This document shows, one piece after another, positions 1 through 40,593 of a DNA stretch of 40,593 nt (position 1 is the stretch's first letter; each line of letters begins with the position of its first letter). The notes beneath the pieces were generated by a model that searched no databases, had not been told where the DNA came from, and was given only the letters and a program-made list of their open reading frames with translations. This DNA is from Gammaproteobacteria bacterium (lineage in GTDB: Bacteria; Pseudomonadota; Gammaproteobacteria; Pseudomonadales; Azotimanducaceae), in the NCBI GenBank assembly GCA_026706385.1, contig JAPOYV010000002.1:1-40593 (forward strand), given 5' to 3'. The position numbers and the translations under genes are program-made.

Positions 1-448
1 GACTCCCGATGAATAGGGCGATGTTTCTTCCAGTGCGGGTACTGCGCCGCGTCGGCCTGACCGACGACGTCAAGCTATCAAGCGACATCGAAAACCGACC
101 CGGTGGCGACACTGGAAACTGACCCAGCTGCGGGTCGTGTCGTTGACGGGTAGTGCGCGGGCCGGCGGCGGCACGTGGCACGGCGCTGGCGGGGTTGTCC
201 ACGCCTTGTCCATGGCGCCGTTCCCCTTCGATCCAAGAGGCGCCTTGGTCAAGGGGTGGGCAACCCCTCGTCGACCTCGCCGCGTGCAACGCCCAATCAC
301 GCCGAAGGCCGAAGCCTGCGCCACCGGTTCCGGATGAAATGGGCGATGTTCCGTTCGGGGTCGGGCCGACACGAATGAAAAGGGCGATGTTCGCTTTTGG
401 TGTGGGCGACGACGTCCACACCGCCGAGGTCCGACGTGCTCAACAACG
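1..448. other. Non-coding left flank with short repeats, possible mobile-element end
   Basis: I find no convincing gene here; the open frames are arginine/proline-rich GC artefacts. Two kinds of repeat are present. A 24-bp unit occurs twice in tandem at 83-106 and 107-130, with 17 of 24 positions equal and a shared GAAAAC/GAAACT then GACCC core. A second unit containing GGGCGATGTT occurs near 16, 341 and 382, each time preceded by a GATGAA-like or AATGAA-like sequence. Multiple short end repeats of the GAAAACTGACCC type are familiar from IS21-family termini, so this may be the end of a decayed element. No transposase is visible, so that reading is inference. Confidence 0.35.
83..130. repeat. 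Tandem imperfect 24-bp repeat, two copies
   Basis: The copies are 83-106 and 107-130 and both begin CGACA, followed by a GGAAACTGACCC-like core. They are directly adjacent, match at 17 of 24 positions and resemble the reiterated end repeats of IS21-type elements. Only the repetition itself is certain. Confidence 0.5.
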
Positions 449-1216
449 CTAGCCGCGTTCTCCGCCCTCGACGAGAATGCGCGCACCGAACACGGTGTCC
501 GAGTCCCGACTGAAGTCGCCGTGCAGAACGAGAGCGTAGAGCCCGGGACGATCTTCGAGGAACTTGGCGACGTCCCCGGCAAACGGGCGATCCACATCCG
601 TTGGCGTCACGAACTCAATGACGCCGCCGACAGGGGGACGGCAGATAAACCCTCGCACGCCGCGCAGGTCGTCGTCGTAAGCCGCATCGCACGGCAGCCC
701 GAAGCCAGTTTCGTAGACCCGCCGGGCGTGGTCCAGGTCACCGACGGCGACGATCACCCGCATGATCCCGGAAAGGCCGCTTGTGCTCGGTGACGTTTCT
801 CCCGCGAACGACTTGACCGGGTAGACACGAATCAGAACGCCATCCGTTGAGTTCGGGTGCACATCGCGACCACCGGCGCCGGCCATCCGCGGCAGCACGT
901 TCAAGCCCCGCTCGGCGAGGCCAACGGCTTCCCGGTCGGGGTCCGGGGCTTCGAGCATCATGGCGAACAACCCTTCGCCGCGTCGCTCGAGGAAGCGGGA
1001 CAGGCTTTGCGACAGGGGCGCCTTGGGGTCGGCCGGCGACATCAACTCGATGTTGCTGCCGCCCGCGGGAACGCACATCGCGAGTTTGGCGCCGAGGCTC
1101 TCGACGCTGCCGGGCGACAGGTCGACCACGGGAAGGCCGTAATCTCGCCGAAAGGTCTCAACGCAGCGCTCGAAATCGTGCGTCGCGATCGCGACGCGCG
1201 GCATGCTCGTGATCAT
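449..1216 (-). CDS. VOC family protein with two glyoxalase-fold domains
   Basis: About 255 residues forming two vicinal-oxygen-chelate modules. The first starts at RVAIATHDFERCVETF and the second at MRVIVAVGDLDHARRVYE, each with the usual domain opening of a beta strand followed by an alpha helix. The family covers glyoxalases, extradiol dioxygenases and resistance proteins; the substrate cannot be read here. I start at the ATG at 1216 because GAGGACAGG lies just upstream. An ATG 33 bases further out lacks an obvious ribosome site, and MPRVAI at 1204 is a third option. It is the last gene of a minus-strand run and lies 40 bp beyond the broken PQQ gene. Confidence 0.8.
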   Translation of the reverse strand: MITSMPRVAIATHDFERCVETFRRDYGLPVVDLSPGSVESLGAKLAMCVPAGGSNIELMSPADPKAPLSQSLSRFLERRGEGLFAMMLEAPDPDREAVGLAERGLNVLPRMAGAGGRDVHPNSTDGVLIRVYPVKSFAGETSPSTSGLSGIMRVIVAVGDLDHARRVYETGFGLPCDAAYDDDLRGVRGFICRPPVGGVIEFVTPTDVDRPFAGDVAKFLEDRPGLYALVLHGDFSRDSDTVFGARILVEGGERG

Positions 1217-1256
1217 CCTGTCCTCGTGTCCCGACCCGGTCGACAGCATCGGGAGT

Positions 1257-1747
1257 CTACGCCGTCATCCGTAGCTCGTCCCGACGAACGACCTCCGTGC
1301 CGCAGATGAGATCGTGCAGGCAGCGGCGCTTGGCGCCGAAGATGAAGCCTTGGTCGACGACGGCGATCAGCCCGGGCCAGCGCTGCCGATCTGGTCCTCG
1401 AGCGCGTAGTCCCAGCGGACGCAGCCGGTCTCGCGATCCAGCGCGACCAGTCCGCGGCCAGCACCGACGAAAATCGTGTCCTCGGTGACCAAGGGCATGG
1501 ACCGCGAATGCTCCGACGCGAGCGCGTACGACCATTTCAAGGCGAGGCTCGAGACGTTGGCGGCGTCGATGCGCGTCCGCGCGGGCCCTTGATGGCGCGT
1601 ATTGCGTGGATCTATGCCCCAGCCGACGGACTGGATTCGCTCGAGACCGGGCGCCGGGAGGGCCTCCGGGCAGACGGCGCACACGGGCTGCGACGTGATC
1701 GCGGCAACCGCCAAGAGCGACCGCAAGGCCTTTCGCCCCCGTGTCAC
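1257..1747 (-). pseudogene. Truncated, frameshifted PQQ-type beta-propeller gene (polyvinyl-alcohol dehydrogenase-like)
   Basis: The first frame (1747 to 1367) encodes a signal-like start, then GWGIDPRNTRHQ, NVSSLALKW and GLVALDRETGCVRWDY, which is the N-terminal pattern of PQQ-binding propellers such as polyvinyl-alcohol dehydrogenase. It stops at 1367, but the next minus-strand frame carries on with IAVVDQGFIFGAKRRCLHDL before stopping at 1257. The two parts join sensibly if one frameshift occurred near 1370-1390. Family members run to several hundred residues, and only about 160 remain. The GTG start overlaps the stop of the upstream hydrolase by 4 bases, so it was once translated in that operon. 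A sequencing error could explain the frameshift but not the missing C-terminal part. Confidence 0.7.
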
Positions 1748-3144
1748 CGGCCCGTCCGCGCGAGGATCCAGTCCCGGATGCCATCCAGAACCGCGGGTGC
1801 CATGGTCTCTTCGAGCGCGCCGTACTCGTTCGGTAGACCGGTCGCCGCAGTCTGGAACAGGTGGTTCAAGCCGGGCAGTCGATGCGTCTCCACGTCGGTG
1901 TTCTCCGCATCGGCAAGGGCCGCCCGGATCGCCGGCAAATTCTGCTCCGCGTCCACCTGCACGTCGCGTTCGCCGTTCAGCGCCAGCACAGGGACGCGCG
2001 TGCGCGTCAACGCCGGTTGTGGATCATGGCGCAACAGCGCACGCATCGCCGGGGCAAGAGCCTGGGCCGCCGCCGCGCTCACCTGGGCGTCCTGCTGCTC
2101 TGATGGCGGCACGCCGTTGGCTTGCATCTGTTCGCGGACGATCGCTTCGACCTCCGGCGTCGCAGCGGCGGTCGACGCGTCCGACTTGAGAGTCGCGAAT
2201 AGCCGGTCCAGCAAGTCCAGCAGCCGTTCGCGGCGATCCGCGGGGAATCCCAAGGCCGCGTAGATGCGTTCGTTCTGGCGGCGCATCAACTCGTCGCCCG
2301 GTACGCCCGGTGCCGCCAGCAGCACGACGAAGCCAACATCGTCGCGACGGCTCGCCACCATGGGTGCCACGACACCGCCTTGGCTGTGGCCGATCAGGCC
2401 CACGCGGCCGATACGGGCATCGGCGCGCAGGAAATCGACACCGGCATTGGCATCGGCGGCGAAGTCCTCGAGGGTCGGCGGACTCGGATGCGCTTCGGAT
2501 TGACCCGTTCCGGCATCGTCCACGCGCAACACCGCGATCCCGGCGCGGCTCAGGTGGTCGGCGAGCACCCAGAACGGCTTGTGTCCGAAGAGCGTCTGGT
2601 CGCGATCCTGGAGGCCGCTCCCCGAGATCAGCAGGACGGCGGCAAACGGCCCCTCGCCCGCTGGAATTGTCAGCGTGCCGGCGAGCGTAACCGGGCCGCT
2701 CTCGAAGCGTACGTCCTCGCTCGCGTACGGGAACGGCGCGCGCGGCTCCTGGGGGCGTGACAACGCCACCGCTTGCCGGCCCAGCCGGAAGGGGAAAGTC
2801 GCGCCGCCCTGCTCGAAACGCCCGCGGATCTCGCCGCCTTCAAGGCGACCCCGGAACGTCGGCCGTCCGGGCACGCCGCGGATGGCGAACTCGACGCGTT
2901 GCCCGTCGTCGTCCGCAATGCCAACCGAGATCCCGGACAGCGGTAGTGCCACGGCCCCTTGCGCCGGGATGTCGATGGCTCCTTGCCATGCGTCCGCATC
3001 CTGCTCGAGCACGATCTTCACCTGCAGTGGTGCGCCGGGGATCTCGATGTGGCCTTCCCAACGGCCGTCGGCCTGGGCCATCGACTGCGTCGCCACGCCG
3101 AGTGCCGCCAGGCCCGCCACCCAGCGGGACAGGTTCTTGATCAT
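1744..3144 (-). CDS. Secreted alpha/beta hydrolase
   Basis: The protein has 466 residues. An N-terminal signal peptide ends near ATQSMAQA (residues 16-24). Residues 25-125 are a beta-rich N-domain of the kind found in DUF3887/serine-aminopeptidase-like hydrolases. The hydrolase domain carries the nucleophile elbow GHSQGG (Ser254), the acid in GERDVQVD (Asp394) and the base in GLNHLF (His428), so the triad looks complete. The likely role is a periplasmic esterase or peptidase; the substrate is unknown. The gene sits 31 bp after the DNA-glycosylase-like gene and its stop overlaps the GTG of the PQQ remnant, suggesting one transcript. Confidence 0.85.
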   Translation of the reverse strand: MIKNLSRWVAGLAALGVATQSMAQADGRWEGHIEIPGAPLQVKIVLEQDADAWQGAIDIPAQGAVALPLSGISVGIADDDGQRVEFAIRGVPGRPTFRGRLEGGEIRGRFEQGGATFPFRLGRQAVALSRPQEPRAPFPYASEDVRFESGPVTLAGTLTIPAGEGPFAAVLLISGSGLQDRDQTLFGHKPFWVLADHLSRAGIAVLRVDDAGTGQSEAHPSPPTLEDFAADANAGVDFLRADARIGRVGLIGHSQGGVVAPMVASRRDDVGFVVLLAAPGVPGDELMRRQNERIYAALGFPADRRERLLDLLDRLFATLKSDASTAAATPEVEAIVREQMQANGVPPSEQQDAQVSAAAAQALAPAMRALLRHDPQPALTRTRVPVLALNGERDVQVDAEQNLPAIRAALADAENTDVETHRLPGLNHLFQTAATGLPNEYGALEETMAPAVLDGIRDWILARTGR

Positions 3145-3175
3145 GGTCTTCCCGCGCGCCCCGTTCCGGCGAAGG

Positions 3176-3856
3176 TTACATCCAGGGACCGAGTTCGGTT
3201 AGCGCCGTCTGCTCGAGCAGGTAGCGGTTGTTCTCCGCCAAGGCCGCGCGCTGGATTCTCTTCAACGCTGTCCCCGGCGAGCAGTCCGCGAAACCGTCCG
3301 GCCCCGCCTCGACATGGCCCCACATGTGCTGCAAGGCGTTGCGTAGATTCCCGGCGGACGGTGGCTTGTGCAGCCAGGCCACCAGTTCGACGGCGAGTTC
3401 GTCGATCTCGCCGCGCGGGAGCGCACTGACGCGAACGCCGAGACCGCGGTACGCCGACTGGCTCCGCGCCAGCACCGAGTACTTGTGATGGGCCCACAGT
3501 TCCTGCGCCGACTTCGGCAACGGAATGCGGCCCCGCCGCTCATCGGCGTACTTATCCGCCAGCAAGCCGAACTGCGCGCCCGGCTCGTCGATGAACGTCG
3601 TCGGCCAGCGGCCAGGCGCACGCCGCAGTCGCACCGGCGTGCGATCCCGATAGCCGCGGAACGCCATTTCCGCCGCGAGTAGGCGATGGCGCATCGCGCA
3701 GGCCCAACCGAGGCCGGCCCAGCGCTTCACCTCCGGATGCGCGGCATAGCCGTTCAGGCCGCCGGTCGTGACGGCCACGACGCCGTGCAGTTCACGGTGC
3801 TCGCCGAGCAGCCGCTGACGGTCGAGGTAGCCGGGATGGATGTCCCAGACCCGCAT
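3176..3856 (-). CDS. Pyrimidine dimer DNA glycosylase-like domain fused to DUF1722
   Basis: The protein has 226 residues in two parts. Residues 1-75 match the endonuclease V/pyrimidine dimer glycosylase family: MRVWDIHPGYLDRQ, then GEHREL with Arg21 and Glu22 aligned to T4 endoV Arg22 and Glu23, and RHRLLAAEMAFRG. Residues 115-225 look like DUF1722 (the YbgA family): ELWAHHKYSVLARSQ, YRGLG and LRNALQHMWG. T4 endoV uses Thr2 as the N-terminal nucleophile; here residue 2 is Arg, so glycosylase chemistry is not assured. YbgA-type domains often occur near photolyase genes, which fits a UV-damage role. The gene lies 6 bp after the GPH transporter, but a functional link is unclear. Confidence 0.7.
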   Translation of the reverse strand: MRVWDIHPGYLDRQRLLGEHRELHGVVAVTTGGLNGYAAHPEVKRWAGLGWACAMRHRLLAAEMAFRGYRDRTPVRLRRAPGRWPTTFIDEPGAQFGLLADKYADERRGRIPLPKSAQELWAHHKYSVLARSQSAYRGLGVRVSALPRGEIDELAVELVAWLHKPPSAGNLRNALQHMWGHVEAGPDGFADCSPGTALKRIQRAALAENNRYLLEQTALTELGPWM

Positions 3857-3862
3857 GGACCG

Positions 3863-5362
3863 TCAACCGCCTTCGAGGCCCGCCGCGACTTGGCGAGGAT
3901 CCGCGCGCGCCGCTCGGCGCACTTCGAGAACCGCCATGATCTCGTCGTGTCGCGCGCGGTTGAGATTGTAGAGCGCCATGAACAGCATGCCGCTGAAGAC
4001 GATGATCCAGTACAGCGGGCCGGTCATGAACAGGAGCCCGTTCAAGACCTCTGGCGTCAGGGTTTCCGCGGAGGCGTCCTCCGGGAAGTCGATGATCTCC
4101 AATCCGAAGCCGCCGACCAGGCCACCGATGCCGACCGTCGCCTTGATCGCGAAGGAGCGAATGGAGAACACCACGCCCTCGGCACGGCGGCCGGTCTTGT
4201 ACTCGAACTCGTCGGCGACATCGACCAACTGCGAGTCTATGGCGATCGGCACGACGGGCAGCGCGAGCAGACCGATCAGCAAGCTGCCGAACAGCATCGG
4301 GACCAGCCACACCGAGTCGTTGTCCGGGAACCAACCGACCATGCGCAGGAAGTGCGGCAAGCCGACGAAGGTCGCGCAGACGATGCAGGTGTAGACCACG
4401 GTCATCTTCTTGTCGAGTACGCGTGTCAAGTAGCTCGCGAGCGGTATAGCCACCAGGATTCCCGGGATGGCGACGAAGCGCTGCAACGTCAGCGTCTCGG
4501 TGGAAAGCTCGTAGCAGTAGATGAACGTGTAGGTCGCGACAACGGCGAGGATTCCGCCGGAAGTGGCCATCACCAACCAGGCGGCGCAGACAGAGATGTA
4601 CGAGCGACTCTTGATCAGCACCAACAGGTCGCGCAAATAGGCTGCGACGCGGACCTTCTCCCGGTCGACGCGGTGGAGGTTGGGGATCTGATTCCGCGTG
4701 CCGATGACGCAGATGAGCAGCGTTGTCGCGATCCACGCCGCGCCGAAGAGAGCGAGCACCGGATACTGGTCCGGATTCAGGAGGCCGTTTTCGTGCTCGC
4801 CCGTGGACGGGAAGATCGCCACGAGGACGAAAACGCCGAGTGCGGCGCTGGCCGCCAAGCCGGCCACCGAGTTGTAGCCGAATACCGACGTGCGCTCGTG
4901 GTAGTCGTCCGTCAACTCGGCGCCAAGAGCGTCGTGGGGGATCGCATAGAACGTCTTGCCGAGCCGCAGCAGCACCATTGTGCCGAGGAACCACCAGAAG
5001 TACTGCAACTCGCTCAAGTCCGCTGGCGGTGCATACATCAGGTAGAAGGCCAAGGCGAGGGGCAGGACGGCGAGCAGCATGAACGGGTGGCGGCGCCCCC
5101 AGCGGGAGCGGAAATTGTCCGTTAGCGAACCGACGAGGGGATCGGAGACGGCGTCGACGACGCTCGCCACGAAGAACACCATGCCGCACAGCCACGGGTC
5201 GACACCCAGGACCTGGTTGTAGAACACCATCGTGGCGATGCCGGCGGCACCGATCATCGCCTCTTCGAGCGCGCCGCTCGAGAAGGCCAGCTTGGTGCCG
5301 AGCGAGACCTTGCCGCGAGGGGCCGGCGGCGTTGCTGTCGTTGACGTCACGCCGGTCGGCAT
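3863..5362 (-). CDS. GPH-family (MFS_2) sugar:cation symporter-like transporter
   Basis: The protein has 499 residues with about 12 hydrophobic segments. The signature loop DAVSDPLVGSLTD followed by SRWGRRHPFM is diagnostic of the glycoside-pentoside-hexuronide:cation symporter family (MelB type). GPH carriers in marine and environmental bacteria often sit with degradation genes rather than sugar genes. The substrate cannot be told from sequence. The start at 5362 gives a short hydrophilic Pro/Thr-rich tail before the first helix. The gene lies 24 bp downstream of the nitroreductase and 6 bp upstream of the glycosylase/DUF1722 gene, so it is probably co-transcribed with both. Confidence 0.85.
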   Translation of the reverse strand: MPTGVTSTTATPPAPRGKVSLGTKLAFSSGALEEAMIGAAGIATMVFYNQVLGVDPWLCGMVFFVASVVDAVSDPLVGSLTDNFRSRWGRRHPFMLLAVLPLALAFYLMYAPPADLSELQYFWWFLGTMVLLRLGKTFYAIPHDALGAELTDDYHERTSVFGYNSVAGLAASAALGVFVLVAIFPSTGEHENGLLNPDQYPVLALFGAAWIATTLLICVIGTRNQIPNLHRVDREKVRVAAYLRDLLVLIKSRSYISVCAAWLVMATSGGILAVVATYTFIYCYELSTETLTLQRFVAIPGILVAIPLASYLTRVLDKKMTVVYTCIVCATFVGLPHFLRMVGWFPDNDSVWLVPMLFGSLLIGLLALPVVPIAIDSQLVDVADEFEYKTGRRAEGVVFSIRSFAIKATVGIGGLVGGFGLEIIDFPEDASAETLTPEVLNGLLFMTGPLYWIIVFSGMLFMALYNLNRARHDEIMAVLEVRRAARADPRQVAAGLEGG

Positions 5363-5386
5363 GGCGCTATCTCGCCGGGGTGGTAC

Positions 5387-6016
5387 CTAATTCCAGCGGT
5401 CCCAGCGCACGGTCTGCTCCACGGGCAATCGCGTCACCGGGCCGAATCGGCCCATCGGGTAGCCGACCGGGATCAGGCAATACGCTTCCATATTGTCCGG
5501 CAAGGCCAGGACTTCGCGGGCGGCCGCGCGGTTCGACAGCCCCAGCGTCGTCGGCGCGGCGCCGAGCCCAACGGCGCGGGCCGCCAGCAACAGGTTCTGC
5601 ACCGCGGGCCACACGGAGCCACCGGCACCCGCCGACTGGCCGGTGACCGGCTGCGGGAACTCATAGCAGGCGATGACGAGGGCAGGAATGTCCTGCATGT
5701 GCTCGGCTTGCCAGAGCACGGCGTCGAGCATGCGGACGCGCTTGTCTGTGGCCTGGTGCGGCAGCGCCGCGGCACGCCCCGAGTCCGGCGCCGCGTAGCG
5801 CGTGACTGCCGCCTTGTTGAGTTCAGCAAGCCGTTCCCGCTGCTCCGCGTCGCGCACGATGATCCAGCGCACGCCCTGCGCATTGGAGCCTGTCGGCCCC
5901 TGGTTGCCGGCATCGACGATCTTCAGCAGCAACTCCTCCGGCACGGGGTCCGGCTTCAGTCGCCGCATCGCGCGGCAGTTGTACATGATTTCGAAGATGC
6001 CGGGCTCGTCGGCCAT
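5387..6016 (-). CDS. Nitroreductase-family FMN oxidoreductase
   Basis: The protein has 209 residues, the usual length for a single-domain nitroreductase. The start FEIMYNCRAMRRLKPDPVP matches the family opening, where an R-S/A-x-R motif contacts the FMN phosphate. NQGPTGSNAQGVRWIIV is the second flavin-binding stretch, and AVGLGAAPTTLG near residue 148 is the C-terminal conserved glycine region. Members reduce nitroaromatics, quinones or enoates using NAD(P)H. The substrate is unknown. It follows the avidin-like gene by 49 bp and precedes the GPH transporter. Confidence 0.85.
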   Translation of the reverse strand: MADEPGIFEIMYNCRAMRRLKPDPVPEELLLKIVDAGNQGPTGSNAQGVRWIIVRDAEQRERLAELNKAAVTRYAAPDSGRAAALPHQATDKRVRMLDAVLWQAEHMQDIPALVIACYEFPQPVTGQSAGAGGSVWPAVQNLLLAARAVGLGAAPTTLGLSNRAAAREVLALPDNMEAYCLIPVGYPMGRFGPVTRLPVEQTVRWDRWN

Positions 6017-6065
6017 TCCTAGCTCCCTGGATCAAAACCCGCGCCGAACATACCACGCCGCACCA

Positions 6066-6419
6066 TTAGCGACGCCTTTCGAAGCGGTCGGCATTCACGA
6101 GGAAGGTATTCCACGGCTGCGTCGCCTTGGTCCGCCCACTGTCCTCGAACGCTCGCGCCAGCACCCAGACGGTGTGTAGGACACCCTCTTCCAGGCGACC
6201 GGTGAAGTTGGAAATGGAGCCCAAGTTGTCGTCTTCGTCGACGAAGTTCACCGCGAACGCGACCAACGACCCGTTGACCACGCCGGCCACGGGATAGCTT
6301 CGGTCCCTCGCTGCCCGACCCTTCGCGGAGACGAAACGGCCGCTGAACATGCCCTTGTCGATCCGTCCGATGCTGAGCACGGAGCCGTTCTGGTTCTCCC
6401 AATCGCCGCTGAGTTCCAT
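6066..6419 (-). CDS. Avidin-family biotin-binding protein
   Basis: The 117-residue protein aligns end to end with the streptavidin barrel. WENQNGS (7-13) matches WYNQLGS. Against the streptavidin pocket I read N9 (N23), S13 (S27), F29 (Y43), S31 (S45), F59 (W79), S68 (S88), S70 (T90), F72 (W92), W85 (W108), W103 (W120) and D111 (D128). Most hydrogen-bonding residues are therefore kept, including the Asp that contacts the biotin ureido group, while two tryptophans are Phe; avidin also has Phe79 at the W92 position. An ATG at 6458 would add 13 residues that do not form a convincing signal peptide, so export is uncertain. Its 5-prime end lies back to back with the SDR gene. Confidence 0.8.
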   Translation of the reverse strand: MELSGDWENQNGSVLSIGRIDKGMFSGRFVSAKGRAARDRSYPVAGVVNGSLVAFAVNFVDEDDNLGSISNFTGRLEEGVLHTVWVLARAFEDSGRTKATQPWNTFLVNADRFERRR

Positions 6420-6462
6420 CACACTACGCGCCCTCGTCGCGAGAAGAAGGGACAGCATAGCG

Positions 6463-7161
6463 ATGGCAAGGCCAGTGTGCTTGGTAACGGGGGTCGGACC
6501 GGGAACCGGGGCGGCGATCGTACGGCGCTTCGCGGGCGACTACGCGGTGGCCATGCTGGCCCGCAGCGTCGAGCGCTTAGACGAACTCGCCGACGAGATG
6601 GCCAACGCCCACGCCTTCGCCTGCGACGTCACCGATGGCGATGCGCTCTCGGATGTCGTCGCCCGCGTCACCGACGAACTCGGGGCACCCGAAGTCGTCG
6701 TCCACAACGCGGTGGGCGGCGCCTTCGGGGAGTTCATGGACATCGCGCCGGAGGTCCTCGAGCGCAACTTCGCCGTGAACACCCTCGCGCTGCTGCGCCT
6801 CGGTCAACTGGTCGCGCCGGCCATGGTGGCGCGCGGCTCCGGCGCCATCATCTGCACGGGCAACACGGCCGCGTACCGCGGCAAGCCGACGTTCGCCGGC
6901 TTTGCGCCCACCAAGGCGGCACAGCGCATCCTCGCCGAGTCCATGGCCCGGTCGCTGGGGCCGAAAGGCGTTCACGTCGGCTATGTCGCCATCGATGCGG
7001 TGATCGACTTGGCCTGGACTCGTCGGCGGTCGCCGAACCGGCCGGACGACTTCTACTGCAAGCCCGCCGACATCGCGGGCGAAGTGTGGCACCTGGCACA
7101 CCAGCCAAAGAGCGCGTGGAGTTTCGACGTGACGATTCGGCCGTTCGGGGAGAACTGGTAG
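6463..7161 (+). CDS. SDR-family oxidoreductase lacking the catalytic tyrosine
   Basis: The protein has 232 residues with a Rossmann fold. The nucleotide loop TGVGPGTG is at 9-16, HNAVGG at 81-86 and NTLAL at 106-110. The usual YxxxK is FAPTK, so the catalytic Tyr is Phe147 while Lys151 remains, and the Ser region reads CTGNTAA. A known SDR subgroup with a FAPxK motif and a following GPKGIHV-like stretch also lacks the Tyr, so this is a subfamily trait rather than a single mutation. It may bind NAD(P) without classical dehydrogenase activity. I chose the ATG at 6463 because it begins right at the Rossmann strand. Confidence 0.8.
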   Translation: MARPVCLVTGVGPGTGAAIVRRFAGDYAVAMLARSVERLDELADEMANAHAFACDVTDGDALSDVVARVTDELGAPEVVVHNAVGGAFGEFMDIAPEVLERNFAVNTLALLRLGQLVAPAMVARGSGAIICTGNTAAYRGKPTFAGFAPTKAAQRILAESMARSLGPKGVHVGYVAIDAVIDLAWTRRRSPNRPDDFYCKPADIAGEVWHLAHQPKSAWSFDVTIRPFGENW

Positions 7162-7175
7162 GCGCGAGAGGCGTT

Positions 7176-7559
7176 TCAGTCGCGCAACGATGCGGCAATC
7201 CAGATCCGATTGCCGTCGGGATCGAGCACCGTGAAGTCGCGCGCGCCCCAAGGCTGGTCCGCCAGCTCGCGCAGAAAGACGAGCCCCGATTCGACGCAAC
7301 GCTTGCACAGGTCGTCGACGTCATCGACCGATCCGCGCATCGTGAACATGGCTTCGGACGGGCTCCGCACGGGCTCGCCCTCGAATCCGTTCTGGAGCAG
7401 ATGAATCTCGACATCGCCGAGCCTGACGATGGCGTAGTTCGCCTCGCCACTCTCGTCTGCGTTGACGTGGACTGGTGTGAAGCCGAGGTTGTCGGCGTAC
7501 CACCGTACGGCGGCGTTGACATCACCAACAGGGAAGACAGGGGCGGCTCGGGCGAACAT
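7176..7559 (-). CDS. VOC/glyoxalase-bleomycin resistance family protein
   Basis: The 127-residue single VOC domain starts PVFPVGDVNAAVRWYADNLGF and ends with DFTVLDPDGNRIWI, both hallmarks of the glyoxalase/bleomycin-resistance fold. A likely metal or ligand contact lies in EIHLLQN. Small stand-alone members are usually lyases, isomerases or drug-binding proteins; this one cannot be assigned a substrate. It ends 14 bp from the stop of the convergent SDR and lies 64 bp after the Eis-like gene. Confidence 0.85.
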   Translation of the reverse strand: MFARAAPVFPVGDVNAAVRWYADNLGFTPVHVNADESGEANYAIVRLGDVEIHLLQNGFEGEPVRSPSEAMFTMRGSVDDVDDLCKRCVESGLVFLRELADQPWGARDFTVLDPDGNRIWIAASLRD

Positions 7560-7623
7560 CAGGCGCCAGCGGTCCCGAGGCGTCCACCGTCAGCAGACGG
7601 TGAGCAAGCTCCTTCGGCGCGGA

Positions 7624-8862
7624 TCAGAAGTCCCACCCCAAGTGCGGTCGCGGCAGCCGCAACGATCGGTCCAGCGCTCGCAACAGGGCCTCGTCGCCGG
7701 CAACGTCGTCCGTCAGCGTCAAGCTCGACGCGTTGCGCACGCCCAGCCACAGGCGCGTGAACGCTCCGACCGAGGCGTTGAGGGTCGGCAAGTTCGGCGA
7801 GCGGCCGGTTTCCCCTGCGGACTCTTCGCCGAGCGTGACCACGTAGTCGCCCGCGCAGCCGTTCCACGCATTCGCGCCGTCGAGGTGTGCGGCGATCGGG
7901 TCGCGCAAGGCCAGATTGAAGGTCACCGGTTCGGCGTCGAGGTGGGTCTTGGCGAGGCAGCCGGCCACGTCGAGCATGCGTGCCTGCCAGTAAGCAATCG
8001 TCTCGTGGCTGCCCGCAAATTTCGAACCGCGTGTACTGGTGCGGTTGCGGGAGGGCTGCTTGAGCAGATCCTGGAATTGGACCTCCGACGGTTCCTCCAT
8101 GGCGAACATCAAGACCTGGTCGCCAAGGGACTTGATCAGCGCGAGTAGCTCAAACAACTGTGCCGACGTCTGATAGGCGTAATAGTAGATCCTGTAGGGG
8201 CCATTCGCGCCATCGACCTCACCCCAAAAGAAGTGTGACAGCGTGTCGCCGGGGCCATCGTAGTAGCCAAGGCCGATCAGCTTCTTGCCAACCGACGCCA
8301 TGTCGTAGCGCGCGATCTCGGGGATGTTGAGTACGCAACCGCCGTGACCGCGCCGCCGATTGTGCATTGCGACGTGTACGTCGGGCCATTGGTCGCGGCC
8401 GATGCGTTTGGGCGAGCGAAAGGGAACATCCACTGTGAGCGTCGCCGGATCGAAGCAAATCCGGTTCACGTAGCTGCCGTTGCCGAACCCCAAGCGGTTG
8501 TAGAACCCTTGGTCGAACATGCCGAGCGCCGCCATTTCGCTACCGGCATCGGCCGCCTTGGCAAGCGCATGGGCAGTCAGTCTCTTGGCCGCGCCGAGCT
8601 TGCGGGCCACCCGGCTCGTCGTCACGCCGGCGACGGCGGTCATGTGAACGTCGGTTTCGAGGTGACGCATGGCGCCCGGCGCGGTGAACACGGCGCATTC
8701 AGCCTCGCCGTCGAGCGGGAACACGACGCCGTCGAAGCACCGGGCCAGGTGCTCGAATTCCTTGGCGTCGTCCTCGTCGTCTAGCCAACCGACCTCGTGG
8801 TGGATGCGCTTGACCGCGTCCCAATCGCGGTCGTGGTCGTAGTCGAGGATCGTGAGCGGCAC
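7624..8862 (-). CDS. Eis-like GNAT acetyltransferase
   Basis: The protein has 412 residues, close to the roughly 400 of mycobacterial Eis. The N-terminal GNAT part has VAGVTTSRVARKLGAAKRL, which fits the acetyl-CoA pyrophosphate loop, followed by GMFDQGFYNRLGFG, the usual Eis-family segment. A second GNAT-like half (about 165-285) is followed by a C-terminal sterol-carrier-like domain ending at the carboxylate. In Mycobacterium, Eis acetylates aminoglycosides and host proteins; the role here is unknown. It starts 13 bp after malate synthase G, so the two are probably co-transcribed. Confidence 0.75.
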   Translation of the reverse strand: MPLTILDYDHDRDWDAVKRIHHEVGWLDDEDDAKEFEHLARCFDGVVFPLDGEAECAVFTAPGAMRHLETDVHMTAVAGVTTSRVARKLGAAKRLTAHALAKAADAGSEMAALGMFDQGFYNRLGFGNGSYVNRICFDPATLTVDVPFRSPKRIGRDQWPDVHVAMHNRRRGHGGCVLNIPEIARYDMASVGKKLIGLGYYDGPGDTLSHFFWGEVDGANGPYRIYYYAYQTSAQLFELLALIKSLGDQVLMFAMEEPSEVQFQDLLKQPSRNRTSTRGSKFAGSHETIAYWQARMLDVAGCLAKTHLDAEPVTFNLALRDPIAAHLDGANAWNGCAGDYVVTLGEESAGETGRSPNLPTLNASVGAFTRLWLGVRNASSLTLTDDVAGDEALLRALDRSLRLPRPHLGWDF

Positions 8863-8875
8863 TTACTTCACCGCG

Positions 8876-11077
8876 TCATCCGCTCGCGCGCGCCTTGGCT
8901 TCCCGGCGCCGGGCGTGCAGTACCGGCTCGGTGTAACCGTTGGGCTGCGTCAATCCCTTGAACACCAGGTCGCATGCCGCCTGGAAGGCGACGCTGTCCT
9001 CGAAGTCCGGCGCCATGTCGAGGTAGTTCTCGTCGTCCGCGTTTTGCCGGTCCACCACCGCCGCCATGCGCTGCATGGTGTCACGCACCTGGTCCTCGCT
9101 GACGACGCCGTGATGCAACCAGTTGACGATATGCTGGCTGGAAATCCGGCAGGTCGCCCGGTCCTCCATCAGCCCCACGTCGTTGATGTCCGGCACCTTG
9201 GAGCAGCCGATGCCCTGGTCGATCCAGCGCACCACGTAGCCCAGGATGCCTTGGGCGTTGTTGGCCAGTTCGCGGCGGATGTCGTCGCCGGAGAGGTTCT
9301 CGCCCGCGAGCAGCGGGATCGTGAGGATGTCGTCCACGCTTGCCCGGGCCCGGCTCTTCAGGTCGTCCTGGCGGCTCGCGACGTCCACCTGGTGGTAGTG
9401 CAGCGCATGCAGCGTCGCCGCCGTCGGCGACGGCACCCAGGCACAGTCCGCGCCCGCGGTGGGGTGGTTGGACTTGACGTTGAACATCTCCAACATCTCG
9501 TCCGGCTTCGGCCACATGCCCTTGCCGATCTGGGCACGGCCCGGGAACCCGGTGGCGAGGCCCGCGTCCACGTTCGCATCCTCGTAGGCGAGGATCCAGG
9601 TCTCCTGCTTCATCGGCTCCTTGCGCACCATCGGGCCCGCGTGCATGGAGGTGTGGATCTCGTCGCCGGTGCGGTCGAGGAACCCCGTGTTGATGAAGAC
9701 GATGCGTTCGCGCGCGGCGCGGATGCATTCGCGGAGGTTGAGGCTGGTGCGGCGTTCCTCGTCCATGACGCCGACCTTCAAGGTGTTGCGGGCGAGTCCC
9801 AGGACGTCCTCGACGCGGTCGAAGAGTTCGCAGGTGAACGCCGTCTCCTCGGGCCCGTGCATCTTCGGCTTGACGATGTAGACGCTGCCCGCGCGGCTGT
9901 TGCGATAACGACCCCGGCCCTTCAAGTCATGAACTGCGCAGAGGCTCGTCACCACGGCATCGACGATGCCTTCGAAGACCTCGTCGCCGTTGGCGTCGAG
10001 CACCGCGTCGGTGGTCATCAGGTGCCCGACGTTGCGGATCAGGAGCAGGCTGCGCCCGGGCAGTGTCAGCGTTCCGCCATCCGGCGCGGTGAACGTGCGA
10101 TCGCCGACCAGCGTCCGATGCACCGTCTCGCCGCCTTTCTCGAAGGTCTCCGCGAGCTCGCCGGTCATCAGGCCCAGCCAGTTGCGGTACACGGCCGTCT
10201 TGTCCTCGGCATCCACCGCCGCGACGGAATCCTCGCAGTCCTGGATGGTGGTCACCGCCGATTCCAGCATGATGTCCTTGACGCCGGCCGGGTGAACGGC
10301 GCCCACGTCGTGGCCACGGTCGACCTGGATCTCGACATGCAGGCCGTTGTGGCGCAGCAGGACCGACGACGGCTCGTTCTCGGAACCGGCGAATCCGGCG
10401 AACTGCGCCGGGGTCGCGAGCGGCACCGCCCCCGCGGCGGTCACGGCTTCGAGCGTCCGGCTGTCCCCTTCACCGACGATGCGGTAGCTCGTCACGTCCG
10501 CATGGCTCGCGCCGCGCAGCGGCACCACACGGTCGAGTTCCTGCGCAGCGCGCTCGATCACCAGTTCGCCGCGGGCGGGGTTGTAGGACGTGCCCTTTTC
10601 GCGTCCGGGCGACTCGGGGATCAGGTCGGTACCGTAGAGGGCGTCGTAGAGGCTCCCCCAGCGCGCGTTGGCGGCGTTCAGAGCAAAACGGGCGTTCATG
10701 ACCGGCACCACCAACTGCGGTCCGGCCATGTGGGCGATCTCCGGATCGACGTTCGCGGTCGCGATCTCGAAGTCGCCGCCTTCGGGGACCAGGTAGCCGA
10801 TGTCCATCAGGAACGCCTTGTAGGCTTCGGGATCGTGCTGCTGGCCGCGACGATCGCGATGCCACGCATCGATGGCTGCCTGCAATTCATCGCGCTTGGC
10901 CAGCAGGGCGCGGTTGGTCGGCGTCAGGTCACGGACGATGGCGCTGAAACCGGTCCAGAAGTCGTCAGGCGAAACGTCCGTTCCGGGCAACGCCTCGTTG
11001 GCGATGAAGTCGTCGAGTTCCTTGGCGACCATCAGGCCAAAGCGGGACAGTCGTCCCGGTTCCGTTCTTGCGGTCAT
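8876..11077 (-). CDS. glcB: Malate synthase G
   Basis: The protein has 733 residues against 723 in E. coli. It condenses glyoxylate with acetyl-CoA to give malate and is cytoplasmic and Mg-dependent. Conserved stretches are readable throughout: [32 protein letters not shown]-like N-terminal blocks, [21 protein letters not shown] with [42 protein letters not shown] near the active site, and [10 protein letters not shown]. No isocitrate lyase is nearby, so the enzyme may serve glycolate or glyoxylate use rather than the full shunt. GGAGGGGGC directly precedes the ATG. Confidence 0.95.
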
Positions 11078-11105
11078 GCCCCCTCCGGCGGTTTGGGTGC
11101 GCGCA

Positions 11106-11133
11106 GTCTAACGGTGTGGATAATGTCCGCCAA
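11106..11133 (-). promoter_or_regulatory. Candidate sigma70 promoter for glcB
   Basis: On the minus strand, TTGGCG (11128-11133) and TTAGAC (11106-11111) are 16 bp apart and sit about 30 bp upstream of the glcB start codon. The match to consensus is moderate. The 82-bp gap also has to hold the promoter of the divergent LLM gene. Confidence 0.3.
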
Positions 11134-11159
11134 GCTGGCAGGGGTTAAGCACGCCGCGC

Positions 11160-12116
11160 ATGAAATTCGCCGTTCTGCAGTTCTTCAGTTGGCCCGGTCG
11201 GCGGGTGCCGCTCCATACCGTCTACCAGCGCGCGCTCGATCGCGTCCGGATCATGGACGGCGGCGGCTACGACGCCGTGTGGCTCGCCGAGCACCACTTC
11301 TCCACCTACAGCGTGTGCCCGTCGGTGCACATCATGGGCATGCATGTCGCCGACATCACCCGCAACCTGCGCATCGGCACCGGGGTGTCGCTGGCGGCGT
11401 TCTACCATCCGCTCCGGCTTGCCGAGGAAGTGGCGCTGCTCGACAACCTGTCCGGCGGGCGCGTCAACTGGGGTGCCGGTCGCGGCTTCGACCGTACGGA
11501 GATGAGCGCCTTCGGCGTCAGCGGCGACGAGTCCTATCCCCGCTTTCGCGAGAACGTCGACATCGTGCAGAAGGCATGGCAGGACGGCCCGCTCACCTAC
11601 GAGGGGCGGTTTTCGAGTTTCCGCGACATCGAGGTGCTGCCGAAGCCGTTGCAGGATCCGATCCCGACCTGGATCGCGACGAGTTCCACGGGAGCGAGCG
11701 ACTGGGCCGCCAGCCAAGGTCACGCGATCCTGATGAGCCCGCACGCCACGCACGGCGAGATCCAGTCCCAGTACGCGCACTACCGGGCGGCGCTCGTCGA
11801 GCACGGCCACCGCCACGAGCGCGACATCCCCATGGCGCGGCTGATCGCGGTCGCGCCCACGGATGCGGCCGCCGAAGCCGTCGCCCGGAACGGCGCGCAG
11901 TGGACGGTTGATGCCTACGCCGGGCCGCGGCAGGGGTCGAAGGCGGAACGCGTCGAGAATTACGTCAACGACGTCATCATCCACGGCTCCCCTGCGAAGG
12001 TCGTCGATGAACTGAAGCGGCTCGAGGAGGAAGTCCCCCTCGACTACCTGCTGGCGTCGATCCTCAGCCATGAAACGCTGGTCCTGCTGACCGACGAAGT
12101 TCTGCCGCGCATGTGA
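11160..12116 (+). CDS. LLM-class flavin-dependent oxidoreductase
   Basis: The protein has 318 residues and a luciferase-like TIM barrel. GYDAVWLAEHHFSTYSVCPS (about 36-55) is the classic bacterial-luciferase-like segment. LRIGTGVSLAAFYHPLRLAEE and DNLSGGRVNWGAGRG follow in the expected order. Members are FMNH2 or F420-dependent monooxygenases or reductases, and the EHH pattern is more typical of FMN-type proteins. The substrate is unknown. It is divergent from glcB and its stop is 19 bp before the sialidase-like gene, so the two may share a transcript. Confidence 0.85.
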   Translation: MKFAVLQFFSWPGRRVPLHTVYQRALDRVRIMDGGGYDAVWLAEHHFSTYSVCPSVHIMGMHVADITRNLRIGTGVSLAAFYHPLRLAEEVALLDNLSGGRVNWGAGRGFDRTEMSAFGVSGDESYPRFRENVDIVQKAWQDGPLTYEGRFSSFRDIEVLPKPLQDPIPTWIATSSTGASDWAASQGHAILMSPHATHGEIQSQYAHYRAALVEHGHRHERDIPMARLIAVAPTDAAAEAVARNGAQWTVDAYAGPRQGSKAERVENYVNDVIIHGSPAKVVDELKRLEEEVPLDYLLASILSHETLVLLTDEVLPRM

Positions 12117-12135
12117 TGCACCGTCCGTCAAGCCC

Positions 12136-13140
12136 ATGACTACCGGTGAGTGCGGGAGATTTCGCGTAGCGAAATCTCCAAGCGACCGCGAAGCGGCCGC
12201 CTTCGTCTTCGACCCGGACAGTCCCCCGACGCCGGCGTGCCACGCGCCCACCATCGCGGCGTTGCCGGACCGGCTGGTCGCAGCCTGGTTCGCGGGCAGC
12301 CACGAGAAGAACCCGGATGTCGGCATCTGGTGCGCGATCAACCGGAACGACAGGTGGGAGACGCCGCGCCAAGTCGCCGACGGCTGGGGCGAGGCGTGCT
12401 GGAACCCCGTCCTGTGCAATACCGCGGCGGGCCTGCACCTGTTCTACAAGGTTGGCGTGTCGCCGGCGCGGTGGCGTGGCGCCGTGCTGACCTCCACGGA
12501 CGGTGGTGAGACGTGGCGCGACCGCGGAGAGCTCCCCGCACCCTGGCTCGGGCCAGTCAAGAACAAGCCGCTGGCACTGGCGAACGGCGATCTGTTGTGC
12601 CCGTCAAGCCGAGAGGCGGGCGGCTGGCGCTGCCACTTCGAGACCTTCTCGCCGGACCTGGAGAGGCTCGCCGAGTCCGCGGTCCCCGATCCCGGCGACC
12701 TCAAGGCGATCCAGCCCGCCGCCTACAAGCGCGGCGACACCTTCGAGGCCTTGGCGCGCACCAAGAGCGGCTGCATCGGCCTCACGAGGAGCCCGGACGG
12801 TCGCCGTTGGTCGGCCCTGGAAAGAACAGAGCTTCCCAACCCGAACTCGGGAATCGACGCGGTCAACCTGCCGGATGGACGCGCGCTGCTTGTCTACAAC
12901 CCCGCGACCACCCCCGAAGGCCGTTGGGGCGGCGCACGAACGCCGATCGCGCTCGCCCTTTCCGGCAACGATGGCGCATGGCGCGACGTCATGACTCTGG
13001 ACGACGACGCATCGGCACCCGACGGCGGTGCCCCGGAGTTCTCCTACCCGGCCGTGATCTGCGACGAAGCGATACACGTCGTCTACACGTGGCATCGGCG
13101 CACGATCAAGCACGTCCGGGTGACGGCTGACGAGCTTTGA
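12136..13140 (+). CDS. Sialidase-like (BNR) beta-propeller protein
   Basis: The protein has 334 residues. A canonical Asp box STDGGETW is at 120-127 and a weaker copy is in SPDGRRW. CHAPTIAALPDRLVAAWFAGSHEKNPDVGIW (35-65) and the C-terminal FSYPAVICDEAIHVVYTWHRRTIKH match the BNR_2 sialidase-family propeller. No signal peptide is visible, so it may be cytoplasmic and may not be a true sialidase. Residues 7-22 are encoded by a double-hairpin DNA element that interrupts the normal start; homologues would be expected to run almost straight from the start Met into FVFDPDSPPTP. No clear ribosome site precedes the ATG. Confidence 0.75.
   Translation: MTTGECGRFRVAKSPSDREAAAFVFDPDSPPTPACHAPTIAALPDRLVAAWFAGSHEKNPDVGIWCAINRNDRWETPRQVADGWGEACWNPVLCNTAAGLHLFYKVGVSPARWRGAVLTSTDGGETWRDRGELPAPWLGPVKNKPLALANGDLLCPSSREAGGWRCHFETFSPDLERLAESAVPDPGDLKAIQPAAYKRGDTFEALARTKSGCIGLTRSPDGRRWSALERTELPNPNSGIDAVNLPDGRALLVYNPATTPEGRWGGARTPIALALSGNDGAWRDVMTLDDDASAPDGGAPEFSYPAVICDEAIHVVYTWHRRTIKHVRVTADEL
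12155..12200 (+). repeat. Double-hairpin palindromic element inside a coding region
   Basis: A perfect 11-bp inverted repeat (12155-12165 and 12169-12179) with loop GTA is followed by a second hairpin (12182-12189 and 12193-12200, loop GAA) with one mismatch in an 8-bp stem. The element is open in the reading frame and is translated as GRFRVAKSPSDREAA. The arrangement recalls palindromic elements that settle inside genes, such as those of Rickettsia, or REP units. No second full copy is seen in this window. Confidence 0.7.
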
Positions 13141-13195
13141 TACCAAGCGGCGGCTTGCGGTAGGCCGTTGGCTGGTCGGTTCCTCCCGGGAAGAA

Positions 13196-13215
13196 GATAT
13201 GTTATAACGTACTCT
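13196..13215 (+). promoter_or_regulatory. Zur-like operator
   Basis: The sequence GATATGTTATAACGTAC contains the GTTATAAC dyad typical of proteobacterial Zur boxes (consensus about ATGTTATAACATAAC). It lies about 25-40 bp upstream of the first possible starts of a small His/Cys protein, which is followed by a ZnuD-like receptor. Zinc-dependent repression by Zur is therefore likely. The left half matches the box well and the right half less so. Confidence 0.6.
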
Positions 13216-13238
13216 TCCCATGTCGCGGCACCCTACGC

Positions 13239-13592
13239 GTGCGCTTGAGTTCCGACACCCGTCTGCCGCGTCACCCGTTCCGCAACGCGGAACGCACAAG
13301 CACCGGCCAACCCACACGTCATCGTCTGCCGCGATGGACTTTGCTTGCCGCATCGCTGCTGTGGGTCGGGCAAGCGGTTGCCGATACGCACGTCCACCTC
13401 GACGAACATGAAGAGGAGGTCTGCACGGCCTGTGCAATCTCCGAACCCGGGCACGTCCCGGAGATCAACCGCCTTGACGCCCTGCCGCCCGAGTGGCGCC
13501 GGTCCAACAGTCTGCCGGTGTCCTCGGCCACCGTTTCTTTCCGCCCTTACGAGGTCGCCCGGCCGCGCGCCCCTCCCCTCGCCATCTCCTGA
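13239..13592 (+). CDS. Small secreted His/Cys protein, putative zinc chaperone
   Basis: The protein has 117 residues. A basic N-terminus precedes a hydrophobic segment (about 32-48, TLLAASLLWVGQAVADT) that looks like a signal peptide or anchor. The mature start has H51, H53, H57, C62 and C65 in the order HVHLDEHEEEVCTAC, then GH at 71-72, which is a plausible Zn-binding cluster. Similar small proteins precede zinc-regulated TonB receptors and are sometimes named zinc chaperones. I cannot name the family with certainty. The start is a GTG; the true one could be downstream, nearer the hydrophobic segment. The Zur-like site upstream and the receptor 72 bp downstream support a zinc role. Confidence 0.6.
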   Translation: MRLSSDTRLPRHPFRNAERTSTGQPTRHRLPRWTLLAASLLWVGQAVADTHVHLDEHEEEVCTACAISEPGHVPEINRLDALPPEWRRSNSLPVSSATVSFRPYEVARPRAPPLAIS

Positions 13593-13664
13593 CCACAACG
13601 CAACCCAACCTTGCGCGGTCGCTTTCGCGGGTCGCGCGCGTGTTCGTTCACTTGGAGATGGATC

Positions 13665-15833
13665 ATGAGACGCAAACAACTATCCCTGCTGGCAGCAGCA
13701 CCGTGGCTGGCGGCAGCCGCGCTCGCCGGCGAAACCGCTACGGAAGAAGAGCAGATAGAAGAGATCATCGTACTCGCACACCCGCTCGCCCGCGACGGAC
13801 TCGCCCAGCCCAGCGACGTGCTCGGAGCCGACGAACTCGAACGCAAGGCGGTGGACAACATCGGCGCGACAGTGGGCAACGAGCCGGGCATCCACAACAG
13901 TTCCTACGGCGTAGGTGCGGGGCGCCCGGTCATCCACGGCCTCGGCGGCGCGCGGGTGCGCGTCATGGAGGAACAGATCGACACGCTTGACGTCTCCGTC
14001 AGCAGCGGCGACCACGCCGTCACGGTCGACCCCTTCATCGCGGAGCGCGTGGAGGTTCTGAAGGGTTCAGCGACCCTGCTCTACGGCTCCGGCGCCATCG
14101 GCGGCGTTGTGGATGTCCATACGGGACGTATTCCGAACGAAGTGCCCGAGCGCATCCACGGCGCCATCGATCTGCGCGGCTCCGACAACGGCGACGGCCG
14201 GAACGGGTCCTTCCGGCTCGACGGCGGCGGCGGCAACGTGGCGTGGCACGTCGACGGCTTCACCCGCGAGGCGGACGACTACGACATCCCCGGATTCGCC
14301 GAGTCCGCGGCGCTGCACGCCTTGCACGAGTCGGAGGAAGAGGAAGAACACCACGACGAGGAAGGGCACGACGACCACGACCACGAGGAGGAGCACCACG
14401 ACGAGCACGAGGAGGAGGAGGCTTATGGAACCCTGCCCGGCAGCGGCCTCGAGGTCCGCGGCGGTTCCGCCGGCCTCTCCATCGTGGGCGAGCGCGGCTT
14501 CGTCGGTCTAGCCGTCAGCGGCCTCGACTCCGAGTACGGCATCCCGGGACACAGCCATGCCCATGAGCACGACGAACACGAGGAAGAGCACCACGACCAC
14601 GAGGAGCACCACGACGAACACGAGGAGGAGGAGGCGCACCACGACGAACATGAGGACGAGGCCCTTCCCGTCGTCGCCCTCGATCAGACGCGCATCGACC
14701 TGGAGGCTGGCCTGGCCGACCCGTTCGGCGGCTTCGAAGGCCTCAATCTCCGCCTAGGCATCAACGACTACGAACACGTGGAGAACGAAGCCGGCGAGGT
14801 GGGGACGGCCTTTGCGAACAGTGCCTGGGAAGCGCGTGCGGAGCTGACGCACGACCGCGGACCCGGCTGGCGCGGCGCCCTCGGCGCCCAGCTCGGCAAC
14901 CGCGAGTTCTCGGTGGTCGGCGAAGAAGCGTTCACGCCCCCTGTCGACACGTCGTCGTTCGGTCTGTTCTGGGTCGGCGAGCGCCCCTTGGGCGAACTCG
15001 GGCTCGAGGCCGGCGTGCGCTACGACCGGGTCGAGCACACGCCAGCGCACGGTCCGAGCCGCGATTTCAGCGGCGCAAGCGCGTCGCTAGGCCTCATCGT
15101 GCCGCTCGCCGAGGGTTGGGGGGCCACGTTGCTGGCCGACTACTCGTCACGTGCGCCCGTCGGCGAGGAACTCTTCTCCGAAAGCCCCCACCCCGGCACC
15201 GGCGTCTTCGAGATCGGCAATCCCGAGCTCGACCAGGAGCAGGCGCGCAACCTGGCGGCCACCCTCAACGGCGAAGGCGAGGGCTGGTCGGCGAAGGGCA
15301 CGTTCTACTACACGCACTTCCCCGACTTCATCTACCAGGCCGCGACGGGCGAGGAGCGGGAGGGGTTCGCTGTGCGCCGGTACTCCCAGGCCGACGCGAC
15401 GTTCCCCGGCTTCGAGGTGGAAGGCCGGGTGACCGTCGCCGAATGGGCCGCCGGAACGCTCCATCTCGGGGCATTCTTCGACATGGTATCGCCGCAACTC
15501 GACATATCAGGCAACGACAACCTGCCGCTCATTCCGCCCAACCGGACCGGCCTGTCCCTCGAGTTCACGAGCGACCGCCTGCGAGCCAACGTGGACTACG
15601 TACGGGCTTCCGAGCAGGACGACGTCGCCGAGTTCGAGTTGCCGTCGGACGGCTACGACGACCTCCGCGCGCGCATCGCCTGGCGTTTCCGCCCGGGCGA
15701 CACCATCGTCGATCTGTTCCTCGCCGGGCGCAACCTCACCGACGACGAGCAGCGGCTGCACACGTCCGTCGTCAAGGACTTAGCGCCGCAGCCGGGGCGC
15801 ACGATCGAAGCGGGGTTGCGCATGCGCTTCTAG
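13665..15833 (+). CDS. ZnuD-like TonB-dependent zinc receptor with two His/Glu-rich insertions
   Basis: The protein has 722 residues. A signal peptide ends at AAALAG, a TonB-box-like EEIIVLA follows, and then a plug domain with GAGRPVIHGLGGARVRVME and ERVEVLKGSATLLYGSGAIGG. The barrel ends in the outer-membrane signature RMRF. Residues 221-253 hold 9 His and 296-332 hold 14 His, set among Glu and Asp; both fall between barrel strands and should be surface loops. ZnuD of Neisseria has a shorter His-rich loop that captures zinc. The start at 13665 is supported by GGAG 8 bp upstream; an upstream in-frame ATG adds a poor leader. It probably shares the Zur-like operator with the small gene before it. 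Confidence 0.88.
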   Translation: MRRKQLSLLAAAPWLAAAALAGETATEEEQIEEIIVLAHPLARDGLAQPSDVLGADELERKAVDNIGATVGNEPGIHNSSYGVGAGRPVIHGLGGARVRVMEEQIDTLDVSVSSGDHAVTVDPFIAERVEVLKGSATLLYGSGAIGGVVDVHTGRIPNEVPERIHGAIDLRGSDNGDGRNGSFRLDGGGGNVAWHVDGFTREADDYDIPGFAESAALHALHESEEEEEHHDEEGHDDHDHEEEHHDEHEEEEAYGTLPGSGLEVRGGSAGLSIVGERGFVGLAVSGLDSEYGIPGHSHAHEHDEHEEEHHDHEEHHDEHEEEEAHHDEHEDEALPVVALDQTRIDLEAGLADPFGGFEGLNLRLGINDYEHVENEAGEVGTAFANSAWEARAELTHDRGPGWRGALGAQLGNREFSVVGEEAFTPPVDTSSFGLFWVGERPLGELGLEAGVRYDRVEHTPAHGPSRDFSGASASLGLIVPLAEGWGATLLADYSSRAPVGEELFSESPHPGTGVFEIGNPELDQEQARNLAATLNGEGEGWSAKGTFYYTHFPDFIYQAATGEEREGFAVRRYSQADATFPGFEVEGRVTVAEWAAGTLHLGAFFDMVSPQLDISGNDNLPLIPPNRTGLSLEFTSDRLRANVDYVRASEQDDVAEFELPSDGYDDLRARIAWRFRPGDTIVDLFLAGRNLTDDEQRLHTSVVKDLAPQPGRTIEAGLRMRF

Positions 15834-15857
15834 CTTGCCTGGCCGCGGTTGAAGTCT

Positions 15858-15879
15858 ACAGTTGGACCAAGTCTTGTGG
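15858..15879 (+). repeat. 22-bp intergenic motif, copy 1
   Basis: ACAGTTGGACCAAGTCTTGTGG matches 26151-26172 at 18 of 22 positions. Both copies lie in non-coding DNA just downstream of a plus-strand gene (25 and 24 bp after the stop). The function is unknown. Confidence 0.45.
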
Positions 15880-15896
15880 CCGTCGGGCGTCCGTGC

Positions 15897-15940
15897 GCGA
15901 ACCGCTAGCGGTTCGCCTTGCTAGGGCGCCCCGCTAGCGG
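15897..15940. repeat. Paired CCGCTAGCGG palindromes
   Basis: Positions 15897-15916 are a perfect 20-bp palindrome centred on CTAG. The inner 10 bp, CCGCTAGCGG, recurs exactly at 15931-15940, and another GCTAG lies between at 15920. It follows the TonB receptor gene but has no U-tract, so it is not a standard terminator. A protein-binding site or a miniature palindromic element are both possible. Confidence 0.6.
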
Positions 15941-16164
15941 CACCTTGCGTGGCCCATTCGGGTGGGTCGACAATCGATCACCATCGCGGAAGCAATGGCA
16001 TGGTCGAACAAGCTGCCACAACCGTACACGGAGCAAACGCCAAAGGAAGCGTAGCGACCGGCGGCGGTTGTTCCATGGACGGTCGGCGTGGCCTTGGGCC
16101 GAAGGCGGAGCCGAGCGCAAGGGAGGTACCGGACCCGGGTTTGGGGCGCTTGGATCCCGTAGAG

Positions 16165-16443
16165 GTGAGCGAACGGGCCTTGGCACTGGCGAAAAAGTAC
16201 GTCTGGTGGCAAGGCCCGGAGCGCACGCTCGCCAAGCCGGCCAATCTCTTCGCCCAGATCATGACCTTGGGGACGGTCGAAGATGTCCGCTGGATGCTGA
16301 AGTGCGCATCCCGGGACGACCTGCGCGCCGTGTTGCGTGCCCCGCCGATCGGGACATTCAACGGTCGCTCGTGGACGTACTGGCACCGCTGGCTCGATCA
16401 AATGCCGGTTCCGCCCTTACCGACCAGGACACTGCCGCCATGA
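16165..16443 (+). CDS. Small partner (putative antitoxin) of an AbiEii-type nucleotidyltransferase
   Basis: From the GTG at 16165 the protein has 92 residues: KKYVWWQGPE near the start, then NLFAQIMTLGTVEDVRWM, LRAVLRAPPIGTFNGRSWTYWHRWL and a PVPPLP tail. Small proteins with this LIAQVM...SPRSWxYWH layout commonly precede AbiEii nucleotidyltransferases and are thought to be their antitoxins or partners; that is family knowledge, and the pairing here is seen directly. The stop overlaps the next ATG by 4 bases (ATGA), so the two are translationally coupled. The start is uncertain; an ATG at 16075 would add 30 poorly protein-like residues. Confidence 0.65.
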   Translation: MSERALALAKKYVWWQGPERTLAKPANLFAQIMTLGTVEDVRWMLKCASRDDLRAVLRAPPIGTFNGRSWTYWHRWLDQMPVPPLPTRTLPP

Positions 16444-17105
16444 TGACTCCGCGCCTGGACGTCCTTCCCCGCGCCCAGCAAGTGCTTTGGCCGTCTTTCG
16501 CGCAGCTGCCGAACGGGTTCGTCCTGTATGGGGGAACTGCCCTGGCCCTTCGTCTCGGCCACCGGGCGTCGGTGGATTTCGACTTCTCTTCGGCGAAACC
16601 GCTAGATGCGGACAGCTTGTTCGCCCTGCCTTTACTCCGCCGTGCCGAAACGCTACAGGCGGAACCGGACACTCTGACGGTCTCCGTGGTTCCTGGTGGC
16701 GCGGACCCCGTGAAGTTGTCCTTCTTCGGCGGAATCGACATCGGCCGCGTAGGCATTCCCGACCGCACGGACGACAACGTGATCTGGATCGCGTCGATGC
16801 TGGACCTCTTGGCCACGAAGCTCAAAGTGCTACTGCAACGCGTCTCGGCCCGTGACTACGTGGACATTGCCGCCATCTTGGAATCCGGAGTTTCCCTAGC
16901 CGACGGGCTTGGTGCCGCGGTAGCGCTGTACGGAGGCCAGTTTCCGCCCATGGAGGCGGTCAAGGCACTCGGCTATTTCGCGGAAGGCGACGCGGTCAAC
17001 GTTGAGGCATCGGTGCGCGACGTCCTGGTCCGCCACACGCAGGCTTGGGACCGCATAGTGCCGGCCATCTCGAAAGCCGACGGGGCAACGCTCGGCCCCG
17101 GCTAG
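16440..17105 (+). CDS. AbiEii/AbiGii-type nucleotidyltransferase toxin
   Basis: The protein has 221 residues. The nucleotidyltransferase signature is clear: YGGTALALRLGHR (30-42) followed by SVDFDFS with metal-binding Asp46 and Asp48. Downstream, LLATKLKVLLQRVSARDYVDIAAI is the conserved Lys/Arg-Asp-Tyr block of the family. AbiEii enzymes transfer nucleotides to RNA, including tRNA ends, and act as toxins in type IV toxin-antitoxin and abortive-infection systems. The usual AbiEi winged-helix antitoxin is not present; the overlapping small gene upstream takes its place. It is unlike its metabolic neighbours and may have arrived by transfer. Confidence 0.85.
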   Translation: MMTPRLDVLPRAQQVLWPSFAQLPNGFVLYGGTALALRLGHRASVDFDFSSAKPLDADSLFALPLLRRAETLQAEPDTLTVSVVPGGADPVKLSFFGGIDIGRVGIPDRTDDNVIWIASMLDLLATKLKVLLQRVSARDYVDIAAILESGVSLADGLGAAVALYGGQFPPMEAVKALGYFAEGDAVNVEASVRDVLVRHTQAWDRIVPAISKADGATLGPG

Positions 17106-17214
17106 TACCCTTACGCGCCGGTCAGCCGGATCGAACGTCAGGCACCAGCGTGGCCTTGCCGTCCGCAGTGCAAGCCGACTGTCGGCAATCGGTCAGCTAG
17201 CCGGATCCGCGGAC

Positions 17215-17502
17215 CTACAAGTCCAGTTCCAACTCCGGCGTCAAGGATCCCGCGCAGCAGATCATCACCGCGCCCTTCTCCCGCTCTTCGTCGCTTAAGA
17301 CGAAGTCGCGGTGGTCAGGCTCGCCCGAGACGACCCGCTGCCAGCACGCGCCGCAGATGCCGACACCGCAAGCGAAGGGGATCTGCAGATCCTCGTCGAG
17401 GAGTGCGAAGAGGATCGAGCCGCCAGTGGGCACGAAAACCTCCTTGCCGGAACGCGCGAGCTTGACCGTGAAGCCGTCCGCCGGGGCAGCGGTGTCGCTC
17501 AT
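17215..17502 (-). CDS. 2Fe-2S ferredoxin, plant/vanillate-reductase type
   Basis: The 95-residue protein has the cluster pattern CGVGICGAC with Cys45, Cys50 and Cys53 and a fourth Cys at 82 or 83 in MICCAGS. This is the Cx4Cx2C...C pattern of [2Fe-2S] ferredoxin domains at the C-terminus of phthalate or vanillate oxygenase reductases. Here the domain stands alone, so a separate flavin reductase must feed it. Its start overlaps the stop of the epimerase-like gene by 4 bases, so the two form one operon. A partner oxygenase is not visible in the window; the PhyH enzyme nearby does not normally need a ferredoxin. Confidence 0.88.
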   Translation of the reverse strand: MSDTAAPADGFTVKLARSGKEVFVPTGGSILFALLDEDLQIPFACGVGICGACWQRVVSGEPDHRDFVLSDEEREKGAVMICCAGSLTPELELDL

Positions 17503-18578
17503 CTCAGCCTGGGCTCCACGAGGCCGAGGTCGATCATGGTCTCGCCGGTCGTGCGCAGGGTGTCCTCGATGGCGTGGGTTTCGAGACCGAGTTCGTCGCG
17601 CGCCTTGTCGCAGTGGGCGCGCGGCGCGTCGTACGGAGCACCGTACTTCTCGACCATGGCCTCGTACTCGGGCGTCACCCCGCCCACGTCGATGTGTGGA
17701 AACAGCGCTTTCAAGTGCTCATGCAGTTGCATCGCGGTGATCTCGCCCGAATCGTCGGTGGCGCAGAGCATGTAGCGCGAGCCGTTCTCGCAGACGTCGC
17801 TCTCGATCATAAGGGCTTGGGACTCGCCGCAGTCGCGGACGTCGACGATGTTCCACAACGCCTGCCAACCGCGCTGGCACGGGTGCCCGGCCAGCATGCG
17901 GCCGAGGAAGAACTGCCACGAGCCGCGCAGTTCATGCACTGGGCTCAGCAGCGGGCCCAGGACCACGCAGGGGCACACCGAGATCGCGTCGAAGCGACCG
18001 TCCTCGGCGGCCAGGCGGTTGACCAGGTGTTCGCACTCCACCTTCGCCATGGAGTAGCCGACCTCGCCCTTCTCCACGAGGTTCTCGGTATTCCAGTTCT
18101 TGTCGTCGCCGCGGTTGTCGGACGCCCAATCCGCTTCCGTGTAGCGATGGCCCGGCGGCGACGGGTGGCCGATGGCGGCGAAGGAACTGGTATAAACCAG
18201 GCGCTTCACCGTCCCCGAGTTCTTGACCGAGCGGACGATGTTGTGTACGCCGTTGATGGCGCCGTCATAGACCTGCTGCGGATTGTTGGCGCCGCCGTAG
18301 CCCATCGGCGTGCCGACGTGCAGCACGGCGCTACAGTCCTTGAAAACCGCGTCGTAGCTGCCGTCTTCGAGCAGGTTGGCCTCGTGCAGGGAGACCGTGC
18401 CGGGGTGCTCGTCGGCAAGCGCAAGCAGGAACCCGGTTTTGTCCGGGTTCGAGGTGTCGGTGACGCAGGCGCGCACGTCGTAGCCGCGTTTCATGAGGAC
18501 GATAACGGTGTGCGCGCCGATGTAGCCGGACGCGCCCGTGACGGCGACAGGCCCGTCGGCTGCGGTGACGGAGGGCAT
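17499..18578 (-). CDS. NAD(P)-dependent epimerase/reductase, dihydroflavonol-reductase-like
   Basis: This is a 359-residue extended SDR. The Rossmann loop GASGYIGAH is near residue 15; VYTSS with YSMAKVECEH gives the Ser and YxxxK catalytic motif. The substrate half ends in a long tail. It resembles the dihydroflavonol 4-reductase and cinnamoyl-CoA reductase branch, whose bacterial members reduce ketones or aldehydes of aromatic and aliphatic compounds. AAGGAG lies 10 bp before the ATG. It is divergent from the TPP-enzyme operon across a 137-bp gap, suggesting shared control. Confidence 0.85.
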   Translation of the reverse strand: MPSVTAADGPVAVTGASGYIGAHTVIVLMKRGYDVRACVTDTSNPDKTGFLLALADEHPGTVSLHEANLLEDGSYDAVFKDCSAVLHVGTPMGYGGANNPQQVYDGAINGVHNIVRSVKNSGTVKRLVYTSSFAAIGHPSPPGHRYTEADWASDNRGDDKNWNTENLVEKGEVGYSMAKVECEHLVNRLAAEDGRFDAISVCPCVVLGPLLSPVHELRGSWQFFLGRMLAGHPCQRGWQALWNIVDVRDCGESQALMIESDVCENGSRYMLCATDDSGEITAMQLHEHLKALFPHIDVGGVTPEYEAMVEKYGAPYDAPRAHCDKARDELGLETHAIEDTLRTTGETMIDLGLVEPRLR

Positions 18579-18715
18579 CGTGGATTAGCTCCTTGCCGAT
18601 ACGCGGATATGGCGAAGCCGGCAAGTGTATGGTCGGCGGCCCATTTGCGCCAATCGGCGTTTTCGCGCAGAGTGTCGCGTTTTCCCCCGCGCCCACAACA
18701 AGGAGAGCTCAAGCC

Positions 18716-20350
18716 GTGAAAGTCGCCGCCGGCATCGCCCATGCGATGAAGCAGGAAGGGATCGACACGATCTTCACCTACCCCGTCAACCCGATCATCG
18801 AGGCCGCCGCCGAGGCCGACATCCGCACCATAGTCGTGCGCCAGGAGCGCATCGGTCTGCACATGGCCGACGCCTACTCGCGCCTGTCGTCCGGCGAAAA
18901 GATCGGCGTCTTCACAATGCAGCACGGCCCGGGATCCGAGAACGCCTTTGGCGGCGTCGCGCAGGCCTATTCGGAGTCCGCGCCGATCCTCGTGCTGCCT
19001 GCGGGCTATCCGCGCCGGCTCGCACACTACTACCCGAACTTCAACTCCACCCTGAACATGCGCCACGTCACCAAGTGGGCGGAGCCGCTGACCATGGGCC
19101 GGGCGATCCCCGAAGTCATGCGCCGTGCCTTCTTCCAATTGCGCAACGGTCGGCCCGGACCGGTGCTGATCGAAGTCCCGGTGGACGTCTTCGGCGAGGA
19201 TGTCCCCGACGGTTGGGAACATACGCCGAGCTACGCGACACGCGTCGGGCCGGACCCCGACGACGTGGACCGCGCGGCGGTGGTCCTCGCCGGTGCCGAG
19301 CGGCCGGTGATCTACGCCGGACAAGGAGTCCACTACGCTAGAGCCTGGGACGAACTGAAGGCGCTCGCCGAGGAGTGGAACATCCCGGTCACCACGAGCC
19401 TCGAGGGCAAGAGCGCGTTCAACGAGACCCACCCGCTCTCGCTCGGCTCCGGTGGCCGCGCCAATCCACGCACCGTTAAGACCTTCCTCGACGAGGCGGA
19501 CGTGATCCTCGGCGTCGGCTGCAGCTTCGCGCTAACCGGCTTCGGCGTGCCCATGCCGCGCGGCAAGACCATCATCCACGCCACCCTTGATCCGATGGAC
19601 CTCAACAAGGACGTCGTGGCCCAGTACGCGGTGATCGGCGACGCCAAGTTGTCCTTGGCGGCGCTCAGCGCGTCCATGGCGGATCGCGACCACGCCCAGG
19701 CGGATGCCCGCCAAGGCGCTGTGCAGAAGCGCATTGCCAAGCAGAAGGCCGAGTGGCTCGCCGAGTGGGACGCCAAGCGCGGCAACAACTCGGCACCGAT
19801 CAATCCCTATCGCGTGCTCAACGAACTCAACCGGACGGTGGACATCGACAACACGGTCATCACCCACGATGCGGGCAGCCCGCGCGACCAGCTCTCGCCA
19901 TTCTGGACGTCGACCACGCCGCTGTCCTACATCGGCTGGGGCAAGACGACGCAGCTCGGCTACGGCTTGGGGTTGGCGATGGGCGCCAAGGTGGCGCATC
20001 CCGACAAGACCTGCATCAACGTCTGGGGCGATGCGGCGATCGGTTTCACCGGCATGGACTTCGAGACCGCGGTACGTGAACGGATACCGATCCTGTCGAT
20101 CCTGATGAACAACTTCTCCATGGCCATCGAGATCCCGATCATGCGGGTGGCCCAGGAGAAGTACGGATCCACCGACATCTCCGGGCACTACGCCGACATG
20201 GCCAAGGCCTTTGGCGGCTACGGCGAGCGGATCACCGACCCCGGCGACATCGCGAGCGCCATCGAGCGCGGCATCGCGGCGACCAAGGACGGCCAGCCTG
20301 CGCTTCTCGAATTCATCACCGACAAAGAGATCACGATCTCCAATGGCTGA
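18716..20350 (+). CDS. Thiamine pyrophosphate-dependent enzyme, acetolactate-synthase-like
   Basis: The protein has 544 residues in the usual three-domain order. The N-terminal Pyr domain has RQERIGLHMADAYSR with the activating Glu, then QHGPGSENAFGGVAQAY. The middle domain covers about 190-330. The C-terminal PP domain has the TPP motif as WGDAAIGFTGMDFETA ending in ILMNN. The first step is likely decarboxylation or carboligation of a 2-oxo acid; the exact reaction cannot be assigned. I start at the GTG at 18716 because AGGAGA lies upstream and the homology begins there. The stop overlaps the next start by 8 bp. Confidence 0.88.
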   Translation: MKVAAGIAHAMKQEGIDTIFTYPVNPIIEAAAEADIRTIVVRQERIGLHMADAYSRLSSGEKIGVFTMQHGPGSENAFGGVAQAYSESAPILVLPAGYPRRLAHYYPNFNSTLNMRHVTKWAEPLTMGRAIPEVMRRAFFQLRNGRPGPVLIEVPVDVFGEDVPDGWEHTPSYATRVGPDPDDVDRAAVVLAGAERPVIYAGQGVHYARAWDELKALAEEWNIPVTTSLEGKSAFNETHPLSLGSGGRANPRTVKTFLDEADVILGVGCSFALTGFGVPMPRGKTIIHATLDPMDLNKDVVAQYAVIGDAKLSLAALSASMADRDHAQADARQGAVQKRIAKQKAEWLAEWDAKRGNNSAPINPYRVLNELNRTVDIDNTVITHDAGSPRDQLSPFWTSTTPLSYIGWGKTTQLGYGLGLAMGAKVAHPDKTCINVWGDAAIGFTGMDFETAVRERIPILSILMNNFSMAIEIPIMRVAQEKYGSTDISGHYADMAKAFGGYGERITDPGDIASAIERGIAATKDGQPALLEFITDKEITISNG

Positions 20351-21959
20351 GCGCCCGCAGCTGCTCGACGATGAAGCCATGCAGGGCTTCATCCGCGAGG
20401 GCTACATCACGCTCTCCTCGGCGCTCCCGCACGACTACCACGATCGGATGTGGGCCGCCCTCGACGACCTCGAAGAGGGCGGTCCGCGCGGTCACAACAA
20501 CCTACTGCCGTGCGTGCCGGAACTGTCGCAGATGCTCGATGAGCCGATCGTTCGGGGCGCCTTGGAGTCGATCCTCGGGCCCGGCTATTACCTCCACTTC
20601 CACCGTCACGACCACTTCAACTTCTTGAACGCCGCGCAACCGCTGCACAAGGACGGCGACAACCACTCGCACTATGCGGTAGACGGGCTGCGGCGCATGC
20701 ACCGCACGCGGTTCGCCATGCTGTTCTACTACCCGCAGGACACGCCGCTCGAGAAGGGTCCAACGGGCATCGTGCCACGCAGCCACTACGTGCCCAGGCG
20801 AGCACTGGAAGCGGCACGGGCGCGCATGAACGAATTCAACAAGGCGCTGCGCCAGCAGGCCGTTGCGAAGTTCGGCGCGGACGTCCTCGGCAGCGAGCAG
20901 GCGCGGGCCTGGCACCGCCAGCAACTCGAGCAATACCGGGCCGACAATCCGGATCAGTTCACGGCCATGGCGGCGCTCGACGAACCGTGGGAAGCCGCCA
21001 AGATTCCGCTGCTCGGCGACGCCGGGACGGTCAACATCGTCCACTTCGACATGGTGCACGGACGGCACAGCGCCAACGTGACGGACTCATCCCGGCACAT
21101 GGTGAAGTTCCTGTTCACCCGCGACCGCGATCCGATCGGCGCGTCCTGGCGGCACGACGGTTCGGCATGGCCGGAGGACGACGACACGATGGCGCCTGTG
21201 TGGCGATCACTCTGGGACTGGCACCGCGGCGCGCGTCCAGGCCCGATGCCGCCCGAGGACTGGGAGCCCAGGCTCACGAGCGCCGACGACCACGTATCAC
21301 TCGGCGCCGCCTATTCGCTCGGCATGTCGGCGGCCCGCGGCGCGGACGGGCTCGGGCCGCTCATGGAGGCATTCCTCGGCGACGACGTGGGCTTGCGGAC
21401 GATGGCGGCCTACGGGTTGGTCGCCGCCGGAGGCGCTGCAGCGGAGAGCCTCCGCGAGACGCTTGAGTACGCCGACTCCGCGCTCAAGGTCCGCGTCCTG
21501 GACCTCCTCGGCGACATCGGCGCGCCTGCGTCGAACGCGTTGCCGCAGCTCTTTGAGGCAATCGGCGACGGTGATCCGAACGTACGTCGCTACGCGGTCG
21601 AAGCCGTGGGCACGGTGGCTCAGGGTCGGGAGATCGACGCCACGGTGCTGCGCGGCCCGCTCGCCGACGAGGATGCGTTGGTCCGTCGCAACGCCGCCAT
21701 GGCCGCGGCCCGCCTCGCGCCCGATCTTCGCGACGACGACGTACTTGTGCCCCTGCTGGCGGACAACCTGTACTTCTGGCACCACCATGTCCGCGGCTGG
21801 GCCATCGAGGCGCTGCAACGGTTGAACGCGCCCGCCGCGACGCACGCCGCGTTGCGCTACCTGATGACCGCACGCTGGGACCACACCCCGAAGTCCGGCG
21901 ACACGCCACCCGGAGCGCGGGCGCCAAGACGCGTGGTCGCGAAAGCCAGCGCAGCATGA
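20343..21959 (+). CDS. Phytanoyl-CoA dioxygenase-family protein fused to HEAT-like repeats
   Basis: The protein has 538 residues. Residues 1-260 are a PhyH domain of the Fe(II)/2-oxoglutarate dioxygenases: the HxD of the iron site is H102-K-D104, the distal His is probably H239 in DMVHGRHS, and Arg251 would bind 2-oxoglutarate. A linker follows, then about 315-515 holds alpha-helical repeats with the HEAT pattern, for example LKVRVLDLLGDIGAPA and PNVRRYAVEAVGTVA. The enzyme probably hydroxylates a small molecule; the HEAT part may bind a partner or a large substrate. It overlaps the TPP gene by 8 bp and the next gene by 4 bp. Confidence 0.85.
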   Translation: MAERPQLLDDEAMQGFIREGYITLSSALPHDYHDRMWAALDDLEEGGPRGHNNLLPCVPELSQMLDEPIVRGALESILGPGYYLHFHRHDHFNFLNAAQPLHKDGDNHSHYAVDGLRRMHRTRFAMLFYYPQDTPLEKGPTGIVPRSHYVPRRALEAARARMNEFNKALRQQAVAKFGADVLGSEQARAWHRQQLEQYRADNPDQFTAMAALDEPWEAAKIPLLGDAGTVNIVHFDMVHGRHSANVTDSSRHMVKFLFTRDRDPIGASWRHDGSAWPEDDDTMAPVWRSLWDWHRGARPGPMPPEDWEPRLTSADDHVSLGAAYSLGMSAARGADGLGPLMEAFLGDDVGLRTMAAYGLVAAGGAAAESLRETLEYADSALKVRVLDLLGDIGAPASNALPQLFEAIGDGDPNVRRYAVEAVGTVAQGREIDATVLRGPLADEDALVRRNAAMAAARLAPDLRDDDVLVPLLADNLYFWHHHVRGWAIEALQRLNAPAATHAALRYLMTARWDHTPKSGDTPPGARAPRRVVAKASAA

Positions 21960-22891
21960 AGCTCGGCATCAGCCACCAGCGGCCGGCCGACTTCTCCGAC
22001 GCGCGGTTCCGGTACCTGCGCACGATGGGCGTCGAGACCATGGAGGTACGGCTCGAGAGCGAGGAGGCGACCTTCGAACATCTGCGTGACATCCGCGACC
22101 GGGTGACGAGCGCGGGTTTCGAATTGCACGAGATCATGCTGGACGACCTCTACTCCGCAGCGGCTTTCACGCTCGGACTGCCGGAACGCGACCCGGTCAT
22201 CGACCGCCTATGCGCGTTCATCCGCGACCTCGGCCAGCTCGGAATCCGCTACACGACCTACGCCTGGCACACCGGCGGCGCCTACCAGACCGGCACGACC
22301 GTGTCGCGGGGTGCCGAGACGCGGCTCTTTCGCAATGCCGATGCGCAAGCCCTCCCCGCTGCGTTTGCGAGCACATACGACGACGACGCGATGTGGGCGA
22401 ACTACCGCTATTTCATGGACCGCGTCCTGCCGGTCGCGCAGGAGGCGGGCGTGCACCTGCAACTGCACCCGAACGACCCGCCGGTGAACCACCAAGGCGT
22501 GGCGCGGATCTTCCGGAGCACGGATGCGTTCCGCGAGGCCATGGACATCGCCGGCGGCGATACCCATGCCGGCATCCTGTTCTGCGTGGGAACGTGGTCG
22601 GAGATGCCAGGCGCCAACGGTCGCGGCGAGGACATCGTTGCGGCCATCCGCGAGTTCGGGGCGAGCGGGCACATCCACCAGGTCCACTTCCGCAACACCT
22701 CGGCGCCACTGCCGGACTTCCACGAGACGTTTCCGGACAACGGTTACGTCGACCTCGTGGCTGTCATGCGCGCGCTCGCCGAAGTGGGTTTCGACGGCAT
22801 CGTGGTGCCAGACCATGTGCCGGGCGACGGTCGGGTCGAGGAGGCCTACACCTTCGGGTACATCCGGGCGCTGATCCAGGCGGTAGGCTAG
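21956..22891 (+). CDS. Mannonate dehydratase/sugar isomerase-like TIM barrel
   Basis: The protein has 311 residues against about 394 in E. coli UxuA. LHPNDPP (170-176) matches the UxuA metal-loop LHPDDPP, Cys210 sits in GILFCVGTWSE where UxuA has GITFCTGS, and IHQVHFRN plus PDHVPGDG complete the His/Cys/His/Asp metal set. It may dehydrate or isomerise a sugar acid, but it is shorter than UxuA and lies without uronate genes, so the substrate could differ. Its ATG overlaps the PhyH stop by 4 bases. It ends on the convergent rimJ gene, sharing 4 bp. Confidence 0.8.
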   Translation: MKLGISHQRPADFSDARFRYLRTMGVETMEVRLESEEATFEHLRDIRDRVTSAGFELHEIMLDDLYSAAAFTLGLPERDPVIDRLCAFIRDLGQLGIRYTTYAWHTGGAYQTGTTVSRGAETRLFRNADAQALPAAFASTYDDDAMWANYRYFMDRVLPVAQEAGVHLQLHPNDPPVNHQGVARIFRSTDAFREAMDIAGGDTHAGILFCVGTWSEMPGANGRGEDIVAAIREFGASGHIHQVHFRNTSAPLPDFHETFPDNGYVDLVAVMRALAEVGFDGIVVPDHVPGDGRVEEAYTFGYIRALIQAVG

Positions 22892-23439
22892 CGGCTAGGC
22901 CGATCGCTGGGATTCACCAGCGCCGTCAGCACATGGTCTTCCCACTGGCCGGCGATCTTCAGGTACGCGCGGGCGAATCCCTCGCGGACGAAGCCGCAGC
23001 GCTCAAGGACGCGCGGGCTCCTTGAGTTGCGGGGCATGTAGTTGGCTTCGATTCGATGCAGGCCGTATTGCGAGAACATGATCTCGATGCCGTGCTTGAC
23101 CACACCCGTCATGATCCCGCGGCCCTCTCTTTCCTTAGCCACCGAGAACCCTAAGTTGCACGCTTGCAACGGCCCCCGCACGATGTTCGTGAAGTTGCAT
23201 TCAGCCACCATTCGGCCATCGTCGATGGCACAAAGATGCAGGGCCGTCTGCTGCTCGTAATGCCAATGGCGCTCGGCGACGAGGTCGCGCATGCTCGCCG
23301 CCGCGTAGTAGGCCTCGTCGCGCGCGGGCTCCCAAGGTGCGAGATGGTCCTTGTTTTGGAGGTAGTAGGTTTGCAGCAGCCCATAGTCGGGTGGTTCCAG
23401 CACCACCAGCGGCAACGGTTCGCTACGGATCACATGCAT
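22888..23439 (-). CDS. rimJ: Ribosomal-protein alanine N-acetyltransferase
   Basis: This 183-residue GNAT enzyme shows clear similarity to E. coli RimJ along its length: HLAPWEPARDE, CNFTNIVRGPLQACNLGFS, GRGIMTGVV, HRIEANYMPRNSRSPRVLERCGFVREGFARAYL and GQWEDHVLTAL. RimJ acetylates the N-terminal alanine of ribosomal protein S5. I chose the ATG at 23439, where the similarity starts; the longer frame adds a low-complexity arginine-rich leader. It ends convergently against the mannonate-dehydratase-like gene, overlapping by 4 bp. Confidence 0.88.
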   Translation of the reverse strand: MHVIRSEPLPLVVLEPPDYGLLQTYYLQNKDHLAPWEPARDEAYYAAASMRDLVAERHWHYEQQTALHLCAIDDGRMVAECNFTNIVRGPLQACNLGFSVAKEREGRGIMTGVVKHGIEIMFSQYGLHRIEANYMPRNSRSPRVLERCGFVREGFARAYLKIAGQWEDHVLTALVNPSDRPSR

Positions 23440-23531
23440 CGCGGCCTTCCGATGCGGCGTCGGGGTTCGCCTGCAAAGTGAACCCGGAGTGCCTTCGATA
23501 CCATTCCTCGCGGCGACGGCCACCGCGACCG

Positions 23532-23957
23532 TCATCGGGTTCGCACGGCCATCGCGTCGTGTAAACCGGCCATCCACGGAACCGCCGCCATCGCTTCGGC
23601 ATCGCCTTCCCGTTGGATTGCCTTGCCAAGGGCAACCTGGATCGCCTCGGGGAGCGGTGGATCGGACGACAACCATCGCGCGGCCGGCAGGACGGTCGCA
23701 TAGTCCACTGTCAGGCGCAGGTCGGCGTGCGGCAGTATGCCTTCGCCGACTTCCACTTGTCCGCCGGTCACACGTAGGTACCAGCCGATCCGGCCTACGC
23801 CATCCGGATCGAGGTGCGCGGGAGGATCGGTGAAGACTTCGTTGAACGTGACGTCGACGCCGTTCAGGTCGGCATCACGGGATTCCCCGAGCAGGTAAGC
23901 ACGGGCTGCAGCGATCCACGGCTTGCTGCAGAACTCGACCTTGGTCGTATCGTTCAC
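23532..23957 (-). CDS. Small SCP2-like hypothetical protein
   Basis: The protein has 141 residues. I do not recognise a definite family, but the layout resembles sterol-carrier/SCP2-like small proteins: FCSKPWIAAARAYL at the start, then VGRIGWYLRVTGGQVEVGEG and a strand-helix end, with DLRLTVDYATVLPAARW. Such domains bind lipids or hydrophobic small molecules. The GTG at 23957 is chosen for GAGGGAG just upstream. It lies 13 bp after the methyltransferase stop, so the two are probably co-transcribed. Confidence 0.6.
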   Translation of the reverse strand: MNDTTKVEFCSKPWIAAARAYLLGESRDADLNGVDVTFNEVFTDPPAHLDPDGVGRIGWYLRVTGGQVEVGEGILPHADLRLTVDYATVLPAARWLSSDPPLPEAIQVALGKAIQREGDAEAMAAVPWMAGLHDAMAVRTR

Positions 23958-23970
23958 GTTGTCTCCCTCG

Positions 23971-24768
23971 TCAAGGCCGGCCACCGGTTACCACGAATTG
24001 CGGCAGGCTGAAGAGGTAGCGGTCGGCTTCCACCGCCGCTTCGGCTTCGGCGAGCAACTTGGCGATCTCTTCCGCGGGCATCCCGTCGAACGTGCCCGCG
24101 TAGCTTGCCATGTTGTGCAGCACGGCCAGGCTGCCGCCGGCCGTGTCGGCACCGGCCTGTATGCGGACCTCGACGTCCTGAAACCCGGCGTCCACCAGTT
24201 CCGTGCGCAGGATACGACCGATCTCGGGGGTCTTGAACGCCGGCGATGCGGCCTTGAAGAACCGCTCGGTGTTCGCGCGACCCCAAGGCTCGACGACGAC
24301 GAAGCCCCAATCGCTGTCGATGAGAAGCAGCCGGCCGCCGGGCTCGAGGACGCGATGGAACTCAGCCAGGGTGGCCCGCACGTCCGGCACGTACTCGAGG
24401 ACGTTCTTGCACAGCAGCCGATCGACGGCAGCCTCCGGCAACGGGATGCGGCCGTTCTCTGGACCGCCCTCGAGAAGGTGGTATGACACGTTCTGCGCAC
24501 CCTCGGCGCGTCGCGTGGCATCGGCGACGAAACGCGCATTGAGGTCCACGCCGTAGGCGCGCCCACCGGGACCGACCATGTCGGCCATGCCGAGTGCCAC
24601 CGCCCCCGGGCCGCAACCATAGTCGAGGACACGGGAACCGGGGCGCAGGTCGAGCGGTTCGAGCATTTGAGCGTGGCCGTCGCGCCATTGGAACATGCGT
24701 TCGTAGCGCGCCACGCGCTCGCCCTCGATGTGCTGCCAATGGTCGGTGTAGAACGTGTTCTCGTTCAT
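23971..24768 (-). CDS. Class I SAM-dependent methyltransferase
   Basis: The protein has 265 residues. Motif I is VLDYGCGPG (47-55), followed by YGVDLN and the acidic LPEAAVDRLLCKNVLEYVPDV block. LEPGGRLLLIDSDWGFVVVE matches post-motif II of the UbiE/Coq5-like group. Methyl acceptor unknown; UbiE and arsenite methyltransferases share this layout. The true start is the ATG at 24768; the frame upstream to 25488 is antisense to the MFS gene. The divergent MFS gene starts 156 bp away. Confidence 0.85.
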   Translation of the reverse strand: MNENTFYTDHWQHIEGERVARYERMFQWRDGHAQMLEPLDLRPGSRVLDYGCGPGAVALGMADMVGPGGRAYGVDLNARFVADATRRAEGAQNVSYHLLEGGPENGRIPLPEAAVDRLLCKNVLEYVPDVRATLAEFHRVLEPGGRLLLIDSDWGFVVVEPWGRANTERFFKAASPAFKTPEIGRILRTELVDAGFQDVEVRIQAGADTAGGSLAVLHNMASYAGTFDGMPAEEIAKLLAEAEAAVEADRYLFSLPQFVVTGGRP

Positions 24769-24924
24769 AGGCGGTCCCGATCTATCGCGCCAAATCGTAG
24801 CAGCCGATCGGGGTGCTATGGGGCTTGGGTTGGGCAAAGCGTCTTGCCGACCCGTAGGCAATCCGGACGGTGCCCGTGTAGGATCGATTCGCGACTGTCC
24901 GAGCCACTTGGAATCCGCAATCCC

Positions 24925-26127
24925 ATGAGCGAGCGCCGGATTCTCACGTGGATGTGCGTCTTGATCGCCGTGAACCAACTCGGTTTCGGGGCGGTGATTC
25001 CCGTGCTTCCCCTGTATGCGCAATCGTTCGGCGTGTCGCAGGCGGCGATCGGTGCGACGGTGGCGGTGTACGGCCTGTCCCGCGTCTTCTTGAGCTTGCC
25101 GACCGGGTGGATCGCGAATCAACTGGGACGTCGCACCGCCCTGCTGAGCGGGGGCCTTGTGTCCGCACTCGGGAACCTGTGGTGCGCCGCGGCGGGCTCG
25201 TACGAGGAACTGGTCCTTGCGCGGTTCGTAGCGGGCGCGGGGGCCGGGATCGTCCTGACCGCCGGCATGATCGTGCTGGCCGACATCACCAGCACCGCCA
25301 CGCGGGGCCGATCCATGGCGATCTACCAAGGGGTGTTCCTGTTCGCGGTGGGAATCGGGCCGTTTCCCGGCGGCTATCTCGCCGAGCGCTTCAGCCTCGA
25401 GGCACCGTTTCTCGTGTACGGCATCGCCAGCGTCGCTGCGGCCCTGGTCGGCTGGTTCGGCGTATCCGAGACCCGTGGAATGGACCATCGAGGCGCGTCA
25501 ACACTTCGAGCCGCGTCGTTGCGCGAACAGTTGCTCCTCCTCGCGGGCAACGTCGGCTTCCTCCTCGTTTGCCTGATCGGGCTCATCAACGCCGCGGCGC
25601 GCACCGGTGCACTGTTCAGTGTCGTACCCGTGCTGGCGCGCGATCGCCTCGCCCTGACCGCGACCGAAATCGGTTTCGGCTTCGCGCTCGGGAGCATCAT
25701 CGGACTGGTCGTCACCTATCCGGCCGGAGCGCTGGTGGACCACTACGGCCGCAAGGCCGTGATCGTCCCCGCGACCGTTCTGACGGGCTTCTCCATGCTC
25801 GCGTTCAGCATCGCACCGAGCTACTTCTGGTTCTTGTTTGCAACGGGACTCTGGGGCGGTGCCAGCGCGGCGTCGGGCGCCGCACCCGCAGCCTACGCGG
25901 CCGACTCCGCACCGAGTGGAATGAACGCGGCAGCCATGGGCGGCTACCGGATGCTGAGCGACATGGGGTACGTGCTCGGGCCAATCCTGCTCGGCGTGCT
26001 CGCCGACCTGAAAGGCTTGGACGCGCCGATGTGGATCGCCGCCGCCGCGCTGGTCGTGGCCTCGATGCTGTTCGCCCTAGTCGCCCCGGAGACGCACTCG
26101 GCGCGGCGTGGAAACCCGGCCCGCTAA
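24925..26127 (+). CDS. MFS drug/metabolite exporter
   Basis: The protein has 400 residues with 12 predicted helices. The loop between helices 2 and 3 reads GWIANQLGRRTAL, the MFS motif A equivalent, and LARFVAGAGAGIVLTAGMIVLAD is the fourth-helix region of the DHA1 drug:H+ antiporter type. The symmetrical AGALVDHYGRKAVI in the second half supports this. Substrate unknown. The upstream frame to 24667 is antisense to the methyltransferase. It is convergent with the DUF305 gene, which ends 104 bp away. Confidence 0.85.
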   Translation: MSERRILTWMCVLIAVNQLGFGAVIPVLPLYAQSFGVSQAAIGATVAVYGLSRVFLSLPTGWIANQLGRRTALLSGGLVSALGNLWCAAAGSYEELVLARFVAGAGAGIVLTAGMIVLADITSTATRGRSMAIYQGVFLFAVGIGPFPGGYLAERFSLEAPFLVYGIASVAAALVGWFGVSETRGMDHRGASTLRAASLREQLLLLAGNVGFLLVCLIGLINAAARTGALFSVVPVLARDRLALTATEIGFGFALGSIIGLVVTYPAGALVDHYGRKAVIVPATVLTGFSMLAFSIAPSYFWFLFATGLWGGASAASGAAPAAYAADSAPSGMNAAAMGGYRMLSDMGYVLGPILLGVLADLKGLDAPMWIAAAALVVASMLFALVAPETHSARRGNPAR

Positions 26128-26150
26128 CGTCTCGGGCAGGTCCGAACTTG

Positions 26151-26172
26151 ACAGTTGAGCCGAGTCTCGTGG
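26151..26172 (+). repeat. 22-bp intergenic motif, copy 2
   Basis: ACAGTTGAGCCGAGTCTCGTGG is the second copy of the motif at 15858. It lies in the 103-bp convergent gap between the MFS exporter and the DUF305 gene. A TTGACA begins just before it at 26149, but I see no -10 element at the right distance. Confidence 0.4.
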
Positions 26173-26230
26173 TGACGATGCGGCGAACCTTGACGGTAAC
26201 GCCTCACACTGGACCCTACCCCGCCCCTGC

Positions 26231-28738
26231 CTAGGGCGACTGGCGCAGCCGGACCGCCAGTGTGTCCAGCACCTCGGCGAGGCGGGCGTACCCCATCGCC
26301 GCCGCGCCTGCCACGGCGGCGTCGTCCGTTCGTATCGATCCCGCCAGGGACTCGAGCTGCGTGGCCAACGCTTGGTCGGTTGCGCCCTGCCCCAGCGCCG
26401 CAGCCGCGAGATCCAGCACCGCGTCGAGGTCCGCACCAGCCTCCGCCGACAGCGAACCACGGCGCTGCAGTTGATCCCGGTATGCGCGGGCGACGACCGG
26501 CTCGGCAGGCCAGCGGAACATCCTTTGCTGTTGGGGATTGAACGTATCACCCTGGCTGGCGAGAGCAGCCGCGCCGATCTCGCTTTCCGACAGGTACTCG
26601 CTCGGCAGCAGCGCCAGTACGTCCAAGCCGCGGATGATCTCGGTCGCATAGATCCGGCCCCCGTACCAGTACGCGGACCAGTATCCGCCTAGCACCGCCT
26701 TTTCGGCGTCGATGGGGCCTCGGTCGAAGTAAGCGATCTCCACCGGATTAAGCGAGTCCGTGAAGTCGACCACCGAGATTCCCCCTTGGTACCAGGCTTG
26801 GACGAGGATGTCTCGGCCTGGCACTGGGACGACCGAACCGTTGTGCGCGACGCAGTTCTCCTCCTCCGTCTGGGGCGCTGGAATCTTGAAATAGCTCCTG
26901 AACTCCAGTCGATCGCCGACGATGTCGTAGATCGCGTCCGCGCCCCAGTCGAGGGGATCGAAGGCACGGCAGCGTGGCATCATGCCGCCGCCCCACTCGT
27001 CGGCGAAAACGAGCTTGGTGCCGTCGTTGTTGAACGTCGCCGAATGCCAGTAGGCGAAACCCTTGTCGACCACCGCGTCGATTCGGCGCGGCTCGAGGGG
27101 GTCGGAGATGTCGAACAGGATGCCGTTGCCGGAACAGGCACCCGCCGCAAGACGCTTTTCCGGGAAGACCGTGATGTCGTGGCACTGGTCGGTGGCGGGG
27201 GATTCCTGCGTCCCGTCGCCATGGTCGCCGCCCCGCCAGAGCCCCGCCAGGACGCCGTCGTCAGGATCAGCGAACACGGCGGGGCTGTGCACGACGCGCG
27301 CGCCGGCCGGATCGTCCACGGGAATCTCGACCACGTCGATACGGAATAGCGCCGTGCGGTGGTCGCCCGGCAGTTCATCGATGCAGCCAGCCAGTTCGTC
27401 CTCGTCGCGGACGCGCGACGTGCCCGAGTTGTAGACGACAATCCTCTCGTCGTCGGCTGTCACGACGGAATGGGTGTGCGAGCCGCGGCAGGTCTGCACC
27501 GCACCCACCTGCACCGGTCGGCGCAAGTCGCCGATGTCGAATATGCGCAGTCCGCGGAACCGGTCGGCGCTCACGTCCTCGGCGACCCCCTCGAGGCCGC
27601 AGTCGAGCCGGCCCCGGGTCTCTTCAACCGACATGATCAGGAGGTCGTCGACAACCGAGATGTCGCCCTGCCCGCCCGGACAGACCACCGAACTGAGCTG
27701 CACGGGGAGGCTGTCGTCGACCAGCCGATAGACGTTGAAGCCGTGGTAGCTACCGGCGAAAAGGATATCGCCCCTGAAGGCCATGTCGGTATTGGCGAAA
27801 CGCAGCAGCGGTGCGCGGCGCCACTCGTCGTCGGCCTCCTCGCTTTCGTTGCCGGCATCCGCGTCGTCAGCGGCGGCATCGTCGTCCGTCGCCTCGCCGC
27901 CACCCGCCGGTACTTCGTGCCGGGCGGTTTCTCCGTCGGGAGCGTCCTCGCCGTCTTCGTCCAGGTCGGGGCGGTCCGGCGGCAGGTCGGCCGGATTCGC
28001 CGGGTCGAAAAAGCCCGGCGGCCTCGGTAGCGAGGCCACGAGTTCCAGGTTCATCCGCGCCTGGCCGGCGTCCTCGAATCCGGCTTCGAGACCGGCACGC
28101 GGATCGTCCGACAGCGTGATCAGCAGGGCGTGCATGCGCTCGATTTCGGCGGTCTGATCGTTGGTCACGTCCGTCGTGAATTCGAACAAGACCGGGTCGT
28201 ACGCGGAACCCGGGCGCTCGAGCAGTTCCTCGACCATCGCCACCGCACCTTCGTGGTGAGCGATCATCAGACGCAGGAAGAGCCGGTCGAAGTCTGTCCC
28301 CTCCGACGAGGCCAGTTCAGCCATCTCCTCCGCAGTCGCCATGCCGGCCATGCGGTGGTCGGTGTGCATCCCGGCATGGTCCGACGGATCCGGGACGTCT
28401 TCTCCGCGTTCGCTGAGCCATGCGCCCATGAACTCGATCTCGTCCCGCTGCGCGAGGTCGATGCGACCGGCCGCATCCGAGACCTCGGACCGGTTCGTAC
28501 GCTCCGCAGCCAACTCGGCCATCTGGACGGCCTGGTGGTGGTGCGGAATCATGTCCTGCATGAACCGGACATCGTCCGGCGAATAGCTGGAGTCGGCGAC
28601 CTTGACAGCCTCTTCGGGGCTGAGCGTCCGCGCCGGGGCACCGGGTGCGCCCGGCTGGACGATGGGTGCGGGGTCGGCAAGAACCGCCCCGGACATCAAA
28701 GCCGCGCCTACGATGCCGCAGGCAAGTCTGTGCTTCAT
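26231..28738 (-). CDS. Secreted DUF305 domain fused to an LVIVD-type propeller
   Basis: The protein has 835 residues. A signal peptide (1-21) is followed by a DUF305 ferritin-like helical domain with RFMQDMIPHHHQAVQMAELA (59-78) and LMIAHHEGAVAM (158-169), whose His/Met pairs suggest metal binding. Met/His-rich HAGMHTDHRMAGM lies between them. A very acidic linker (about 253-307) leads to repeats such as RGLRIFDIGDLRRPVQVG, GILFDISDPLEPRR and GGISVVDFTDSLNPVEIA, the LVIVD propeller pattern, then a helical C-terminus. It probably acts in the periplasm or outside the cell. Similar two-part proteins exist in environmental bacteria, but no role has been shown to my knowledge. Confidence 0.82.
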   Translation of the reverse strand: MKHRLACGIVGAALMSGAVLADPAPIVQPGAPGAPARTLSPEEAVKVADSSYSPDDVRFMQDMIPHHHQAVQMAELAAERTNRSEVSDAAGRIDLAQRDEIEFMGAWLSERGEDVPDPSDHAGMHTDHRMAGMATAEEMAELASSEGTDFDRLFLRLMIAHHEGAVAMVEELLERPGSAYDPVLFEFTTDVTNDQTAEIERMHALLITLSDDPRAGLEAGFEDAGQARMNLELVASLPRPPGFFDPANPADLPPDRPDLDEDGEDAPDGETARHEVPAGGGEATDDDAAADDADAGNESEEADDEWRRAPLLRFANTDMAFRGDILFAGSYHGFNVYRLVDDSLPVQLSSVVCPGGQGDISVVDDLLIMSVEETRGRLDCGLEGVAEDVSADRFRGLRIFDIGDLRRPVQVGAVQTCRGSHTHSVVTADDERIVVYNSGTSRVRDEDELAGCIDELPGDHRTALFRIDVVEIPVDDPAGARVVHSPAVFADPDDGVLAGLWRGGDHGDGTQESPATDQCHDITVFPEKRLAAGACSGNGILFDISDPLEPRRIDAVVDKGFAYWHSATFNNDGTKLVFADEWGGGMMPRCRAFDPLDWGADAIYDIVGDRLEFRSYFKIPAPQTEEENCVAHNGSVVPVPGRDILVQAWYQGGISVVDFTDSLNPVEIAYFDRGPIDAEKAVLGGYWSAYWYGGRIYATEIIRGLDVLALLPSEYLSESEIGAAALASQGDTFNPQQQRMFRWPAEPVVARAYRDQLQRRGSLSAEAGADLDAVLDLAAAALGQGATDQALATQLESLAGSIRTDDAAVAGAAAMGYARLAEVLDTLAVRLRQSP

Positions 28739-28791
28739 CGGATACCAGCGCGGCAAGGGTTGGGCAACACAGCCTGGTGCCGATCCCAATT

Positions 28792-28878
28792 TGGTGCCGA
28801 AGAGAGGACTCGAACCTCCACGGACATCAGTCCACTACCCCCTCAAGGTAGCGTGTCTACCAATTCCACCACTTCGGC
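28792..28878 (-). tRNA. tRNA-Leu(GAG)
   Basis: The minus strand folds into a full class II tRNA of 87 nt. The acceptor stem is GCCGAAG with CTTCGGC, the anticodon stem CTACC/GGTAG surrounds loop TTGAGGG with anticodon GAG, a long variable arm follows, and the T-loop is TTCGAGT. CCA is encoded. It lies 17 bp after the secG stop. In E. coli, tRNA-Leu(GAG) also follows secG, so the order is ancestral. Confidence 0.95.
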
Positions 28879-28895
28879 TTCGAGGCGTTGCCGCA

Positions 28896-29252
28896 TCATA
28901 CATCCGGCAGGTCGGTGCCGGAATCGTCAGGCTCGGTCCCGGGGTCTTCATCTTCCGGGAACACGAGGGGTTGCTCGATCTCGGGAAGGCCGATGCTGCC
29001 CGCCGCCGCGGCCCGTTCCTTGGCCGTGTAGGCGAGCCCGAACGAGATCGCAAAGAAGGCGATCGACAACCACACCGTGGCCTTGGTCAGAAAGCCCGCC
29101 GACCCCGTGCTGCCGAACAAGGTGTTGGCGCTGCCGGAACCGAACGCGGCACCCACGTCCGCACCTTTGCCTTGCTGCAGCAGGACCAGGGCGCCCAACG
29201 CGATGGCGTCCACCACCAGCAGGATGACCAGAACGGTTTCTAGCGTACTCAC
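28896..29252 (-). CDS. secG: Preprotein translocase subunit SecG
   Basis: The protein has 118 residues with two transmembrane helices: ETVLVILLVVDAIALGALVLLQ and TVWLSIAFFAISFGLAYT. QQGKGADVGAAFGSGSANTLFGSTG between them is the conserved SecG loop. The C-terminal tail is acidic and proline-rich. SecG associates with SecYE in the inner membrane and assists SecA-driven export. It is 15 bp downstream of tpiA, the usual gammaproteobacterial order. Confidence 0.95.
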   Translation of the reverse strand: MSTLETVLVILLVVDAIALGALVLLQQGKGADVGAAFGSGSANTLFGSTGSAGFLTKATVWLSIAFFAISFGLAYTAKERAAAAGSIGLPEIEQPLVFPEDEDPGTEPDDSGTDLPDV

Positions 29253-29267
29253 TGTTTCCCTACGGGC

Positions 29268-30035
29268 TCAAGAATCGGTCTGCCGACCCGCGACGCGGCA
29301 AATCTCGGCGAATGCGACCGCATCCAGCGATGCGCCGCCAACCAGGCCACCATCGATGTCGGTTTGCGTGAACAACGCTTCGGCATTGTCGACGTTGACG
29401 CTGCCGCCGTACACGACGCGAACCGACTGGGCGAACGCGTCGCCGACATCGCCCAAGCGGGCGCGAATCGTACCATGCATCTGTTGGGCCTGTGTCGGCG
29501 TTGCCGTCTCGCCGGTGCCGATCGCCCAAACCGGTTCATAGGCGACGACGAAGTCCGTGTCGCGCGGTTCCGCGCAAGCGTGACCGAGCACGCCGTCGAG
29601 CTGCGCCAACACCGTCGCCTCCGCCTGCCCCGCGCGGCGTTCGGCCAGCGTCTCGCCAACGCAAAGGATGGGCACGAGCCCGGCGCGCTTGGTGGCGGCG
29701 AATTTCGCCGCGACGACGGTGTCGTTTTCGGCGAAGAGCCGGCGGCGTTCCGAGTGTCCGACGATCGCGTACGTCGCGCCGAGGTCGCGGGCCATTTCCG
29801 CAGCGTGTTCTCCCGTGTAGGCGCCTGCCGGTTCGGCGTGTACGGTCTGCACGCCGAGTAGGACACCGTCATCACGCAACGCTGCGGCGATACGGTCGAG
29901 ATAGGCCAGTGGCGGACAGATCACGACGTCGACCGCGCCGCGCGGGGCCGTCTTGCGCCAATCCTCGAGATAAGCCTCGACGAATCTCGCGGCGCCGTGC
30001 ATCTTCCAGTTGGCGGCGACGAATGGCCTGCGCAC
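29268..30035 (-). CDS. tpiA: Triosephosphate isomerase
   Basis: This 255-residue TIM barrel interconverts dihydroxyacetone phosphate and glyceraldehyde 3-phosphate. FVAANWKMHG carries the catalytic Asn and Lys, IVGHSERR the electrophilic His, YEPVWAIGTG the catalytic Glu and the flexible loop, and VYGGSVN the phosphate site. I prefer the GTG at 30035 with GAGG upstream over the TTG at 30047. The gene follows glmM by 33 bp. Confidence 0.95.
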   Translation of the reverse strand: MRRPFVAANWKMHGAARFVEAYLEDWRKTAPRGAVDVVICPPLAYLDRIAAALRDDGVLLGVQTVHAEPAGAYTGEHAAEMARDLGATYAIVGHSERRRLFAENDTVVAAKFAATKRAGLVPILCVGETLAERRAGQAEATVLAQLDGVLGHACAEPRDTDFVVAYEPVWAIGTGETATPTQAQQMHGTIRARLGDVGDAFAQSVRVVYGGSVNVDNAEALFTQTDIDGGLVGGASLDAVAFAEICRVAGRQTDS

Positions 30036-30068
30036 GGCGAGCCTCAAGCGGACGTTCGTGAGGGCGGA

Positions 30069-31406
30069 CTAAGCGCCGTTCGCTTGCCGAACGACGACCG
30101 CCAAGGCCTCGGCATGCGCACGAACCGCCTCAGCGTGCTCGCCTTCCACCATGATGCGCACGACCGGTTCAGTGCCGCTTGGCCGTACCAGCACGCGCCC
30201 GCGACCGGCCAGGCTTGCCTCGATGTCGCGGGCAGCCTCGACCACGGCCGCATGGTTGATTACATGCAGCGGATCGTAAGTGTCCACGTTGACCATGGTC
30301 TGCGGAAAGCGCTGCATTCCGGCCAGGAGTTCGGCCAGCGATCTTCCCGTCTCTACCATCGCCCCGAGCACTTGCAGCGCTGCCACGATGCCGTCGCCCG
30401 TGGTGGTCAGATCCAGACAGATCAGGTGCCCCGAAGACTCGCCACCAAGTTGCCAACCCTTGGCGAGCATCCGCTCCAGGACGTACCGGTCGCCGACGGC
30501 TGTACGCTCAAACGGGATCTCCGCCGCATCCAGCGCCCGCTCCAGCCCCAGGTTGGTCATCACCGTACCGACCACGCCGCCCTTCAAGCGGCCTTTCGCG
30601 GCCGCGGCCGTGGCCACGATGTAGAGCAGGTCGTCGCCGTCGTAGACGTGTCCGCCGGCGTCCACGAGTACGACGCGGTCGCCGTCACCGTCGAACGCGA
30701 TGCCCACATCGGCCCCGGCTTCCAGCACGGCCGCCGCGACCGTCTCGGGATGCGTGGAGCCGACATGATCGTTGATATTGGTGCCGTCCGGGTCCGCGCC
30801 GATGGCCGTCACTTCGGCGCCGAGTTCCGAGAAAACCTTAGGGGCGACGGCGTAAGTCGCCCCGTTCGCACAGTCGACAACCACCTTCAGGCCGTGCAGA
30901 TGCAGGCGGCGGTCGATGGTGCTCTTGCAGAATTCGATGTAGCGGCCGCGGGCGTCCTCAACACGGAATGCACGGCCCAGGTCGCGCGAACCAACGGACA
31001 CCAACGGCTCCTTGAGTTGACGCTCGATGGCGGCTTCCCGGTCGTCGGGGAGCTTGTTGCCGTCGGCATCGAAGAACTTGATGCCGTTGTCGTCGTAGGG
31101 ATTGTGCGAGGCGCTGATGACGATCCCGGCATCGGCGCTCAAGGCTCGGGTCAGGTAAGCGACCGCGGGCGTCGGGATGGGGCTCAAGAGCCCGACGTCG
31201 ACACCTGCGGAAACCAGTCCGGCCTCCAGGACGGATTCGAACATGTAGCCCGAGATCCGCGTGTCCTTGCCGATCACCACCATGCGCGAACCACGCGACG
31301 CCAGCACCTTGCCGGTGGCCCAGCCCAAGCGAAGACAGAAGTCCGGCGTGATCGGTGCCGAGCCGACCCGCCCGCGAATGCCATCCGTGCCGAAGAACTC
31401 CCTCAC
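30069..31406 (-). CDS. glmM: Phosphoglucosamine mutase
   Basis: The protein has 445 residues and converts glucosamine 6-phosphate to glucosamine 1-phosphate on the way to UDP-GlcNAc. [14 protein letters not shown] opens the enzyme, [12 protein letters not shown] holds the phosphoserine, [14 protein letters not shown] is the Mg-binding loop, GGESSGHLI selects the sugar and [16 protein letters not shown] binds phosphate. It lies 46 bp after ftsH. In most gammaproteobacteria folP sits between them, and here it is missing from that place. Confidence 0.96.
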
Positions 31407-31452
31407 TGCAGTCCTTACTTGGCCCGGGAACTCGGCTGCCGTGTCAAGCGCC

Positions 31453-33402
<1,950 letters not shown>

Positions 33403-33524
33403 ACTGCCCAACGGTCCATCCTCATCAAGGGCCCAACGCCAGGTTAGGCGCCTCAACGGGCTTAGCGTACACGAGTAGTGCTTGAAAGTCCCTGCGGCGG
33501 CTACCGTGGCGGTTCGCTTCCCGT

Positions 33525-33554
33525 CCTATATGGGGCCGTTCGAAAGCAACGCAA
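33525..33554 (-). promoter_or_regulatory. Candidate sigma70 promoter for ftsH
   Basis: On the minus strand, TTGCGT (33549-33554) and TATAGG (33525-33530) are 18 bp apart, about 120 bp upstream of the ftsH ATG, in the gap after the LuxR-type gene. The fit to consensus is fair and nothing else in the 213-bp gap looks better. Confidence 0.35.
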
Positions 33555-33615
33555 GGCACCGGTCCAGGGCCGGTCCGAGGCTCTCATTTTCCGTTGCCCG
33601 TTAGGCGCCGGTGCT

Positions 33616-34806
33616 CTACAGCGCAGCCCCGCTAGGACCCGGGGGTTCCCTCGGTGCCCGGGGCGCTGTCTCGACACCCGCCAGCGACCGCACGAGGCGG
33701 ACGAGGTCCGCCTGGCGGGAGACTCCCTGTTTGGTGAACATGTGCTTGACGTGGGAGCGTACCGTGCTCACCTTCCGGCCGGTCGCCGCCGCGACCTCGC
33801 GCACGGTCATGCCCCGGGCAAGGAGCACCGCGACCTGGCTCTCGGCACGGGTAAAGGGCAGTGCTGCCGCAACCACGCCGACGTCCACATCGGTCCCTTC
33901 ACCGGCATCGGGGACGAGAACCAGCGCGGCAACCGGCCAGGCTCCAGGTTCCGTCTCCCCGCCCCCCACCGGGATCACATGCAGCACCAAGGGCGGCGGG
34001 CCGGACGGTCGCCGGGCGATCATAGTGCCGCCGGCTCCCAGGGTTCCGAACGGCGGCAAAGCGCGGCCCAGCAACCCCTGCAGTTCCGCGTTGGCCGTTG
34101 CCGTGTGGGCGAACAGGCAGCCGCCCGTGTCGAACAGGACATCGCCCGCGCGCAGCAGCCTCCGGGCCCGACCGTTCGCGGCCACGATACGAGCCCGCCG
34201 ATCGAGCTGGATGACTCCCAAGCCGGTGGTGACCTCGAGGAGGTTCTCAAGCGTCATACCGAGCGTGCCAGCCCTGCCCAGCGCCACCTGGACACGCACG
34301 GTCTGGCGGATGTGTGGCAGCAGGCGGCGGATCGAGTCGAGTCGCGCGGACGACCAGCCATCGCTGTCGACGGGATCGTGGACGAACCACAGGATGCGCG
34401 ATCCGCGGGGCCCGTCCAAGCGCACGTTGAGGGCGTCTGCGCCGTTGCTCCGGCTGAAAAAATCATGAACCGGCGAAGTCTTGCGCTCCCTTTCGGTGAA
34501 GACCTCGGCGTTGTGGTACAGCCGCCCGTCGGGCGCGTGCCGCAGGCGGGGGACCCGCTCGTCCAGGGGATAATAGGTGCCGTAGTAGAGGCGCTCCAGA
34601 TCCTGGCGCCGCTGGCCGCGCGTGCAGGTCCACTGGAAGCCGATCCGGGCGTCGTCGTCGGACTCCCCGTCGCCGAACAGCAGGCTGCCGCCGTGGACGC
34701 CAAGGGCCTCGTCGACCTCCGCCGAGAAGCCGGGCCAGCGCACCGGGTCGAGCGCGGCCTCGTGGAGGGACGCGAGGACCCGCCCGAACGTCGCTTCGTC
34801 CTTCAT
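33616..34806 (-). CDS. LuxR-type HTH transcriptional regulator
   Basis: The protein has 396 residues. The C-terminal DNA-binding domain (316-375) reads LPFTRAESQVAVLLARGMTVREVAAA then RKVSTVRSHVKHMFTKQGVSRQADLVRL, a textbook LuxR/GerE helix-turn-helix. The first 300 residues are a sensory part without a recognisable acyl-homoserine-lactone domain; a PAS-like region begins around LGVIQLDRRARIVAANGRARRLL. The ligand is unknown. It sits between greA and ftsH, where rlmE/yhbY are usual. Its ATG overlaps the stop of a possible small ORF by 4 bases. The dyad at 35133 lies upstream and could be its operator. Confidence 0.85.
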   Translation of the reverse strand: MKDEATFGRVLASLHEAALDPVRWPGFSAEVDEALGVHGGSLLFGDGESDDDARIGFQWTCTRGQRRQDLERLYYGTYYPLDERVPRLRHAPDGRLYHNAEVFTERERKTSPVHDFFSRSNGADALNVRLDGPRGSRILWFVHDPVDSDGWSSARLDSIRRLLPHIRQTVRVQVALGRAGTLGMTLENLLEVTTGLGVIQLDRRARIVAANGRARRLLRAGDVLFDTGGCLFAHTATANAELQGLLGRALPPFGTLGAGGTMIARRPSGPPPLVLHVIPVGGGETEPGAWPVAALVLVPDAGEGTDVDVGVVAAALPFTRAESQVAVLLARGMTVREVAAATGRKVSTVRSHVKHMFTKQGVSRQADLVRLVRSLAGVETAPRAPREPPGPSGAAL

Positions 34807-34988
34807 CGTGCCGCGTCCGCAGGGCGACGCTCCGCCGGTACCGGCCCCGAGTCCGGCGCGAAGGCGTGTTGCCGCTCGAGGCACTTGGAGCACCGGGTCG
34901 CAAGGTTCGAGGCGTGCGCGCCCCCGTGCGCCGAATGAGCGATCGCGAGGGGCATCGACTCGGCAACCTCGAAGACCAACATTTCCAT
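34803..34988 (-). CDS. Possible small CxxC protein upstream of the LuxR-type gene
   Basis: This is a 61-residue frame starting MEMLVFEVAESMPLAIAHSAHGG, with CSKC near residue 33. It has GGGGGA about 5-10 bp before its ATG and overlaps the regulator start as ATGA, both features of a coupled small gene. I know no family for it. The composition is plausible but the frame is short, so it could be chance. Confidence 0.35.
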   Translation of the reverse strand: MEMLVFEVAESMPLAIAHSAHGGAHASNLATRCSKCLERQHAFAPDSGPVPAERRPADAAR

Positions 34989-35132
34989 CGAGTCCCCCGG
35001 TACTCCAACGTGTCCAGCCGCTGCCGGGTCGGTCGTTCCGTAGGGCCCACGGCGCAACGAAGGGCAAGCGGATCGGCGTTCCGCGCTCACCCAATCCATG
35101 TAGGGGAGAATAGGGGCGGTCGGCTGGTCGCG

Positions 35133-35152
35133 CATCCCCAATGTTGGGGATG
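35133..35152. promoter_or_regulatory. 20-bp dyad upstream of the LuxR-type gene
   Basis: CATCCCCAA-TG-TTGGGGATG is a 9-bp perfect inverted repeat around two bases. Twenty-base dyads of this shape are the usual operators of LuxR-family dimers. It is 95 bp after the greA stop and about 145 bp before the small ORF. A stem-loop with a 2-base loop would be a poor terminator, and no U-tract follows on either strand. Confidence 0.55.
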
Positions 35153-35247
35153 GAATCTCAACGGCGCCCGCACGACAGGCGGAAGCTTGCAGGACGCCTC
35201 GCACGCCTGCACGTCGCACCGGGGGCGCGCCGGCCGGCTTTGGGCGC

Positions 35248-35721
35248 TCAGATGTGGGCGACCTCGCCGACTTCGTACTCGTGCTCGCCGCCAGGCGTGA
35301 CCACCCGCACCTCATCGCCCTCAGCTTTCCCGATGAGGGCGCGCGCCAGGGGCGACATCACCGAGATCTTCGAGTCCTTAAGATCCGCCTCGTCCTCGCC
35401 GACGATCTTGTAACGTACTTCGGCTTCGGTCTCGAGATCGAGCAAGGTGACCGTCGCCCCGAACACGACCTTCCCCGTTGGCCTGATCTTTGTAACGTCG
35501 ATAACCTGCGCGTCGCCAAGCTTGCCTTCGATATCGCGGATGCGTGCTTCCGTCAGCCCTTGGCGTTCCTTCGCGGCGTGGTACTCCGCATTCTCCCTGA
35601 GGTCGCCATGCTCGCGTGCCTCCCCGATAGCCTTGGAGATCGCAGGACGCACGACGTTCTTGAGGTTGGCGAGTTCCTCGCGCAACCGCTCAGCACCTTC
35701 GACTGTCATGGGTGTGGGCAT
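35248..35721 (-). CDS. greA: Transcription elongation factor GreA
   Basis: The protein has 157 residues, the family length. The N-terminal coiled coil holds [39 protein letters not shown] with the acidic tip and [16 protein letters not shown]. The C-terminal globular part has [36 protein letters not shown] and [10 protein letters not shown]. GreA rescues backtracked RNA polymerase by stimulating cleavage of the RNA 3-prime end. MPTPMTVEG matches the usual start, so the ATG at 35721 is used. It follows carB by 127 bp, as in E. coli relatives. Confidence 0.95.
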
Positions 35722-35848
35722 CGATCCACTGCTTCTCTTGAACCCGTCCGTCCCTACGGCGGTGCGCGGACGCCATGTCCGCATTCCGGGCCTCGTACAA
35801 GGTCATTGCACGCCGGGAGGTCCGCGCACCTCGGTGGGCTTTAGCCCG

Positions 35849-39082
<3,234 letters not shown>

Positions 39083-39085
39083 GCT

Positions 39086-40204
39086 CTAAGCCATCGCGTC
39101 CACAAAGCGGTCGAACAGGTAGCCGCAGTCGTGCGGACCCGGGCTCGCTTCGGGATGGCCCTGGAAGCCGAAAGCCGCGTGGCGCTTGGCGCGGACACCC
39201 TGTACGGTGCCGTCGAACAGCGACACATGCGTGACCTCCACATCGTCGGGGAGTGACTGCCCGTCGACGGCAAAGCCGTGGTTCTGGCTGGTGATGACGA
39301 CGGCGCCGGTGGCCAGGTCCTTGACCGGGTGGTTGGCGCCGTGGTGCCCAAACGGCATCTTCACGGTCGTCCCGCCGCAGGCGAGGGCCAGCAGTTGGTG
39401 ACCGAGGCAGATGCCGAAGAGGGGCAGGCCGGCGTCGAGAAAGCCGCGAATTGCCTCGATGGCGTAGGTGCAAGGTTCAGGGTCGCCCGGCCCGTTGGAC
39501 AGGAAAATGCCGTCGGGTTCGAGCCCGAGCACGGTGTCGGCGGACGTCTGCGCGGGGACGACGGTGACCCGGCAGCCACGGTCGGTGAGCATGCGCAGGA
39601 TGTTCCGTTTGACCCCGAAGTCGTACGCCACGACATGGCTTGCGCCGGGATTGGCTTGGGCGTCCGCGTAGCCCTCTTCCAGCGACCAGGCGCCGCCCTG
39701 CCACGGTCCTTGCTCATCGCGCGTGACGACCTTCGCCAAGTCCATGCCCGCCAAGCCCGGGAACGCCCGCGCGCGGGCCAAGGCTTCATCCGGGCTGGCT
39801 CCTGCACCCGCCGCGATGCAGCCGGCCTGGGCACCCCTTTCGCGAATCAGCCGCGTCAACCGGCGCGTGTCCAGGTCCGCTATTGCGACAGTGCCGCTCA
39901 CCGATAGGTAGTCGGGCAAGGACTGTTCATGACGCCAACTCGAGTGGGTGGCGGGACAGTCCCGGATCACGAGTCCAGCCGCCCACACCCGCGACGACTC
40001 GACATCGTCCGCATTGACGCCCGTGTTGCCGATGTGGGGATAGGTCAGCGTGACGATCTGGCGGGCATAGGACGGATCGGTGAGGATTTCCTGGTAGCCG
40101 GTCATGGCCGTGTTGAACACGACTTCACCGACCGCGAAGCCGGGCGCACCGATGGAACTGCCGTGGAAGACCGTCCCATCTTCCAGCATCAAAAGCGCTG
40201 TCAT
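39086..40204 (-). CDS. carA: Carbamoyl-phosphate synthase small subunit
   Basis: The protein has 372 residues. The N-terminal CPSase domain opens [18 protein letters not shown] and includes [19 protein letters not shown]. The class I glutamine amidotransferase half has the nucleophile Cys in [14 protein letters not shown], and His and Glu near the end in [14 protein letters not shown]. It supplies ammonia from glutamine through a tunnel to CarB. The ATG at 40204 is where the homology begins. A good promoter lies about 80 bp upstream, and dapB, the usual next gene, is absent. Confidence 0.97.
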
Positions 40205-40283
40205 GGTTAGATTTCGCTGCTCCGGACGAGTGGACCTCGCCGGATACCGCGCCCCGCCGGTGCCTGCCGAACTTGGGGTGACA

Positions 40284-40312
40284 ATTCTATGGCAAACGGG
40301 TGGGGCCGCCAA
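40284..40312 (-). promoter_or_regulatory. Sigma70 promoter for carAB
   Basis: On the minus strand, TTGGCG (40307-40312) and TAGAAT (40284-40289) are 17 bp apart, the optimal spacing. Transcription would begin near 40277, leaving about 73 nt of leader before the carA ATG. This is the best promoter match I see in the window. Confidence 0.6.
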
Positions 40313-40344
40313 CGGCGGATTGACGCGATTGCTGCGTTTTTCGA

Positions 40345-40366
40345 CGAGTCGCCGCTAGGCGACTCG
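40345..40366. repeat. 22-bp hairpin with GCTA loop
   Basis: A perfect 9-bp stem (40345-40353 and 40358-40366) surrounds GCTA. It begins 1 bp after the stop of the LLM-type gene on the minus strand. The minus strand continues with A-residues rather than U, so it is a weak fit to an intrinsic terminator. Its GCTAGGCG core resembles the palindromes at 15897 and 15931. Confidence 0.5.
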
Positions 40367-40367
40367 C

Positions 40368-40593
40368 CTAGGCGGCTTGCTCCATAGCCGCCGTCAATGC
40401 ATCGACCTTGCGCCGATATTCATCCGCATCCGCGTAGCGGCCGCCGAGGACGAATCGGCTCGCGCCCGCGTCCCGAAACGCGACCAGGTTCGCGGCCGCT
40501 GCACCGACGTCGCCGAGCGGAAGACCGCCCATCACCACGATTTCGCCGACATCCCGACCAACTGCTGCGCAGTGCTCCGCGTACTCGGCGCGC
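40368..40593 (-). CDS. LLM-class oxidoreductase, C-terminal part (runs off the window)
   Basis: Seventy-four residues before the stop are visible, including YAEHCAAVGRDVGEIVV, LVAFRDAGASRFVLGGRY and DADEYRRKVDALTAAMEQAA. The AxRDAGA-x-x-x-VL pattern followed by a closing helix is typical of the end of luciferase-like (often F420-dependent) oxidoreductases. The start lies beyond the right edge. It is upstream of carA on the same strand, in the place where dapB is often found. Confidence 0.6.
   Translation of the reverse strand, partial: RAEYAEHCAAVGRDVGEIVVMGGLPLGDVGAAAANLVAFRDAGASRFVLGGRYADADEYRRKVDALTAAMEQAA

What the first reader, a model, noticed from the sequence alone, without database searches (positions are those of the whole stretch)
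18579..22891. Tightly overlapped TPP enzyme, PhyH-HEAT and UxuA-like operon, divergent from an epimerase-ferredoxin pair
Seen: three plus-strand genes overlap by 8 and 4 bases, and two minus-strand genes overlap by 4 bases across a 137-bp shared gap. The combination of a 2-oxo-acid TPP enzyme, an Fe/2OG dioxygenase, a mannonate-dehydratase-like TIM barrel, an extended SDR and a lone [2Fe-2S] ferredoxin matches no pathway I know. Inference: a catabolic or biosynthetic route in which an oxidised C-chain or sugar-acid intermediate is hydroxylated, cleaved and reduced.
Basis: partly seen in the sequence, partly recalled or inferred. Interest (0 to 1): 0.8.

Follow-up and report, generated by a model that had tools for sequence, protein, structure and literature searches.

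The report
Conserved triad, probably sugar-acid catabolism
Three of the five genes form a real operon that is kept in related uncultured gammaproteobacteria and probably breaks down an unusual sugar acid with the help of oxygen, while the other two genes are only neighbours; what the operon consumes is not yet known.

Summary
The five genes are real and placed as described, but they are not one unit. The plus-strand triad (TPP enzyme, PhyH-HEAT oxygenase, UxuA-like TIM barrel) keeps its order in 10 distinct assemblies, window included, from at least two genera; PhyH-HEAT and UxuA-like overlap by the same 4 bases in 10 of 10. In 100 genomes of the family these two co-occur far above expectation (16 and 16, 12 shared; 7 of 7 UxuA genera). 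The TPP enzyme is common (48 of 100), shows no co-occurrence excess, and looks recruited. The epimerase-ferredoxin pair lies beside the triad only in the window and its nearest relative.

Catalytic residues are kept. UxuA-like matches mannonate dehydratase best in sequence and fold but fails the curated cut-offs. Five of 13 fetched PhyH-HEAT contexts outside triads hold sugar genes (7 were not scanned); UxuA relatives lie beside aldonate dehydratase, aldolase, lactonase and other PhyH genes.

Best reading: oxygen-dependent catabolism of a modified sugar acid. The oxygenase acts on the sugar part, UxuA-like dehydrates an aldonate to a 2-keto-3-deoxy acid, and the TPP enzyme decarboxylates it. 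Substrate and step order are inferred. New variant of a known kind; moderate interest.

The parts
18716..20350 (+). ThDP-dependent enzyme, NCBIfam NF004807 (PRK06154), 544 aa; probable 2-oxo-acid decarboxylase
   Evidence: 831 bits against cut-off 607; three TPP domains; RQE at 42 and GDA...NN motif at 438; plasmid homologues lie beside hydroxy-acid oxidases or dehydrogenases in 5 of 9 fetched contexts
20343..21959 (+). PhyH-type Fe(II)/2-oxoglutarate oxygenase fused to C-terminal HEAT repeats, 538 aa
   Evidence: H102, D104, H239, R251 invariant in 27; mean pLDDT 86.8; Foldseek: HEAT-repeat proteins and Fe/2OG oxygenases
21956..22891 (+). UxuA-like (mannonate dehydratase superfamily) TIM barrel, 311 aa; probable aldonate dehydratase
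   Evidence: H171, C210, H244, D286, H287 invariant in 22; best fold match 1tz9, TMq 0.78
20343..20350 (+). 8-base overlap of TPP and PhyH-HEAT genes; among the 10 triads only in window and L009
21956..21959 (+). 4-base ATGA overlap of PhyH-HEAT and UxuA-like genes, kept in 10 of 10 triads and in the G243 pair
18579..18715 (.). shared upstream gap of the divergent genes, with a ribosome-binding-like AAGGAGAG before the TPP gene
   Evidence: no promoter-like site found
17499..18578 (-). extended SDR, dihydroflavonol-4-reductase-like; neighbour, not part of the conserved unit
17215..17502 (-). [2Fe-2S] ferredoxin, best NCBIfam match to the C-terminal part of the glycine betaine monooxygenase reductase (46.9 bits, cut-off 500); paired with the SDR
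   Evidence: pair also in L158 and L159, away from the triad

Best explanation
The triad is a small operon for oxygen-dependent catabolism of a modified sugar acid. PhyH-HEAT hydroxylates (or oxidatively unmasks) the sugar or sugar acid with iron, O2 and 2-oxoglutarate; its HEAT repeats probably serve for protein contacts. The UxuA-like enzyme removes water from the resulting aldonate, giving a 2-keto-3-deoxy acid. The TPP enzyme decarboxylates that 2-oxo acid to an aldehyde one carbon shorter, which general dehydrogenases finish. Shown: gene order, conservation, coupling of PhyH-HEAT and UxuA-like, catalytic residues, predicted folds, carbohydrate-type neighbours in part of the relatives. Inferred: the substrate, the order of steps, that the TPP enzyme decarboxylates rather than ligates, and any role of HEAT.
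For: Triad order in 10 assemblies. PhyH-HEAT and UxuA-like share 12 genomes where 2.6 are expected, and 7 of 7 UxuA genera. Each pair is adjacent somewhere: TPP-UxuA without PhyH in G265, TPP-PhyH without UxuA in G262, PhyH-UxuA at a contig edge in G243. UxuA-like keeps the presumed metal-site residues and best matches mannonate dehydratase; of 6 fetched plasmid contexts of distant homologues, 3 hold alpha-glucuronidase or GH115 genes and one an HpcH-type aldolase; an HpcH/HpaI aldolase also lies beside it in L144. PhyH-HEAT outside triads lies beside xylulokinase plus an N-acetylneuraminate-lyase-like aldolase (L139), GH127 plus a D-threonate-kinase-like gene (L138), pfkB kinases (L140, L024), and near a class II aldolase and Gfo/Idh (L142). 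Another assembly of TPP enzyme, PhyH-like gene and UxuA-like, with a galactonate dehydratase above its cut-off, occurs in L145. The TPP family sits next to hydroxy-acid oxidases or dehydrogenases in 5 of 9 fetched plasmid contexts, the logic of a 2-oxo-acid decarboxylase. The ketoacid decarboxylase KivD acts on 2-keto-3-deoxy-arabonate (PMC10644656, abstract and headings seen).
Against: The TPP enzyme does not co-occur with the pair above chance (in 8 of 16 PhyH-HEAT and 6 of 16 UxuA genomes, against 48 of 100 overall), and 20 fetched TPP contexts from genomes without the pair share no neighbour in more than 4. UxuA-like fails the curated mannonate dehydratase cut-offs. Of 13 fetched non-triad PhyH-HEAT contexts, 5 have sugar genes by Pfam, 1 scanned has none (L020: cytochrome c and gamma-glutamyltranspeptidase), and 7 were not scanned; I scanned those that looked sugar-like, so the fraction is biased. 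UxuA contexts L136 and L171 show no such genes by reading. The triad itself holds no kinase, aldolase, lactonase or transporter. PhyH-HEAT paralogues in the window's genome lie in other settings.
Confidence: 0.42

Rival explanations
1. The functional unit is only the PhyH-HEAT/UxuA-like pair; the TPP gene is a stand-alone enzyme next to which the pair landed and whose transcription it uses.
For: TPP orthologue in 48 of 100 family genomes regardless of the pair, no co-occurrence excess; unrelated genes stand between TPP and PhyH-HEAT in L010, L014, L017 and L018; contexts of the TPP gene vary.
Against: TPP is upstream of the pair in two genera (g1, g125) and, in G265, directly beside UxuA-like while PhyH-HEAT is elsewhere; a different TPP enzyme is near UxuA-like in L145 and L173.
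Confidence: 0.3
2. A bacterial alpha-oxidation route: PhyH 2-hydroxylates an acyl-CoA and the TPP enzyme is a 2-hydroxyacyl-CoA lyase.
For: The reaction pair is known from peroxisomes (recalled); proteins named 2-hydroxyacyl-CoA lyase are among the PDB matches at 133-159 bits.
Against: The TPP enzyme belongs to another curated family (831 bits), and acetolactate synthases (up to 162 bits) and glyoxylate carboligases (up to 158 bits) score as high as the lyases. No acyl-CoA ligase in the triad. UxuA-like has no place in the route. Several PhyH-HEAT relatives lie with carbohydrate genes.
Confidence: 0.07
3. Five-gene pathway, with SDR and ferredoxin as reductase and electron carrier for the same substrate.
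For: Divergent arrangement in window and L009; SDR of at least 65% identity occurs in 9 of 100 genomes, 8 of which have PhyH-HEAT where 1.4 are expected.
Against: In the 8 other family genomes with this SDR it lies on another contig than the triad or its pieces, or the genome has no triad; Fe/2OG oxygenases need no ferredoxin (established knowledge); the ferredoxin resembles Rieske-oxygenase reductase domains.
Confidence: 0.1
4. A carboligation route: the TPP enzyme joins a short 2-oxo acid (glyoxylate or pyruvate) to an aldehyde and UxuA-like isomerises the product, as in glyoxylate carboligase plus hydroxypyruvate isomerase, or a ring-cleavage logic as in IolD/IolE.
For: The same fold classes are paired in those pathways (recalled); glyoxylate carboligase is among the matches.
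Against: UxuA-like is nearest to mannonate dehydratase in sequence and fold; isomerases and epimerases come after it in the fold list.
Confidence: 0.11

Closest known systems
D-mannonate dehydratase UxuA/ManD (hexuronate pathway)
   Same: Pfam PF03786, best solved-structure match by sequence and by fold, presumed metal-site residues kept
   Different: 311 aa instead of 367-414 in the PDB chains, below both curated cut-offs, no uronate genes in the triad; close relatives seen only in the window's own family among the genomes sampled
PRK06154/NF004807 'thiamine pyrophosphate-requiring protein'
   Same: Member by curated score; 52-65% identity to alphaproteobacterial, Thermomicrobium and haloarchaeal plasmid proteins, about 42% to Rhizobium ones
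   Different: In 9 fetched plasmid contexts none holds PhyH-HEAT or UxuA by annotation; 5 hold a neighbouring hydroxy-acid oxidase or dehydrogenase; function of the family not established in what I saw
PhyH family oxygenases (EctD, KanJ, HygX, SnoK, SptF)
   Same: Fe/2OG residues and predicted fold
   Different: C-terminal HEAT repeats and long helices at 153-219; Pfam PhyH score below gathering
Non-phosphorylative sugar-acid route with ketoacid decarboxylase (engineered butanetriol route)
   Same: Decarboxylation of a 2-keto-3-deoxy acid by a ketoacid decarboxylase (PMC10644656, abstract and headings)
   Different: Engineered in E. coli with KivD; no Fe/2OG oxygenase step in what I saw

Membership tests
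NF004807 / PRK06154 TPP family | Curated score cut-off 607 bits over full length | tested here: met
   831 bits, residues 1-543 to profile 20-562 of 565
UxuA mannonate dehydratase | NCBIfam cut-offs (NF003027 191, TIGR00695 199.55) | tested here: not met
   96.9 and 58.8 bits
UxuA mannonate dehydratase | Metal-binding His, Cys, His, Asp set and TIM barrel fold (residue roles recalled from ManD structures) | tested here: met
   H171, C210, H244, D286 invariant in 22; 1tz9 TMq 0.78 on a model of mean pLDDT 74.3
UxuA mannonate dehydratase | Acts on D-mannonate | not testable with these tools
   needs an enzyme assay
PhyH (PF05721) | Gathering score 22 | tested here: not met
   20.0 bits, E 9.1e-4
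PhyH-type Fe/2OG oxygenases | HxD...H iron triad and 2-oxoglutarate Arg (roles recalled) | tested here: met
   H102, D104, H239, R251 invariant in 27; motifs read
PhyH-type Fe/2OG oxygenases | Double-stranded beta-helix fold | tested here: met
   Foldseek matches to SptF, HygX, SnoK, EctD, KanJ at E 2e-6 to 9e-6; TM by query about 0.3 and by target about 0.5-0.6, since the rest of the chain is HEAT and inserts
Peroxisomal-type alpha-oxidation | TPP enzyme is a 2-hydroxyacyl-CoA lyase | tested here: inconclusive
   Best family is another; PDB lyases score no better than other TPP enzymes; CoA-site residues not compared
Five-gene unit of the finding | The five genes kept together in other genomes | tested here: not met
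   Only in L009, the nearest relative

The most novel reading that the evidence does not exclude
A new oxygen-dependent sugar-acid catabolic pathway in uncultured, probably host-associated gammaproteobacteria, in which a HEAT-bearing Fe/2OG oxygenase first oxidises a blocked (for example methylated or deoxy) sugar acid, an unassigned branch of the mannonate dehydratase superfamily dehydrates it, and a TPP enzyme of unknown function decarboxylates the 2-keto-3-deoxy product; the same three reaction types were put together at least twice from different TPP and PhyH branches (triad type and L145 type).
Probability: 0.25. Interest if true: 0.68.

Novelty: new variant of a known kind. Interest (0 to 1): 0.45.

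Why it matters
PhyH oxygenases of unknown role are strikingly abundant in some sponge symbionts (reported for Poribacteria, PMC3909097, passages seen). If PhyH-HEAT enzymes act on sugars or sugar acids, this operon gives part of that family a concrete, testable role and a substrate class. It would also give a function to the widespread TPP family NF004807, which is named only by its cofactor. That the window's relatives come from sponges is my recall of the isolate codes, not a tool result.

Tried and rejected
Five-gene unit: rejected, the SDR-ferredoxin pair lies apart from the triad in the other genomes looked at. Alpha-oxidation: considered because PhyH plus a TPP lyase is the textbook pair; disfavoured by family scores and neighbours. 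Mandelate-like route: the hydroxy-acid oxidases beside TPP homologues fit but nothing aromatic accompanies the triad. Co-occurrence of the TPP enzyme with the pair: tested and absent, which lowers the claim that it is obligatory. The pdb_via fold library was not available, so folds rest on Foldseek. Literature: five searches aimed at this gene set or its setting listed 7, 2, 15 of 47, 5 and 3 papers, none of which describes it by title and abstract start; of these only passages of PMC3909097 were opened. The library holds open-licence papers only, so that is weak evidence of novelty. Searches were about single enzymes. The promoter and terminator scan gave nothing. The UxuA model is moderate (mean pLDDT 74.3; 106-140, 174-185, 220-222 and 248-263 below 50), so its active-site loops were not interpreted. 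The output was cut in the middle; part of the missing loci was printed again, and L141 was seen only in part.
Full report
What is there. The five are under purifying selection against the nearest relative, L009 (dN/dS 0.036, 0.084, 0.018, 0.240 and 0.117 in the order ferredoxin, SDR, TPP, PhyH-HEAT, UxuA-like). The C-terminal 238 residues of PhyH-HEAT change faster (77% identity) than the first 300 (92%).

Families. The TPP enzyme is a clear member of NF004807/PRK06154 (831 bits, cut-off 607). PhyH-HEAT has HEAT repeats above threshold and a PhyH match just under it (20.0 against 22), but H102, D104, H239 and R251, which I take as the iron and 2-oxoglutarate residues (roles recalled), are invariant in 27 sequences. 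Its AlphaFold2 model (mean pLDDT 86.8) matches artificial HEAT-repeat proteins with one part and Fe/2OG oxygenases such as SptF, HygX, SnoK, EctD and KanJ with another. UxuA-like scores 121.8 bits on PF03786, below the curated mannonate dehydratase cut-offs. Its three PDB matches by sequence are mannonate dehydratases, and the same proteins lead the fold list (1tz9, TMq 0.78). H171, C210, H244, D286 and H287 are invariant in 22 sequences. The SDR is nearest to dihydroflavonol-4-reductases, the ferredoxin to the C-terminal part of the glycine betaine monooxygenase reductase (46.9 bits, far below that family's cut-off).

Is it a unit? One scan of the genome-contig collection with PhyH-HEAT gave 28 loci. 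Orthologous TPP genes (82-99% identity) lie in 10 of these 28 and UxuA-like in 8 of 28; L010 and L011 end just behind PhyH-HEAT. Together with G221 (L134) and the window there are 10 distinct triads: window, L009, L012, L013, L014, L016, L017, L019, L025, L134 (PhyH-HEAT is split into two frames in L019). The genus is given by the tool for window, L016 (G281) and L017 (G247), all g1, and for L134 (G221), g125; the others fall with these in the trees or by identity. The PhyH-HEAT/UxuA overlap is 4 bases in 10 of 10 and in the G243 pair at a contig edge; the TPP to PhyH-HEAT distance ranges from -8 to 1283 bases. In L010, L014, L017 and L018 unrelated genes stand between TPP and PhyH-HEAT. L018 and G262 have TPP and PhyH-HEAT but no UxuA-like gene behind them.

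Co-occurrence. In 100 genomes of the window's family (the same 100, window's genome included, in each search), PhyH-HEAT (E <= 1e-60) is in 16, UxuA-like (E <= 1e-40) in 16, both in 12, where 2.6 are expected (hypergeometric 2.6e-9). By genus it is 7 of 7 UxuA genera within 8 PhyH-HEAT genera of 37 (7.8e-7). These tests do not correct for relatedness beyond genus. The TPP orthologue (70% identity or more, partial genes included) is in 48 of 100 and shows no excess with either (8 of 16 and 6 of 16). Twenty TPP contexts from genomes without the pair share no neighbour in more than four. So the pair is the tight core and the TPP enzyme a frequent partner. In genomes that have the pair but no TPP orthologue (G210, G234, G076, G249, G283) the two genes are not adjacent, which is against an obligatory pair. 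Trees put the operon copies of UxuA-like in two groups, the larger holding also a non-operon clade (L049, L169, L170), and those of PhyH-HEAT in two groups, the larger holding also L015 and L130, which stand alone. The smaller PhyH-HEAT group is sister (100/99) to a clade of L023, L022/L139, L138, L024 and L140, four of which lie beside sugar genes.

The SDR-ferredoxin pair. SDR homologues of 65% or more are in 9 of 100 genomes. In the eight other than the window's, the SDR lies on a different contig from the triad or its pieces, or the genome has no triad. A ferredoxin match lies beside the SDR in L009, L158 and L159 and in none of the other SDR loci searched (L160-L166, L049). Eight of the nine genomes have PhyH-HEAT (1.4 expected, 5.7e-7), so a shared lifestyle or metabolism is possible, but there is no linkage.

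Spread of the UxuA-like branch. At E <= 1e-60 only the window's genome was found among 369 genomes drawn from the class and 398 from the phylum; these draws need not contain other members of the family. At E <= 1e-15, 2 of 194 genomes of the order match, both in the window's family. More distant homologues are in 192 plasmid records; the 20 listed have 32-37% identity, and 100 of the 192 belong to the rhizobial and haloarchaeal genera named in the tally.

What the neighbours say. TPP homologues are in 38 of 72,556 plasmid records (9 contexts fetched). They lie beside an alpha-hydroxy-acid oxidase in three (L040, L041, L042), beside a D-2-hydroxyacid dehydrogenase in two (L045, L047), between two TauD dioxygenases in one (L044), and without such partners in three (L043, L046, L048). 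That is the pattern of 2-oxo-acid decarboxylases. Six distant UxuA-like contexts were fetched: alpha-glucuronidase or GH115 genes in L055, L057 and L060; an aldolase/citrate-lyase-type and a mandelate-racemase-type gene in L056; Gfo/Idh and a lactonase in L059; a second mannonate dehydratase and a distant alpha-L-fucosidase in L058. Within the family, UxuA-like genes outside triads lie beside an HpcH/HpaI aldolase (L144), near a galactonate dehydratase above its cut-off (336.6 against 311) with an aldo-keto reductase, an ectoine-hydroxylase-like PhyH gene and another TPP enzyme (L145), and among a lactonase, aldo-keto reductase, 2-hydroxyacid dehydrogenase, Gfo/Idh, 3-keto-disaccharide hydrolase, MFS carrier, PhyH and TauD (L143). 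L141 has two PhyH genes within 5 kb. L136 and L171 show no such genes by reading.

PhyH-HEAT outside triads. Of 13 fetched contexts of close homologues (45% identity or more; L015, L020-L024, L026-L028, L130, L138, L140, L142), five carry sugar genes by Pfam: xylulokinase (533 bits, cut-off 380) with a 4-base overlap to PhyH-HEAT and an N-acetylneuraminate-lyase-like aldolase (L022/L139), GH127 and a D-threonate-kinase-like protein (L138), pfkB kinases (L140, L024), class II aldolase and Gfo/Idh (L142). One scanned context (L020) does not. Seven were not scanned, and the choice was not blind.

Mechanism. The simplest route that uses all three enzymes is: oxygenase step on a sugar or sugar acid, dehydration of an aldonate to a 2-keto-3-deoxy acid, decarboxylation to an aldehyde one carbon shorter. 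That a ketoacid decarboxylase can use such an acid is reported for KivD and 2-keto-3-deoxy-arabonate (PMC10644656, abstract and section headings seen). Which sugar acid, which position is oxidised and whether the oxygenase acts first are not shown.

Novelty. Five paper searches aimed at this gene set or its setting showed no account of it in the titles and abstract starts listed; only open-licence papers are held. PhyH abundance in Poribacteria is in print (PMC3909097, passages). The parts are known kinds of enzyme; the combination and the PhyH-HEAT architecture in a sugar-acid setting look new. I file it as a new variant of a known kind, interest 0.45. Sponge origin of the relatives is recalled from isolate codes, not tested.

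Noticed in passing
L145:6-7134 and L173:461-6605: Another assembly in a different genus: TPP enzyme (in L145 nearest PRK07064, 459.7 bits, below its cut-off of 495), aldo-keto reductase, galactonate dehydratase, ectoine-hydroxylase-like PhyH gene and UxuA-like; L173 looks alike by reading, and its UxuA-like frame carries a stop.
   Followed up: partly
G000 contigs C77, C19, C90, C131 (L051-L054): Four further PhyH-HEAT-like genes in the window's own genome; by reading, one has a TonB-receptor-like and a GH3-like gene within 5 kb (L051), one lies beside aminomethyltransferase-like genes (L054).
   Followed up: partly
L014:8821-9930, L017:4783-5892, L010:7913-9950, L018:7412-8401: Unrelated genes of at least two kinds (an ATPase-like gene in two loci) stand between TPP and PhyH-HEAT, while the PhyH/UxuA junction is never split in the loci seen.
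   Followed up: no
window 12136-13140: BNR-repeat (sialidase-like) protein next to a TonB receptor at 13611-15833, about 4 kb from the finding; would fit carbohydrate use, not tested.
   Followed up: no
window 15918-17105: AbiEii-type nucleotidyltransferase match (58.5 bits) next to the ferredoxin gene.
   Followed up: no
window 8876-11077 and 26231-28789: Malate synthase and a DUF305 protein.
   Followed up: no
window 20343-21959, residues 83-91 of the protein: A conserved YLHFHRHDH-like stretch ahead of the iron site in PhyH-HEAT (H87 invariant, H85 and H91 at 90% or more of 27); role unknown.
   Followed up: no
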